Shown piece after piece: positions 1 to 64,000 of a stretch of DNA of 64,000 bases (its first letter is position 1; the number at the start of each line of letters is the position of its first letter). The position numbers were made by a program, and so were the translations under genes. Source of the DNA: Gluconacetobacter aggeris (GTDB lineage: Bacteria; Pseudomonadota; Alphaproteobacteria; Acetobacterales; Acetobacteraceae); assembly GCF_014174395.1 (NCBI RefSeq), contig NZ_JABEQD010000010.1, positions 62,001 to 126,000 on the forward strand, written 5' to 3'. The notes beneath the pieces were generated by a model. The model searched no databases. It was not told the origin of the DNA and was given only the letters and a program-made list of their open reading frames with translations.

Positions 1-1
1 C

Positions 2-1186
2 CATTCCCGCTCGCAGAAGGGGCAGGAAGATTTCGTATGGAGCACCCGCGCCGCCGCCGCCGGCGGCGTCACGACGATTGCCGATATGCCCTATGATGAC
101 GGGTTCCTGGTCTGCACGGCCGACAATCTGCGCCAGAAGGCGCGGGAAGCCGGTGAGCAGGCCCGCGTCGATTTCGCGCTGTGGGGCACCATCGCCCCCG
201 ATGACGGCCCGCACCATATCCCCGAAATGGCGCGGGCCGGCGCCTGCGGCTTCAAATTCTCGACCTTCGGCACCGATCCCGTCCGCTTCCCCCGCATCCC
301 GCCGGACCTGCTGGCCGCCTGTTTCGAATCCGTGGCCCAAACCGGCCTGATCGCCGGCGTGCATAACGAGGATGACGAAATGGTCCGCGCGCGGATCGCG
401 GCGGTGACCCGCTCGGGCATCACCGACTGGCGCGCCCACGGCCTGTCCCGCCCGGCGCTGGCCGAAACGCTGGCCATGGCCCAGATCTACGAGACGGCAG
501 CCGCCACCGGCTGTTCGGGCCATGTCGTCCATTGCTCGGTCGCACGCGGCTATGCGCTGTGCGAATCCTATCGTCGGCAGGGGTTCGATACGACGATCGA
601 AGCCTGCATCCACTATCTGGTGCTGGACGAGGAGCATGACGTCGCCCGGCTGGGCGGCCGCGCCAAGATCAATCCCCCCATCCGCCCCCGCGCCGAGGTC
701 GAAGGCATCTGGCACCATCTGGCCGCCGGCAACGTCACGATCGTCTCGACCGACCATGTGTCCTGGTCGCTGGCCCGCAAATCCGACCCCGACATGCTGA
801 AGAACGCGTCCGGCGTGCCGGGACTGGACGTAATCTATCCCCTCCTGCTGACCGAACTGTCCCGCCGCAACCTGTCCCTCACCCACGCCAGCCGGCTGCT
901 GTCGGAAAACCCGGCCCGCCTGTTCCGCCTCACCGCCGGCAAGGGCGGGCTGGCCCCGGGCCGGGACGCCGACATCACCATCGCCCGGCGCGAGACCTGG
1001 CGCTACGACCCAGCCGCCAGCGACAATGTCCTGACGGACTGGAGCCCCTATGCGGGCCGCGAACTCGACTGGCGCATCGCCGGAACATGGCTGCGCGGGC
1101 AACAGGTCTTCGACGGGCGGACCGTCCTCGCCACACCGGGCACCGGCCGCTTCGTCACGCCCGAACAGCCCTCCGGCCTGCGATGA
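2..1186 (+). CDS. Cyclic amidohydrolase (hydantoinase/allantoinase/dihydroorotase type), 5' end outside window
   Basis: The frame is open from base 2, so the start codon lies upstream. About 394 residues are visible. The fold is a metal-dependent amidohydrolase of the cyclic-amide group: GGVTTIADMP near residue 22, a likely carbamylated lysine in GFKFST (about residue 85), HNED (about 121), HVVHC (about 177) and STDH (about 251) supply the usual metal ligands. Such enzymes open hydantoin, allantoin or dihydropyrimidine rings. The stop overlaps the next start (ATGA), so it is coupled to a carbamoyl-amidase, the enzyme that would act on the opened ring. With the DUF917 and urocanase-like genes downstream, I infer a hydantoin-5-propionate-type substrate. 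Allantoinase is the main alternative; the context argues against it. Confidence 0.85.
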   Translation, partial: HSRSQKGQEDFVWSTRAAAAGGVTTIADMPYDDGFLVCTADNLRQKAREAGEQARVDFALWGTIAPDDGPHHIPEMARAGACGFKFSTFGTDPVRFPRIPPDLLAACFESVAQTGLIAGVHNEDDEMVRARIAAVTRSGITDWRAHGLSRPALAETLAMAQIYETAAATGCSGHVVHCSVARGYALCESYRRQGFDTTIEACIHYLVLDEEHDVARLGGRAKINPPIRPRAEVEGIWHHLAAGNVTIVSTDHVSWSLARKSDPDMLKNASGVPGLDVIYPLLLTELSRRNLSLTHASRLLSENPARLFRLTAGKGGLAPGRDADITIARRETWRYDPAASDNVLTDWSPYAGRELDWRIAGTWLRGQQVFDGRTVLATPGTGRFVTPEQPSGLR

Positions 1187-2436
1187 GCATCGCCACGCAC
1201 GTCCGGCCCGACCGGCTCCAGGCCGATCTCGACGCCCTGGCCGCCATTACCGATCCCGGCCGCCCCCATACGCGCCGCTCCTTCTCGCCCCGCTTTCTCG
1301 AAGGCCGCGCATGGCTCGCGACGCGCTTCCAGCAGGCCGGCCTCACCACCCAAATCGACGAGTCCGGAAACCTGATCGGCCGCCGCGGCGGCACCACGCC
1401 CGGCCTCGGCACGCTCATGACCGGCTCGCATTCCGACACGGTGCCCGATGGCGGCCGTTTCGACGGCATTCTCGGCGTCCTGGCGGCGCTGGAGGCCGCA
1501 CGGGCCTTCGCCGATGCCGGGATCGCCCTGCGCCACGACCTCGAAATCGTCGATTTCCTGGCCGAGGAACCCAGCGATTTCGGCCTGTCCTGCATCGGCA
1601 GCCGTGGCATGGCCGGCGCCTTGTCGGCCGAGCATCGCACCCTGCGCGCCCCGTGGGACGAAAGCCTGGCCGACGCCCTGGCCCGCATGGGCGGCGATCC
1701 CGGCCGGCTGGACACACCGCGCCGCACCGATATCCGGGCTTTCTTCGAACTGCATATCGAACAGGGCATCGTCCTGGAGCAGGCACAGACCCAGATCGGC
1801 GTGGTCGACGCCATCGCCGGCGTCACCCGGCTGGAAATCGTCTTCTCCGGCCGCGCCGACCATGCCGGCACCACGCCGATGGACCTGCGGCAGGACGCCG
1901 CCGTCCCCGCCGCCGCGATCGTCGGCTTCGTCCACCAGCGGGCCAGCGCGCTGGCCCGCTCCGGCGCAGGCCATGTCACAGCTACCTGCGGCGTGCTCGC
2001 CCTCTCCCCCGGCGCCTCCAACGTCATCCCGCGCTCTGCCCGGCTGGTCGTCGATATCCGCGTCTCCGAACGCCCGGTCGCCGAAGACCTCGTGGCATCG
2101 ATCCACGCGGCCTGCACCGACGCCGCCCAGGCCAGCCGCACCACCCTCGCCCGCTTCGCGATCCAGTCCGACACGCATCCCACGCCATGCGACCCGGCAC
2201 TGGCCGCACTGGTCGAGGCCGCAGCCCACGCGCAGGGCTTCACCACCCGCCACATGGTCTCCGGCGCCGGGCACGACGCCGCCTTCGTCGCACGGCTGGC
2301 GCCGATGGCCATGCTCTTCGTCCCCTGCCGCGACGGCCGCAGCCACGATCCGGAAGAATGGTGCGCGCCCGAAGACGCCACGCGCGGAACGATGGTCCTC
2401 GCCGAAGCGATCGGCCTGCGCGACCGCACCGACTGA
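1183..2436 (+). CDS. M20-family N-carbamoyl-amino-acid amidohydrolase (Zn-dependent hydantoinase/carbamoylase family)
   Basis: 417 residues, normal for the AllC/HyuC/beta-ureidopropionase family. Visible metal-site motifs are GSHSDT (His83), GGRFDG (Asp94), AEEPSDF (Glu128/129), ELHIEQG (His191) and GRSHDPEE (His388). GRADHAGTTPMDLRQDA is the usual dimerisation and substrate region, and SGAGHDAAF precedes the C-terminal metal ligand. The enzyme removes the carbamoyl group as CO2 and ammonia. It overlaps the cyclic amidohydrolase before it by 4 bases, a standard hydantoinase-carbamoylase pairing. The likely substrate here is N-carbamoyl-glutamate or a close relative (inference from neighbours); allantoate is an alternative. 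A second, distinct M20 amidase at 25772-27022 belongs to the pyrimidine pathway. Confidence 0.88.
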   Translation: MSIATHVRPDRLQADLDALAAITDPGRPHTRRSFSPRFLEGRAWLATRFQQAGLTTQIDESGNLIGRRGGTTPGLGTLMTGSHSDTVPDGGRFDGILGVLAALEAARAFADAGIALRHDLEIVDFLAEEPSDFGLSCIGSRGMAGALSAEHRTLRAPWDESLADALARMGGDPGRLDTPRRTDIRAFFELHIEQGIVLEQAQTQIGVVDAIAGVTRLEIVFSGRADHAGTTPMDLRQDAAVPAAAIVGFVHQRASALARSGAGHVTATCGVLALSPGASNVIPRSARLVVDIRVSERPVAEDLVASIHAACTDAAQASRTTLARFAIQSDTHPTPCDPALAALVEAAAHAQGFTTRHMVSGAGHDAAFVARLAPMAMLFVPCRDGRSHDPEEWCAPEDATRGTMVLAEAIGLRDRTD

Positions 2437-2463
2437 ACCAGGAACACACAGGAAAGAACCAAG

Positions 2464-3570
2464 ATGGGCCGTATACTGGTTGAAAAGGATGTCGAATCCG
2501 CCATCGCGGGCGGTTCCATCTTCGCCTGCGGCGGCGGCGGCTGGGTCGAGCATGGCCGCATGCTGGGCACGGCCGCGGTCAATGCGGGCCAGCCCGAACT
2601 AGTCGGCGCGGACGAGATCGCCGACGACGCGATCATCGCCACCGCCGCCGCCATCGGCGCCCCCGCCAGCACCACCGAATGGCAGATGCTGGGCGTCGAT
2701 TACGTCAACGCCGTCCGCCTGGTGGAGAAGGAGCTGGGCCGTCCCATCTACGGGCTGATGATCGGTCAGAACGGCAAGTCCAGCACGCTGAACGCCTGGC
2801 TGCCGGGCGCCATCCTGGGCACCAAGGTCATCGACGCGGTCGGCGACATGCGCGCGCACCCGACGGGCGACATGGGCTCGATCGGCATGGCGGGCTCGCC
2901 CGAGCCCATGATCCAGGCCGTGGTAGGCGGCAACCGCGCGAACGGCGCCTATCTCGAAGTCGTCGCCAAGGGCGCGACCGCCCGTGTCTCGCCCATCCTG
3001 CGCACGGCCTCCGACATGTCCGGCGGTTTCATCGCCTCATGCCGCAACCCGCTGCCGGCCGCCTACGTCAAGCGCCATGCCGCATGGGGCGGCATCTCGC
3101 GCGCCCTGGCATTGGGCGAGGCCGTGCTGGCCGCCCGCCCCAAGGGCGGCAGCGCGGTCATCGACACCATCACCCGCGCGCTGGACGGCGCCATCGTGGC
3201 CCAGGGCAAGGTCTCCCGGAAATCGGTGGCCTACACGCCGGAAGCCTTCGATATCGGCACCATCACCGTCGGCACCGGCGAACAGTCCGTCACGCTGCAC
3301 GTCATGAACGAATATATGGCCCTGGACGATGCCGGCGGCAGGCGGATCGCCTCCTTCCCCGACATCATCACCACGCTGTCGCCCGAAGGGCACCCCCTCA
3401 GCGTCGGCGAAATCGTCGAAGGCATGGAAATCCTTGTCCTGCACGTGGACAAGAGCAAATTCCCGCTCTCGTCCAGCGTGCTCGACCCCGCGGTCTATCC
3501 CCCCGTCGAACGCGCGCTCGGGATCGACCTGACCAGTTACGCCCTCAGCTTCATCGGCGACAGGGGCTAG
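2464..3570 (+). CDS. DUF917 family protein, S-methyl-thiohydantoin desulfurase-like
   Basis: 368 residues with the DUF917 layout: an N-terminal FACGGGGWVEHGR stretch (about 20-32), NGKSSTLNAWLPG (about 102-114), DMRAHPTGDMGS (about 128-139) and a C-terminal beta-rich part ending in YPPVERALGID. The family (now S-Me-THD in Pfam, as I recall it) includes enzymes that remove the sulfur group from an S-methyl-thiohydantoin formed during S-methyl-ergothioneine breakdown. A purine-rich AGGAAAG precedes the ATG. It lies 27 bases after the carbamoylase and 3 bases before the urocanase-like gene, so it is in the same operon. Other DUF917 proteins act on other hydantoin-like rings or are uncharacterised, so the substrate is inferred from context. 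Confidence 0.82.
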   Translation: MGRILVEKDVESAIAGGSIFACGGGGWVEHGRMLGTAAVNAGQPELVGADEIADDAIIATAAAIGAPASTTEWQMLGVDYVNAVRLVEKELGRPIYGLMIGQNGKSSTLNAWLPGAILGTKVIDAVGDMRAHPTGDMGSIGMAGSPEPMIQAVVGGNRANGAYLEVVAKGATARVSPILRTASDMSGGFIASCRNPLPAAYVKRHAAWGGISRALALGEAVLAARPKGGSAVIDTITRALDGAIVAQGKVSRKSVAYTPEAFDIGTITVGTGEQSVTLHVMNEYMALDDAGGRRIASFPDIITTLSPEGHPLSVGEIVEGMEILVLHVDKSKFPLSSSVLDPAVYPPVERALGIDLTSYALSFIGDRG

Positions 3571-3573
3571 ACC

Positions 3574-5232
3574 ATGACGAAACAACAGTTCGGCGTCACC
3601 TCGGGCGGCAATCTGCGATGCCGCGGCTGGCGGCAGGAAGGGCTGCTGCGCCTGCTGGAAAACGTGCTGTCGGTCGGCGAGGACCCGGCCAACCTCGTCG
3701 TCTACGCAGCATTGGGCAAGGCCGCCCGCGACTGGCCGTCGCACGACGCCATCGTCCGCGCCCTGACCACCATGGGCGATGACGAAACCCTGATCGTCCA
3801 GTCCGGCAAGCCGATCGGCGTCGTGAAAACGCACGAACGCGCGCCCATCGTCGTCATGGCCAACTGCAACATCGTCGGCCAGTGGGCCCGCGCCGAGGAA
3901 TTCTACCGGCTGGAAAAGCAGGGGCTGATCTGCTGGGGCGGGCTGACGGCCGGCGACTGGCAATATATCGGCTCGCAGGGCGTCATCCAGGGCACATACG
4001 AGATCTTCCGCCGCATTGCCGAACGGCATTTCGACGGCGACCTGACCGGGCGCCTGATCCTCACCTCCGGCCTCGGCGGCATGGGCGGCGCCCAGCCCCT
4101 GGCCGGACACCTGGCCGGCGCGATCATCCTGTGCGTCGAGGTCGATGACGCCCGGATCACCCGCCGCATCGAAAGCGGCTACCTGCAACATCGCGCAACC
4201 TCGCTGGACGACGCATTGCGCCTGGTCGAAGAGGCCCGCGCAACGGGCGATGCCCGTTCCATCGGCCTGTGCGGCAATGCGGCGGATATCTTCCCCGAAC
4301 TGCTGGCCCGCGGCATCATCCCGGATATCGTCACCGACCAGACCTCGGCCCACGATCTGGTCTACGGCTACGTGCCGGCCTCCCTCACCCTCGACCAGGC
4401 GAAGGCCCAGCGCCAGAGCGACCCGGAATCCCTCTCCCGCCTGGCCCTGCAATCGATCGCCCGCCACGTGCAGGCCATGCTCGATTTCCGCGCCGCCGGC
4501 GCGGTCGTCTTCGACAATGGCAACCTGATCCGCACCCAGGCCCAAAAGGCCGGGATCGACCACGCCTTCGACATCCCGATCTTCACCGAAGCCTATCTCC
4601 GCCCGCTCTTCGCGCGCGGCATCGGCCCGTTCCGCTGGATCGCGCTCTCCAATGACGAAGCGGATCTGCGGAAAATCGACGAATACCTGCTGGAAACATT
4701 CGCCGACAATCCATCGATCGTAAACTGGATCACGCTCGCCCGCCGCTTCATCCCCATCGAGGGCATGCCCGCCCGCATCGCCTGGCTGGGTCATGGCGAC
4801 CGGACGAAAGTGGGGCTGGCCGTCAACCGCATGGTGCGCGAGGGCATCCTCTCCGGCCCGGTGGCCTTCACCCGCGACCATCTGGACGCGGGCGCGATGG
4901 CCCACCCCAACATCATGACCGAAAACCTCAAGGACGGCTCCGACGCCATCGCCGACTGGCCGCTGCTGAACGCCATGCTCGCCTGCTCGTCACAGGCCGA
5001 CCTGGTGGCCATCCATTCCGGCGGCGGCGGCTATGCCGGCTATATGACGAGCGCCGGCGTCACCACGATCGCCGACGGCTCGTCGGAAGCCGACGAACGC
5101 CTGCGCCTGACCCTGACCAACGACACCAGCCTCGGCGTCATGCGCTACGCCGACGCCGGCTACCAGGAGGCATTCGAGGAAATCGACCGCCAGCACATCC
5201 CCTATATCAACCTCGCCACGCCCCATCCCTGA
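3574..5232 (+). CDS. Divergent urocanase (urocanate hydratase family), probably acting on a modified urocanate
   Basis: 552 residues, the usual urocanase length. The NAD+-binding stretch SGLGGMGGAQPLAG (165-178) is intact, as are DQTSAHD, RDHLDAGAMAHPN and DGSDAIADWPLLNA. Several conserved spots differ from histidine-pathway HutU: the motif usually ARICW reads ARIAW, so the conserved cysteine (Cys410 in Pseudomonas, from memory) is Ala403; YGNNIR reads NGNLIR; and HHGGGVGMG reads HSGGGGYAGY from His481. No hutH, hutI or hutG is seen. The DUF917, hydantoinase and carbamoylase partners suggest hydration of thiourocanate, S-methyl-thiourocanate or N-methyl-urocanate. A short palindromic element begins 3 bases after the stop. 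Family membership is firm; the substrate is inferred. Confidence 0.85.
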   Translation: MTKQQFGVTSGGNLRCRGWRQEGLLRLLENVLSVGEDPANLVVYAALGKAARDWPSHDAIVRALTTMGDDETLIVQSGKPIGVVKTHERAPIVVMANCNIVGQWARAEEFYRLEKQGLICWGGLTAGDWQYIGSQGVIQGTYEIFRRIAERHFDGDLTGRLILTSGLGGMGGAQPLAGHLAGAIILCVEVDDARITRRIESGYLQHRATSLDDALRLVEEARATGDARSIGLCGNAADIFPELLARGIIPDIVTDQTSAHDLVYGYVPASLTLDQAKAQRQSDPESLSRLALQSIARHVQAMLDFRAAGAVVFDNGNLIRTQAQKAGIDHAFDIPIFTEAYLRPLFARGIGPFRWIALSNDEADLRKIDEYLLETFADNPSIVNWITLARRFIPIEGMPARIAWLGHGDRTKVGLAVNRMVREGILSGPVAFTRDHLDAGAMAHPNIMTENLKDGSDAIADWPLLNAMLACSSQADLVAIHSGGGGYAGYMTSAGVTTIADGSSEADERLRLTLTNDTSLGVMRYADAGYQEAFEEIDRQHIPYINLATPHP

Positions 5233-5234
5233 AA

Positions 5235-5287
5235 GCCTGACCGAAAATGCGCGCTGGCGGCGATCCGACGCGCATTTCCAAACAGGC
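5235..5287. repeat. Short (deleted) copy of the dispersed palindromic element
   Basis: Starts 3 bases after the urocanase-like stop and ends just before the convergent Rieske gene stop. Outer ends GCCTG/CAGGC pair, and AAATGCGCG pairs with CGCGCATTT inside. It shares the segment GCGATCCGACGCGC with the full copies at 43445-43602 and 47253-47410 but lacks their core. It may serve as a bidirectional terminator between the two convergent operons. Confidence 0.7.
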
Positions 5288-5289
5288 TC

Positions 5290-6336
5290 TCAGATCCCCG
5301 GCAGGTCCTGATGCCCCTCATCCTGCCGGGATATTTCCTGCTCGCCATGCGCCCGGAGCAGGGCCAGAAGCCGCCGGCGCATGATCAGCCCCGGCCGGTC
5401 CGAGGCCATGTGCATCTCGACCCGGCGGGAGACATCCAGGATCGCATCGCAATCGGTCGCCTCCAGGATCTCGCGATCCTCCTCGATGATCGCCCGGTCC
5501 CAGGCGATCAGCTTCTCCGCGCTGCACGCGGCCTCGGTATCGTTGCGGTAGAGCAACTGGACGAGCTGGATCTTCCCGTCTTCCACCGGGGTCGCGCAAT
5601 TGATGATGATGTGCCGAATCCCCGAGGGATACAGCATGTCCATCCGGCGCGCGAAGGGCAGGTACCAGTGATTGTGCATCGTGCGCGTCGTCGTCGGATT
5701 CGGATCGCCCGTAATCGCCACCGCATGGGGCGGGTTGACCACATCCACGACGGTCGTGGCCTGGAACCCGTAATCGGTCTCCTCGATCCTGTAGACGCGG
5801 GGCCGGGGTTGCGCCATGTCGCCGAAGGTGCCGCGATGGACGAAGGCGAAATGCGCGTTGTCGAATGAATTTTCCATCAGCCGCAGCGGCGCCGTGTTCC
5901 ACTGGTCGTAGAACTGGAAGATGCGCCGGAACCCCGGATCGCGATCCTCGGGAATATCGAACAGTTCCACCAGCGGCTCATCCAGCGCGACCCAGGCATA
6001 GCCATAGCGCGCCTGGCAACCATAGGCCCGCGCGCGGAAATCCGGCAGCGCCGCGCCGGGCGCCTGCTGCGGAATCGCCACCACCGCGCCCGTCCCGTCA
6101 TAGCGCCAGCCATGATAGCCGCAGACCAGCTCGCCTTTGTCGCACCACCCTTTGGACAGTTTCGCAGTGCGGTGGCAGCAGCGATCCTGCAAGGCCCTCG
6201 GCGCGCCCTCCGCGTCGAGGAACAGCACGATATCCTCGCCCATCAGCCGAAAGGGTTTCGGACCGTCCGACAGATCCGCCAGCGGAACCGTCGCATACCA
6301 GAACCGGCGCAGGACTTTCTGCCGGGTCGTCAGCAT
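5290..6336 (-). CDS. Rieske non-heme iron oxygenase, VanA-like alpha subunit
   Basis: 348 residues. The Rieske [2Fe-2S] site is CCHR (Cys53, His55) with CGYHGW (Cys72, His75). The mononuclear iron site is DNAHFAFVH (Asp159, His162, His167). Length and layout match the single-component-alpha group of vanillate or dicamba demethylases, which hydroxylate rings or oxidatively remove N- or O-methyl groups. AGGAGAGC precedes the ATG. It is the last gene of the ten-gene minus-strand operon, 9 bases after the deaminase-like gene. No ferredoxin or reductase partner is seen nearby, so electrons must come from a product encoded elsewhere. The substrate is unknown; given the operon, a (methylated) N-heterocycle is likely. 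Confidence 0.88.
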   Translation of the reverse strand: MLTTRQKVLRRFWYATVPLADLSDGPKPFRLMGEDIVLFLDAEGAPRALQDRCCHRTAKLSKGWCDKGELVCGYHGWRYDGTGAVVAIPQQAPGAALPDFRARAYGCQARYGYAWVALDEPLVELFDIPEDRDPGFRRIFQFYDQWNTAPLRLMENSFDNAHFAFVHRGTFGDMAQPRPRVYRIEETDYGFQATTVVDVVNPPHAVAITGDPNPTTTRTMHNHWYLPFARRMDMLYPSGIRHIIINCATPVEDGKIQLVQLLYRNDTEAACSAEKLIAWDRAIIEEDREILEATDCDAILDVSRRVEMHMASDRPGLIMRRRLLALLRAHGEQEISRQDEGHQDLPGI

Positions 6337-6345
6337 CGCGCTCTC

Positions 6346-7734
6346 CTATCCTGCAAGGGACATCAGCCGTGCGACCACGGCGCGGGCACGCGCCATCAGG
6401 CGCGGCAGGTCCAGGCCGGGAATGGCGCCGTCCACCACCACGGGCCGCCCCGCGCACAGCACATGCCGCACCGAGGACGGGCCGCAGATGACCGGGGCAA
6501 GCAGCGGATCGTGCAGCCCCGCATGGCGCGGCGCGTCCAGCGCGTGAATCGCCAGGTCCGCGACCTGGCCGACCGCGACCGTCCCCAGTTCCGTAAAGCC
6601 CAGCATGGCGGCGCCGGATGCGCTGGACCAGCGCAGCACGTCCTCGACCCGCGCCGCATCGGGGCCGCCCATCGCCCGCTGGATCAGCCAGGCATTGTGC
6701 ATCTCGCTGGCCATGTCGCACGCCTCGTTCGACGCGGCCCCATCCACGCCGATCGCCACCCGCCCGCCGGCACGCTCCAGCGCGCTCGCCGGCGCCACGC
6801 CGGAGCCGAGGCGCCCGTTGCTCTGCGGACAATGGACCATGAAGGTGCCGGTAGCCGCCAGCAGCGCAATCTCGTCGGCATCGATATGCACCAGATGCGC
6901 GAAGGACACGTCGGGCCCCACCCAGCCGCAGCGCGCGGCGAACGCCACCGGACGGCAGCCATGGGTTTCGGCGCAGAACGTCACGTAATTGGTGGTTTCC
7001 GACAGATGGGAATGCAGCCCGATCCCCAGGCGGCGGGCGGCGGCGGCCATCTCCTTCAGCTCGGCCGGCGTCGCCCCCCAGGTCGGCGTGTTCGGCGCCA
7101 GCAACACGCGCCGCATGCTGTTCGGGCCGCTATCATGATAACGCGCGGCCAGCCCCTCGACATGGCGCAGCATGCCGTCCAGCGTCTCGACGGGCATCGG
7201 CACGACATCGTCATTGTCATAGACCCGGTCGCGGGTGGTGCCGCCGCGCGACAGGCACAGGCGGATGCCCATCCGCTCCGCCGTCTCGAACAGGATCGCC
7301 GCCGGATCGTATCCGCTCTCTCCTACGGGAGAAAAGGAGGCGAAAGGATAATGATGGTCATTGACCATCGTGCAACCGGACAGCAGCAATTCCGCCATCC
7401 CCACCTCGGCGGCGGTGCGCAGCGCCTCCTCGTCGAAACGGTGCCAGTAGCGCACGGGCACCAGCCGCAGCCAGGTTTCCAGCCGGGCGTCGATCGCGGC
7501 GGGCACGGCCTTGAGCATGCTCTGGAACAGATGATGATGGGCACTGACCAGCCCCGGCGTCACCACCCCGCCGGCGGCATCCAGCACATGGTCGCCGGGC
7601 CGGGCCGCCACCGCGCCGATCTCGGCAATGCGCCCGTCATGGATGCGGATATCGCCCCGGCACCGCTCGCCGGGGCCGCGCAGCCCGGTCAGGATGCCAA
7701 CGGCATTGCGAATGACCAGATCCGCGCCCATCAT
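6346..7734 (-). CDS. Amidohydrolase, 8-oxoguanine deaminase / TRZ-ATZ family
   Basis: 462 residues. Metal ligands are visible as SAHHHLF (HxH, His66/His68), GLHSHLSE (His241/243), FAHLVH (His280) and GVDGAASNE (Asp331). HCPQSNGRLGSG and the ASNEACDMASEMHNA segment are typical of 8-oxoguanine, isoxanthopterin and chlorotriazine deaminases or dechlorinases. The role would be hydrolytic deamination of a purine-, pterin- or triazine-like ring. The start chosen overlaps the stop of the gene upstream (ATGA at 7731-7734). It is followed 9 bases later by the Rieske oxygenase, which may act before or after deamination. The exact substrate cannot be read from the sequence. Confidence 0.85.
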   Translation of the reverse strand: MMGADLVIRNAVGILTGLRGPGERCRGDIRIHDGRIAEIGAVAARPGDHVLDAAGGVVTPGLVSAHHHLFQSMLKAVPAAIDARLETWLRLVPVRYWHRFDEEALRTAAEVGMAELLLSGCTMVNDHHYPFASFSPVGESGYDPAAILFETAERMGIRLCLSRGGTTRDRVYDNDDVVPMPVETLDGMLRHVEGLAARYHDSGPNSMRRVLLAPNTPTWGATPAELKEMAAAARRLGIGLHSHLSETTNYVTFCAETHGCRPVAFAARCGWVGPDVSFAHLVHIDADEIALLAATGTFMVHCPQSNGRLGSGVAPASALERAGGRVAIGVDGAASNEACDMASEMHNAWLIQRAMGGPDAARVEDVLRWSSASGAAMLGFTELGTVAVGQVADLAIHALDAPRHAGLHDPLLAPVICGPSSVRHVLCAGRPVVVDGAIPGLDLPRLMARARAVVARLMSLAG

Positions 7735-8732
7735 GCCGGCACCACCTGCGCCGCATCGGCAAAACGCGTATCGAATGCCGCGCGCCAGTCCACCCCCGGC
7801 GCGATCAGCCCGTTGCCGACCATGAATTCATATGTCGCCCGCCAGCGCGCCTCGGTCATCGACCCCAGGGCCCGCAATCCGCCCTGGCCGCCCGTCAGCA
7901 CACTGGCGGCACGCATGGTCGCGATGCCATAGGCCAGCCGCGCCTCGTCCTCGCGCGCCGAGGCCTGCCGGATCAACGCATTGCCCGGCGCCGGATCGCC
8001 ATGCAGATACTCCCGCCAGCCCATCATCGACGCCCGGACAAACCCTGTCACCGAAGCCGGATCACCACCGGCCAGTGCGCGGGTGGTCACGATGGCCGTG
8101 CCATAGGGCGGATAGCCCTCATCGGAAAAAGCAAAGAACCGCGCGGCGACCCCGGCCTGTCGGATATCGAACATCTCTGAACTGGCATAGCCCTGCACCG
8201 CGACGTCGGGAGAAACCAGAAAAGGCTGAAGATTGAACGTATAAGGCGCCGCCTGCGCAGCACTGAGTCCATAGCGCCGGCTGAGCCACGGCCAGAATGT
8301 CTGGCGCGACGAACTGGCGATCAGTATCCGCCGCCCCTTCAGGTCGGCCAGCGACCGGGCGGGCTCATGCAAAATCATGCCCTGTAGATCGTGCTGGAAC
8401 GACGCCCCGACCGTCACCAGCGGCATGCTGGCGGCAACGCCATGCAGCGTCTGGAAATCATAACCGGTGATCAGGTCGCATTGCCCGGCCAGCAGAAGCT
8501 GGACCGCATTCACCTGCGGCCCACCGTTGGAAATCGTCACGTCCAGCCCGGCATCGCGATAGAATCCCCGTGCCAGCGCCTGATAGAATCCGCCGACCGG
8601 CGCCTGGGCATACCATGCCAGGGTGAGGCGCAACGGCTTCAGCCCCCGCGCGCGAGCCGGACGGGCACGCCCCACGCCGGCCAGCAGCATGGCGCCGAGC
8701 ATCGCGCGACGCCGCGCCACTAGCGCATTCAT
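7731..8732 (-). CDS. ABC transporter substrate-binding protein, NMT1/THI5-like (copy 1)
   Basis: 333 residues from the ATG that overlaps the preceding stop by 4 bases; longer open frames upstream are the antisense of copy 2. The N-terminus MNALVARRRAMLGAMLLAG looks like a Tat-type export signal. The body has WYAQAPVGGFYQALARGFY, GGPQVNAVQLLLAGQCD and YTFNLQPFLVSPDVAVQGY, all shared with the copies at 8729-9730 and 14152-15165. Family members bind pyrimidine-like or aromatic ligands in the periplasm. It is more diverged than the other two: TSEPYA reads SSEMFD. It probably shares the single permease and ATPase of this operon. Confidence 0.87.
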   Translation of the reverse strand: MNALVARRRAMLGAMLLAGVGRARPARARGLKPLRLTLAWYAQAPVGGFYQALARGFYRDAGLDVTISNGGPQVNAVQLLLAGQCDLITGYDFQTLHGVAASMPLVTVGASFQHDLQGMILHEPARSLADLKGRRILIASSSRQTFWPWLSRRYGLSAAQAAPYTFNLQPFLVSPDVAVQGYASSEMFDIRQAGVAARFFAFSDEGYPPYGTAIVTTRALAGGDPASVTGFVRASMMGWREYLHGDPAPGNALIRQASAREDEARLAYGIATMRAASVLTGGQGGLRALGSMTEARWRATYEFMVGNGLIAPGVDWRAAFDTRFADAAQVVPA

Positions 8733-9730
8733 GCCACCACCGAAGTCAATGCGCTGGCGAACGAGAAATCGCAGGCATCCTGCCAACGCGCACCAGCGGG
8801 CAACTGCCCCGTCGCCACCAGAAAATCGCGGATCGCCTGGCAGCGCGGGGCCGTGATCGTGCCGTAGCGGGCACCCGCCGGCCCGAACACCCCCATGGCG
8901 CGGAAACGCTGCCGCGACCACATGATCTGGTCCAGCCCCATCTGCGGATTGGCCGCCCGGATGGCATCGTTGCCCGGCGTGGGGTCGCCGCTCATCCAGT
9001 CCGCCCAGCCGCGCATGCTGGCCTGGAGAAACCGCACAAGATCCTCGCGACGATGCGTCAGCACATCGCGCGTCGTCACCAGCGGATTGCCGTAATCATG
9101 ATAGGTGGCGTCATCGAGCGGAAAGAACCGGCAGGGCACCCCCGCCTTCTGCAACGCATAAGGCTCCGACGTCGCATAGGACTGGATGACCAGCCCGGGA
9201 TCGAGGATGAAGGGCTGGATGTTGAAACTGTAAGGCCGGACCTGGCTCTCATCGAACCCGTAATGATCGCGCAGCCACGGCCAGAACGCGGCACGGATCT
9301 CGGTACTCAGCAGGATCGTATGCCCCTTCAGGTCCGCCAGCCGCGTAATGTCGGGATGGGTCAGCAGCCCCACCAGCGAACTCTGGAAACTGGTCGCGAC
9401 CGCAACCGTCGGCATCCCCCGCGCCGCCGCCATCATCGTCGCGCCGATCGACCCGATGACGACGTCATACCGCCCGGCCACCAGAAGCTGCGTGTTGTTG
9501 CTCTGCGGCGCGCCATGGTCGATCGCCACGTCCAGCCCGACGTCACGATAGAACCCCCGCGCCAGCGCCTGATAGAATCCCGCATGCTCGGCCTGGGCAT
9601 ACCAGTTGGTCAGGAAGCGGAACGGCACGGAGACCGCTCGCGCCGGCCGGCTCCCGGCAACGCCCCCCAGCGCCGCCGCCGCCAGCAAGGCGCGCCGGGA
9701 CAGGGCGCGCGACAGCACGGGCCGGGTCAT
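8729..9730 (-). CDS. ABC transporter substrate-binding protein, NMT1/THI5-like (copy 2)
   Basis: 333 residues; the ATG overlaps the isochorismatase-type gene stop (ATGA). The signal region includes LSRRALLAAAALGG, a twin-arginine-like motif, then a cleavage-like SRPARA. Ligand-binding family motifs are NWYAQAEHAGFYQALARG, NNTQLLVAGRYDVVIG and YSFNIQPFILDPGLVIQSYA, then TSEPYAL. It is a paralogue of the genes on either side of the transporter core. Presumably it gives the importer a different ligand range from copies 1 and 3; the ligand is not identifiable. Confidence 0.87.
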   Translation of the reverse strand: MTRPVLSRALSRRALLAAAALGGVAGSRPARAVSVPFRFLTNWYAQAEHAGFYQALARGFYRDVGLDVAIDHGAPQSNNTQLLVAGRYDVVIGSIGATMMAAARGMPTVAVATSFQSSLVGLLTHPDITRLADLKGHTILLSTEIRAAFWPWLRDHYGFDESQVRPYSFNIQPFILDPGLVIQSYATSEPYALQKAGVPCRFFPLDDATYHDYGNPLVTTRDVLTHRREDLVRFLQASMRGWADWMSGDPTPGNDAIRAANPQMGLDQIMWSRQRFRAMGVFGPAGARYGTITAPRCQAIRDFLVATGQLPAGARWQDACDFSFASALTSVVA

Positions 9731-10497
9731 GCCCCCTCCCCCGCCGCATCCAGCGGAAACGCGTCGGCACGCGCGGTAAAACCGAAACATTGCCGGACAT
9801 TGTAAAGCGTCGCCTCGGCGCAGAAGCCGGGCGATGTCGTCGCTACGCAATCCTCCAGCAGCACGACGTCATATCCCAGCCCGTTGGCGTCCATCAGCGT
9901 GCCCAGCACGCACTGGTCGCTGTTCACCCCGGCGAAAAGCAGCGTGTCCACACGCAGATTCCGCAAAATCGAATCCAGAGGCGTATCCCAGAACCCGCTC
10001 ATCCGATGCTTGGCGATCCGGATATCCTCCTGCGACGGGGCCAGCTCGTCCACCACCTCCGCATTCCAGCTTCCATATTGCAGGACAGCGCCACTCCCCC
10101 CCGGCAGCGTGCCGCCAATCCCGCCCCCTTCGCCGGCGGGATCGTAGACATGCAGCACCGACGGGCTCAGGTTCAGCCGGTCGGGCCGCGTCCCCCAGTT
10201 CACCCACAGGATAGGCACTCCGGCCTGGCGCAGGCGCGGCAGAAAGACCCGCAGGGGCACGATCGGCGCGCGAAGGGGCGCGATATCAACCCCGATGCCG
10301 GCCAGCCAGCCATCGGGGTGGCAGAAATCGTTCTGCATATCGATCACGATCATCGCCGTGCGGGAAAGGTCGATCGTCAGCGCCTGCGGCAGCGCCGGAA
10401 CCGCCACCGGCCGCGCGCCGCGCGCCGGGCGCACCAGGCTGACCGCGTCCTGCGACACCTGCCAGCGATTGGCCGCCGTCGGGCCCAGGCCCTTCAT
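9727..10497 (-). CDS. Isochorismatase-fold cysteine hydrolase, RutB-like (ureidoacrylate/carbamoyl amidase type)
   Basis: 256 residues from the ATG that overlaps the cupin gene stop; a GTG two codons upstream is possible. The catalytic triad is visible: Asp in IDMQNDF (53), Lys in IAKHRMSGF (163) and Cys in GVNSDQCVLGT (196). The segment KHRMSGFWDTPLDSILRN closely follows the RutB pattern as I recall it. RutB hydrolyses ureidoacrylate to aminoacrylate, CO2 and ammonia; related enzymes are biuret and N-carbamoylsarcosine amidohydrolases. No other rut oxygenase genes (rutA, rutF) are visible, so this enzyme probably handles a carbamoylated or ureido intermediate of the operon's own pathway. Confidence 0.83.
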   Translation of the reverse strand: MKGLGPTAANRWQVSQDAVSLVRPARGARPVAVPALPQALTIDLSRTAMIVIDMQNDFCHPDGWLAGIGVDIAPLRAPIVPLRVFLPRLRQAGVPILWVNWGTRPDRLNLSPSVLHVYDPAGEGGGIGGTLPGGSGAVLQYGSWNAEVVDELAPSQEDIRIAKHRMSGFWDTPLDSILRNLRVDTLLFAGVNSDQCVLGTLMDANGLGYDVVLLEDCVATTSPGFCAEATLYNVRQCFGFTARADAFPLDAAGEGA

Positions 10498-10910
10498 GCG
10501 CACAGCACCCGCCGATCCTCGTCATCCAGCACGACCGGCGTGCCGCTGCGGATCAGCGCCCCGAACGCCTCGTCGGGCATCATGACCGTCAGCGTATAGA
10601 GCTTTCCCGCCCCCGTATTCTCCACCACATGCTCGCTGCCGGGCTTGACCAGCAGCGCATCGCCTTTCTTCAGCGTGGTCCGCTCACCATCGCACCAGGC
10701 CACCCCCTCGCCGCTGAGGACGAAGAACAGCTCGTCCGCCGCCTGGTGGGTATTGGGCGGCGTCCTGCCGCCGACGGCAAAGATCTCGACCACGGCGACC
10801 GACGCGCAGTCCCCCGCCTGCCGGTCGGCCAGGATCGCGAAATAATTGCTGTCGGACGGCGAGATGCGAAAGGCTTCGATCTGGTCGATCGATCTCTTGA
10901 AGAACGGCAT
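10494..10910 (-). CDS. Cupin-domain protein
   Basis: 138 residues forming one small beta-barrel cupin. The first motif is NTHQAADELFFVLSGEG, with the metal-binding His/Glu set partly replaced (TH-x3-DE), and the second is LLVKPGSEHVVEN with the conserved His. It sits 4 bases downstream of the CocE-type hydrolase gene and overlaps the isochorismatase-type gene by 4. Such small cupins act as isomerases, dioxygenases or ligand sensors; nothing in the sequence decides which. Being inside a catabolic operon favours an enzymatic or auxiliary role. Confidence 0.8.
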   Translation of the reverse strand: MPFFKRSIDQIEAFRISPSDSNYFAILADRQAGDCASVAVVEIFAVGGRTPPNTHQAADELFFVLSGEGVAWCDGERTTLKKGDALLVKPGSEHVVENTGAGKLYTLTVMMPDEAFGALIRSGTPVVLDDEDRRVLCA

Positions 10911-10914
10911 GGGG

Positions 10915-12558
10915 CTACTCCTGGTCGGATCGGCGCAATGGCGCGTGCAGGCGCGATCCCGCGCGCCGGATGGTCAGGATCAGGACCTGCTGGTCGGCCA
11001 GCGCCGCCATCCATGGCGCAACGCCGGTGCCGGGATTGACGGGAAAGGCGGGAAAACAGGCCGGCGACAGCGACAGCCGCAGCCGTTCGCCCACATCCAG
11101 CGTGCAGCACGTCGCCCGCATCGCCACGTCCCCACGCCCCGGCGCCAGCGTCGCGTACCCCTCGGCCAGCGGATAGGCGGCGCCCGACGGCGTGACGCGC
11201 GACAGCGTGGCCAGCAGGTCGAAGGACAACGCATCGGTCTCGACCTCCACCGTCACCGAAACCGGCCCGGCCAGCAGCGCGGGCCGTTCGAACGGCGCCG
11301 AGGTAAAGGTCAGCACATCCGACCGCGCATCCACCTGCGCCCGGTCCACCGGCCCCGGCGGCTGGCCGAACGCACCGCCGCACGGGCCCGCCGGGCGCCA
11401 GGGGTCCAGCGTCAGGCGCTCGGTCGCGGTCACCGCTTCTGCCTCCACCGCAGCTTCGTCCAGTTCCAGGCCGCCATCGCGCATATCGATCGCCGCCCGG
11501 CCCGTGCCGCTGAGCGGCAGCGCAATCGTATCCTCGGGAAAGGACGGGAAATCACGCCAGACCGCCGCCCCCATGTCGAACAGGCACACGCCCCGATCGG
11601 GACCGGACGGTTGGTCCTTCAGCCAGCGATCGAACCAGGCGACCTGCTGCCGGTCGATATCGGTGACGGCGGCATCGCCGAAATCCAGGGCACCGATCTT
11701 GCGATCCCACGGAAAATGCGCCCATGGCCCCACGACCAGGCGCGACGGCACCGCGCCCTCCAGCGCGCGATAGGCGGCCATCGTCCCGGGCAGATGGCTG
11801 TCATACCAGCCACCGACAAACAGGATCGCCGGCCCCGCCGCGACGATCCGTTCCAGCCGTGCGGCGGGCGAAATCAGCCGCCAATAGGGGTCATCCAGCG
11901 GCGTATCGCGCCAGCGCGCGTAATGGCTGTAACGCGCCAGCAAGTCCTCATGCGCGGGAAAAGCCGGCCGCGCGCCGGAAAAGGACAGCGCGCGGCTGGC
12001 CGCGAACAGGGCGGCCTGCGCGTCATGGTCGCCCGCCAGCCGCGCGGTCTCGGCGGCAAGCTGCGTCGCCCAGCCGACATTCCCCCGCAACCCGAAGGCC
12101 CCGCCTTCATAGGCCCAGTCGTCCGCCAGATCCCAACCGATCATGGCCGGCGCCAGCGCCCGCAGCGCCGGGCACCCCTCGCCCGCCGCCAGAAGCTGGT
12201 TGCTGCCCTGGAACGAGAAGCCGAACATGCCCACCCGCCCATTGCTGCCCGGCAGCCCCGCCGCCCAGGCCACGCTGTCGGCCCCATCCTCGGCCTCATG
12301 CACGAACAGGTCGAACGCGCCCTCGGACGCCCCCCGGCCGCGCACGTCCTGAATCACGACGATATAGCCCTGCGCGGCATACCATTCGGGCGGCGCATAG
12401 CACAGCGAGGTGCCGATCCGCCGTCCATAGGCCTGGCGCATCAGCAGCACGGGAAACGGCCCCGGCGCATCGGGCTGCCAGATATCGGCCACCAGACGGG
12501 TCCCGTCGCGCGTGCGCATCGCCTCCGTGCGCGGCTTCAATACCGAAAAGCCCATCAT
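10915..12558 (-). CDS. CocE/NonD-family (S15) serine hydrolase
   Basis: 547 residues from the ATG that overlaps the permease stop (ATGA). It has an N-terminal alpha/beta-hydrolase domain with nucleophile GFSFQG (Ser115), acid GGWYDSH (Asp253) and base GPWAH (His281). A C-terminal jelly-roll (about 320-547) follows, as in cocaine esterase and X-Pro dipeptidyl-peptidase. The family cleaves esters and amides. VIQDVRGRGASEG (68-80) forms the oxyanion-side loop. Position between transporter and amidase genes suggests it opens or trims the imported compound. The substrate is not identifiable; peptide, ester and lactam are all possible. Confidence 0.87.
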   Translation of the reverse strand: MMGFSVLKPRTEAMRTRDGTRLVADIWQPDAPGPFPVLLMRQAYGRRIGTSLCYAPPEWYAAQGYIVVIQDVRGRGASEGAFDLFVHEAEDGADSVAWAAGLPGSNGRVGMFGFSFQGSNQLLAAGEGCPALRALAPAMIGWDLADDWAYEGGAFGLRGNVGWATQLAAETARLAGDHDAQAALFAASRALSFSGARPAFPAHEDLLARYSHYARWRDTPLDDPYWRLISPAARLERIVAAGPAILFVGGWYDSHLPGTMAAYRALEGAVPSRLVVGPWAHFPWDRKIGALDFGDAAVTDIDRQQVAWFDRWLKDQPSGPDRGVCLFDMGAAVWRDFPSFPEDTIALPLSGTGRAAIDMRDGGLELDEAAVEAEAVTATERLTLDPWRPAGPCGGAFGQPPGPVDRAQVDARSDVLTFTSAPFERPALLAGPVSVTVEVETDALSFDLLATLSRVTPSGAAYPLAEGYATLAPGRGDVAMRATCCTLDVGERLRLSLSPACFPAFPVNPGTGVAPWMAALADQQVLILTIRRAGSRLHAPLRRSDQE

Positions 12559-13331
12559 CCCTGCGCCTGCCAGCGACGCAGGACCAACCGTTGCAGGGCC
12601 GCCGTCGCGCCATACAGGACCAGCCCGGCGACGGTGATCAGTGCGAGTGCCGCGAACATGCGAGGAATATCCATCTGGAAACCGGATTGCAGGATCTCGT
12701 ACGCCAGCCCGGCGCTGCTGCCGCCGGTGCCGGCGACGAATTCCGCCACCACCGCGCCGACCAGGGCCAGCCCGCTGGAAATCCGCAGCCCGGCCATGAA
12801 CATCGGCAGCGCACTGGGAATGCGCAGGCGCAGCAGCATCTGCAACCGCGACGCCTTGTGCATGCGAAAGAACGATTCCAGCCCCGGATCGACGCTGCGC
12901 AATCCCTGAAGCGTGTTGGAGATGATGGGAAAGATCGCAATCAGCGTAGCACAGACCACCAGGGCCGGCATCGTCGCCTTGACCAGGATGATGATCAGCG
13001 GCGCAATCGCCACGATCGGCGTCACCTGCATGATGATCACATACGGCATCAGGCTGGTTTCGATCAGCCGGCTCTGCACCAGCAGAAACGCCGACAGCAC
13101 CCCACCGGCCACCGAAATCGCCAGCGCCGCCATCGTCACCGCCAGCGTGCTGCGCAGCGCATGCAGCAGCGCCGGGCCATTGGCGGCCAGCGACGCACCG
13201 ATATCGGTCGGCGCCGGCATCAGATAGGGCGGAATATGCCACAGGCGGCACGCCGCCTGCCACGCCAGCAGAACCAGCACCCCAACCGCAATGGGCGCGG
13301 CAACGGCAATCGCACGCGGTGATACTGTCAT
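12555..13331 (-). CDS. ABC transporter permease, SsuC/TauC/ThiX type
   Basis: 258 residues with about six hydrophobic segments and the BPD_transp_1 coupling region (GLRSVDPGLESFFRMHKASR, about 155-174, followed by SALPMFMAGLRIS). It would be the inner-membrane channel, as a homodimer, of the NMT1/THI5-type importer. The start overlaps the ATPase gene's stop by 4 bases. It is the only permease in the operon although three binding proteins are encoded. Confidence 0.9.
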   Translation of the reverse strand: MTVSPRAIAVAAPIAVGVLVLLAWQAACRLWHIPPYLMPAPTDIGASLAANGPALLHALRSTLAVTMAALAISVAGGVLSAFLLVQSRLIETSLMPYVIIMQVTPIVAIAPLIIILVKATMPALVVCATLIAIFPIISNTLQGLRSVDPGLESFFRMHKASRLQMLLRLRIPSALPMFMAGLRISSGLALVGAVVAEFVAGTGGSSAGLAYEILQSGFQMDIPRMFAALALITVAGLVLYGATAALQRLVLRRWQAQG

Positions 13332-14125
13332 ATCCCCTCCTCCCCGGCGCGGCGAGGCGAGACCTCGCTCAACAGCGCCGTCAGGTCGCGGCAGATCCGC
13401 GCGAAGGCGTCGCTCATGCGAAAGGCCTCGTCACGCGGCATGCCGGGATCGATGACGTATTCGGCATGAATCCGCCCCGGATCGGCCGCCATGACGATAA
13501 CGCGCGAGGACAGGAACGCAGCCTCATAGAGCGAATGGGTGACGAAAATCGTGGTCAGCCCGTCGCGCGCGCACAGCCGCGCCATATCCTCGTCCAGGCG
13601 GTTGCGGGTGAACTCGTCCAGCGCGCCGAACGGCTCGTCCATCAGCAGCAGGTCCGGCCGCGTCACCAGCGCCCGCGCGATCGAGACACGCATGCGCATC
13701 CCCCCCGAAAGCTGGGCGGGATAGCGTTTCGCCGCATGCTCCAGCCCCACCTGCCGCAGCGCCGGCATGATCCGCGCCTCGGCCTGGGCACGCGGCACGC
13801 CGTCCAGGTCCAGCGGCAGGCGCACATTCGTCGCGACGTTCGACCACGGCATCAGGGTCGGGTCCTGAAAGACGAAGGACAGGCGCCGCCCCTCTCGTCC
13901 GATCGCCGAGAAATCCTCGCCCCACCAGCGGACGGCGCCGCCGCTGGGCTGGTGCAGATTGGCGATCAGCTTCAGCAGCGTGCTCTTGCCGCAACCGGAC
14001 GGCCCGATCAGGCTGACCAGCTCGCCCTGCCCCACGGCCAGGTCCAGCGGCGCCAGCCCGCGCACGCCATTGGGAAAAACCTTTTCCACGGACTGAAGAT
14101 GTATAGTCGGTGCTGGTGCGAGCAT
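13328..14125 (-). CDS. ABC transporter ATP-binding protein, SsuB/TauB/ThiZ type
   Basis: 265 residues. Walker A GPSGCGKST (41-49), Q-loop FQDP (Gln87), signature LSGGM (139-143) and Walker B LLMDEP followed by GALD are complete. The start at 14125 has AGAGGAG nine bases upstream; an in-frame ATG at 14155, overlapping the upstream gene by 4 like the rest of this operon, is an alternative. It powers import through the adjacent permease and is related to ATPases of taurine, sulfonate and nitrate-type transporters. Confidence 0.9.
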   Translation of the reverse strand: MLAPAPTIHLQSVEKVFPNGVRGLAPLDLAVGQGELVSLIGPSGCGKSTLLKLIANLHQPSGGAVRWWGEDFSAIGREGRRLSFVFQDPTLMPWSNVATNVRLPLDLDGVPRAQAEARIMPALRQVGLEHAAKRYPAQLSGGMRMRVSIARALVTRPDLLLMDEPFGALDEFTRNRLDEDMARLCARDGLTTIFVTHSLYEAAFLSSRVIVMAADPGRIHAEYVIDPGMPRDEAFRMSDAFARICRDLTALLSEVSPRRAGEEGI

Positions 14126-14151
14126 GGAAAGCAACTCCTCTCCGGCGCGTT

Positions 14152-15165
14152 TCATGCGGGCAGCGTGGCGGTCAGTTGCCTGACCAGGTCCAGCGTATAG
14201 GCCCCCTTCCAACGGCCGGTATCGGCGATGCCGGCCGTCTGGCAGACCATGGTGCCGATCCGCCCCCATTGATGGTCGTCCATCGCCATCGCCAGCCCGC
14301 CCGCCGGCCCCATGCCATGGACGGCCCGCAACCGCGCCCGCGACCAGGCCAGATGATCGGCGGTGACGTTCGGATTATCGGCACGGATCGCCGCATCCCC
14401 CGGCCGGGCGTCACCATGCAGATAGTCGATCCACCCCTCGGCCGACGCCCGCAGAAAACGCAGCAGCATGTCGGGCCGCTGCTCCAGCAGCCGGCGCGAG
14501 ACCACGACCGCATTCGAATAAGACGGATAACCGGCGTCGTCGAACAGCAGAAAACGGAAGGGAATGCCCTGGCGCTCCGCCGCATAGGGCTCCGAGGAAA
14601 TAAAGGACTGGATCGCCATCGCCGGATCATGGACGAAAGGCTGCATATTGAACGTATAGACGCTCGCCTGCGCATCGCTGTAGCCGAACGTCCGGCGCAG
14701 CCATGGCCAGTAGGTCGCCCGCGCCTCGGTACTGATCAGGATCGGATGCCCCTTCAGCGCCGCCAGGTCCGCAATGTCGGGATGGACCAGAAATCCCGTC
14801 ATGCATTTCTGAAAAGTCGCGCCGATCGTCACCACCGGCAGGCCGTTCAGCACCGCCGTCACCACGGCCTCGGGCTGGGCGATGATCATGTCGCATTGTC
14901 CGCCCAGCAGAAGCTGCATGGCATTGACCTGCGGGCCGCCCGACCGGATGGTCACGGCCAGCCCCTGCCTCTGGTAACACCCCGTGGCGACGGCGCTGTA
15001 GAACCCGCCCAGTTCGGCCTGCGCATACCAGTTGGTGGCCAGCGTCAGCGGCTCGGCGGCCTCAGCGCGGCGCATACCCGCCACGCCCACCGCCGCCATC
15101 CCGGCCAGCAGCGAACGCCGACCGATGAACCCTCCCCCCGGGGAATGCGATACGACAGAAGCCAT
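14152..15165 (-). CDS. ABC transporter substrate-binding protein, NMT1/THI5-like (copy 3)
   Basis: 337 residues from the ATG at 15165, which has GTGGAGC close upstream; in-frame starts at 15189 and 15213 are also possible. FIGRRSLLAGMAAVGVAG is a Tat-like signal. Family motifs are NWYAQAELGGFYSAVATG, GGPQVNAMQLLLGGQCD and YTFNMQPFVHDPAMAIQSF, then SSEPYAAE. It is the first gene of the minus-strand operon and immediately precedes the ATPase. It resembles copies 1 and 2 throughout, which points to gene duplication within the operon. An imperfect palindrome TGACCATATTGGCA lies 18 bases before the start. Confidence 0.87.
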   Translation of the reverse strand: MASVVSHSPGGGFIGRRSLLAGMAAVGVAGMRRAEAAEPLTLATNWYAQAELGGFYSAVATGCYQRQGLAVTIRSGGPQVNAMQLLLGGQCDMIIAQPEAVVTAVLNGLPVVTIGATFQKCMTGFLVHPDIADLAALKGHPILISTEARATYWPWLRRTFGYSDAQASVYTFNMQPFVHDPAMAIQSFISSEPYAAERQGIPFRFLLFDDAGYPSYSNAVVVSRRLLEQRPDMLLRFLRASAEGWIDYLHGDARPGDAAIRADNPNVTADHLAWSRARLRAVHGMGPAGGLAMAMDDHQWGRIGTMVCQTAGIADTGRWKGAYTLDLVRQLTATLPA

Positions 15166-15275
15166 GGACGCTCCACACTCCGTGACCATATTGGCAGCGT
15201 AACGGAAGCGCATGGAATTTTTACAGAGGCATTTTCAGGGCGCGCCGCTGCTTTTTCGGCAGCACTGCGCCCCCC

Positions 15276-15791
15276 TCACTCCTCCTGCATCACATAGATG
15301 CAAACCGCCAGCATGGTGATGAAAAACCGAAACGCCGGCTGCTGGCCGTTCCAGGCCGGGGACTGCCACATCACGAACCACTCGCCGCCGACCACCGAAA
15401 AACCAAAGAACCAGACCAGGAAACCCAGCGCCGTGCCCAGCGGAACAAACCGCTTCGCCCGCGCGAAGGCAGCACCATCGCCCCGAAAGGCCCGCCCCAT
15501 CGCATAGGCGGCCACCGCAAACACCACGCCGGTCGCGGCCTCGCCCGCGATGATCAGCGCATACAGCGCATGCCAGGCCCATTCGGCGGAAATCGCCCGC
15601 CACATCAGCCGATTGCCGGAAAAAGTCGTATCCATGCTCAGAACATGCCGAACGAACAGGAAATTGGACCGATAGTCGGTCACATTATTGAACGCGACCA
15701 GCAGGCCGAAGACGGACAGGGCCGCAACCATGACGAGCTTCGCCGCCCGCGCCGGCCACGCATCTTCACGGGAATCGATCGGACGGGTCAT
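15276..15791 (-). CDS. DUF2165-like small membrane protein
   Basis: 171 residues from the ATG at 15791. Four hydrophobic segments are visible: LVMVAALSVFGLLVAF (about 19-34), HALYALIIAGEAATGVVFAV (about 74-93), a segment near FVPLGTALGFLVWFFGFSVV and the C-terminal FITMLAVCIYVMQ. DYRSNFLFVRHVLSMD and WRAISAEWAWHALY fit the DUF2165 pattern. The function is unknown. It lies 110 bases upstream of the binding-protein operon on the same strand and diverges from the creatininase-family gene. Confidence 0.75.
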   Translation of the reverse strand: MTRPIDSREDAWPARAAKLVMVAALSVFGLLVAFNNVTDYRSNFLFVRHVLSMDTTFSGNRLMWRAISAEWAWHALYALIIAGEAATGVVFAVAAYAMGRAFRGDGAAFARAKRFVPLGTALGFLVWFFGFSVVGGEWFVMWQSPAWNGQQPAFRFFITMLAVCIYVMQEE

Positions 15792-16020
15792 TTTGCTTCC
15801 ATGACGATCAGGGACGGAACCCGCTTTTACCCTGCGGACACGGCAGTCGGGCAAGCGTCGTCGCGCGACAAAAAAGGCAGCGCACGAGGCGCAATTTGAT
15901 GCTTCATGTGCTGCACGCGCTGCCCCATCATAACGGATAAGAAAAGAAACGGTATCGACCCGACCAGGCACGTCCCGCTTTCGTCCGGGGCCCGTCCGGG
16001 GAAATGGAAGGACCATGGGA

Positions 16021-16839
16021 ATGACCGACACCCTGCCCCGCCACCGGTGGGAAGACATGGCTTCGCGCGATTTCCGCACGCTGACGCCGGCAACGGTCGC
16101 CGTATTGCCGGTCGGCGCGATCGAACAGCACGGGCCGCATCTTCCCGTCTGCGTCGATAGCTGCATCAATGCCGGCCTGCTGTCCCTGGCGCTGGAACGC
16201 GCGCCCGCCAACCTGCCCATCACCGCACTACCGATCCAGACGGTCGGCAAGAGCGACGAGCACATCGCCTATCCCGGCACGCTGACCCTGTCGGCCGCCA
16301 CGCTGACCGCGATCCTGCTGGAACTGGGCGCCAGCGTGCACCGCGCCGGCATCCGACGGCTGGTCCTGCTCAACTCGCATGGCGGACAGCCGCAGATCCT
16401 CGAAATCGTCGCGCGCGAACTGCGCCGCACGCACCAGATGTTCGTGGTGACCACAGCCTGGTGGGCCTTCGGCACGCCCGAAGGCATGTTCACGCCTGAG
16501 GAACGCCGCTTCGGCATCCATGGGGGCGATGCCGAAACCTCGATGATGCTGTTCCTGCGCCCCGACCTGGTTCATATGGACCGCGCGGCGCATTTCCGCC
16601 CCTGGTCGCAGGACATGACCGAGCAGTTCCGCTGGCTGGAACCGGAGGGCCGCATCGGCTTCGGCTGGCACGCGCAGGATCTGCATCCCGCCGGTGCGGC
16701 AGGCAATGCCGCCAACGCCACGGCGGAAAAGGGGCGGCTGATCGCGGACAAGCTGGTCACAGGCTTCCTGGAACTGGTCGACGAAGTGTCGCGCTACCCG
16801 CTGGACCGGCTGCGCCCCGCCTCGGCCGATCTCGGCTGA
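16021..16839 (+). CDS. Creatininase-family amidohydrolase
   Basis: 272 residues from the ATG at 16021, chosen because AAGGA is well spaced to it; an ATG six bases earlier is too close. Metal-site residues are PVGAIEQHGPH (Glu35, His37), VCVDS (Asp46), NSHGGQ (His120) and GGDAETS (Glu172), then GNAANATAEKG. The family opens creatinine and also includes formamide-pyrimidine and mycofactocin-processing hydrolases, so the substrate is uncertain. It starts a three-gene operon, 18 bases before the FAD-linked oxidase. With the deaminase-like gene that follows, I infer ring opening of an N-heterocycle. Confidence 0.85.
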   Translation: MTDTLPRHRWEDMASRDFRTLTPATVAVLPVGAIEQHGPHLPVCVDSCINAGLLSLALERAPANLPITALPIQTVGKSDEHIAYPGTLTLSAATLTAILLELGASVHRAGIRRLVLLNSHGGQPQILEIVARELRRTHQMFVVTTAWWAFGTPEGMFTPEERRFGIHGGDAETSMMLFLRPDLVHMDRAAHFRPWSQDMTEQFRWLEPEGRIGFGWHAQDLHPAGAAGNAANATAEKGRLIADKLVTGFLELVDEVSRYPLDRLRPASADLG

Positions 16840-16857
16840 CCGGGCCAGGGATCGATC

Positions 16858-18228
16858 GTGTCCGCCGCCAATATGGGATCTCCCGACATGACGCAGCCCT
16901 TCCTTTCGCTTCTCGGCGATATCCCCACGGTCACCGATCCCGCGATCGTCCGGCGCAAGAGCCGCGATTTCTACTGGTACAGCCCCCTGCTGAAGACCCT
17001 GCTGGACGGGCTGCATGCCGACTGCCTGGTCGTCCCGCGCGACGAGGCCGACGTGCTGGCCGTCGCGCGCGCGGCCCGCCAGACCAGCACCTACCTGACC
17101 GCGCGCGGCGGCGGCACCGGCAATTACGGCCAGGCCGTGCCATTGCATGGCGGCGCGGTGGTGGACATGTCGGCCCTCGACCGGATCCTGTGGGTCCGCG
17201 ACGGGGTGGTGCGGGTCCAGGCCGGGATGAACATGCTGGCGATGGACCGCGCCCTGCGGGAGCACGGCCATGAGCTGCGCATGTTTCCCTCCACCAAGCG
17301 CACGGCGACCATCGGCGGCTTCATCGCCGGCGGCTCGGGCGGCATCGGCTCGCTGGTCTGGGGCGGATTGCGCAATATCGGCAATGTGCTGGGCGCGCGG
17401 GTCGTGACGCTGGAGGCCGAACCCCGCGCCGTCGAACTGCGCGGCGAGGAAACGCGCGCCATCAACCATGCCTACGGCACCACCGGCCTGATCACCGAAC
17501 TGGAACTGCCGGTGGCACCCTTCACCGACTGGCAGGACCTGGCCTTTTCGTTCCCTACCCTGGCGATGGCCGCACGCTTCGCCCGCACCCTGGCCATGCA
17601 GAACGGCATCGACAGGAAACTGGTCTCGCTGTCCGACGGCGGCCTGCTGGCCTATTTCGCCCCCCTGCGCGACACGGCCCCGGCGGGTCATTCCATCGTC
17701 ATCGCCATGATCGCGCCATCGGGGCTGGAAGCCACGCGCGCGCTGGCCGATGCCCATGGCGGCGCCCTGGCCTATCACGCCGGCACCCGCGAGGCCGAGG
17801 ATGATCCCGGCCGCATTCCGCTCTACGAACTGACGTGGAACCACACGACCCTCCAGGTCCTGAAGAAGGACCGTACCTACACCTATCTCCAGGCCGCCTT
17901 CCCTGCGCGCGACACGCTGGCGCTGGTCGAGGAGATGGCCCGCCTGCTGCCCGACGAGATGATGACCCACCTGGAATTCATGCCGATGGACGGCGAAATC
18001 TCCTGCGCTGGCCTGCCGGTGATCCGTTTCACCTCGACCGAGCGGCTGAAGGAGATCATCGCCCTGTACGAACGGAACGGCATCCTGATTGCCAATCCCC
18101 ATGTCTATACCATCGAGGATGGCGGCACCCACCGCGTCGTCTCGCCGGCGCTGGCAGCGGACAAATGGCGCTTCGACCCCGCCGGGCTGCTCAATCCCGG
18201 CAAGATGCGCAGCTTCGCCCAGGGCTAG
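16858..18228 (+). CDS. FAD-binding oxidoreductase (GlcD / VAO family)
   Basis: 456 residues from a GTG with CAGGGA upstream; ATGs at codons 6 and 11 are alternatives. The PCMH-type FAD domain is visible: VVPRDEADVLAVARAAR (about 58-74), ARGGGTGNYGQAVP, then TIGGFIAGGSGGIGS and AYGTTGLITELELPV. The C-terminal ends with FDPAGLLNPGKM, the usual family tail. The family oxidises hydroxy acids, aldehydes and some ring substrates. Unlike GlcD/GlcF systems, no iron-sulfur partner is adjacent. It is 3 bases upstream of the deaminase-like gene. Confidence 0.85.
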   Translation: MSAANMGSPDMTQPFLSLLGDIPTVTDPAIVRRKSRDFYWYSPLLKTLLDGLHADCLVVPRDEADVLAVARAARQTSTYLTARGGGTGNYGQAVPLHGGAVVDMSALDRILWVRDGVVRVQAGMNMLAMDRALREHGHELRMFPSTKRTATIGGFIAGGSGGIGSLVWGGLRNIGNVLGARVVTLEAEPRAVELRGEETRAINHAYGTTGLITELELPVAPFTDWQDLAFSFPTLAMAARFARTLAMQNGIDRKLVSLSDGGLLAYFAPLRDTAPAGHSIVIAMIAPSGLEATRALADAHGGALAYHAGTREAEDDPGRIPLYELTWNHTTLQVLKKDRTYTYLQAAFPARDTLALVEEMARLLPDEMMTHLEFMPMDGEISCAGLPVIRFTSTERLKEIIALYERNGILIANPHVYTIEDGGTHRVVSPALAADKWRFDPAGLLNPGKMRSFAQG

Positions 18229-18231
18229 CCG

Positions 18232-19545
18232 ATGGGCAAAACCCCCTCCCTGATCCGAGACGTGCGGATTCCGGTCGACCTGCTGGCGGCGGCGCCCGAC
18301 GGGCTGCCGCCGGCAAACGGGCTGACACGCTGCGACCTGCTGGTCGAACAGGGCCGCATCGGCGCCATCTTCGGCCACGGCACCGCGCCGGAGGGCCTGC
18401 CGGTCGCGCACGACCATGGCGGCCGCATCGCCCTGCCGCTATTCGCCGACATCCACACCCATCTGGACAAGAGCTTCATCTGGGACCGCACCGCCAATCC
18501 CGACGGCACCTTCGCCGGCGCCATCGCCGCCGTCACGCGCGACCGGGAAGGGTTCTGGACCCCGGACGATGTCCGCCGGCGCATGATGTTCGCCCTGGAA
18601 TGCGCCTGGGCCCACGGAACCGGCCTGCTGCGGACCCATCTCGATACGATCGGCAGCCATGGCGAGGCCGTGTGGCTCCTCATTCGCGAAATCGCGGTTC
18701 AATGGCAGGGGCGGATCGCCTTGCAGGCGGTCGCGCTGGTCATGGTCGAACGCTATCTCGAACCCGGAGCCCGCGCCCTGGCCCGCACGGTCGCCGACAT
18801 GCCGGGCGGCATGCTGGGCGCCGTCATCATGCAGGACAACGCAACCGACGAAAGGCTGGACGCGCTGATCGGCCTGGCCGCCGATCATGGCTGCGACCTC
18901 GATCTGCATGTGGACGAAAACGGCGTCACCCCCGGCACGGCATTGGAACGGGTCGCCGACCGGGTGATGGCCGCGCGCTTTCCCGGCCGCGTCCTCTGCG
19001 GCCATTGCTGCAGCCTGGCGCGGCAGGATGACGCGGACCAGAAGCGGATCGTCGCGAAAATCCGCGATGCCGGCATGGGAATCGTCAGCCTTCCCACCTG
19101 CAACCTCTATCTGCAGGATCGCGGTGCGGGAAAGACCCCCTTCTGGCGCGGGGTCACGCTGGTGCAGGAACTGGCGGCCGCCGGCGTACCGGTCATGTTC
19201 GCCAGCGACAATGTGCGCGATCCGTTCTTTCCTTATGGCGACTACGATATGCTGGACGTCTTCGCGCAGAGCGTCCGCATCGCCCAACTCGATGCCCCGC
19301 CCGGCGACTGGCTGGCGGCGGTGACTACCCGTCCGGCAGCCTGGATGGGCCACGACCTCACGATCCGCGCGAACGGACCGGCCGACCTGGTGCTGACCGA
19401 CGCCCGTTCCCTCAACGAACTGCTCAGCCGCCCGCAATCATCGCGCCGCGTGCTGCGCGACGGCGTCATGACCATGCCGATCCCCCCATCCTACGAGCAG
19501 ATGGACGGGATTCCCGGCATGAATCCTGTTTCGGCCGTTTCATAG
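18232..19545 (+). CDS. Cytosine deaminase-like amidohydrolase
   Basis: 437 residues. FADIHTHLDK (His75, His77), LDLHVDE (His226, Glu229), CGHCC (His258) and FASDNVRDPFF (Asp326) are the CodA/isocytosine-deaminase-type metal and catalytic residues. SLPTCNLYLQDR and YGDYDMLDVF fit the cytosine deaminase subgroup. Possible substrates are cytosine, a creatinine-like ring or another N-heterocycle. It ends the plus-strand operon with the creatininase-family and FAD-linked oxidase genes; two small hairpins lie downstream at 19625-19664. Confidence 0.82.
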   Translation: MGKTPSLIRDVRIPVDLLAAAPDGLPPANGLTRCDLLVEQGRIGAIFGHGTAPEGLPVAHDHGGRIALPLFADIHTHLDKSFIWDRTANPDGTFAGAIAAVTRDREGFWTPDDVRRRMMFALECAWAHGTGLLRTHLDTIGSHGEAVWLLIREIAVQWQGRIALQAVALVMVERYLEPGARALARTVADMPGGMLGAVIMQDNATDERLDALIGLAADHGCDLDLHVDENGVTPGTALERVADRVMAARFPGRVLCGHCCSLARQDDADQKRIVAKIRDAGMGIVSLPTCNLYLQDRGAGKTPFWRGVTLVQELAAAGVPVMFASDNVRDPFFPYGDYDMLDVFAQSVRIAQLDAPPGDWLAAVTTRPAAWMGHDLTIRANGPADLVLTDARSLNELLSRPQSSRRVLRDGVMTMPIPPSYEQMDGIPGMNPVSAVS

Positions 19546-20030
19546 CAAGCCAGACCGACAGGGGCCGACGGCACGGCTCTCCCAACGTTATTTGTATCGT
19601 TATCGAAATATAAATCCCCTGCCGTCCGCCCCCAAGGGCGGATTATGCGTGTCCGTGTCACGCATACCGGACCCATCACAAGGCCAACACGGCTCTCCTC
19701 GCCGGACGGATAGCGGACGCATAGAGATTGGCATTGTTTCAATGGATACAAAGCATCTCTCCACGTCACAGGTCACGATCCGTGCAAGCCGGACGACGCG
19801 GCACCCGGCGCGCGGCACCCCGTCCCCCTCGGAGACCGCCCGCCCGCTCCTCCCCCGCACCGGTTCGCGACAGGAGCGGATTTCTGTCCATACGATCAGA
19901 ATCATATTGCGACTTCGAACAGACACGTATACCGTTCGTAATGAATTCCGATGCGGGATCGACACAAGATTTCACGTCCGCCCGGCCAGGTCGGGCGCCA
20001 GGCCCGCGATGCTACGATTAGGAGACCTTC
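19546..20030 (+). other. Intergenic region before the TonB-dependent receptor
   Basis: 485 bases without a convincing gene. Two small hairpins follow the deaminase-like gene: TCCGCCC/GGGCGGA (19625-19642, followed by TTAT) and ATGCGTG/CACGCAT (19645-19664), perhaps a weak terminator. The right half is less GC-rich (19900-19955) and probably carries the receptor promoter, but I see no clear -35/-10 pair with normal spacing. AGGAG at 20020-20024 is the receptor's ribosome binding site. Confidence 0.5.
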
Positions 20031-22382
20031 GTGAGGTTCCATACACAGATATTGCTGGTCGGCACGATCCTCGCCTCATGTTCCGGGGGGCATATGGCCT
20101 GGGCCGCGACAGCCGGACACCATTCCACCCCGCAGGCGAAGGCCACCAGGAACAAGCCGCCACCGACCGGGGCGACCGTCCCCGCAACCCGAAAGCCGGC
20201 CACGGTCCGGTCCGACCCCGAAGCCATCACGGTGCAGGGCAGCCAGGCCGCCCGCGATGGCGGCGGCGGCATGATGCGGATGGAAACCGCCGCCCACGCG
20301 GTGCAGAGCGTCGGCCGCCAATATATCGAGATGCGCAGCCCGACTTCCACGGGCCTGGACCTGGTGCAGAACCTCCCCAGCGTCAGCGTCGCGATGCCGG
20401 ACACCAGCGGCTTCAAGGGCGGCGCGATCTATATGCGCGGCCTGAACGATTCCGACATGGCGCTGCTGCTCGACGGCGCGCCGGACTCGCTCGCCGCCTA
20501 CCTGCAGCAGAATGTCGATCCCGAAAATATCGAAAGCGTCAACATCACGCCGGGCAGTTCGCCGGTCGACGCGCCGGCCTCCAACGCGGCCGCCGGCACG
20601 CTGGAGGAACGCACCATCACGCCCAGCCAGAAGATGGGCGGAATGGTCGATTTCTCATACGGCACGAACAATCTGTCGCGTGAATTCATCCGCCTGGAAT
20701 CCGGCCAGATCGGCAATTCGGGTGTGCGGGCCTATATTTCCTTCTCCAACGCGCATGCGCGGCAATGGATGGGCGCCGGGACCAACGAACGCAAGCATGT
20801 CGACGTCGGAATCCAGAAGGACTTCGCCAATGGCTCGTATCTCAAATTCTTCGGCTCGTGGCACAATTCGCTGTTCACGATCGACGCCTATCCGACCGAA
20901 AGCCAGTTCTTCGCCTACAAGCATACGGGCCAAGGCTATAACCGCACCAATGTCTGGGACCCGACATCGCCGACCGCCGGAAATTACTGGAAATCCAACC
21001 TCGATTCCTGGAACCAGTTCTTCCTGACCGCGCCGATGCATTTCGTCGTGAACCGCGCGCTCGATTTCGACCTCACGCCCTATTTCACCACCGGGTTCGG
21101 CTGGGACGGGTCCACGGGGGGCACCGTCGGCACGTTCGGCGCATGCACGGGCGGATGTTTCTACGGCAATGGAACCCAGGCGTCCGCCGGCCAGCAGCTC
21201 AGCACCTACTGGTCGCAGGGCTGGTCCCCGGATGTCGGCCTGACCGCCAAGGTGAACTACCGGATCGACCGTCACAACCAGCTGACATTCGGCTACTGGT
21301 ACGAAAACAACGCCATCGATTACGCCTTCCCCTACCAGGCCACCATGCCCGACGGCCGCAATCCGACATCCAACAACAGCGCCTACAAGCTCTATACCGC
21401 CGACGGCGTGCGGACGACTTTCCAATATAATGCCGGCTACGAACTGAATTCCTTCTTCATCGAGGACACGGCCAAATATCTCGACGACCGCCTGGTCATC
21501 AATGGCGGCTTCAAATATGTGATGTCGAATTACTGGGACCGCGCATCCGGCCTCAGCACCTATACGATCGGCGCCAACAGCACGGCCCCGCTGCCGCACC
21601 TGTCGATCAGCTATCGCTTCAACGAACATCACCAGATCTATATCAACGCGGAAGGCGATTTCCGCCAGCCATCGCCTTCGGCCCTGTCGAACGCGACCAC
21701 GATGCCCAAGAACCAGTATTCGATCACCGAACAGATCGGCTACCGCTACAACAATAAATGGTTCCTGTTCGATATCGCGGCCTTCAACGCCAGCATCACC
21801 AACCGCCTCCTCAGCATCTATCTGCCCAACACGGCCTACGCGACCGCCAATGCGGGCAACCAGACGATCCGTGGTTTCGACGCCATGATCGCAGGGCGCG
21901 AATTCCACCATTTCAGCCCGTACGCATCCGTCGAATATCTCCACGGCACGTTCGACAGCAACATCCCGTACGGCGACACCTACCTGCCGACGAAAGGCAA
22001 GCAATCGATCCTGACGCCCCGGGTGATGGCGAATTTCGGCCTGACCTATAACAGCAGCGGCTTCTTCGGCAATTTCAGCCTGCATTATACCGGCCCGCAA
22101 TCGGTCACCCTGGTCGACGACCAGCGGATGCCCGGCTTCGTCACCAACACCCTCGCCGTCGGCTATCATTTCAAGCCCTTCATGTTCCTGAAATCGCCGA
22201 CATTCCGGCTGAATTTCTCGAACATCACCGGCTCGATCATCCGGGTGGGCACCACCGGACCGGCCAACAATTACCGCCCCGTCACGCTTCTGGACGGGTC
22301 CACCCTGGCTGCCGGCAGCGGCGCGCAGTTCTACGTCCTGCCGCGTTTCTCGATGACGGGCACCATCTCGACCTCTTTCTGA
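20031..22382 (+). CDS. TonB-dependent outer-membrane receptor
   Basis: 783 residues from a GTG six bases after AGGAG. A signal peptide (about 1-26, ending MAWAATA) precedes a plug domain: EAITVQGSQAA, GLDLVQNLPSVSVAMPD, GAIYMRGLNDSDMALLLDGA, then NIESVNITPGSSPVDAP. About 22 beta-strand-like alternating segments follow, and the protein ends in FSMTGTISTSF with a terminal Phe, the BAM signal. No N-terminal STN domain is present, so it is a transporter rather than a transcription-signalling receptor. Its place between nucleobase and hydantoin operons suggests outer-membrane uptake of one of their substrates (inference). A strong terminator follows. Confidence 0.88.
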   Translation: MRFHTQILLVGTILASCSGGHMAWAATAGHHSTPQAKATRNKPPPTGATVPATRKPATVRSDPEAITVQGSQAARDGGGGMMRMETAAHAVQSVGRQYIEMRSPTSTGLDLVQNLPSVSVAMPDTSGFKGGAIYMRGLNDSDMALLLDGAPDSLAAYLQQNVDPENIESVNITPGSSPVDAPASNAAAGTLEERTITPSQKMGGMVDFSYGTNNLSREFIRLESGQIGNSGVRAYISFSNAHARQWMGAGTNERKHVDVGIQKDFANGSYLKFFGSWHNSLFTIDAYPTESQFFAYKHTGQGYNRTNVWDPTSPTAGNYWKSNLDSWNQFFLTAPMHFVVNRALDFDLTPYFTTGFGWDGSTGGTVGTFGACTGGCFYGNGTQASAGQQLSTYWSQGWSPDVGLTAKVNYRIDRHNQLTFGYWYENNAIDYAFPYQATMPDGRNPTSNNSAYKLYTADGVRTTFQYNAGYELNSFFIEDTAKYLDDRLVINGGFKYVMSNYWDRASGLSTYTIGANSTAPLPHLSISYRFNEHHQIYINAEGDFRQPSPSALSNATTMPKNQYSITEQIGYRYNNKWFLFDIAAFNASITNRLLSIYLPNTAYATANAGNQTIRGFDAMIAGREFHHFSPYASVEYLHGTFDSNIPYGDTYLPTKGKQSILTPRVMANFGLTYNSSGFFGNFSLHYTGPQSVTLVDDQRMPGFVTNTLAVGYHFKPFMFLKSPTFRLNFSNITGSIIRVGTTGPANNYRPVTLLDGSTLAAGSGAQFYVLPRFSMTGTISTSF

Positions 22383-22412
22383 CCGCGCCCGCCGTCAAGG
22401 CGCTTCGATCCC

Positions 22413-22452
22413 GGAAAGCCGGATGCGTGGCAAACGCATCCGGCTTTCCTTT
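22413..22452 (+). terminator. Rho-independent terminator after the TonB receptor
   Basis: A perfect 15-bp stem, GGAAAGCCGGATGCG (22413-22427) with CGCATCCGGCTTTCC (22435-22449), a 7-base loop and a short T run. It starts 31 bases after the receptor stop. Confidence 0.88.
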
Positions 22453-22592
22453 ATCCTGGCAAGCACGGCCCTGAACCTCCGGCCAGACATACATTGCGGT
22501 TCCGGACGGAAAAAACCGGGTACAACCGAGCAGGGTTGCCGAACAGCGTGCCGTCTGTCACAAAACTCGGACCACATGCAGGCAGGTGAGGT

Positions 22593-23345
22593 GTGAGCCC
22601 AGACCGAAACGCGAGAACACCGCGACAGAACAAGGATAACAAGGATTCGGAACGCGTGGGCGTGCGCCGGCGCAATATCGTGCCGCAGATTCTCGACGCC
22701 GCCGAACAGATCTTCGCCGCACGCGGCCTGACCGGCACCCGGGTCGAGGACATCGCCCGCATCTGCGACATCCCCAAGGCCAACATCCTGTATTATTTCG
22801 GCACCAAGGAAGACCTCTATCGCGCGACCCTGTTCCGGGTCCTCGAACTCTGGCTGGCCGATGCCGATGACTGGCTGCTGGCGGACAAGGCACCCCTGGA
22901 CGCCATCGAAGGGTATGTGCGGGCCAAGATCGGGTTTTCGGCCTCCCGCCCCGACGCCTCGTCCCTGTTCTCGCAGGAATTGCTGTCAGGCGCGCAGGTC
23001 ATCCGGCCATTCCTGGAAAACGAACTGCGCACCCATGTCGACCGGCGCGCCGAAATCTTCCTCGGCTGGCAGCGCGCCGGCCTGATGGTCGAAATCGATC
23101 CCCGCCATTTCCTGGTCCTGCTCTGGTCGATGACTCAGGCCTATGCCGACATGCGCGTCCAGTTCCAGGCCGTACTCGGCAAGGCTCATCTGGCGCGCCC
23201 GCAATATGAAACGGGCGTCCGCACGGTCATGACAATGGTCTCTCCCCTGTTCCCCCGCCCATCGGCAAACGGCACGGACGAGACACCGCCACCACGGAAA
23301 GCCCGGCGAACCGCAAAAGACCCCGCGACCGTCGCGGCGCCCTGA
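22593..23345 (+). CDS. rutR: TetR-family regulator, RutR-like
   Basis: 250 residues from a GTG. The helix-turn-helix is about 28-75 (ILDAAEQIFAARGL, then IARICDIPKANILYYFGTKE). The C-terminal ligand domain follows RutR in pattern: ATLFRVLELWLAD, IEGYVRAKIGFSASRPDAS, then LFSQELLSGA, GWQRAGLMVEIDPRHF and WSMTQAYADMRVQFQAV. RutR represses pyrimidine-utilisation genes and lets go on binding uracil. Two sites close to the RutR consensus lie at 25753-25768 and 29780-29795, before the pyrimidine genes, supporting the assignment. The C-terminal tail of about 30 basic and proline-rich residues is longer than usual. Confidence 0.8.
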   Translation: MSPDRNARTPRQNKDNKDSERVGVRRRNIVPQILDAAEQIFAARGLTGTRVEDIARICDIPKANILYYFGTKEDLYRATLFRVLELWLADADDWLLADKAPLDAIEGYVRAKIGFSASRPDASSLFSQELLSGAQVIRPFLENELRTHVDRRAEIFLGWQRAGLMVEIDPRHFLVLLWSMTQAYADMRVQFQAVLGKAHLARPQYETGVRTVMTMVSPLFPRPSANGTDETPPPRKARRTAKDPATVAAP

Positions 23346-23371
23346 TGCAGGAAAAATGAGGGAAAGCCCCG

Positions 23372-24265
23372 TTGCATAGTCGCATCCTGCTCTACCTCGA
23401 CACCGTTGCCCGCTGCGGCTCGATCCGCAAGGCGGGCGAACAGCTCAACGTCGCGTCGACGGCCATCAACCGCCGCATCCTGGCCCTTGAGGAAGAACTG
23501 GGGACGCAGCTCTTCCAGAGACTGCCGCGCAAGCTGGTCCTGACGGCGGCCGGCGAGCTTCTCGTCGCCCATGCGCGCGAAACCATGAAGGCCATGACGC
23601 ATACCCGGCGCCTGATCGAGGAAACGCGCGGGCTGCATCGTGGCGAACTGACCATCGCCGCGATGGCCGGCCCCACTTCGGCGCTGCTGCCGATGGCGCT
23701 GGCCGATCTGCGCCGGACTCACGGCAATGTCCGCGTCCACGTCAAGATGCTGGGCCTGCACGAACTGATGCGCGCGGTTCACGAGGGCGATGCCGATCTG
23801 GGCATCGGTTTCGACCTGCCGCGCGAAACCGGCCTGAACGTCCTGGCATCGCGCGCCGCCCAACTGGGCGCGGTGATGAGCATCAATCATCCCCTCGCCT
23901 ACCAGGAATCGGTGGGGCTCAAGGATTGCGACGCGTGGCCGCTGGTCGTCGGCGACAGCACAATGGCCATCCGCCCGCATCTCGAAGCACTCTATGCCCG
24001 CCTCGACGCCACCCTGCTACCGACGATCGAGACGAATTCCATCGAACTGATGTGCAAGATGGCCATGAGCGACGAGGCGATCACCTTCCTGACGCCGCTG
24101 GACATCATCACCGAACTGCACACGCGAAAACTGAAATACCTGCCGTTCCGCGACACGGGCCTGCGCCCCCAGCACCTGGCGCTGGTCGCCCACGCCCGCA
24201 ACACCAATCCCCTCGTCCCGCTCCTGGTCGACCGGATCGAATCCCTGCTGTCGGATCTCGGCTGA
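23372..24265 (+). CDS. LysR-family transcriptional regulator
   Basis: 297 residues from a TTG, with GAGGG nine bases upstream. The winged helix-turn-helix is at the N-terminus (LLYLDTVARCGSIRKAGEQL, then NVASTAINRRILALEEELGT). A LysR substrate domain follows from about residue 90. It lies 26 bases after the RutR-like gene, probably in the same transcript, and is convergent with dihydropyrimidinase (15 bases apart). It may control the catabolic operons in response to a pathway intermediate; no target site is identifiable. Confidence 0.87.
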   Translation: MHSRILLYLDTVARCGSIRKAGEQLNVASTAINRRILALEEELGTQLFQRLPRKLVLTAAGELLVAHARETMKAMTHTRRLIEETRGLHRGELTIAAMAGPTSALLPMALADLRRTHGNVRVHVKMLGLHELMRAVHEGDADLGIGFDLPRETGLNVLASRAAQLGAVMSINHPLAYQESVGLKDCDAWPLVVGDSTMAIRPHLEALYARLDATLLPTIETNSIELMCKMAMSDEAITFLTPLDIITELHTRKLKYLPFRDTGLRPQHLALVAHARNTNPLVPLLVDRIESLLSDLG

Positions 24266-24280
24266 TCTCCTGCCGCGCTC

Positions 24281-25747
<1,467 letters not shown>

Positions 25748-25752
25748 TTACT

Positions 25753-25768
25753 CTGACCATCCGGTCAA
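25753..25768 (-). promoter_or_regulatory. RutR-type operator before dihydropyrimidinase
   Basis: The plus strand reads CTGACCATCCGGTCAA. It matches 12 of the 14 fixed positions of the E. coli RutR consensus TTGACCA-N2-TGGTCAA (from memory). It lies in the 84-base gap between the amidase and dihydropyrimidinase genes, 66 bases from the start codon. Confidence 0.65.
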
Positions 25769-25771
25769 TAT

Positions 25772-27022
25772 TCAGAACGCGGCGTCGGCCCGCAGGATCG
25801 CACCCAGCAGCACATTCGCACCCGCCTGGGCATCGGCCTGGGTAATGCTTTCCTCTTCGTTATGGCTCAGCCCGTCCTTGCACGGCACGAAGATCATGGC
25901 GGTCGGGGCAACGCGCGCGACATAGGCCGCATCATGCCCAGGTCCCGAGACGATCGAACGCGGCGCGAAGCCCGCCTCGCGCGCGGCATCCGCCACCATG
26001 GCCACGCAGGCCGGGTCGAAATGCACCGCCGGCGCATCCCATATCCGCACGATCTCCACGTCCACGCCGCCGGCTTCCGCAATCGCGCGGAAGCGCTCCT
26101 GGAACGCAGCCTCCATGGCCGCCACCACGCCGTCCTCAGGATGGCGGATATCGACCGTGAAGAACGTCTCGCCCGGCACGACATTGTTGCTGTTGGGATG
26201 GTTCTCGATCAGCCCCACGGTGCCGACCGCCGGCGCGTGGGCACGCGCCACCTCGGCCAGGGCCGCGATCATGTGGGCGGATGCCAGCAGCGCGTCATGG
26301 CGCAGGGGCATGGGGGTGGACCCCGCATGCGCGTCGCGGCCGCGCACCGTCACCTCATACCAGCGCATGCCCTGCACGCCCGCCACCGCGCCGATGGTCA
26401 GTTCCTCGGCCTCCAGGATCGGCCCCTGTTCGATATGCAGCTCGAAATAGGCGGCAATCGGATGCCGGCCGCAGACCTCCCCACCCCGGTAGCCGATGGC
26501 CTCCAGCGCGTCGCCGAAGCGCAGGCCCGCGCGGTCGCGCTTGTCCAGCACCTCCTGCTCGGTGAAAATCCCGGCGAACACGCCCGAACACATCATCGGC
26601 GGGGTAAAGCGCGAGCCCTCTTCGTTGGTCCAGTTGATCAGCTCGATCGGATGCCGGGTCACATGGCCCGCCTCGCGCAACGCCCGCAGCACCGCCAGTC
26701 CACCCAGCACGCCCAGGATGCCGTCGAACTTGCCGCCCGTGGGCTGGGTGTCCAGATGACTGCCCATGGTGATGGGCGGCAGGCTGTCATCCAGGCCGGG
26801 ACGGCGCGCGAACAGATTGCCCATGGAATCGCAGGACACGGTGCAGCCAAGCGCTTCGCAGGTCTTCACGAACCAGTCGCGCACCTGCCTGTCTTCCGCC
26901 GTCAGCGTCAGCCGCTTCACCCCGCCCTTCGGTGTACCGCCGAAGCGGGCCGTCTCCATCAGGTCGGCCCACAGCGCCTCGCCATCCACACGCAGGTTGC
27001 TGCCGCTCGTCTTAAGCCCCAT
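25772..27022 (-). CDS. Zn-dependent amidase, beta-ureidopropionase / N-carbamoylase type
   Basis: 416 residues of the M20 hydantoinase/carbamoylase family. Visible are GSHLDTQPTGGKFDG, NWTNEEGSRF, ELHIEQGPILE, GRDAHAGSTPMPLRHDA and the C-terminal DGLSHNEEE. It hydrolyses N-carbamoyl-beta-alanine or N-carbamoyl-beta-aminoisobutyrate to the beta-amino acid, CO2 and ammonia. GGGAG precedes the ATG. It lies between preA (41 bases away) and dihydropyrimidinase (84 bases away) on the same strand. It differs clearly from the carbamoylase at 1183-2436, so two separate ring-opening and decarbamoylation systems are present. Confidence 0.9.
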   Translation of the reverse strand: MGLKTSGSNLRVDGEALWADLMETARFGGTPKGGVKRLTLTAEDRQVRDWFVKTCEALGCTVSCDSMGNLFARRPGLDDSLPPITMGSHLDTQPTGGKFDGILGVLGGLAVLRALREAGHVTRHPIELINWTNEEGSRFTPPMMCSGVFAGIFTEQEVLDKRDRAGLRFGDALEAIGYRGGEVCGRHPIAAYFELHIEQGPILEAEELTIGAVAGVQGMRWYEVTVRGRDAHAGSTPMPLRHDALLASAHMIAALAEVARAHAPAVGTVGLIENHPNSNNVVPGETFFTVDIRHPEDGVVAAMEAAFQERFRAIAEAGGVDVEIVRIWDAPAVHFDPACVAMVADAAREAGFAPRSIVSGPGHDAAYVARVAPTAMIFVPCKDGLSHNEEESITQADAQAGANVLLGAILRADAAF

Positions 27023-27063
27023 GTCGCTCCCTTTCCAAAATAACGCCGGGGACGCTGCCGCCG

Positions 27064-28332
27064 TCAGGCGGTCACCCGGCTGGGATTGTTGGGATGGTCC
27101 CGCCAGGTCTGCACGCCGTCAACCGGCTGCGGCTCCATCGTGATGCATCCATCCACCGGGCAGACATGCGCGCAGAGATTGCACCCCACGCATTCCTCGT
27201 CGATCACCTCGTACCGCCGCGCCTCGCCGTCCCGCAGCCGGGCGATCGCCTGGTGCGAGGTATCTTCGCAGGCAATATGGCACAGGCCGCATTTGATGCA
27301 GGCATCCTGGTCGATCCGCGCGAGGGTCCGGAATTTGAGGTTCAGATCGTTCCAGTGCACGTAACGCGGAATGGCCCGCCCCGTTACATCGTCGATCCCG
27401 GCATAGCCCTTGCCGTCCATCCAGGCAGACAGCCCGTCGATCATGTCCTCGACGATGCGGAAGCCATAATGCATCGCCGCCGTGCAGACCTGCAGCGTCG
27501 TCGACCCCATGGCCAGGAATTCCGCCGCGTCGCGCCAGTTGCTGATCCCGCCGATGCCCGAGATCGGCAGCGCCGACAGCTCCGGATCGCGGGCAATGTC
27601 CCCGATCATGCGCAGGGCGATGGGCTTGACGGCGGGCCCGCAATAGCCGCCATGCGTGCCCTGCCCGCCCACCACCGGCATCGGCGCCATGGCGTCCAGA
27701 TCGACCCCGATCACCGACTGGATGGTGTTGATCAGCGACACCGCATCCGCCCCCCCCGCCAGCGCGGCCCGCGCCGGGGCCAGGATATTGGTGATATTGG
27801 GCGTCAGTTTCACGATCACCGGCATGCGCGTGTACTGCTTGCACCAGCGCGTGACCATCTCGACATATTCGGGCACCTGGCCCACCGCCGCGCCCATGTT
27901 CCGCTCGGACATGCCATGGGGGCAGCCGAAATTCAGCTCGATCCCGTCGGCCCCGGTCTCCTCGACGATCGGCAGGATGGATTTCCAACTGTCCTCCCGG
28001 CACGGCACCATCAGGCTGACCACCAGGGCACGGTCCGGAAAATCCCTTTTCACGCTCTTGATTTCAGCGATATTCGTCGCCAGCGGCCGGTCCGAGATCA
28101 GCTCGATATTATTCAGCCCCGCCATGCGCCGCCCCTCATAGGCCAGCGCACCGTAGCGGGAACTGACATTGACCACCGGCGGGTCTTCTCCCAGCGTCTT
28201 CCACACCACACCGCCCCACCCGGCCTGAAAGGCGCGGCGGACGTTATATTCCTTGTCCGTCGGCGGGGCGGACGCCAGCCAGAACGGATTCGGCGAAGAA
28301 ATTCCGGCAAAAACCGTGCGCAGATCAGCCAT
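27064..28332 (-). CDS. preA: NAD-dependent dihydropyrimidine dehydrogenase subunit PreA
   Basis: 422 residues. The dihydroorotate-dehydrogenase-like FMN barrel covers about 1-320 (NPFWLASAPPTDKEYNVRRA, ELNFGCPHGMSERNMGAAVG, KLTPNITNI, ISGIGGISNWRDAAEFLAMG). Two C-terminal [4Fe-4S] motifs follow: CIKCGLCHIAC and CVGCNLCAHVC. With PreT it reduces uracil and thymine to the dihydro forms with NADH. GGAG precedes the ATG, which shares one base with the preT stop (TAATG). Confidence 0.95.
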   Translation of the reverse strand: MADLRTVFAGISSPNPFWLASAPPTDKEYNVRRAFQAGWGGVVWKTLGEDPPVVNVSSRYGALAYEGRRMAGLNNIELISDRPLATNIAEIKSVKRDFPDRALVVSLMVPCREDSWKSILPIVEETGADGIELNFGCPHGMSERNMGAAVGQVPEYVEMVTRWCKQYTRMPVIVKLTPNITNILAPARAALAGGADAVSLINTIQSVIGVDLDAMAPMPVVGGQGTHGGYCGPAVKPIALRMIGDIARDPELSALPISGIGGISNWRDAAEFLAMGSTTLQVCTAAMHYGFRIVEDMIDGLSAWMDGKGYAGIDDVTGRAIPRYVHWNDLNLKFRTLARIDQDACIKCGLCHIACEDTSHQAIARLRDGEARRYEVIDEECVGCNLCAHVCPVDGCITMEPQPVDGVQTWRDHPNNPSRVTA

Positions 28333-29711
28333 TATCCGTTCTCCTGCTCCACGCCGCGTCCTCGCCCGTCCCCGGCGCGCAACGCCTTGTCAATCGCCTC
28401 GGCCGCGTCGCGCCCGTCCCGCACGGCGGCCACGGTCAGGTCTTCGCCCACAATGCAGTCGCCACCGGCATAGACGCCCGGCATCGAGGTCCGGTACTGC
28501 CCATCCACCACGATCCGCCCGCCTTCGACGGCGATATGTTCGCCCTCGGCATGCGCGGGCAGGAAAACCTGGCCGATGGCCTTCAGCACCATATCCGCCG
28601 CCAGCGTAAAACTATCCTCGGGGTCGTAGACAACCCGCCCGTCCGCACCGGCCCGGCCGCGCGCGAAGGCAATCCCCGTCAGCGCCCCATCCTCGGACAG
28701 CAGGCCCTGCGGCGCGGCCCACAGCCGCACGGTCACGCCGTTGGTCTGCGCCCACTCGCGCTCGACCGAGGTGGCGGACATATGCTCCACCCCGCGCCGG
28801 TAGACCAGCGTCACCTCGTCGGCACCCAGGCGCCTGGCCTGCACCGCCGCATCCACCGCCGTGTTGCCGCCGCCGATCACCACGACCCGGCGTCCCACAG
28901 GCACGTCCTTCTTGTCGTTCGACCGCAACGTTTCAATGAACGACACCGCATCCATCACGCCGTCCAGCGTCTCGCCCGCCAGCCCCAGCGCGCGCACGCC
29001 CGCCAGTCCCGTCGCCAGGAAAACCGCGTCATATTCCACAGCCAGGGCGGAGACGGTGACATCGCGCCCCACCGTCACCCCGCCCTGGAAGGTAATGCCG
29101 CCGATCTCCATCAGGAACGCGACCTCACGCTGGGCGAAATCGTCCGCCAGCTTGTAGGCGGCCACGCCATAACTGTTCAGCCCGCCCGGTTGCGCATGAC
29201 GATCGAACAGCACCACGTCATGCCCATGCATCGCCAGGCGATGCGCGCAGGCCAGGCCCGCCGGCCCGGCCCCCACCACGGCGACGCGCCGCCCCGTCAG
29301 CGGCGCGCGGGTGAAAGGCTGGCCGCCATGGTCCATCTGCCAATCAGTCGCGAAACGCTGCAGCGCCCCGATCCGCACCGGCTTGCCCGCCTCCAGGCTG
29401 TTATGCACGCAGGCCTGCTCGCACAGGATTTCGGTCGGGCAGACCCGCGCGCACGACCCGCCCAGAATGTTGGATTCCAGGATGGTACGGGCCGATCCGG
29501 CCAGATTGCCCGAAGCAATAGCCTTGATGAATTTCGGAATATCGATGCTGGTGGGGCAGGCTTCCATGCACGGCGCATCGAAGCAGTAGAGGCACCGGTC
29601 GGCTTCCAGTGCCGCCTGCGGCGCCGTCAGCGCCGGATGCGCATCCGCGAAATTTTGTGAAAGCTCCAACGCACTCAGGCGGCCACAGGCGATGTCTGGT
29701 GTCGCGTTCAT
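28332..29711 (-). CDS. preT: NAD-dependent dihydropyrimidine dehydrogenase subunit PreT
   Basis: 459 residues from the ATG at 29711, which has GGAG six bases upstream; an ATG at 29726 is possible. The N-terminal domain carries cysteine motifs for iron-sulfur clusters (CLYCFDAPCMEACP and GGSCARVCPTEILCEQAC). FAD (VAVVGAGPAGLACAHRLA) and NAD(H) (VVVIGGGNTAVDAAVQAR) Rossmann motifs follow. It passes electrons from NADH to PreA. It is the first gene of the pyrimidine operon. A RutR-type box is about 69 bases upstream. Confidence 0.94.
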   Translation of the reverse strand: MNATPDIACGRLSALELSQNFADAHPALTAPQAALEADRCLYCFDAPCMEACPTSIDIPKFIKAIASGNLAGSARTILESNILGGSCARVCPTEILCEQACVHNSLEAGKPVRIGALQRFATDWQMDHGGQPFTRAPLTGRRVAVVGAGPAGLACAHRLAMHGHDVVLFDRHAQPGGLNSYGVAAYKLADDFAQREVAFLMEIGGITFQGGVTVGRDVTVSALAVEYDAVFLATGLAGVRALGLAGETLDGVMDAVSFIETLRSNDKKDVPVGRRVVVIGGGNTAVDAAVQARRLGADEVTLVYRRGVEHMSATSVEREWAQTNGVTVRLWAAPQGLLSEDGALTGIAFARGRAGADGRVVYDPEDSFTLAADMVLKAIGQVFLPAHAEGEHIAVEGGRIVVDGQYRTSMPGVYAGGDCIVGEDLTVAAVRDGRDAAEAIDKALRAGDGRGRGVEQENG

Positions 29712-29779
29712 GGAAGTCTCCGCCATTCAATCCATGTGCGACACGATAAAGCCACTCTGTCCGGAACCGCAACTTTTTT

Positions 29780-29795
29780 CTGACCAAATGTTCAA
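29780..29795 (-). promoter_or_regulatory. RutR-type operator before preT
   Basis: The plus strand reads CTGACCAAATGTTCAA, matching 12 of the 14 fixed positions of TTGACCA-N2-TGGTCAA. It lies in the divergent gap between preT (start 29711) and the nucleoside hydrolase (start 29928), so it could serve both. Confidence 0.65.
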
Positions 29796-29927
29796 ATTCC
29801 GGCGTACCTGCCCTGCACCCTATGGCGTCACGCCGATCAATACGTTCTAGTGTCACAATGATTCGTCGTCGGCCCGTCGCGCAGCGCGTCCCGGACCCGA
29901 TGGCGAATCCTTCCAGCGGGAGGGACC

Positions 29928-30869
29928 ATGCCACGCAAGATCATCATCGACACCGATCCGGGACAGGACGACGCCGTCGCGATTTTCCTGGCCCTGGCAT
30001 CGCCCGAACTGGATGTGCGCGCGATCGTCGCCGTGGCGGGCAACGTGCCCCTGCCCCGCACCAGCGAGAACGCGCGCCGCGTCCTGGAACTGGCCGGGCG
30101 GACCGATATCCCGGTCTATGAGGGCGCCAGCCGCCCGCTGGCGGCCGCCCAGACCACGGCGGAACATGTGCATGGCCCTACCGGGCTCGACGGGCTGGAC
30201 TTCACCGCGCCGCCCGCCATCGCGGCCCAGCCCGAAAGCGGCATCACTTATCTGATCGACACGATCCGCGCCGGCACGCCGGGGGAGTATACGCTGGTGG
30301 CGCTGGGCCCGCTGACCAACCTGGCGATCGCGCTGAGCCTCGCCCCCGACATCGCCACCCTGGTGCGCGAGATCGTGCTGATGGGCGGCGCCTGGTCCGA
30401 GTTGGGCAACATCACCCCCGCCGCCGAATTCAACATCTATGCCGATCCCAAGGCCGCCGAAATCGTGTTCGGCGCCGGCATTCCGCTGGTGGTCCTGCCG
30501 CTGGACGTGACCCATCGCTGCCTGGCAACACCCGCGCGCCTCGCCGCCTTCCGCGCCAGCGGCAATCGCTGCTCGCTGGCCGCCGCCGACATGCTGTCCT
30601 TTTCGGAACGTTTCGACCGCGCGAAATATGGCTGGGCGGGCGCGCCCCTGCACGACCCCTGCACCATCGCCTGGCTGCTCCAGCCGGAAATCTTCGGCGG
30701 CCGGTCGGTCAATGTCCGCATCGAGACCGAAAGCCCCCTCTCGCGCGGCATGACGGTGGTGGACTGGTGGAAGGTCACCGACAGGCAAGCCAACGCCCTG
30801 TTCCTGCGCGACGTGGACGACACCGCCTTCTACGACCTGCTGACCGCGCGCCTGGCGCGCCTGCCGTGA
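29928..30869 (+). CDS. Nucleoside hydrolase (IunH/Rih family)
   Basis: 313 residues. DTDPGQDDA (8-16) supplies the calcium-binding aspartates; EIVLMGGAW, AEFNIYADPKAA and HDPCTIAWLL complete the site. The enzyme cleaves ribonucleosides to ribose and free base. GGGAGG precedes the ATG. Its divergence from preT with a RutR-type box between them fits a pyrimidine-specific role that feeds uracil into PreTA; purine or broad specificity cannot be excluded. Confidence 0.9.
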   Translation: MPRKIIIDTDPGQDDAVAIFLALASPELDVRAIVAVAGNVPLPRTSENARRVLELAGRTDIPVYEGASRPLAAAQTTAEHVHGPTGLDGLDFTAPPAIAAQPESGITYLIDTIRAGTPGEYTLVALGPLTNLAIALSLAPDIATLVREIVLMGGAWSELGNITPAAEFNIYADPKAAEIVFGAGIPLVVLPLDVTHRCLATPARLAAFRASGNRCSLAAADMLSFSERFDRAKYGWAGAPLHDPCTIAWLLQPEIFGGRSVNVRIETESPLSRGMTVVDWWKVTDRQANALFLRDVDDTAFYDLLTARLARLP

Positions 30870-30931
30870 GCCGGGACCAGGGCCATGACGCGCGCCACCG
30901 CGCGTGGCCTGCGTCGGCACCGGCGCGTTCG

Positions 30932-31129
30932 AACGACTGGTTCGCCAAAGGGGTGCTGAAATATCACCGCCGTATGGCCACCACGCTCAACACCCTGACC
31001 GACACGGGCTTCGCCCTGCGCCGGATCGACGAATGCGCGCCAACACAGAAACAGATCGCACAGATGCCGACCCTGGCCGAGGAAATCGAACGGCCCATGA
31101 TGCTGCTGATGTCAGCGACCCGACCATGA
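30932..31129 (+). pseudogene. Remnant of a class I SAM-dependent methyltransferase (C-terminal piece)
   Basis: About 65 residues from NDWFAKGVLKYHRRMATTLN to the stop look like the last part of a small-molecule methyltransferase: the YHR...TLNTLTDTGFALRRIDECAP helix-strand and the EEIERPMMLLMSATRP tail. No SAM-binding Gly-rich motif is visible upstream; the preceding DNA is the nucleoside hydrolase end. An ATG at 30974 could express a 51-residue fragment. I read this as the decayed 3' end of a lost gene. Confidence 0.6.
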
Positions 31130-31162
31130 CCCGAACACGCTCCTGCCCCGACGCAAGGCCGA

Positions 31163-31696
31163 TCACCCGGCCGCCGGTCCGCTCAACGATCCATCGACGT
31201 GGCCGCCCGTTGGCACCACCGGCTCGTTCACCGTGATGGTGGCTTCATTGGCAAAGGCGATGACATCCGCCGGCCGGTCCTTGTTCTCCTGCGCGGTCCG
31301 GGCAATGCCGGCGGTGAAGGCCCGCAATTGCGCCAGTTCCTCGCGCACATCGTTCAGGATCTCGACCAGTGCCGTATGGTCCTCGATCGCCCGCTGGTCG
31401 GTACCACGCGCAATGACCGCATTGCCGACCATCAGCGCAGGCAGCGCGACGAGCTGGATGCAGTTGCTGATATACAGCAGCGGCCCCTGCCAGGACGCAT
31501 GGAGCAGCGGCAGCAGCGAAAAGACCGTGAACGTATAGACGCACCAGATACTGCCGAACATCACCGTCATCTTGACGGCCAGCCGATCATTGAATGTGTC
31601 GATCCATCGCGGAGCACCGGGCGGCCGATCCGCCCGATGGCGATCGCGGTAAAACCAGTTGAGCGGCTTCCAGACATGGGGCGGTTTCAAGGGCAT
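31163..31696 (-). CDS. Small membrane protein with two transmembrane segments
   Basis: 177 residues. After a basic N-terminus there are two hydrophobic stretches: MFGSIWCVYTFTVFSLLPLL (about 46-65) and NCIQLVALPALMVGNAVIA (about 78-96). A charged, helical region (RAIEDHTALVEILNDVREEL, about 102-121) and a polar tail follow. The layout resembles DUF1003 or low-affinity iron permease-like proteins, but neither assignment is secure. AGAGGA precedes the ATG. It stands alone between two gene remnants. Confidence 0.65.
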   Translation of the reverse strand: MPLKPPHVWKPLNWFYRDRHRADRPPGAPRWIDTFNDRLAVKMTVMFGSIWCVYTFTVFSLLPLLHASWQGPLLYISNCIQLVALPALMVGNAVIARGTDQRAIEDHTALVEILNDVREELAQLRAFTAGIARTAQENKDRPADVIAFANEATITVNEPVVPTGGHVDGSLSGPAAG

Positions 31697-31918
31697 GGTC
31701 CATCATCCTCTATGCCACCGGCAAATCGCCGGCAGGCACACCGATCGTTCCCAGCCAGCCCCGCACAGTCAACCGCCGGCACCCCACTTGCAACGACGAC
31801 CAGCCCCTCAATGCGCGCAGTCCGGAAATGGGCCGGGCCTCGGGAAGGGAAACCGCACAGCACCAGCCGGGTGGGATACCCCGCTCCGCAGGGCTGTGAA
31901 TCTGTCCTACGCGCGGAT

Positions 31919-32269
31919 TCATGTGACGTGATCGGAGAGAGGGCGCCCGGCATCATATGTCGTGCGAATCGATACGTTAAAACCATAAGTCTCATAAGGC
32001 GTACTTACGCGGCCATTGGCCACATCGACGACCGGAAAGCCTTCCCGGGTGCCCAAACGTGTGCCGTGCCATCAATTGCCGCTTACCGCTCCACCGGTAA
32101 TATAGGGCACACCGTACCAGTCGACCCGTTCGAGCACATGCGTGTGTCCCTGTAGCACCGCGATGACATTCACGGTGCCGAACAGGTCGAGGATCTCGCT
32201 CGCATTGACGACCTGCAAGGATTGATGACGTGGCGGAATCGACGACCTACGCCGATCAAGATCCATCAT
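31919..32269 (-). pseudogene. Remnant of a calcineurin-like metallophosphoesterase with internal stop
   Basis: The minus strand encodes LDLFGTVNVIAVLQGHTHVL then ERVDWYGVPYITGGAVSGN, including the GHTH metal-binding motif, then a TGA at 32072-32074. Translation continues in the same frame past the TGA as WHGTRLGTREGFPVVDVANG then RVSTPYETYGF and stops at 31919-31921, which looks like the normal C-terminus. The TGA most likely replaced a tryptophan codon (SGNWW). The N-terminal half with the first metal motifs is missing. It follows the beta-propeller phosphoesterase on the same strand, so it may once have been the operon's third gene. Confidence 0.7.
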
Positions 32270-32323
32270 GCAGGTGCGTTTCGTGCAAAACGTCCGGGGC
32301 CAACGGGCAATGCGGGTTCGCCC

Positions 32324-34933
32324 CTAATCATCGTCGTCGATATCGGCGATATCGACGATCGGCCGGAAACGATGCGCCGGCAGGGGCATGACGGAATCCA
32401 TGCCTCTGATATCTTTCCAGATCACCTCACTCAGGCCATGCATGGGAGCTTTGTCGAGACCGGAAAAATCCATCCGCAGGCTCTGTCCCGCGCCATAGGC
32501 ATGGACGGAGTTGATCGCGTTCACATCGACTTTCGGTGCGATAACCGTAAAGGGGGTCGGGTCGCTATCGACACCGAAGGCCGCATACATCGGCATGGCC
32601 GCAGCATCGTACTGGCTCATCGGCGGCAGGCCCAGCAACAGTTCCATGGACCGGATCATGGAGCTGGTGGTATAGAGCGTGCTGTCGACGCGACTGCGCC
32701 GCGTATAGGGGCTGATGACCAAACCCACCGTGCGGCGCGCATCGATATGGTCGGGACCGCCACCCGGATCGTCCTCGATGATGAAGATCGCCGTCTGTGG
32801 CCAGTACGGGCTGTGACTGACCGCATCCACAACCTGCCCGATCGCGTAGTCACTGTTGGCGACCATGGCGATGGGAGTATTCGCACCCGGCCGCGTTCCC
32901 ATCGTGTGGTCCTCGGGCATGCTCATGATCACGAAATTGGGCAGACGTCGTTCCGGATCCGGACTGCGATAATTTCTATCATAGGCATGGAGATCGCGGA
33001 TAAAAATTCGGGCCCGGTCGGTATCCCGGTCCGGAAACCAGTTGAAATAGTCGCGAGCGACATGGCCCTTCAGATTTTCCGCCCCCGGAGCAGCCTCCAT
33101 CACGGTCGGTCCCGTACTGACGCGGGTGGCGAATTCGCCATAGGAGCGATATGTCAGGCCCTTTTTTTGGGCCAGATCCCAGATATGGCCGGCAGAAGGG
33201 ACCATCGCCTTGACATTGTACTCGCCCACACTGTAGCCGCCATAAAGTGGTGGCCATTGTTTTTCATTGAAATCGGTCGCATAGGCTGAATCGGACCAGG
33301 AATGGCCATCGACGCTGACCTCGCCGTCGCAATAGAGATTGTCGAAAATCATGTAAGTACTGGCCAGCCTGTGCTGGTTCGGCGTCACATCCCAGCCGAA
33401 CAATGTCAGGCTGGGGTCCCCGTCCGCCTGACGCAGATCGCCGAACAGATTATCGTAACTATGATTTTCCTTGATAATATAAATGACATGCTGGATCGGC
33501 GACGGCGCGCCTACCCGCTGGGGCAGGATGCTGGGTTCGCGCGGAGGGCGTGCCTCGGACAGCAGGGAGTCACGATAGGGCGTATTCTCCACGACCTGCC
33601 GCGTCCAGGCAGGCAGCCGGCGTTTCAGGTCGGTCAGGGACAGCGAGGCGATGGTACTCAGTTGCAGCGCCATCGTGCTGGTCTGTTTCTCCAGTTCATC
33701 CATCCTCGCGCCGTCGCGTAACGGGCTGAAGGAACCGTAGGGATTGGGGCCGCGCCCGCGTTCGCCTTTCGCGTCGGCGATGTAGAGGACGCGTCCGTTA
33801 TCGCCCAGGGCCAACGCGGACGGGTACCAGCCGGTCGGAATGAAGCCCAGGACAGCACTATTATCCGGACGCGCGATATCGGCGACCGCGATCGCGTTGT
33901 TCCCGGCATTGGCGATATAGAGCAGATGCCGTTCCCCGTCGATCGCCAGCGCATCGGGCGTGGCCCCTTCCGGCGCCTGGGGCGTCTGCGTGGTCAGGAT
34001 TCTGTCCATGACCTTCAATGTCCGCCCATCGATCACAAAAACCGAATTGTCATTCGAACAGGCCACGAACAGCCGATCATCCGACGACATGACCATCGCA
34101 TTGGGATTGGCCCCGACGCGTAGCGTCTGGAGCACACTGCTGGTCCGGGTATCGATGACGCTGACCGTGCCGTCGGACCAGTTCGAGACAAAGAGCCGCC
34201 TTCCGTCGCGGCTGGATAAGATCTGATAGGGGGTTATCCCCACCCCGACACGCGCCACGGGCTTTCGGGTCGCCAGGTCGAACGCATAGACGCTGCCCGG
34301 CTTGTGCCCGGTCGTGCGGTCCACGGCGTAAAGCCGATGACTGGACGCATCTTCGACCATGTCCGACCACCAGATCCTGGCCGGATCGTCATACCGGGCA
34401 AAATGCATCATCCGGTCGGCATCCAGCCGACCGTCCCGATAATCGAAGACATAAATCGATGCCTGGTGTCTTCTCCTGTTCTTCGGCCCCGTCGCGTTGC
34501 CTCCCGCGACATAGAGCCGCTTGCCGTCGGCCGACCAGTGCAGCCCCTGCCCCACGGCAGGCAGCGTGATCGACTGGATTTTCTCCTGTGTATTCGCGTC
34601 GATGACGTCGATGCCTTCCTTCAGCCATCCAGGATGACTGGCGACCAGGATCTTTCCATCCGGTGACAGGGAGAGGTTCGAGACCATGTCGGACAATTCG
34701 ACAAAAGCCGTGCCGGCCGGACTGATCTTCCAGCCATTGGGCAGGAGCATGCCACCGGGAATGGCACCCGGCTTCGGACCATCACCAATGGCCGTCCTCG
34801 CCCTGCCGTCGCCATGTCCCATCACAATGGCGGAGGAAATGCAGAACGCGCATAGTGATGCCCTGATGGCAGGCCGACGGGCCGGACGCCCTGCCGCCCT
34901 GCATTTCTCGGCAGATGGCGTGCGGTATGACAT
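32324..34933 (-). CDS. Bifunctional YncE-like beta-propeller / phosphoesterase-family protein, secreted
   Basis: 869 residues. A basic N-terminus with a hydrophobic stretch (about 24-38) suggests export. Residues about 70-390 form a seven-bladed YVTN/YncE-type propeller (SLSPDGKILVASHPG, GRRLFVSNWSDGTVSVIDTR and DRLFVACSNDNSVFVIDGRT blades). From about 480 there is a phosphoesterase (PF04185, AcpA/phospholipase-C-like) domain: VIYIIKENHSYDNLFGD, WSDSAYATDFNEKQWPP, VIMSMPEDHTMGTRPG and IFIIEDDPGGGPDHID. It would release phosphate from esters in the periplasm. It lies 60 bases downstream of the STN-type TonB receptor on the same strand and is probably co-transcribed. It ends in an acidic DIADIDDDD tail. 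Confidence 0.85.
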   Translation of the reverse strand: MSYRTPSAEKCRAAGRPARRPAIRASLCAFCISSAIVMGHGDGRARTAIGDGPKPGAIPGGMLLPNGWKISPAGTAFVELSDMVSNLSLSPDGKILVASHPGWLKEGIDVIDANTQEKIQSITLPAVGQGLHWSADGKRLYVAGGNATGPKNRRRHQASIYVFDYRDGRLDADRMMHFARYDDPARIWWSDMVEDASSHRLYAVDRTTGHKPGSVYAFDLATRKPVARVGVGITPYQILSSRDGRRLFVSNWSDGTVSVIDTRTSSVLQTLRVGANPNAMVMSSDDRLFVACSNDNSVFVIDGRTLKVMDRILTTQTPQAPEGATPDALAIDGERHLLYIANAGNNAIAVADIARPDNSAVLGFIPTGWYPSALALGDNGRVLYIADAKGERGRGPNPYGSFSPLRDGARMDELEKQTSTMALQLSTIASLSLTDLKRRLPAWTRQVVENTPYRDSLLSEARPPREPSILPQRVGAPSPIQHVIYIIKENHSYDNLFGDLRQADGDPSLTLFGWDVTPNQHRLASTYMIFDNLYCDGEVSVDGHSWSDSAYATDFNEKQWPPLYGGYSVGEYNVKAMVPSAGHIWDLAQKKGLTYRSYGEFATRVSTGPTVMEAAPGAENLKGHVARDYFNWFPDRDTDRARIFIRDLHAYDRNYRSPDPERRLPNFVIMSMPEDHTMGTRPGANTPIAMVANSDYAIGQVVDAVSHSPYWPQTAIFIIEDDPGGGPDHIDARRTVGLVISPYTRRSRVDSTLYTTSSMIRSMELLLGLPPMSQYDAAAMPMYAAFGVDSDPTPFTVIAPKVDVNAINSVHAYGAGQSLRMDFSGLDKAPMHGLSEVIWKDIRGMDSVMPLPAHRFRPIVDIADIDDDD

Positions 34934-34993
34934 GACGAGGCAATTCCTTCCTGCGATGCGTTTCGGGAAAGCGAACGGTCGTCCGCAAAGACT

Positions 34994-37855
34994 TCAATCG
35001 AAGATCACATGGAAATAGGCGCCCCGACCGTAGTACTGGTACTGGTTGATAAAGCTGACATGGCCTTCATACCCGTAGGTATTATATGGCTGCTGGTCGG
35101 CGACATTCATCAGTTCATATTTGAACATCAGATGCGGAATAACCCGGTGCCAGAAAGCCAGGTTCATCGTGAAGAGCGAGCCGAATCCGTAATACAGGCC
35201 CGGTGTGGCACCGAAACTCGTGACATAGCCACCAGAATAATTCGCCGTTACGCGAAGACCGCCATCTATCTGGGGAATCTTCCATGTCACCGCGCCATTT
35301 GCCAGGACGGTCGGCTGGTTGATCAGACTGTGGGTGGTGGCCATCTGCGTCCCGAACATGTACTGCATGCTGCCGTTCATCCACGTCGCATTGGCGGACA
35401 GGTCGAAAACCTGATGCAGGAAACGGATATTTCGCTCCGTAGCGCTGAATTCCAGCCCCATGATCGTCGATCCGTTGGCATTTTCCGGCCGATTGACCGT
35501 ATAAAGCTGGTTGTTGATAGTTTGGAATGAACTAAGAGTATAGATATCGTCTTTAATCCATTTGTCAAAAAACGCCAGACTGACAAATCCGTTATTTTTG
35601 TTGAAATATTTATCGACTGAAATGTCGAAATTCTTGGCTCGACGCGGTCGCAGGTTGGGATTGCCCATCGAGATCGAGCAGTCGGTGATGCTGCCCGGCG
35701 TGCTGGTGTTCCCGCAGCTGATATATTCGGCGGCGGCCAGCTGGCTTGGGTTGGGGCGGCCCACCGTCATGCTGAAGGATGCATGAAGATTGACCGCGTA
35801 GGGAAAGTGATGGATGACATCGACGGACGGTAGCGGATTGAGATACCCGCCATGCGTGACCGTCGTCGCTCCCGTCAGCATGCTGTTGCTGATCTGCGGC
35901 GTCCAACCGGTATAATTCACCGCGTCCGTCCTGACGCCGGCGATGATCACCGTACGCGGCAGGCGATAGCGCAGCGAGACATAGCCATCATACAGATCTT
36001 CCTGGTAGGCATAATCCGACGTGCCGGAATAATATGCCGTCTGCGCGGCATTGAGGGGCAGAGTCGAGAACGGAAAACCGGACACGTTAATGACCGGCAG
36101 GGGTTTCGCGAAACCGACCAGCCTGTAGTCAGGATGCAGGAAGTATTTCGGGTCCAGAACCTGTCCCGTATTGAACATGTCCTCGCTGGCATTGCGTGAA
36201 ATCGACATTTCACGCCATTCGAATCCGGCCGCCACGCCGAAGCCGCGATCGCTCTTTCCGGTGTTCCACGAATAATCCAACCGCGCGGTCGGCAGTTTCT
36301 CAATCGCGCGCTCCGCGTAAATGTCGGCGGAGTCGATCTTGAAGACGGCGTTGTTCCAGAAGCCCGGTTGATCATAACCGGTGATATAGGTCATATTATT
36401 ATTCGGACCACCGCCGCCATAGGTCAGGGACTGATTGGTCGGGTAGGTCCGGGCTTCGAGGTAACGTTCGCCATTGGCATAGGTCTCCCATGTGTAGCCA
36501 GCCTTCAGCGACAGCAGCGATTGCCTGCTGCGCCACTCCAGATGGCCGAGCACACCATAGCTGTCGCGCTGCCACGTATCACCGGTGCGTTGGCTGAGAT
36601 ACACACTGCCGATCTTCTCGCGTCCGCCGGCTCCCGTCTGATGAGTCACGCTGTTGGTGTACATCGTGTCGTAAGAGCCGGTATTGCCCTCACCACGACG
36701 ATAGGCCCATCCCATGACCGAGGCTTGCAGGTTGCTTCTGGTGGGCCTCCACTCGAATCGACCCGAACCGCCGACATTGGTGATCGCATCGGAATAGTCG
36801 GCACTTTGAAATCTGCTCGGCGTCAAAAGGCCATTCCAGCCAGGCAGGGCAGGTGAATTGATCGCTTGCCCGGCGGTATTATAATATTGCGAATAGCCAA
36901 AGGTCTTGCTGGAGTTTCTGACCCGATACTGATAGCGACCCGACAGGACGATACCGAATTCGTTGTCCTTGCCGAACTGGTCAGAGACGATCCCCTTGAC
37001 GCCCTGGCCCCAGTGCGGCGTGCCGCCTTTGGCGCCATCCTTGCCCGCGATGCCCGCCAGGGTGGAATAGATCGCGTCCGCATCGATAAATTTATAGAAT
37101 CCCTTATGGTCGTAGGCACTCATTGGAATCAGGTCCACGACGCCGCCGATGGCGCCGGCATCCTGCTCTGCCGTGAACGATTTATAGATATCCGTCCGCG
37201 CCGTCATGTCGCTCGGGATGTTCTGCAAGTTCACACGTCGCGCCCCGGTTCCGTTTTCTCCCACGGTTGCCAGGGCGATGCCGTCGATGCTGGTATGATT
37301 GAGGTCAGGAGAAATACCGCGCAGGCTGACATAACGCGGCTCGTCGCCATCGGTAATCGCCGTGACCCCAGGCAAAAGGACCAGGGATTGCGCGATGGAC
37401 GATGCACCGCCCAGCGTCTGGATGGGGTCGTAGGCAATACTGTCCACCACGACGTCAGACGCCCTTTTATGCGAGAGAGCGTTGTGATAGCCGATCGCGA
37501 AGACGTCCTCCGTTCCCTCGACCTTCCGTACAATGGTCTCTCTCTTTGTATATTTCCTTACAATAACGACAAATTTTCCGTCGAATCGTTCTATGGACAA
37601 AGGAGAACCCTGCATCATCATGCGAAGGGCTGCCTGGTCGTCCATGCTCCCCCGCACGGCGTGAAACCTCAGGCCTTCGACATCGGCGCCCTTTGCCAGA
37701 ACGCCGATCCCGCATTGCTTCTGCCACTTGGACAGGGCATCCGGCGCGTTTTCGGCCGGGATGTCGAACCGATGCGTTGCCGCCCTGGCCGCATCTGCAA
37801 AATAGAGGCTTGTCCCCATAAGAATTGCGGAAAAAGGACAAATGAACCGACGCAT
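34994..37855 (-). CDS. TonB-dependent transducer/receptor with STN signalling domain
   Basis: 953 residues from the ATG at 37855; a GTG one codon earlier is possible. A signal peptide (to about ADAARA) is followed by an STN domain: HRFDIPAENAPDALSKWQKQ, GLRFHAVRGSMDDQAALRMM and MQGSPLSIERFDGKFVV. The plug has ASSIAQSLVLLPGVTAITDG and VSLRGISPDLNHTSIDGIAL. A long beta-barrel ends in YHVIFD, close to but not exactly a terminal Phe. The STN domain signals to a FecR-type partner, encoded divergently at 38844 with its sigma factor. The downstream phosphoesterase suggests an organophosphate-linked ligand rather than an iron chelate (inference). Confidence 0.9.
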   Translation of the reverse strand: MRRFICPFSAILMGTSLYFADAARAATHRFDIPAENAPDALSKWQKQCGIGVLAKGADVEGLRFHAVRGSMDDQAALRMMMQGSPLSIERFDGKFVVIVRKYTKRETIVRKVEGTEDVFAIGYHNALSHKRASDVVVDSIAYDPIQTLGGASSIAQSLVLLPGVTAITDGDEPRYVSLRGISPDLNHTSIDGIALATVGENGTGARRVNLQNIPSDMTARTDIYKSFTAEQDAGAIGGVVDLIPMSAYDHKGFYKFIDADAIYSTLAGIAGKDGAKGGTPHWGQGVKGIVSDQFGKDNEFGIVLSGRYQYRVRNSSKTFGYSQYYNTAGQAINSPALPGWNGLLTPSRFQSADYSDAITNVGGSGRFEWRPTRSNLQASVMGWAYRRGEGNTGSYDTMYTNSVTHQTGAGGREKIGSVYLSQRTGDTWQRDSYGVLGHLEWRSRQSLLSLKAGYTWETYANGERYLEARTYPTNQSLTYGGGGPNNNMTYITGYDQPGFWNNAVFKIDSADIYAERAIEKLPTARLDYSWNTGKSDRGFGVAAGFEWREMSISRNASEDMFNTGQVLDPKYFLHPDYRLVGFAKPLPVINVSGFPFSTLPLNAAQTAYYSGTSDYAYQEDLYDGYVSLRYRLPRTVIIAGVRTDAVNYTGWTPQISNSMLTGATTVTHGGYLNPLPSVDVIHHFPYAVNLHASFSMTVGRPNPSQLAAAEYISCGNTSTPGSITDCSISMGNPNLRPRRAKNFDISVDKYFNKNNGFVSLAFFDKWIKDDIYTLSSFQTINNQLYTVNRPENANGSTIMGLEFSATERNIRFLHQVFDLSANATWMNGSMQYMFGTQMATTHSLINQPTVLANGAVTWKIPQIDGGLRVTANYSGGYVTSFGATPGLYYGFGSLFTMNLAFWHRVIPHLMFKYELMNVADQQPYNTYGYEGHVSFINQYQYYGRGAYFHVIFD

Positions 37856-38144
37856 CACGCTCGAACCTCAGGGTTTGTGAAAAGCACAGCTAAGACGAGC
37901 GGCGATGTCGTTTTTCCCTCCCCGATGACCATAATTATTGTGAAAATTATATGACGGAAATATTGAGGATAATTTCCGTCTCGGCGCGCTCGCCCTTAAA
38001 GCATGGAAAAGGCTTTGTTTCATGAGGGCGGCCTTCAACAGCACGCGGCAGCGGCCGATCGTCAGCGGCCCGTGCCTGGCTTTAAGGGCGGAAGCGAGGC
38101 GTGATAGGTAGCCACCGTGATCTGGCAGGGGATGCCGCAAGGCC
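37856..38144. promoter_or_regulatory. Divergent regulatory region between TonB transducer and sigma factor
   Basis: 289 bases with no gene. The part next to the receptor (about 37918-37975) is AT-rich (AATTATTGTGAAAATTATATG), the likely position of an ECF-dependent receptor promoter. The half next to the sigma factor is GC-rich. I cannot point to specific -35/-10 boxes. Confidence 0.45.
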
Positions 38145-38771
38145 GTGGAAGAAACCAGCAGGACAGAACGCGGGGAGAGGCCTCCGAAGCCTCTCGATGA
38201 GTCCCGACTGGCATGGATCATTGACCATGTGTTGCCGCATGAGCGTGAGGTGAGGCAGTGGCTCAGGCGGTTCACGCTGGTCGATCCCGACGACGTCATC
38301 CAGGAATGTTATGCCCGTCTTTGCGCGGGGCCGGAGCGAGAAATCCTGAACGGGAGGGCCCTTTTCTTTCGCTGCGCCCATAATCTGGTCATCGAGGAGG
38401 CGCGCAAGGCGAACGTCCGCTATGTTGGCCAAGCCCTCGCATTCGATGACGGGCACGAGCCCATGACCCAGCTTACTCCGGAAAGGCATGCCGCATCGCG
38501 ACAGGAGATGGCGCGTATCAGGGGACGCGTGCTGAGTCTGCCGAAGGAATATCGCGACGCTTTTCTGCTGCGTAAGATCTATTGCATGACCTACAATCAG
38601 ATCGCGAAAAAACTCGGCATCACAAGACGCACGGTCGAGCGCCGCGTTCTGCGCGGGCTCAAGCTGATTTCGGATGATCTTGAAAGCACAACGATGTCAG
38701 TGTCGTCCGAAGAAATGGCGGGAGATGATACGTTCGATCATGTACGGAAACCCGAGAAGATAAAGAAATAG
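38145..38771 (+). CDS. ECF RNA polymerase sigma factor, FecI-like
   Basis: 208 residues from a GTG. Region 2 is about 32-91 (LPHEREVRQWLRRF, VDPDDVIQECYARLC, then FFRCAHNLVIEEARKANV). Region 4 is about 124-178 (LPKEYRDAFLLRKIYCMTYN, then QIAKKLGITRRTVERRVLRG). The polar C-terminal tail of about 25 residues is longer than in FecI. It is 72 bases upstream of the FecR-like gene and divergent from the STN-type receptor, the classic surface-signalling layout. Confidence 0.87.
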   Translation: MEETSRTERGERPPKPLDESRLAWIIDHVLPHEREVRQWLRRFTLVDPDDVIQECYARLCAGPEREILNGRALFFRCAHNLVIEEARKANVRYVGQALAFDDGHEPMTQLTPERHAASRQEMARIRGRVLSLPKEYRDAFLLRKIYCMTYNQIAKKLGITRRTVERRVLRGLKLISDDLESTTMSVSSEEMAGDDTFDHVRKPEKIKK

Positions 38772-38843
38772 CGACCGATATATGATGGACTTCTATATGC
38801 GGGGCAGGAAAATGACACATATGATGCATCTCCCGGAGATCGC

Positions 38844-39779
38844 GTGACAGCCGCCGTGCGGAAGATCGGAACACAGCGCGCGAGACAGGCGGAAGAATGG
38901 ATTATCCGCCAGGACGGCGAGCCGTTGCCCGCAACCGATTCCGCGCGTTTGGACGCCTGGCTGAAGGAAGACAGCCGCAATTTTGGCGCATATGTACGGG
39001 CTGCCGCGCTTTACCGCGCGCTGGACTATGCCGCCGCGCCGCAGAGCATGCCGGTCAATGCGCGGTTTCCTGTCTCGCGGCGAATGGCGATCGCCGGGGC
39101 CGCCGCCGCGTGCGGGGCCCTCTTCGTCACGAAGCGCGTGCCGCCGGACCCGCTCTTTTTTGTGCGCCATGCCCATGAAGCGCCCCGGCGCTATGCGTGG
39201 CAGGGGAATGTTCTTATCCTCGACGCTCTGTCGGACATGGATGTACCCCAGAGTTCCAGGGGGAGCGTCCAAGTGTTGAGCGGCCGTATCGGGGTGGAAG
39301 GAACGGGAAGCGGGTGCCACCTGTCCGCCGGCGGTTTCAGCGTGCAGACACGTCATGCGGATTTCGACCTGTCGGTACATCGCGATGGGATTGAACTGGT
39401 CAATTATGGCGGAGACGTCCGGGTGTCCTCCCATGGCTCCGTCATGCGCCTGGACGCACCAGCCGTTTACCGGTTGTCGCTGCCTGCCGAAGGCACGCCG
39501 GCCGTCGCCCGCCATGACAGCATGAAGGATGCCGAATCCCTGACCAGGCGGGCCTGGCGCGGCGGGCAGATCGTGCTACGAAACACGTCCCTTGTCGCTG
39601 CTGCGTCGCAGTTTATGAAATATTCGCCGATCGTCATTTCCATCGACAATCCCGTTCTTGCCGACCAGCTTGTGACTGGCCGCTTCAGCCTGCTTCAACC
39701 CTACGATTTCGCTCGCGCTGTGCAGAAACTGTTTCGGTGCGGCCTTCAGGCGACGAAGGACCGGATTGTCCTGACATGA
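38844..39779 (+). CDS. FecR-like anti-sigma / signal-transmitting protein
   Basis: 311 residues from a GTG preceded by GGAG. The N-terminal DUF4880-type cytoplasmic domain is RARQAEEWIIRQDGEPLPAT then DSARLDAWLKEDSRNFGAYV. A hydrophobic segment near 79-94 (MAIAGAAAACGALFVT) crosses the inner membrane. The periplasmic FecR domain covers about 125-225. The C-terminal SLVAAASQFMKYSPIVISID resembles an STN-type domain. It would carry the receptor's signal to the sigma factor. Confidence 0.85.
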   Translation: MTAAVRKIGTQRARQAEEWIIRQDGEPLPATDSARLDAWLKEDSRNFGAYVRAAALYRALDYAAAPQSMPVNARFPVSRRMAIAGAAAACGALFVTKRVPPDPLFFVRHAHEAPRRYAWQGNVLILDALSDMDVPQSSRGSVQVLSGRIGVEGTGSGCHLSAGGFSVQTRHADFDLSVHRDGIELVNYGGDVRVSSHGSVMRLDAPAVYRLSLPAEGTPAVARHDSMKDAESLTRRAWRGGQIVLRNTSLVAAASQFMKYSPIVISIDNPVLADQLVTGRFSLLQPYDFARAVQKLFRCGLQATKDRIVLT

Positions 39780-40124
39780 CCGAAGGCTGCGTGTGGCAAA
39801 TCGCCACATATAGGCTGTTGCGGATGCGCGTCTATCTGTTGAACGGCGATACGCCCCGTCGATTCAACGACTACACGCAGACAATTGCGCCGTCATCCAC
39901 TATACGGAGTGCCTGACCCCGGCCGGGATCGGGCGACGCCATGCTCGACAACGCCGGTCACAAGGCGCCCAGCCCGGCCATGATCCGACGGTTTTCGCAG
40001 GCCATACGCGAGCGCCCCCTGCTCGAAGGGGGGCGGCTATCGGCGGGATCACCTGCGCGCTGGCGCAACGTGTCGAAATTGCCGACAGTCGGCGCCCATT
40101 GGCATGCCCAGAGACGAACTGAAA
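39780..40124. other. Intergenic region between fecR-like gene and tRNA-Ser
   Basis: 345 bases; no gene recognised. A hairpin CGCCCCCT/AGGGGGGCG lies at 40013-40035 without a T run. Small open frames on both strands look random. This is the 3' side of the tRNA gene, where an integrated element would join, but no integrase or repeat of the tRNA end is visible. Confidence 0.5.
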
Positions 40125-40214
<90 letters not shown>

Positions 40215-40334
40215 GTCTTCGCTAGCGGCGATGGATCGGGCTTATAGGGTGGTGCCGCAGGGCGTGCAAGAGACCTTGATGCGTTTTTCCGACATAATAT
40301 TCCCCCCTCTCCCGCCCAGCCGATCAATCGGCGG

Positions 40335-40363
40335 TTGACGGCGCGCGGCAGCCGGCAGTAAAA
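40335..40363 (+). promoter_or_regulatory. Possible sigma-70-type promoter for rplU-rpmA
   Basis: TTGACG (40335-40340) is followed after 17-18 bases by GTAAAA/TAAAAG. It is the best match in the 280-base leader between tRNA-Ser and rplU, about 130 bases before the start codon. The -10 element is weak. Confidence 0.35.
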
Positions 40364-40494
40364 GCCGCACCTCGCCCCCGCGCTGACGAGGGGTAGCCGT
40401 GTCCGCACGGCCAATAAAAAAAAGCGACTGGGTCGCGTCGCCTGTCCCGCCACGGGGCCGCACGCGCCAAGAGATCGGAAAGACAGGTTAGAAC

Positions 40495-40809
40495 ATGTTT
40501 GCAGTCATTCGTACCGGCGGAAAGCAGTATCGCGTTTCCCCCAACACCGTCCTGAAGGTCGAGAAGCTGGAAGCCGAAGCCGGCTCCACCATCACCTTCA
40601 CCGACGTCCTCGCCGTCGGCGGCGAGAGCGGCACGACGATCGGCGCCCCGCTGGTCCCCGGCGCCACCGTGACCGCCACGGTCATCGCGCAGGACCGTCT
40701 GGACACGGTCATCATCTTCAAGAAGCGCCGCCGGCAGAACAGCCGCCGCAAGAACGGCCATCGCCAGCCCGTCACCGTGCTGCGCATCGCCGAGATCAAC
40801 GCCGCCTGA
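40495..40809 (+). CDS. rplU: 50S ribosomal protein L21
   Basis: 104 residues, the usual length. [15 protein letters not shown] opens the protein, and the [17 protein letters not shown] segment near the C-terminus binds 23S rRNA. It is followed 69 bases later by rpmA, the standard rplU-rpmA-obg order. Confidence 0.98.
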
Positions 40810-40878
40810 ACCCGCCAGGCGGCCTAACAGCGCCGCCGGCAGGCTTATCAGGTCAGTTCAGAGTCAGGAGTTCAGGCA

Positions 40879-43444
<2,566 letters not shown>

Positions 43445-43450
<6 letters not shown>

Positions 43451-43602
43451 GCGGAAATGCGCGCTGGTGGCGATCCGACGCGCGTTTCCTGCGCTCCGAT
43501 GCTCACGGCCATCAAGGCCGCTCCGCTTCGGTGCTCGGAAACACACGCCGGCCGCGCCGCTTCGCGGCGCTCTCGCTCACCAGCCCACATTTCCGCCCAG
43601 GC
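43445..43602. repeat. Dispersed palindromic element, full copy B
   Basis: 158 bases. Ends GCCTGAGCGGAAATG and CATTTCCGCCCAGGC pair with few mismatches. The interior is nearly the same as 47253-47410 and contains the core TGCTCACGGCC...CAAGGCCGCT. It begins within the last codons of proB and ends just before the convergent proline-rich protein gene (stop at 43632). Confidence 0.85.
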
Positions 43603-43631
43603 TTTGACGGTCTGACGGGAGTGCCCGCCGT

Positions 43632-44348
43632 TCAGGTTCTAGGGGGCCAGCGCAAGGTGGGCTCCGACCGGGGCCTCTCATCCCATTCATCGTCGCGCTG
43701 CGGCCGGACCGCGCGCTCGTCAGGCACGCGATAGGCCGGCCGAAACGGCGCCTCTTCGGCTGCCGGCGGCGCGTCGGGAACGGTCGGCGGCGGCATATGA
43801 GGCGGCCGTGCCTCTTCCGGCGGCACGAAAAAAATCGGATCGCGCGGGGCGGCGGCCGGCCGGTCATGCCAGGGCATGGGCCGGCTGGCATCATGCGAAA
43901 CCGGTGCGCCCGAACGCGGAACATAGGCCGGCGGCTCGACCGGCGGCGCGGCGCGTACACTGGCCGGCGCCGAAGGCGGCGGATCGAAACGGGTCGGACG
44001 CGCCGAAACCGGCCGCTCGGGCCGCGCCACATAGGCATCGCTGGCCGAAACGGGCCCGGGCGACCGCACGGGCGGCGGCGCGGGGGCCACAGGTTCCACC
44101 ACCGGCGCGGCAGCCGCCGCCGGGCGCGGGGCCGGCACCGAAACCGGTGCCCGCTCCTCGGGCCGAAGGGCCAGCACGCGCAATTCGGCCTGCAGATCCT
44201 CGATCTGCAACGCCAGGGCATCCAGCCGCCCCTTCACGCCGAACACCGCGAACGGCACCAGCATCCAGAGGAAGATGAACAGCATCCCCAGGATCAGCAG
44301 CACAAGCTGCAGCCACCAGGGCATCCAGTCGGAAAACGGAAACGGCAT
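43632..44348 (-). CDS. Proline/alanine-rich inner-membrane-anchored protein
   Basis: 238 residues from the ATG at 44348 (an ATG 13 codons earlier is possible). A hydrophobic anchor LQLVLLILGMLFIFLWMLV (about 13-31) is followed by a short coiled-coil-like stretch (RLDALALQIEDLQAELRVLA). A long low-complexity tail rich in Pro, Ala, Arg and Glu completes it. No catalytic motif is seen. The layout suggests a membrane-tethered, mostly disordered protein facing the cytoplasm or periplasm. The function is unknown. Confidence 0.72.
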   Translation of the reverse strand: MPFPFSDWMPWWLQLVLLILGMLFIFLWMLVPFAVFGVKGRLDALALQIEDLQAELRVLALRPEERAPVSVPAPRPAAAAAPVVEPVAPAPPPVRSPGPVSASDAYVARPERPVSARPTRFDPPPSAPASVRAAPPVEPPAYVPRSGAPVSHDASRPMPWHDRPAAAPRDPIFFVPPEEARPPHMPPPTVPDAPPAAEEAPFRPAYRVPDERAVRPQRDDEWDERPRSEPTLRWPPRT

Positions 44349-44433
44349 CTGCGCACGACCACGGAAAAAACGAACCCCGCCGCGCATGTGACCAGATCAG
44401 CCACCACCCGCGCAAGGATCGCGTGAACGCCTA

Positions 44434-44598
44434 GAGACTGCTTCAAAAGCCCCGCTGGCGGTGGCCTGACGGCGCTTTTCTGCGCTTCGGTGCTCACGGC
44501 CCACAAGGCCGCTCCGCTCCGATGCTCAAAAACCACCGCCAGACGCGCGGCTGACACCGCGCTTCCACTCACCATCGGGGCTTTTGCAGCAGCCTCTC
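44434..44598. repeat. Dispersed palindromic element, full copy C
   Basis: 165 bases. The ends GAGACTGCTTCAAAAGCCCCG and CGGGGCTTTTGCAGCAGCCTCTC form a stem with a perfect CAAAAGCCCCG core. The interior has TGCTCACGGCCCACAAGGCC. The arms are unrelated to those of copies B and E, so the arms vary while the core is kept. Confidence 0.82.
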
Positions 44599-44629
44599 AA
44601 TACCCGAGACAAACATCCCTTGAAACGTA

Positions 44630-44781
44630 AAGTCTGCCTTGAAAGCTGGCCTGCTGAGCGAGAGCGGCGCGTCCGGCGTGTATTTTCGAGCATCGGAGCG
44701 GAGCGGCCTTGTGGGCCGTGAGCACCGAAGCACAGAAAATGCGCGTCGGGTCGCCAGCAGGGCGGCTTTCAAGGCAGACTT
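44630..44781. repeat. Dispersed palindromic element, full copy D (inverted)
   Basis: 152 bases in the opposite orientation to copy C, 31 bases from it. A perfect 17-bp terminal inverted repeat AAGTCTGCCTTGAAAGC / GCTTTCAAGGCAGACTT bounds the same core (on this strand GGCCTTGTGGGCCGTGAGCA). Its right end runs into the gapR stop codon at 44780. Confidence 0.85.
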
Positions 44782-45055
44782 ACATGCCCAGGGCGCGGCG
44801 GTAGATGTCCAGCAGCGTCTCCTGCTCTTCCACCTCGGCCGGCTCCTGCTTGCGCAGGCGGATGATCTGGCGGATGACCTTCACGTCGAAGCCGGCCGAT
44901 TTCGCTTCGGTGAAAATGTCCTTGATGTCGCCGGCCAGGGCCTTGCGCTCTTCTTCCAGGCGCTCGACACGCTCGATAATGCTGCGCAGCCGGTCCGCCG
45001 CAATCCCGCCGACCGCCGCCGCCTTGTCGTCATCACCGAAATTTTCCGCGTCCAT
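44780..45055 (-). CDS. gapR: GapR-like DNA-binding protein (DUF2312)
   Basis: 91 residues from MDAENFGDDD; an ATG seven codons upstream (45076) is possible, but 91 fits the family. It is almost entirely helical: RLRSIIERVERLEEERKALA then GDIKDIFTEAKSAGFDVKVI and RQIIRLRKQEPAEVEEQETL. GapR of Caulobacter is a nucleoid-associated protein that clamps overtwisted DNA ahead of replication and transcription. Its stop overlaps the right end of element D. Confidence 0.85.
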   Translation of the reverse strand: MDAENFGDDDKAAAVGGIAADRLRSIIERVERLEEERKALAGDIKDIFTEAKSAGFDVKVIRQIIRLRKQEPAEVEEQETLLDIYRRALGM

Positions 45056-45315
45056 GGAACGGCCTGCCTCCAGCATGGGGATGGAATCTCGCCCCTCCGA
45101 TCCGCCCCGGATCGAGGATCGGGCCGCAACCGGTCAGGGAACGGGGGGCTTATCGTGACGGTGGCGGCCGGTCAATGGCAACTTGACAGGGTACGGGGCC
45201 TCGGCCCAAACCCGTGCAGGCAGGTCATCCCCCCCCATGACAACGGTGCCGGTCTCGACAAAGGCCATGTGCGCCCCCGCAATGCTCCGACCCGATGCAA
45301 GGAGGCCGTATTTCG

Positions 45316-46797
45316 ATGCCCCAGCTCCCTCCCGTTGATGTTTTCGACTATATCGTCTTCGGTGCCACCGGCGACCTGACGATGCGCAAGCTGCTGCCGG
45401 CGCTGTATTATCGCTACCGCGACGGGCAGATCCCCGATCAGTCCCGCATCATCGGCACCGCGCGCTCCCCTCTGTCACGCGCCGACTATCAGGAGCGCGC
45501 CGAAAAGGCCCTGACCGAGTTCGTCAAGCCGGCGGACCTCGACGGGGCCACCGCGCGCCGCTTCCTCGACCTGCTGCATTATGTCAGCCTGAACGGCGCC
45601 GAAGCCGACAGCACCTGGCCCGCGCTGAAGGGCCTGCTGGAACAGGCGCCCAAGGACCGTATCCGCGTCTACTACCTGGCCACCGCCCCCGGCCTGTACG
45701 GCCAGATCTGCGAGAATCTCAGCGCCCAGGGGCTGGTGACCGGGCAGTCGCGCGTGGTGCTGGAAAAGCCGATCGGCACCGACCTGCAAAGCGCCGACGC
45801 GATCAACGACCATGTCGGCCGGTACTTCCCCGAAAACCACATCTTCCGCATCGACCATTACCTGGGCAAGGAAACGGTCCAGAACCTGATCGCCCTGCGC
45901 TTCGCCAACCCGGTGTTCGAGCGCCTGTGGTCCAGCGACGCGATCGACTATGTCCAGATCACGGCGGCCGAAACGGTGGGCGTCGAAAGCCGCGGACCGT
46001 ATTACGACAAGTCCGGCGCGCTGCGCGACATGATCCAGAACCACCTGCTGCAGGTGCTGTGCCTGGTGGCGATGGACCCGCCCGGCTCGCTGGAGGCCGA
46101 CAGCCTGCGCAACGAGAAGCTGAAGGTGCTGCGCGCCCTGCGCCCCATCGCGCCCGGCGACGTGGCGGCCTTCACGGTGCGCGGCCAGTACGCACGCGGC
46201 CGCACCGGTGACGGCCACACCCTGCCCAGCTATCTGGAAGATCTGGGCGAGGACGCCACCAGCAACACCGAAACCTACGTCGCCATCCGGGCCGAGATCC
46301 ATTCCTGGCGCTGGGGCAACGTGCCGTTCTACCTGCGCTCGGGCAAGCGCCTGGCCGAGAAGTGCAGCGAGATCGTCATCCAGTTCAAGGCCGCCCCCTG
46401 GTCGATCTTCCCCGGCACCCCGCGCGCCAACCGGCTGGTGATCCGCATCCAGCCAGACGAGGGCGTGACCCTGTCGGTCTCGACCAAGGACCCGACCCCC
46501 ACCGACAGCCTGACCCTGCGCCAGGCCGACATCAACATCGCCTTCGAGAAGGCATTCGGCACCCGCTACCCCGACGCCTATGAGCGCCTGCTGCTCGACG
46601 TGGTGCGCGGCGACCCGATCCTGTTCATCCGCCGCGACGAGGTCGAGGCCGCATGGCGCTGGGTCGACCCGATCCTGCGCGGCTGGGCCGAGAACAAGGC
46701 CCCCCTCCAGACCTATCCGGCCGGAAGCTGGGGCCCCGAAGCCGCCCGCGCGCTGCTGGCCGAGGACGGCCATGCGTGGCATGAGGACATGACATGA
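45316..46797 (+). CDS. zwf: Glucose-6-phosphate 1-dehydrogenase
   Basis: 493 residues from the ATG with AGGAGG ten bases upstream; an in-frame ATG at 45295 has no such site. NAD(P)-binding GATGDLTMRK (16-25), the active-site RIDHYLGKE (178-186), and the family C-terminal domain with RSGKRLAEKCSEIVIQFK are all present. It oxidises glucose-6-phosphate to 6-phosphogluconolactone and feeds the pentose-phosphate pathway, the main sugar route in acetic acid bacteria. It overlaps the next gene by 4 bases. Confidence 0.97.
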   Translation: MPQLPPVDVFDYIVFGATGDLTMRKLLPALYYRYRDGQIPDQSRIIGTARSPLSRADYQERAEKALTEFVKPADLDGATARRFLDLLHYVSLNGAEADSTWPALKGLLEQAPKDRIRVYYLATAPGLYGQICENLSAQGLVTGQSRVVLEKPIGTDLQSADAINDHVGRYFPENHIFRIDHYLGKETVQNLIALRFANPVFERLWSSDAIDYVQITAAETVGVESRGPYYDKSGALRDMIQNHLLQVLCLVAMDPPGSLEADSLRNEKLKVLRALRPIAPGDVAAFTVRGQYARGRTGDGHTLPSYLEDLGEDATSNTETYVAIRAEIHSWRWGNVPFYLRSGKRLAEKCSEIVIQFKAAPWSIFPGTPRANRLVIRIQPDEGVTLSVSTKDPTPTDSLTLRQADINIAFEKAFGTRYPDAYERLLLDVVRGDPILFIRRDEVEAAWRWVDPILRGWAENKAPLQTYPAGSWGPEAARALLAEDGHAWHEDMT

Positions 46798-47252
46798 AGT
46801 CACCCGCCGGCATGGCTGCCACCCCGTCCGGAACGCCACGCCGCCCCCGGCGGACCATGCGCCAGCGCATCGTCCGCCGGGTGGTGATGGTGGTGCCGCT
46901 GGTGCTGCTGGCGACGGTCGCCGCCCGCATGGGCTGGCTGGACCAGGCGGCGGACCAGATCACCTTCCGCCACGCCAACTGGTTCGACGACACCGCCCTG
47001 GTCGAGCATTTCCGTACCGTGGTGACGCATAACGGCATGACCGACACCCCCGGCCGCTGCCTGCTGTTCATCGTCAACGGCAACGACCCGCCGGATGCCG
47101 CCCGCTTCGACGTGATGGAAAAACATTCCGGCTCCTGCCCCGGCGACAGCAAGACATTGCCCAAGCTGTTCACGCTCAAGGTCAACCGCATCGACCAGAC
47201 GGTGCAGACCGATTGGGGATCGCCCAACACCTTCCACCCCATGCCCCACTAA
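46794..47252 (+). CDS. Small membrane-anchored protein coupled to zwf
   Basis: 152 residues; the ATG overlaps the zwf stop (ATGA). A basic N-terminus is followed by one hydrophobic segment (VVMVVPLVLLATVAARMGWL, about 30-49). The rest, about 100 polar residues (HANWFDDTALVEHFRTVVTH, CLLFIVNGNDPPDAARFDVM), would face the periplasm. Two cysteines (about 88 and 114) could form a disulfide. No family is recognised. Coupling to zwf may only reflect transcription. Confidence 0.75.
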   Translation: MKSPAGMAATPSGTPRRPRRTMRQRIVRRVVMVVPLVLLATVAARMGWLDQAADQITFRHANWFDDTALVEHFRTVVTHNGMTDTPGRCLLFIVNGNDPPDAARFDVMEKHSGSCPGDSKTLPKLFTLKVNRIDQTVQTDWGSPNTFHPMPH

Positions 47253-47410
47253 GCCTGCCTGGAAATGCGCGCTGGTGGCGATCCGACGCGCGTTTCCTGT
47301 GCTTCGGTGCTCACGGCCATCAAGGCCGCTCTGCTCCGATGCTCGGAAACACACGACGGGCGTGCCGCTTTGCGGCACTCTCGCTCACCAGCCCACATTT
47401 CCAGGCAGGC
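47253..47410. repeat. Dispersed palindromic element, full copy E
   Basis: 158 bases, nearly the same as copy B. A perfect 15-bp terminal inverted repeat GCCTGCCTGGAAATG / CATTTCCAGGCAGGC bounds it. It starts directly after the TAA of the zwf-coupled gene and ends 33 bases before petA. Confidence 0.87.
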
Positions 47411-47443
47411 TCTGACCTATCGACCGAAATTCGGTAAATCCAC

Positions 47444-48106
47444 ATGACAACGACCGGCCCAACCGAAACCGACAGCTCCGCGACCGATACCCCGGCCACC
47501 GGCAACCGGCGCGATTTCCTGACCCTGCTGACGCTGGCGGCCGGCGGAGCCGGGGTGGCGGCCTTCTCCTGGCCGTTCCTGGACAGCCTGCGCCCCGGCG
47601 ATGCGGGCTCGGTCCGGCCGCCGATCGATGTCGACGTATCGAAACTGCCCCCGGGCCAGCAGATCACCGTGGTCTGGCACGGCAGCCCGGTCTTCATCAC
47701 CCACCGCACTCCCCAGGCGCTGGAGCGGCTGCAACAGGCATCACTGGCCGCCCGGCTGCGCGACCCGTCCTCGGGCGCGTTGCAGCAGCCACCCTACGCC
47801 GCCAACTGGCATCGCTCGATCGTCCCCGCCTATGGGGTGGTGGTCGGGATCTGCACCCATCTGGGCTGCGTACCCACCTATTCTCCCGCCCCCGACCCCA
47901 CCACGCCGGTCGCCAACTGGCCGGGCGGCTATGCCTGCCCCTGCCACGGCTCCAAGTTCGATCTCGCCGGCCGGGTCTTCATCGGCGCACCCGCACCCTA
48001 CAACCTGCCGGTTCCGCCCTACGCCATGCCCACCCCGACCACGATCCGCATCGGCGAGAACCCGCCGGGCGTGGATTTCGACTTCTCGTCTATCCAGCAG
48101 ATCTGA
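47444..48106 (+). CDS. petA: Ubiquinol-cytochrome c reductase iron-sulfur subunit (Rieske)
   Basis: 220 residues. A Tat-type signal/anchor [20 protein letters not shown] (21-40) holds it in the inner membrane. Rieske motifs are CTHLGC (Cys137, His139, Cys142) and CPCHGSKFD (Cys165, Cys167, His168). It carries electrons from ubiquinol toward cytochrome c1 in the bc1 complex. Unusually, no petB or petC follows; the next gene is a convergent esterase whose end overlaps this gene by 17 bases. The complex is either completed elsewhere or the subunit is an orphan. Confidence 0.93.
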
Positions 48107-49076
48107 CCGCCCGACCGGCCGCCCCGGCAAAGGCCGCGCGCAGCCGCCGCCCGCCAAAGCGGATCGCCGCCTTCCCCCACGGCATGAACGAATACATGTT
48201 CAGATAGCCATGGATGGTCCCGGGAAAGCAGCGGATTTCCGCCTGCCCCCCAGCCTCCCGCAACGCCTCGGCATAGCCCGTGGCCTCGTCATACAGCGGG
48301 TCGAACTGGGCGGGCACGATGACCGCCGGCGGCAGCCCGGCCAGCGAATCGGCAAAGATCGGCGCCAGCAGCGGATGAGTCAGGTCCTCGGGCGTACGGG
48401 CATATTGCTGGCCGTACCACTCCATCAGCCGGGCCGTCAGCATATAGCCCTCGGCATAGCGATGCCGCGACGGCACATCCCGCGCGCCATACAATGACGG
48501 ATAATAGAGCAGTTGCATCGCCAGGTCCGGCCCGCCCCGGTCCCGCGCCAGCAGCGACAGCACCGCCGCCAGATTGCCGCCCGCGCTGTCCCCCGCCACG
48601 GCAAGCGGCCCACCCCAGCGCCAGGCCTCGCCCGCCAGCCAGTCCAGCGCCGCCAGGCAATCCTCGACCGCGGCGGGAAAGCGATGTTCCGGCGCCAGAC
48701 GATAATCGTAGGACAGAACCGCCGCTCCCGATTCCCGCGCCAGCCGGCAGCAGATCCCGTGATGCGAATTCAGCCCGCAATGCACGAACCCGCCTCCATG
48801 CAGGAACAGCACCGCACCCCGCACCCGGCCATGGGGCACATACAGCCGCGCCGGCCGCAATTCCTCCGCCCCCGGCACCCGCAGCGCCAGAACCCGCCGC
48901 AAGGGCAGGCCGGACAGCGCCTGCGGGAAACAGGGCTGGTCCAGCGCCCGGCGCAGCGTATCGAGCGTGCGCGGCCGCCCCGCCTGCCGCCCGCCGCGCC
49001 CGCGACCGGCCAGATGCCGCATCAGCAGGCGGGCCATCACCCCGGGCTGCTCCCGTCGCGCCACCGACTGATCCAT
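48090..49076 (-). CDS. Alpha/beta hydrolase, hormone-sensitive-lipase (HSL) type esterase
   Basis: 328 residues. HGGGFVHC is the oxyanion-hole motif, GDSAGGN holds the nucleophile serine, and the acid/base are likely in [10 protein letters not shown] and GTIHGYLN. It hydrolyses short-chain esters. The N-terminus to about residue 60 is Arg-rich and could form a cap helix. It is transcribed toward petA with overlapping 3' ends. The substrate is unknown. Confidence 0.88.
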
Positions 49077-49164
49077 GCGCCATCTCTCCCGCTCGCTCTC
49101 TCTATATTTTTGATGCGGCGCATTCCCCCTTGACGCAACCCGGGGTGACAGTCAGTTTCCGCCA

Positions 49165-49577
<413 letters not shown>

Positions 49578-49920
49578 CGTTTCCCTCTTGTATCCATCGC
49601 CGCGCCCGCCGGGCCACCCATCGGCCCGGCAGTCATGCGAACAATATCTGTTCTCGTTTTGATCTCATCAAACTAGAACATAACATAAACATCCATCATT
49701 CAGCCTCATTGCTCTCCCAAGCTGGGACGAGGACTGCACGTCCGCAATGTCACGACTGCACGAATTCTCAAAAAACAGCGGTTTTCCGCCAGAATTTCCG
49801 CGCGTTTAATTTGACGTCCCATAAAATCCCATGATATCCCATGCAGACCCAGCATGGCACCATCCGGCGCCCGGCAACGCCTGCGTCCAGAACCATTCCA
49901 CCAAGGGAGCATCGCATAGC
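49578..49920 (+). other. rnpB-mraZ intergenic region
   Basis: 343 bases with no gene. An AT-rich patch at about 49622-49705 stands out in this GC-rich DNA. The right end holds the MraZ boxes and a probable promoter: TTGACG (49811-49816) followed by TGATAT (49832-49837). AAGGGAG before the mraZ GTG is the ribosome binding site. Confidence 0.5.
49817..49851 (+). promoter_or_regulatory. MraZ-box array (four repeats) before the dcw operon
   Basis: TCCCA at 49817, 49827 and 49837 and ACCCA at 49847, exactly 10 bases apart. On the other strand these are TGGGA/TGGGT repeats with 5-base spacers, the pattern bound by MraZ in E. coli (TGGGN repeats, from memory). They overlap the probable promoter, which fits autorepression. 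Confidence 0.75.
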
Positions 49921-50397
49921 GTGAGTGTGTTCCTTGGCACCCACCAGAACCGTCTCGACGCCAAGGGCCGCGTCTCGATCCCGGCCGCCTTCCGCACCGC
50001 CCTGCGCACGCACGCCACCCCCGGCGAATCGCTGGTGATCCTGCGCCCCTCGCACCTGCATCCCTGCATCGAAGCCTGGCCGCCCGCCGCATTCGCGGCC
50101 CTGAGCCAGCCGCTGGATCGCATGGACATCTTCTCCGACGACCATGACGACCTGGCCGCCGCCCTCTATGCCGACGCCTATCCCATCGACGCGGACCGCG
50201 AGGGCCGGATCATCCTGCCCGACCCGCTGAAGGAGCATGCCGGCCTGACGGAAACGGTGGCCTTCATGGGCGTGGGCAAGATCTTCCAGATCTGGGAACC
50301 CGCCGCCGCCGAACGCCGCCGCGCGGAAGCCCGGACCCGTTCGCGCGCCCTGTCCGGCGCCCGCCCCGCCGCTCCGCGCCCGGAAGCCGACGCATGA
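49921..50397 (+). CDS. mraZ: Transcriptional regulator MraZ
   Basis: 158 residues from a GTG ([20 protein letters not shown]). Two AbrB-like MraZ half-domains are visible: [14 protein letters not shown] (about 10-23) and [17 protein letters not shown] (about 85-101). MraZ forms a ring that binds repeats before its own operon and lowers its expression. It is the first of twelve dcw genes here and overlaps rsmH by 4 bases. The tail after about 130 is Arg/Ala-rich. Confidence 0.94.
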
Positions 50398-51419
50398 ACG
50401 CCATGACCACTCCGCCCCTCAGCACCACGCCGCCGCCCGGCCATGTCCCCGTCATGCTGGCCGAAGTGCTGCAGATGCTGGCTCCCAGGGACGGCGCGAC
50501 CTATCTCGACGGCACGTTCGGCGGCGGCGGCTATGCCCGCGCCATTCTGGCCGCCGCCCGCTGCACCCTGTGGGCCATCGACCGCGATCCCGCCGCCATC
50601 CGCCGCGGCGAGGCCCTGCAGGCCGAACTGCGCGCCGCCGAGGGCACCTGCCGCCTGCACATGGTCCAGGGTGGATTCGGCGACATGCGCGCCCTGCTCG
50701 AAGCGCGCGGCGCCCCGGCGCTGGACGGCGTGGTGCTGGATCTCGGCGTCTCGTCCTACCAGATCGACGAAGGCGCGCGCGGCTTTTCGTTCCGCCATGA
50801 CGGGCCGCTGGACATGCGCATGGGCGATACCGGCCCGACGGCGGCGGATATCGTGAACCGGACGGATGAATCCGACCTCGCCGACATCCTCTATCAATAT
50901 GGCGAGGAACGGCTCTCCCGCCGCGTGGCGCGCGCCATCGTCGCCGCCCGCGCCCAGGAACCGATCCTGACCACCTTCCGCCTGGCCGAGATCATCCGCT
51001 CGGTCGTGCCCGGCGACCGCTCGGGCATCGACCCCGCCACCCGGTCGTTCCAGGGCCTGCGCATCCACGTCAATGACGAGCTGGGGCAGATCCGCTCCGG
51101 GCTGGACCAGGCGCTGGAGATGCTGGCCCCCGGCGGCCGGCTGGTCGTCGTGTCCTTCCATTCGCTGGAGGACCGGCTGGTCAAGCAGGCCATGCATCGC
51201 GCGGCCGGCCGCCTGCCCGGCCCGTCGCGCCACGATCCCCGCTCGATCCAGGCAAGGGACGACGCGCCTGCCTTCCGGCTGCTCACCGGCCGCACGCTGC
51301 GCCCCGGCGACGCCGAATCCCGCGCCAATCCCCGCGCCCGCAGCGCCCGCCTGCGCGCGATCGAACGCCTCCCCGTCCCGGACACATCAGATACCAGCCC
51401 CACGGAGCGCCGCCCATGA
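50394..51419 (+). CDS. rsmH: 16S rRNA m4C1402 methyltransferase RsmH
   Basis: 341 residues (also mraW). [14 protein letters not shown] opens the family domain. The SAM site includes [16 protein letters not shown] and [29 protein letters not shown] and [13 protein letters not shown] are signatures. It methylates N4 of C1402 in the ribosomal P site. ATGA overlaps join it to mraZ and to ftsL. Confidence 0.96.
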
Positions 51420-52291
51420 TGCGATCCTTCACCGTCCTCTGCGCCGTGATGGCCGGCCTGTCCGGATTGTTCCTCTATTCCAAGAAGCACCAGACGACGC
51501 TTCTCGACCATCAGATCGCGCAGATCGTCGGCGACACGCAGCACATCCGCGAGCAGACGGCGATGCTGCGCGCGGAATGGGCCCTGCTGAACCAGCCCGA
51601 CCGGCTGGGCAGCCTGTCCGCGCGCTTCCTGCCGGACATGCACCCGATGGCCCCGGCCCAGTTCATCCAGATGGCCTCGCTGGCCGAACGCCTGCCCGCG
51701 CCCGGCTCGCGCCCGCTGGCGGCGGTCGATCCCCGCGCCCATCTCGATGACAGCCTGGCCTCCCACGCGCCGGCCCCCGCCGACAGTCCCGCAGCACCTC
51801 CCACCCCGATGGCGGCGGCGTCGGTCCCGCCGGCGCCGGCCCATGCCGCCCAGCCCCCGATGGTGGTCGCGGCGGCAGTGCAGCACCCGCTCGCAACGCG
51901 CCACCTCTCCGTCGCCGATTCGACCCCGGCCGCGGCCCGCCCCGAGCGCCCGATCGTGATGGCCCAGGCCGCGATCGAGCCGGTCGTGGCCCATGTGGCG
52001 GCCCCGAAGCCGCGCCTCGCCCCGGTTTCGCCCGATTTGACACATAATGCCGACCGTCATGCCGCTCTCTCCGTTGCCCGCGCCGCGCGCCCCGTGCTAC
52101 CGCCAGCGGCCGCATCCACACCGCGCTTCGCAGCCGCCAGGCCGGTCCATCCGCTGCCGGTCGCGGTCGCGGCCTGGAGGCCGGCAGCACCCCCCACGCC
52201 ATATGAGGAGGCAAGGGGATACGGCAGGGGCTCCTCTCTCGGCTTCTCCCGTTCCGGCGCACTTCCTCCTCCCGTTCCAGTCAGCAACTGA
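51416..52291 (+). CDS. ftsL: FtsL-like division protein with long Pro/Ala-rich tail
   Basis: 291 residues, well over twice the usual FtsL. Residues 1-20 form a transmembrane segment ([17 protein letters not shown]). A coiled coil follows to about residue 75 ([20 protein letters not shown] then [20 protein letters not shown]). The rest, about 200 residues, is Ala/Pro/Val-rich low complexity. Position between rsmH and ftsI identifies it. FtsL links FtsQ/B with FtsW/I at the septum. The tail is periplasmic and presumably disordered. Confidence 0.85.
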
Positions 52292-52309
52292 CGACCCCCC
52301 ACAGGTGAC

Positions 52310-54403
52310 ATGACCCACGGCCCGACCGACACACCAGACGACATGCGGGACGGGCCCACCCGGCCCGCGCGAATGGATGTGCGTGTCACCGGCGACGATC
52401 TGCGCACGCGCACGGCGCGCGAACGCACCCAATCCCGCCTGCTCGCCATGTCGGCCGGTTTCTTCGGCCTGTTCGGCGCCGTGGCGCTCAAGCTGGCAAC
52501 CGCCACGGTCATCATGCCGATGGCGCCCGAACAGCGGCAGATCGCCCCCCAGGTCCCCCCGATTCCGCGCAGCGATCCCAAGGGCATGCTGGCCGGCGAT
52601 TTCGCGCTGCCGCAGGTCCACCGCGCCTCGGTCACCGACCGCAACGGGCAGGTACTGGCCATCTCGCTGCCGGTGGCGCAGGTCTATGCCAACCCGCAGG
52701 AAATGATCGACGCCCAGGACACTGCCAAAAAGCTGCGTACCGTCCTGCCTGCGCTTGACGAAGCCGAACTCATCCGCCGCCTGTCGACCAAAAAGCAATT
52801 CGTCTACCTGGCCCGCGACATCTCGCCGATGCAGGAAGTCGCCATCAACAATCTCGGCATTCCCGGCATCTATTTCGAACCGGGCGAGCGCCGCCACTAC
52901 CCGCTGGGCCGGGTCGCCGCCCACATCCTCGGCGCGGTCGATATCGACGATCACGGCGTGGCCGGCATCGAACGCTCGATGGACAAGCGGCTGGACCACG
53001 ACCGCACGCCCCTGCGCCTGTCGCTCGACGTCCGCATCCAGGCCGTGGTGCGCGACGAGCTGGCGGCGGCCAAGGATCTGTTCCAGGCCATCGGCGCCTG
53101 CGCCATCGTGATGGACGTCAATACCGGCGAGATCATCGCCATGGTCAGCCTGCCCGATTACGACGCCAACGATTTCGGCCGCGCCGACCCCGACGCCCGC
53201 TTCAACCGCGCCGTCACCGGCATGTACGAACCCGGATCGACCTTCAAGCTCCAGACGGCGGCCATGGCGCTGCAACTGGGCGTGGCCCATCCGTGGGACC
53301 GGTTCTCCTCCATCCCCATCCATATCGGCCGCTTCACCATCGCGGACATGAAGAGCGATCATTTCGCCCCGTGGCTGACGCTGAACGAGGTGATGGCCTA
53401 CTCGTCCAACCCGGCCGCCGCCCATATGGCGCTCGACGTCGGCGCCCAGCGCCAGCAGGACTGGCTGCGCGGCATGGGCTTCTTCGCACCGGTGCCGATC
53501 GAACTGCCCGAGGCCGGGCGCCCCATCGTGCCGCATGTCTGGGGCATCTCCACGGTCATGACCGTCGGCTTCGGCCACGGCGTCGCCGAACCCCCGCTGG
53601 CCATCGTGCGCGGCACCGCCGCCACGGTGAATGGCGGCATCCTGCTCCACCCGACCCTGATGGCCCGCGACGGCGAACAGCCGGACGACACCGCCCCGCT
53701 CACCCCGGCTGTCGCGGACGGGGCCGCCCCCACCCTCACCCCGGCAGTCCTCACCACGCCCGCCACCGCCGAAACCACGGAAACCGCCAACGCCGCCAGC
53801 ATGCCGGGCGCCACGCGCGTCATCTCGCCCGAGATCTCGGCCCTGCTGCGCCGCATCCTGCGCCTGGACGTGACCAAGGGCACCGGCAAGACGGCGGAAT
53901 CACCCGGCTATTTCGTGGGCGGCAAGACCGGCACCGCCGAGAAGATCGGCCCGCATGGCGGCTATCTGAAACATGTCAACATCGCCGCCTTCACCAGCAT
54001 CTTTCCGATGAACGCCCCGCGCTACGCCGTCTATGTCATGCTCGACAGCCCCAAGGCGACCCCGCAGACCCACGGCTGGACCACGGCCGCGTGGAACGCC
54101 GCGCCCACCGTGTCGAAGATTGTGACCCGCATCGGGCCGATGCTCGGCCTGTTCCCCAACACGACCAATCCGCAGGCGGTCGAAGACGCGCTGGCGATCC
54201 CGCTGGAACCCGCCGTGCCGCGCGGCTACCGCCCGCTTGGTCCCGGCAACGATCCGGGCGACCCACGCAACCAGCCGAAGGCCACCGCCCACGAGGCCGC
54301 ACACACCGCCTCCGCCACCCGGACGCCCCGCGCGCGGCTGCACGCCGCGCGGGCCGAACAGGCCGTGCCAGGGCGCCCCACGCATCCGGAGGTCCGGGGA
54401 TGA
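52310..54403 (+). CDS. ftsI: Septal peptidoglycan transpeptidase FtsI (PBP3)
   Basis: 697 residues. A transmembrane segment lies at about 46-66. The pedestal domain (HRASVTDRNGQVLAISLPVA and onward) precedes the transpeptidase domain with EPGSTFK (nucleophile Ser310, Lys313), SSN (365-367) and KTGTAEK (539-545). It cross-links septal peptidoglycan with FtsW. An insert rich in Pro/Thr/Ala (about 463-500) lies before the KTGT motif, and a 70-residue polar tail follows the domain. The stop overlaps murE (ATGA). Confidence 0.95.
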   Translation: MTHGPTDTPDDMRDGPTRPARMDVRVTGDDLRTRTARERTQSRLLAMSAGFFGLFGAVALKLATATVIMPMAPEQRQIAPQVPPIPRSDPKGMLAGDFALPQVHRASVTDRNGQVLAISLPVAQVYANPQEMIDAQDTAKKLRTVLPALDEAELIRRLSTKKQFVYLARDISPMQEVAINNLGIPGIYFEPGERRHYPLGRVAAHILGAVDIDDHGVAGIERSMDKRLDHDRTPLRLSLDVRIQAVVRDELAAAKDLFQAIGACAIVMDVNTGEIIAMVSLPDYDANDFGRADPDARFNRAVTGMYEPGSTFKLQTAAMALQLGVAHPWDRFSSIPIHIGRFTIADMKSDHFAPWLTLNEVMAYSSNPAAAHMALDVGAQRQQDWLRGMGFFAPVPIELPEAGRPIVPHVWGISTVMTVGFGHGVAEPPLAIVRGTAATVNGGILLHPTLMARDGEQPDDTAPLTPAVADGAAPTLTPAVLTTPATAETTETANAASMPGATRVISPEISALLRRILRLDVTKGTGKTAESPGYFVGGKTGTAEKIGPHGGYLKHVNIAAFTSIFPMNAPRYAVYVMLDSPKATPQTHGWTTAAWNAAPTVSKIVTRIGPMLGLFPNTTNPQAVEDALAIPLEPAVPRGYRPLGPGNDPGDPRNQPKATAHEAAHTASATRTPRARLHAARAEQAVPGRPTHPEVRG

Positions 54404-55872
54404 CGCACATCCTGTCCCATCTGCTGGCCGCCGCCGGCCTGCCCGCCCCCGAAATGACGGACCCCGCGATCGGCCTGGTGACCGCCGACAGCCGCCAGGT
54501 GCGCCCCGGCACGCTGTTCGTCGCCATCCCCGGCACACGGGCCGACGGCCGCGCCTTCATCCCCGCCGCCCTCGCGGCGGGTGCCGTCGCCATCGTCGCC
54601 CCGCCCGACGTGTCGCCCGACACGGCCCCCGGCATCCCGCTGGTTCACGCTCGGGAACCAAGGCAGGCGCTGGCCCTGCTGGCCGCCGCCTTCGCAGGCA
54701 CGCAGCCGGGCCGGATCGTCGCCGTCACCGGCACCAACGGCAAGACCAGCACCGTCGATTTCCTGCGCCAGCTCTGGACGCGCCAGGGCCGCCAGGCCGC
54801 CAGCATCGGTACGCTGGGCGTCATCGCGCCGGTCGCCCTCCCCCCCACCGGCCCGGTCCTGACCACGCCCGACAGCGTCGGGCTGGCCGACACGCTGGCC
54901 GCCATGGCACGGGGCGGCGTAAGCGACGTGGCGATCGAAGCCTCGTCCCACGGGCTGGAACAGCACCGGCTGGACGGGCTGCACCTCACGGCGGCCGGCT
55001 TCACCAACCTCACCCGCGACCATCTGGACTATCACGGCACGCTGGACGCCTACCGCACCGCCAAGCTGGCCCTGTTCGACCGGCTGCTGCCGGAAGGCGC
55101 GCTGGCGGCGGCCAATGCCGACATGGCGCCCGAAACCCTGGCCGCGCTCCGCGCCATCGCGGCCCGGCGCCGGTTCGACCTGCGATTGGTCGGCATGGCA
55201 GGCGACGCGATCCGCCTGATCGACAGCACCCCGCTGCCCGAGGGCCAGCGCCTGCGACTGGACTCCGGCGGCACGATCCACGACATCACCCTGGCCCTGC
55301 CCGGCCGCTTCCAGGCCGACAACGCCCTGCTGGCCGCCGCCCTGGCCGCGCCGGGCGCCGAGGGACTGGCCCAGGCCATCGCCCTCCTGCCCACGCTGAC
55401 AGGGGTGCGCGGCCGCATGGAGCGCGCGGCCCTGCTGCCCAACGGCGCCGCGGCCTATGTCGATTACGCCCACACGCCCGACGCCCTGGCCCGCCTGCTG
55501 GACGCGCTGCGCCCCCACGCCACCGGCCGGCTGATCGCCGTGTTCGGCGCCGGCGGCGACCGCGATCGCGGCAAACGGCCCCTGATGGGGCAGGAAGCCG
55601 CCAACCGCGCCGATATCGCCATCGTCACCGACGACAATCCCCGCACCGAGAGCCCGGAAGCGATCCGCCGCGACGTGCTGGCCGGAGCGCCGAACGCGAT
55701 CGAAATCGGCGACCGCGCCCGCGCGATCGCCGAGGCCCTGTCGATGCTGCGGTCGGGAGACGTGCTGGTGGTGGCCGGCAAGGGCCACGAACAGGGCCAG
55801 ACCATCGGCACCACCACCCTGCCCTTCGACGACGCGTCCGTCATCCGCCAGACGGCCGGGGTGGCGGCATGA
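54400..55872 (+). CDS. murE: UDP-MurNAc-L-Ala-D-Glu:meso-diaminopimelate ligase
   Basis: 490 residues from an ATG overlapping ftsI. ATP site VTGTNGKTSTVDFL, carbamylated-lysine region TRDHLDYHGTLDAYRTAKLA, and DYAHTPDAL are present. DNPR (412-415) is the motif that selects meso-diaminopimelate as third residue, so the wall is the Gram-negative type. ATGA overlap with murF. Confidence 0.97.
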   Translation: MTHILSHLLAAAGLPAPEMTDPAIGLVTADSRQVRPGTLFVAIPGTRADGRAFIPAALAAGAVAIVAPPDVSPDTAPGIPLVHAREPRQALALLAAAFAGTQPGRIVAVTGTNGKTSTVDFLRQLWTRQGRQAASIGTLGVIAPVALPPTGPVLTTPDSVGLADTLAAMARGGVSDVAIEASSHGLEQHRLDGLHLTAAGFTNLTRDHLDYHGTLDAYRTAKLALFDRLLPEGALAAANADMAPETLAALRAIAARRRFDLRLVGMAGDAIRLIDSTPLPEGQRLRLDSGGTIHDITLALPGRFQADNALLAAALAAPGAEGLAQAIALLPTLTGVRGRMERAALLPNGAAAYVDYAHTPDALARLLDALRPHATGRLIAVFGAGGDRDRGKRPLMGQEAANRADIAIVTDDNPRTESPEAIRRDVLAGAPNAIEIGDRARAIAEALSMLRSGDVLVVAGKGHEQGQTIGTTTLPFDDASVIRQTAGVAA

Positions 55873-57263
55873 CGGTCTTGTGGACCCGCGACGCGCTGGA
55901 AGCGGCCACCGGCGGCCATTTCGCCGGCGACGCACCGGTCAGCGTGACCGGCATCTCCATCGACACCCGCACATTGGCCCCCGGCGACCTGTTCATCGCC
56001 CTGGTCGGCGACAGCAGCGACGGCCACGCCCATGTCCGCACGGCGCTGGAGCGCGGCGCCTCGGCGGTGCTGATCCATGACCGCGCGGCCGCCGGTACCG
56101 CTGCCGCCGACCCGCGCGTGCTGCCGGTGCCCGACACGATGGCGGCGCTGAACGACCTGGCCCGCCATGCACGCTCCCGCTTCACCGGGCGCATGGTCGC
56201 CGTCACCGGCAGCGTGGGCAAGACGACGACCAAGGACATGCTGGGCCTGGCACTGGGCGCCATCGGGCCCACCCATGTCGCCGCCGCCTCCTACAACAAT
56301 CATTGGGGCGTGCCGCTGACCCTGGCCCGCCTGCCCGCCGATGCCGCGTTCTGCGTGTGCGAGGTGGGCATGAACCATCCGGGCGAGATCGCCCCGCTGG
56401 CCGCCCTGGTCCGTCCAGAGGTCGCGATCGTCACCACCATCGCCGGCGCCCATCTGGGCCATATGGGTAGCCTGGACGCCATCGCGCGCGAAAAATCGGA
56501 CCTGATCGCCGCCCTGCCGCCCGGCGGCACCGCCATCGTCCCCGACGATGCCGAGGGCCAGCCGATCTTCGCCGAACAGGCGGCCCGCGCCGACGCACGT
56601 TTATGGCGGGCCGGACAGGCCCCCGACAGCATGGCCATCCTTTCGGACCTCACCCTCGCCGCCGACGGCAGCGATGCCGTCGTCACCATCGCCGGCCGGC
56701 CCTACCCACTGCGCCTCGACGCCCCCGGCCGCCACCTGGCGCGCAACGCCACCACCGTGCTGGCGGCGGTGGCGGCACTGGGGGCCGATATCGCGACGGC
56801 GGCATCCGCCCTCGCCGCCTTCCGCCCCGGCGCCGGACGCGGCCAGCTGGCGCCGATCCTGGGCGGACGGGCGGCGCTGCTCGACGAGAGCTACAACGCC
56901 TCCACCCTGTCCATCCGCTCCTCGCTCGCGGTGCTCGACCTGCTCGCCGCCGCCCGGCGCGTCGCGGTGCTGGGCGACATCCGCGAACTCGGCGCGTTCG
57001 CGCGCGCCGAACATGAATCCCTCCTGTCCGCCACCCTGGCACATGCGGACCTCGTCTTCTGCTCCGGCCCGAACATGCAATATCTCTTCGACCTGCTCCC
57101 TCCCTCCCGACGCGGCGCATGGGCGCCCGATGCCGCCACCCTGGCGCCGATGGTCCTGGCCGCCCTCACCCCCGGCGACACCGTGCTGGTCAAGGGCAGC
57201 CTGGGCAGCCGCATGCGCGACGTCGTCGCGGTCCTGACCACCGCCGGGACGGATACGCACTGA
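55869..57263 (+). CDS. murF: UDP-MurNAc-tripeptide:D-Ala-D-Ala ligase
   Basis: 464 residues from an ATG overlapping murE. ATP site [26 protein letters not shown] and [10 protein letters not shown] are standard. The segment usually SYNANP reads SYNAST here, a departure in an otherwise ordinary protein. It adds D-Ala-D-Ala in the cytoplasm. The stop shares one base with the mraY start (TGATG). Confidence 0.96.
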
Positions 57264-58354
57264 TGCTCTACGATCTCGTCCAGCATCATGCCGGGGGCCA
57301 TGTCACGGCCCTGAACCTGTTCCGCTACATCACCTTCCGCGCCGGGGCGGCCTGCCTGACGGCGCTGGTCATCTCGCTGCTGCTGGGCCAGCCGCTGATC
57401 GCGCAACTGCGGCGCATCCAGCGCGGCGGCCAGCCGATCCGCGCCCTGGGGCCGGAACGCCATATCCTGGAAAAGGCCGGCACCCCCACCATGGGCGGCG
57501 TGCTGATCCTGGTCGCCCTGTTCGCCTCCACCCTGTTGTGGGCGGACCTGACCAACGGCTTCGTCTGGGCGGTGCTGCTGATCACGCTCGGCTTCGGTGC
57601 CGTGGGCTTCGCCGACGATTACCTCAAGCTTTCGCGCCGCAACACGGCGGGCGTGTCCAAGCGCGCCCGGCTGGGCAGCGAATTCGCCGTCTCGCTGATC
57701 GGCGGCTACTGGCTGCAAAGCCTGATGCCGGCCGACCTGGCCAATCACCTGGCCTTTCCCTTCATGAAGGACTGGCTGCTGCCGCTGGGCTTCGCCTTCC
57801 CGCTCTTCGCCATGATCACGATCACCGGCTTCGGCAACGCGGTCAATTTCACCGACGGGCTGGACGGGCTGGCGATCGTGCCGGTGATCATCGCCGCCCT
57901 GGTCTTCGGGCTGATCGCCTATCTGGTCGGCAACCATGTCTTCGCGGACTATCTGCAACTCCACGCGGTGCCGGGCACGGGCGAACTCTGCGTCTTCTGT
58001 TCGGCCCTGGTCGGCGCGGGCTTGGGCTTCCTGTGGTTCAACGCCCCTCCGGCGGCGGTGTTCATGGGCGATACCGGCTCGCTCTCGCTGGGCGGCGCGC
58101 TGGGGGCGGTCGCGGTCGCGGTCAAGCATGAGCTGGTGCTGTGCATCGTCGGCGGCCTGTTCGTGGTCGAAACCCTGTCGGTGATCATCCAGGTCTTCTG
58201 GTTCCGCCGTACCGGCCGGCGGGTGTTCCTGATGGCCCCCCTGCACCATCATTTCGAAAAGAAGGGCTGGCAGGAGCCCAAGATCGTGATCCGCTTCTGG
58301 ATCGTCTCCATCGTGCTGGGACTGTGTGGCCTCGCCACGCTGAAGCTGCGATGA
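57263..58354 (+). CDS. mraY: Phospho-MurNAc-pentapeptide translocase (lipid I synthase)
   Basis: 363 residues with about ten transmembrane segments. Signatures: [25 protein letters not shown] (the DD motif), [25 protein letters not shown] and [12 protein letters not shown]. It moves phospho-MurNAc-pentapeptide onto undecaprenyl phosphate at the inner membrane. ATGA overlap with murD. Confidence 0.97.
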
Positions 58355-59745
58355 GCCGCTTTCCCACCCTCCTCTTCGCCGGGCGGCGCTACGCCGTGCT
58401 GGGCCTGGGCAATAACGGCGCCCCGGTGGTCCGCGCCCTGGCCGCCATGGGCGCCTCGGTCCGCGCGTGGGACGACAATGCGCCCGCCCGCCAGGCGCTG
58501 GGCGACATCCCCGGCGTCACCGTCGCCCCCTTCGAATCCCTCGAAGGCCTGGACGCGCTGATCCTGTCGCCGGGCATCCCGCATCTGCTGCCCAAGCCGC
58601 ATCCGGTGGCGCTGATGGCGCGCGAGGCCGGCATCCCCATCCTGTCCGACGCCGACCTGCTGTTCCAGGCGGTACGCCGCGCGGGTTCGCGGGCCCGCTT
58701 CGTCGGCATCACCGGCACCAACGGCAAATCGACCACCACGTCCCTGCTGACGCACATGCTGGTCACGGCCGGCATCCCGGCGGTGGCGGGCGGCAATCTG
58801 GGGCCGGCATCGCTGTCCCTGCCGCTGCTGCCCGACAATGGCGTCTACGTGCTGGAAATGTCCTCCTACATGCTGGAACGCCTGCAGGACCTGCATTTCA
58901 CCGTCGCCTGCCTGCTGAACCTGACGCCCGACCATCTGGACCGCCATGGCGACATGCAGGGCTATCTGCGCGCCAAATGGCATATCTTCGACAGCCAGCG
59001 CATGGGCGACCTGGCCGTGCTGGGCTTCGGCGACGCGCCGGGGGACAGCGTCCCCCGCATGGTCGACAGGCTGGCCGCCAGCGGCGACCGGGTCCTGACC
59101 ATCTCGGGCACCTCCCCCAACGCCGACCTCTCCGGCGCCGGCGGCATCCTGCGCGACGAGGCGGGCGAGATCGCGGACCTGGCCGAGGCCCCCGCCCTGC
59201 CGGGCGCGCACAATGCCGAAAACGCGGCGGCGGCCACGGCCATGGCCCTGGCTCTGGGCGTGCCGCGCGTGGCCATCGCCCCCGCGCTGCGCAGCTTCGC
59301 CGGCCTGCCCCACCGGCAGAAACCGGTCGCCACGGTGGCTGGCATCCTCTTCATCGACGACAGCAAGGCCACCAACGCCGATTCCACCTCCCGCGCCCTG
59401 GGCTGCTACGACCGGCTGGTCTGGATCGCGGGCGGGGTCGCCAAGGCCGGCGGGATCGCGGACCTCGCGCCGCTTTTCCCCCGTATCGCCCATGCCGTGC
59501 TGATCGGGCAGGACGCCCCGGCCCTGGCCGAGACACTGGCGGCGCATCATGTCTCCCATACGCTGGCGGGCACGATGGAAGCAGCCGTTCCCCTCGCCTT
59601 CGACCTGGCACGCCAGGCCGGCGCCGGCACCGTCCTGCTGTCCCCCGCCTGCGCCAGCTTCGATCAGTACAAGAGCTTCGAACATCGCGGCCGGCATTTC
59701 GCCGAGCGCGTCCACGAACTGGCCGGCACGAAGGAAGAAGGCTGA
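58351..59745 (+). CDS. murD: UDP-MurNAc-L-Ala:D-glutamate ligase
   Basis: 464 residues. N-terminal Rossmann [20 protein letters not shown] site [34 protein letters not shown] and the C-terminal [11 protein letters not shown] and [17 protein letters not shown] are all present. It adds D-Glu to UDP-MurNAc-L-Ala. The stop shares one base with the ftsW start. Confidence 0.97.
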
Positions 59746-60905
59746 TGGCCGCGTCCCGCGTCGATACCTCGTTCCTTGCCCGCTGGTGGCGCAATGTCGA
59801 CCGCGTGACGCTCTCCTGCGTCTGCATCCTCATCGGCTTCGGCTATGTGCTGATGCTGGCCGCCAGCCCGGCCGTGGCCACGCGCATCGGCGCCTCGCGC
59901 GACATGTTCATCCTCAAGCAGGTGGTCTTCCTGTCCCTGGCCGGCCTGATCGTGGTGGCCACCTCCCTGCTCTCGCCGCGCGGCATCCGGCGGCTGGCGC
60001 TGGCGGGCTTCGTCCTGGCCACCGCCGCCACGGCCCTCACCCTGGTCCACGGCATCGAAATCAAGGGCGCGCGGCGCTGGATCGCCCTGCCGATGATGTC
60101 TGTCCAGCCCTCGGAATTCCTCAAACCCTGCTTCGCCGTCGTCACCGCCTGGCTGCTGACCGAACGCCGCCACCGCCGCCTGCTGCCAGGCATGCCCATC
60201 GCACTGGGCCTGTTCGCAATCATCCTGCTGCTGCTGAAATCGCAGCCCGATATCGGCATGCTCAGCGTCATCACCACGGTCTTCATGGCCCAGCTCTTCA
60301 TCGACGGGCTGAACATCTTCTTCGTCGGCGCCGGCGCCGGCTGCATGATCGCGGCCTTCCTGGGCGCCTACGTGGCCTTCCCCCATGTCCGCTCGCGCGT
60401 CGAGCGCTTCCTGCACCCCAATGTCGGCGACCATTACCAGATCGACACCGCATTGCGCGCCTTCGGCAATGGCGGCCTGATGGGGCGCGGCCCCGGCGAG
60501 GGCCGGGTGAAGGACCTGCTGCCCGACGCCCATGCCGATTTCGTCTTCGCCGTCGCGGGCGAGGAATTCGGCATGCTGGTCTGCCTGTTCATCATCGGCG
60601 TGTTCTGCCTGATCGTGGTGCGGACCCTGCTGAAACTGCTGCGCGAGGACGACCCGTTCATCGTCGTGGCAACCGTGGGGCTGGTCACCGGTTTCGGCCT
60701 CCAGGCCTTCGTCAACATGGGCTCGACCCTGCATCTGATCCCGACCAAGGGCATGACCCTGCCCTTCATCTCCTATGGCGGCTCGTCGGCCATGTCGGTG
60801 GCGCTGACCATCGGCATGGTACTGGCCCTGACGCGGCACCGCGTGGGCGAAAGCCGGATTCCGCGCGGGCGCCCCGCCTTCCGGGCACGAAAGGCCACCG
60901 CATGA
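59745..60905 (+). CDS. ftsW: Septal peptidoglycan polymerase FtsW (SEDS family)
   Basis: 386 residues with about ten transmembrane segments. Signatures: [48 protein letters not shown] and [20 protein letters not shown]. It polymerises septal glycan from lipid II with FtsI. ATGA overlap with murG. Confidence 0.96.
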
Positions 60906-62086
60906 GCACGCAGCCCTCCTCCGGCACGCCCCGCCCCATCGTCATCGCCGCCGGCGGAACCGGCGGCCATTTCATTCCGGCCGAGGCCCTGGCCCACGCG
61001 CTGGCGGCGCGCGGACACGCGATCGCCCTGATGACCGACCGGCGCGCGGGCGCGCGCGACCACGGCATCTTCGCCCAGGGGCAGCAATTCGTCCTCCCCG
61101 GCGCCGGCATCGCCGGACACGGGCTGGCCCGCGCCGCCCGCGCCGCCATGGCCCTGGCCCGCGGCACGCTCCAGGCCCGCACCATCCTGCGCCGGCTGGA
61201 CGCGGCGGCGGTGGTGGGCTTCGGCGGCTACCCGTCCGTGCCCCCGCTGCTGGGCGCGCGCCTGCTCGGCCGCCACCGGCCGCTGATCGTCCTGCACGAA
61301 GGCAATGCCGTGCTGGGCCAGGCCAACGCCCAGCTCGCACGCTTCGCCGACGGCATCGCCACCTCCTTCCCGCAGGTCGCCCGCCTGCCGGCCGGCGCCC
61401 GCACCACCCTGACCGGCATGCCGGTGCGCGACGCCATCGCCGCCCTGCACCACCAGCCCTACACCCCGCCGCATGCCGAAATCCGCCTGCTGGTCTGGGG
61501 CGGATCGCTGGGGGCCCGCGTGTTCAGCGACGTGGTGCCGGACGCCATCACCCGCCTGCCCGCCGCCCTGCGCGCGCGCCTGCGCATCACCCAGCAGGCC
61601 CGCGCCGAGGATGCCGAGCGCGTACGCGCCACCTACGCCGCCCTGGGCATCCCGGCCGAGATCTCGCCCTTCTTCGCCAACGTCGCCGACCTGCTGGGCG
61701 CGGCCCATCTGGTGATCGGCCGCGCCGGCGGCTCCTCGGTGGCCGAGCTGACCGATGCCGGGCGGCCGGCGATCCTGGTCCCGCTGCCGATCGCCGCCAG
61801 CGACGAACAGGGCGCCAACGCGGCCTCCCTGGTCGCGGCCGGTGCCGGCTGGATGATCCGCCAGCCCGATTTCACCGCCCCGTCCCTGGCGGCACGGCTG
61901 GAGTCCCTGCTCTCCGACCCCGCCACCCTGGCCGGCGCGGCGGCGGCCGCACGCAGCCTCGGCCGGCCCGACGCCGCGGAACGTCTGGCCGATCTGGTCG
62001 AAGGACTCTTGCATCACCGCCCCGACCCCGCCTATCCGACAGCCGCCGCCACGCTGACAGCCGCCACCACGGAGACCACCTCATGA
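60902..62086 (+). CDS. murG: UDP-GlcNAc:lipid I N-acetylglucosaminyltransferase
   Basis: 394 residues. [19 protein letters not shown] is the N-terminal glycine-rich motif; [38 protein letters not shown] and [17 protein letters not shown] are signatures. It turns lipid I into lipid II at the inner face of the membrane. HEQN, usual in the family, reads HEGN. ATGA overlap with murC. Confidence 0.96.
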
Positions 62087-63522
62087 GAGCCCTGCCCCTT
62101 TCCATCGGCACCATTCATTTCGTCGGGATCGGCGGCATCGGCATGTCCGGCATCGCCGAGGTGCTGCACATGCTGGGCTATGCCGTGCAGGGGTCGGACA
62201 TCGCCGAGAGCGCCAACGTGCTGCGCCTGCGCGCGGCGGGCATCCCGGTCGCGATCGGCCATGACGCCGCCAATCTCGGCCAGGCCCAGGTCGTCGTCAC
62301 CTCCACCGCCGTCAAGCGCGACAATCCGGAGGTCGTGGCCGCACGCGCCCGCCTCATCCCCGTCGTGCGCCGGGCCGAGATGCTGGCCGAACTGATGCGC
62401 CTGCGCTGGTCCGTCGCGGTGGGCGGCACCCACGGCAAGACCACCACCACCAGCCTGGTCGCGGCGGTGCTGGAAGCCGCGAAGCTCGACCCCACCGTCA
62501 TCAACGGCGGCATCATCGAGGCCTACGGCACCAACACCCGCATGGGCTCGGGCGACTGGATGGTGGTCGAGGCCGACGAGAGCGACGGCTCGTTCCTGCG
62601 CCTCCCCTCGGTCATCACCGTGGTCACCAACATGGACCCGGAACATCTGGACCATTGGGGCACGCCGGAGGCCATGCAGGCGGCCTACGACCAGTTCGTC
62701 TCCAACATCCCCTTCTACGGCTTCGCGGTCCTGTGCATCGACCACCCGGCGGTGCAGCAGATGATCCCCCGCCTCTCCGACCACCGCATCGTCACCTACG
62801 GCTTCTCGCCCCAGGCCGACATCCGCGCCGAGAAGGTGATCACCGACAAGCTGGGCGCGACGTTCGAGGTCGTGGTGACCAACCGCAACCGCAACCGCAC
62901 CCGCCGCGCGGGGCCGTTCCGCCTGCCCATGCTGGGCCACCACAATGTGCAGAACGCGCTGGCCGCGATCGCCGTGGCGGTGGAGATGGATATCGACGAC
63001 GCCACCATCCGCTCGGCCTTCGCCGGCTTCAGGGGCGTCAAGCGCCGCTTCACCCGCACGGGCGAGACCGGCGGCATCACCGTGATCGACGATTACGGCC
63101 ACCACCCGGTGGAAATCGCCGCCGTGCTCAAGGCCGCCCGCCAGGCCGGCGCGCGCGACGTCATCGCCGTGGTGCAGCCGCACCGCTATTCGCGCCTGCA
63201 AAGCCTGTTCGGCGAATTCTGCACCTGCATGAACGACGCCGGCACCGTGATCGTGGCCGATGTCTACGCGGCCGGCGAGGCCCCGATCGACGGCATCAAC
63301 CGCGACACGCTGGTCGACGGCCTGCGCGAGCGCGGCCACCGGTCGGTGGTGCCGCTGCCCGACCCGGAACATCTGGCGGAAATGGTCCATGCCATCGCCA
63401 AGCCGGGCGATTTCGTCGTCTGCCTGGGCGCCGGCAACATCACCAACTGGGCGCAGGCCCTTCCCGCCCAGCTCGCCGCCCTGCAGAACCCCAATGCCCG
63501 CAAGGGCGACTGCGCGGCATGA
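62083..63522 (+). CDS. murC: UDP-MurNAc:L-alanine ligase
   Basis: 479 residues. [21 protein letters not shown] site [31 protein letters not shown] and [13 protein letters not shown] are standard. It starts the stem peptide. ATGA overlap with murB. Confidence 0.97.
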
Positions 63523-64000
63523 CCATGCCGGCCGCCACCACGAACCAGAACTGGACCGACACGGTCCGCGCGGCCCTCGCCGGCCTGCGCGGCCGGCTGA
63601 GCGCCGACGCGCCGCTGGGCCCGCGCACCTGGTTCCGCGTCGGCGGCCCGGCGGACCTGCTGCTGCAACCGGCCGACGCCGACGATCTCGCCCACGCGCT
63701 GCGCCACCTGCCGCCGGACCTGCCGGTCACGGTGCTGGGCGCCTGCTCCAACGTCATCGTGCGCGACGGCGGCATCGACGGGCTGGTCATCCGCCTCGGC
63801 GGCGGCTTCGCCGACATCACGGTCGAGCCCGACGGGCTGGTCGTCGGCGCCGCGTGCCTCGACATGGTGGTGGCCGAACACGCGGCCGGCGCCGGCCTCA
63901 AGGGGCTGGAATTCCTCGCCGGCATCCCCGGCTCGATCGGCGGCGCGGTGGCGATGAATGCCGGCGCCTACGGCTCGGACATCGCCACCATCCTCGACTG
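63519..64000 (+). CDS. murB: UDP-N-acetylenolpyruvoylglucosamine reductase, 3' end outside window
   Basis: About 160 residues are visible. [40 protein letters not shown] and [20 protein letters not shown] are the FAD-domain signatures. It reduces enolpyruvyl-UDP-GlcNAc to UDP-MurNAc. The ATG overlaps the murC stop. The next genes expected are ddl and ftsQ (not visible). Confidence 0.95.

Follow-up and report, generated by a model that had tools for sequence, protein, structure and literature searches.

A nine-gene operon of Gluconacetobacter aggeris that very probably serves the breakdown of ergothioneine

The window analyzed here is a stretch of 64,000 nucleotides from Gluconacetobacter aggeris, corresponding to bases 62001-126000 of contig C10 (164,829 bases) in a genome of 4.32 Mb. 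Its leftmost genes, at 1-5232, had been described in an initial annotation as a four-gene operon for the catabolism of a thiohydantoin or modified urocanate. All four genes are present and closely packed, the hydantoinase with only its 3' part inside the window, and their coupling stands. The extent of the operon had to be revised: the four are the right-hand end of a tightly coupled nine-gene operon that extends beyond the window's left boundary, with five further genes, a lyase among them, upstream of the hydantoinase. These were read from L002, an 18 kb sequence overlapping the window's left edge (window position = L002 position - 16000). The nine genes, all on one strand, are, in order:

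-8079 to -6823 (L002:7921-9177), plus strand: LysR regulator with two helix-turn-helix stretches (Pfam and reading of L002)
-6826 to -5474, plus strand: MFS transporter (read from L002)
-5469 to -3079, plus strand: TonB-dependent receptor (read from L002)
-3067 to -1703, plus strand: MHS-type (metabolite/H+ symporter) MFS transporter (read from L002)
-1706 to -171 (L002:14294-15829), plus strand: MIO-less aromatic-amino-acid lyase, proposed ergothionase (PF00221)
2 to 1186 as the 3' part, whole gene L002:15822-17186, plus strand: predicted hydantoin-5-propionate amidohydrolase (hydantoinase), ErtD type (NF058538)
1183 to 2436, plus strand: predicted M20 N-carbamoyl-L-glutamate amidohydrolase (carbamoylase), ErtE type (NF058540)
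2464 to 3570, plus strand: predicted thiohydantoin desulfurase of the DUF917 / S-Me-THD family (NF058529; PF06032 and PF20906)
3574 to 5232, plus strand: predicted thiourocanate hydratase of the urocanase family, with Ala403 (NF058530; alignment columns; tree)

The successive intergenic gaps are -4, 4, 11, -4, -8, -4, 27 and 3 bp. The start codon of the ErtD-type gene is a GTG that precedes base 1 by 179 bases (window -178, L002:15822), and the start of the carbamoylase gene overlaps its stop. Since every operon enzyme has a Pfam match with E of 9e-14 or better, and since all 13 loci recovered from acetic acid bacteria by their lyase have the nine genes in this order, the operon is not due to chance.

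Four of the five enzymes, with the lyase as the exception, reach the cut-offs of NCBIfam equivalog models. The hydratase passes the thiourocanate hydratase model NF058530 (989.1 bits, cut-off 930), the ErtD-type amidohydrolase passes NF058538 (758.4 bits, cut-off 600) and the ErtE-type carbamoylase passes NF058540 (554.7 bits, cut-off 520). The desulfurase passes the thiohydantoin desulfurase model NF058529 (593.2 bits, cut-off 440), which speaks against its belonging to an unrelated DUF917 subfamily, a possibility raised in the initial annotation. Across 398 genomes of the phylum, with at most three candidates scored per genome, NF058530 gave six matches above its cut-off (989-1061 bits), and the best score below it among the matches listed was 720 bits.

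The earlier reading of a thiohydantoin and modified-urocanate pathway thus holds, and the same models bear on the choice, left open there, between the plain ergothioneine pathway and that for S-methyl-ergothioneine, in which an S-methyl-thiourocanate hydratase and an S-methyl-thiohydantoin desulfurase would act and methanethiol would be released. The S-methyl pathway draws on the same gene families, with a homologous hydratase and a homologous DUF917 protein; PF06032 takes its name from the S-methyl enzyme, and the operon proteins do match the S-methyl models, the hydratase at 753.3 bits (NF058531) and the desulfurase at 279.5 bits (NF058532). Both scores, however, lie below the respective cut-offs (880 and 450), whereas both plain models are passed. 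Controls with the opposite pattern exist, as the hydratase and desulfurase of Agrobacterium pAtAch5 and of genome G168 pass the S-methyl models, while those of Burkholderia arboris pass the plain ones. Further evidence comes from a hydratase tree of 43 rows, in which the operon hydratases group with the solved relative 7ned (100/99), apart from an S-methyl-like group of 8q9v, pAtAch5 and G168 (100/98). Going by the curated models, we choose the plain ergothioneine route as the one that the operon would encode, and we regard the S-methyl route as highly improbable.

An operon for histidine utilization with a diverged HutH and HutU would use the same lyase and hydratase families. The hydratase also lies above the cut-off of the broad hutU model (696 against 375), and no other urocanase (one PF01175 match only), HAL-family lyase or separate HutU or HutH was found in the G. 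aggeris genome. Yet the hydratase has changed where HutU is constant. As the initial annotation had noted, the active-site cysteine of urocanases is replaced by alanine: alignment column 403 is Ala in 23/23 operon hydratases and Cys in 15/15 HutU. Fifty-eight alignment columns are invariant among the operon hydratases (all 23) and carry other residues in 14 or more of the 15 HutU. In the tree the HutU rows form one side of a branch (100/100), away from the operon hydratases and 7ned. The prediction of an altered ring substrate for the hydratase holds, and this substrate is likely to be 2-thiourocanate, an already known one. The hut route has no place for a DUF917 protein or a carbamoylase, the operon lyase is without the MIO triad, and two congeners (G592 and G601) have a separate HutU-like protein besides the operon hydratase. 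The curated cut-offs, the tree and the fixed residues led us to reject both the S-methyl and the histidine routes, the latter being extremely unlikely in our judgment.

The lyase was found where the initial annotation had proposed to look for one, its gene starting 1.7 kb to the left of base 1. It is the genome's sole PF00221 match. Its best sequence match in the PDB is the Treponema denticola ergothionase 6s7j (E 2.4e-52), followed by the histidine ammonia-lyase 7tqr (6.1e-44), with the remainder at 8.1e-36 or weaker; no NCBIfam ergothionase model turned up for it or for the Burkholderia lyase. We aligned 41 rows, comprising 22 operon or ergothionase sequences (15 acetic-acid-bacterial, 5 rhizobial, one from Burkholderia and that of T. 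denticola), 12 histidine ammonia-lyases (HAL) and 7 other PF00221 lyases. The MIO triad Ala-Ser-Gly is replaced, in a form one residue shorter, in 22/22 operon/ergothionase rows and is present in 12/12 HAL. It is also missing from six of the seven other lyases, so that its absence is needed but not specific for an ergothionase, and as the sole mark of one we rejected it. A 2026 paper (PMC13405746) describes ergothionase as being without MIO. We infer that a MIO-less lyase would require a good leaving group, and the trimethylamine of a betaine would be such a group.

Across all 22 rows, T. denticola included, 50 positions do not vary. Sixteen of them are never seen in the 12 HAL, and six of these (Lys63, Leu108, Ser196, Asp305, Ser318 and Gly374) are absent from the seven other PF00221 lyases too; one of the seven, from L093, has 9 of the 16. 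In the lyase tree, in which several branches are long, a branch (99/96) separates the 22 rows from the others. The acetic-acid-bacterial and rhizobial lyases form a branch of their own (100/100), and the grouping of the T. denticola and Burkholderia enzymes has weak support (85/56); identity to the T. denticola enzyme in a structural alignment is 25-28%. A predicted structure for a close relative of the lyase (13 rows, mean pLDDT 76.5, active-site region partly of low confidence) shows the expected fold. With it Foldseek ranked ergothionase first, and VIA-align gave a tie (ergothionase Z 34.8, histidine ammonia-lyase Z 35.1), for which reason we do not use the fold to discriminate between the two. 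We know of no assayed member of this lyase's clade. As judged by its sequence, the lyase is of the ergothionase type.

We suggest that the operon very probably serves the breakdown of ergothioneine, and probably its uptake as well; our confidence was lowered by a shade because the absence of the MIO triad proved non-specific. The pathway is a known one, of which acetic acid bacteria have the complete set of genes here, and with its reaction products the steps would be as follows. The MIO-less lyase would split ergothioneine into 2-thiourocanate and trimethylamine. The urocanase homologue would then hydrate 2-thiourocanate, with NAD+ as the internal electrophile in the way of urocanases, to 3-(5-oxo-2-thioxoimidazolidin-4-yl)propionate, a thiohydantoin that the DUF917 protein would hydrolyze to hydantoin-5-propionate and sulfide. 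Ring opening by the cyclic amidohydrolase would give N-carbamoyl-L-glutamate, from which the M20 enzyme would take off the carbamoyl group to leave glutamate, CO2 and ammonia. The gain for the cell would be nitrogen, carbon and perhaps sulfur. For the second to fifth steps the curated cut-offs establish family membership, and for the first there are homology and the ergothionase-type sequence features; the substrates themselves we infer. The genome has no EgtD match, so the substrate would come from outside. Judged from gene order, the LysR protein is the probable regulator of the operon, and the TonB receptor with the two MFS carriers may bring the substrate in or carry a product out.

The closest named relatives of the operon proteins are in Gluconacetobacter asukensis and G. 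tumulicola (94-99% identity). The 13 loci that a scan with the lyase found are in Gluconacetobacter, Acetobacter, Gluconobacter and Komagataeibacter; at locus L026 the match to the hydratase extends over fewer residues (493). Within the genus, 6 of 14 genomes have a hydratase above the cut-off, and exactly those six have a lyase at 71% identity or more, the other eight reaching 33% at most. Among 200 genomes of the family, six pass the desulfurase cut-off. Three of them have the operon (G000, G174 and G060, the last with all nine genes in order), and the others (G064, G044 and G124) have no other operon gene within the 17-20 kb read around the desulfurase. Farther away, five rhizobial loci keep all five enzymes and have, in the stretch read, no match to the operon's TonB receptor or its two MFS carriers. 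Two hydratase operons, L064 (genome G487) and L071 on a Paracoccus plasmid, have no lyase within the stretch read, and the one PF00221 match of G487 is of the HAL type. Because of these two, the later enzymes need not imply the lyase.

Such operons also bear on a further alternative, namely that the pathway starts from free thiourocanate or from another thiolated or otherwise modified histidine betaine, in which case a related betaine would be the substrate of the lyase. The lyase is in fact the most diverged of the enzymes, at 54% identity to Komagataeibacter against 79% for the hydratase and 81% for the desulfurase, and it falls in an alphaproteobacterial clade separate from the T. denticola enzyme. 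Against this, the enzymes that follow the lyase exceed the cut-offs of models whose names refer to the ergothioneine route, and a thiourocanate product implies a 2-thiohistidine betaine as its source. We consider this alternative very unlikely, and ergothioneine the probable substrate.

The transport genes allow less firm statements. The family of the TonB receptor is large (28 matches in the G. aggeris genome), and relatives at 75-81% identity are found in 5 of the 14 genomes of the genus, all five without the hydratase. In these congeners the relative occurs with an MFS1-like gene kilobases off on the other strand, and no operon enzyme is near it in the stretch read. An exclusive ergothioneine receptor is thus unsupported, and transport of ergothioneine by the TonB receptor is no more than a proposal. 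A better-placed candidate is the MHS-type carrier, as a 45% relative adjoins the lyase of Burkholderia arboris. The LysR regulator carries about 116 extra N-terminal residues and two helix-turn-helix stretches, and long-aligning relatives at 26-28% identity are near four other hydratase operons (L063, L064, L070 and L071).

The known bacterial ergothioneine pathway (NF058529, NF058530, NF058538, NF058540) has the same five enzyme types, which are here all in one operon; what differs is that they are packed into one unit with their own transport and control genes, the two-helix-turn-helix LysR protein, the TonB receptor and the two MFS carriers. Among the papers listed for ergothioneine together with Gluconacetobacter, TonB-dependent or acetic acid bacteria, none names such an operon in its title or the start of its abstract. 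A bolder reading would make the operon a self-contained cassette leading from ergothioneine import to glutamate, with the TonB receptor and the MHS carrier as a new uptake route and a lyase lineage distinct from that of T. denticola; we hold this to be possible, though somewhat less probable than its opposite.

Fungi and some bacteria make ergothioneine, a sulfur antioxidant that people obtain from food. In fruit, vinegar and kombucha, acetic acid bacteria live alongside yeasts and moulds. These shared habitats and the conserved operon together suggest that acetic acid bacteria consume ergothioneine there, releasing trimethylamine and sulfide. The operon also supplies candidate ergothioneine transporters, and it gives specific names to public genes that are vaguely annotated: in a Rhizobium record the same five enzymes appear as 'aromatic amino acid ammonia-lyase', 'amidohydrolase family protein', 'Zn-dependent hydrolase', 'DUF917 family protein' and 'urocanate hydratase'.

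The genes directly right of the operon, all on the minus strand, are:

5290 to 6336, minus strand: Rieske oxygenase
6346 to 7734, minus strand: PRK12393-type amidohydrolase (630 bits, cut-off 543)
within 5290 to 9850, minus strand: two NMT1-like binding proteins (by eye)

In a comparison covering about 4.5 kb past the hydratase at each locus, relatives of the genes at 5290-9850 adjoin the operon in only 2 of the 13 loci, both from the nearest relatives. We therefore rejected these genes as part of the operon's system and take them as a separate module.

Several smaller observations concern the individual enzyme families. The carbamoylase and its relatives keep, in an alignment, the motifs that we take to bind metal. 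In the amidohydrolase, L002:15981-16022 (window -19 to 22) reads DxQxH in the query and its relatives (24/24 rows), the first His being replaced by Gln relative to DxHxH, the metal motif of cyclic amidohydrolases. Proteins above the desulfurase cut-off are also encoded in L067:11012-14765, in the matching part of L068 and in L066:13697-14773 (487, 483 and 518 bits), with no hydratase or lyase within the stretch read at any of the three. The setting in L067 consists of an amidase, an AtzH-like protein, the desulfurase and a TctC-type binding protein, and the family perhaps has a second role at these three loci, on another hydantoin or thiohydantoin.

The Burkholderia arboris lyase (L072:14127-15758) has, by eye, an apparent N-terminal signal peptide, which, if real, would mean periplasmic release of trimethylamine in that organism; none was seen by eye in the G. 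aggeris lyase. Another PF00221 lyase without the Ala-Ser-Gly triad is encoded at L102:9303-10949 on the minus strand (G451:C1:25387-26757, also L093). In the tree it groups neither with the HAL branch nor with that of the ergothionase type, it has 9 of the 16 ergothionase-type positions, and its gene adjoins those of a glycine-betaine-type binding protein and an ornithine-cyclodeaminase-like protein; perhaps it releases trimethylamine from some other betaine.
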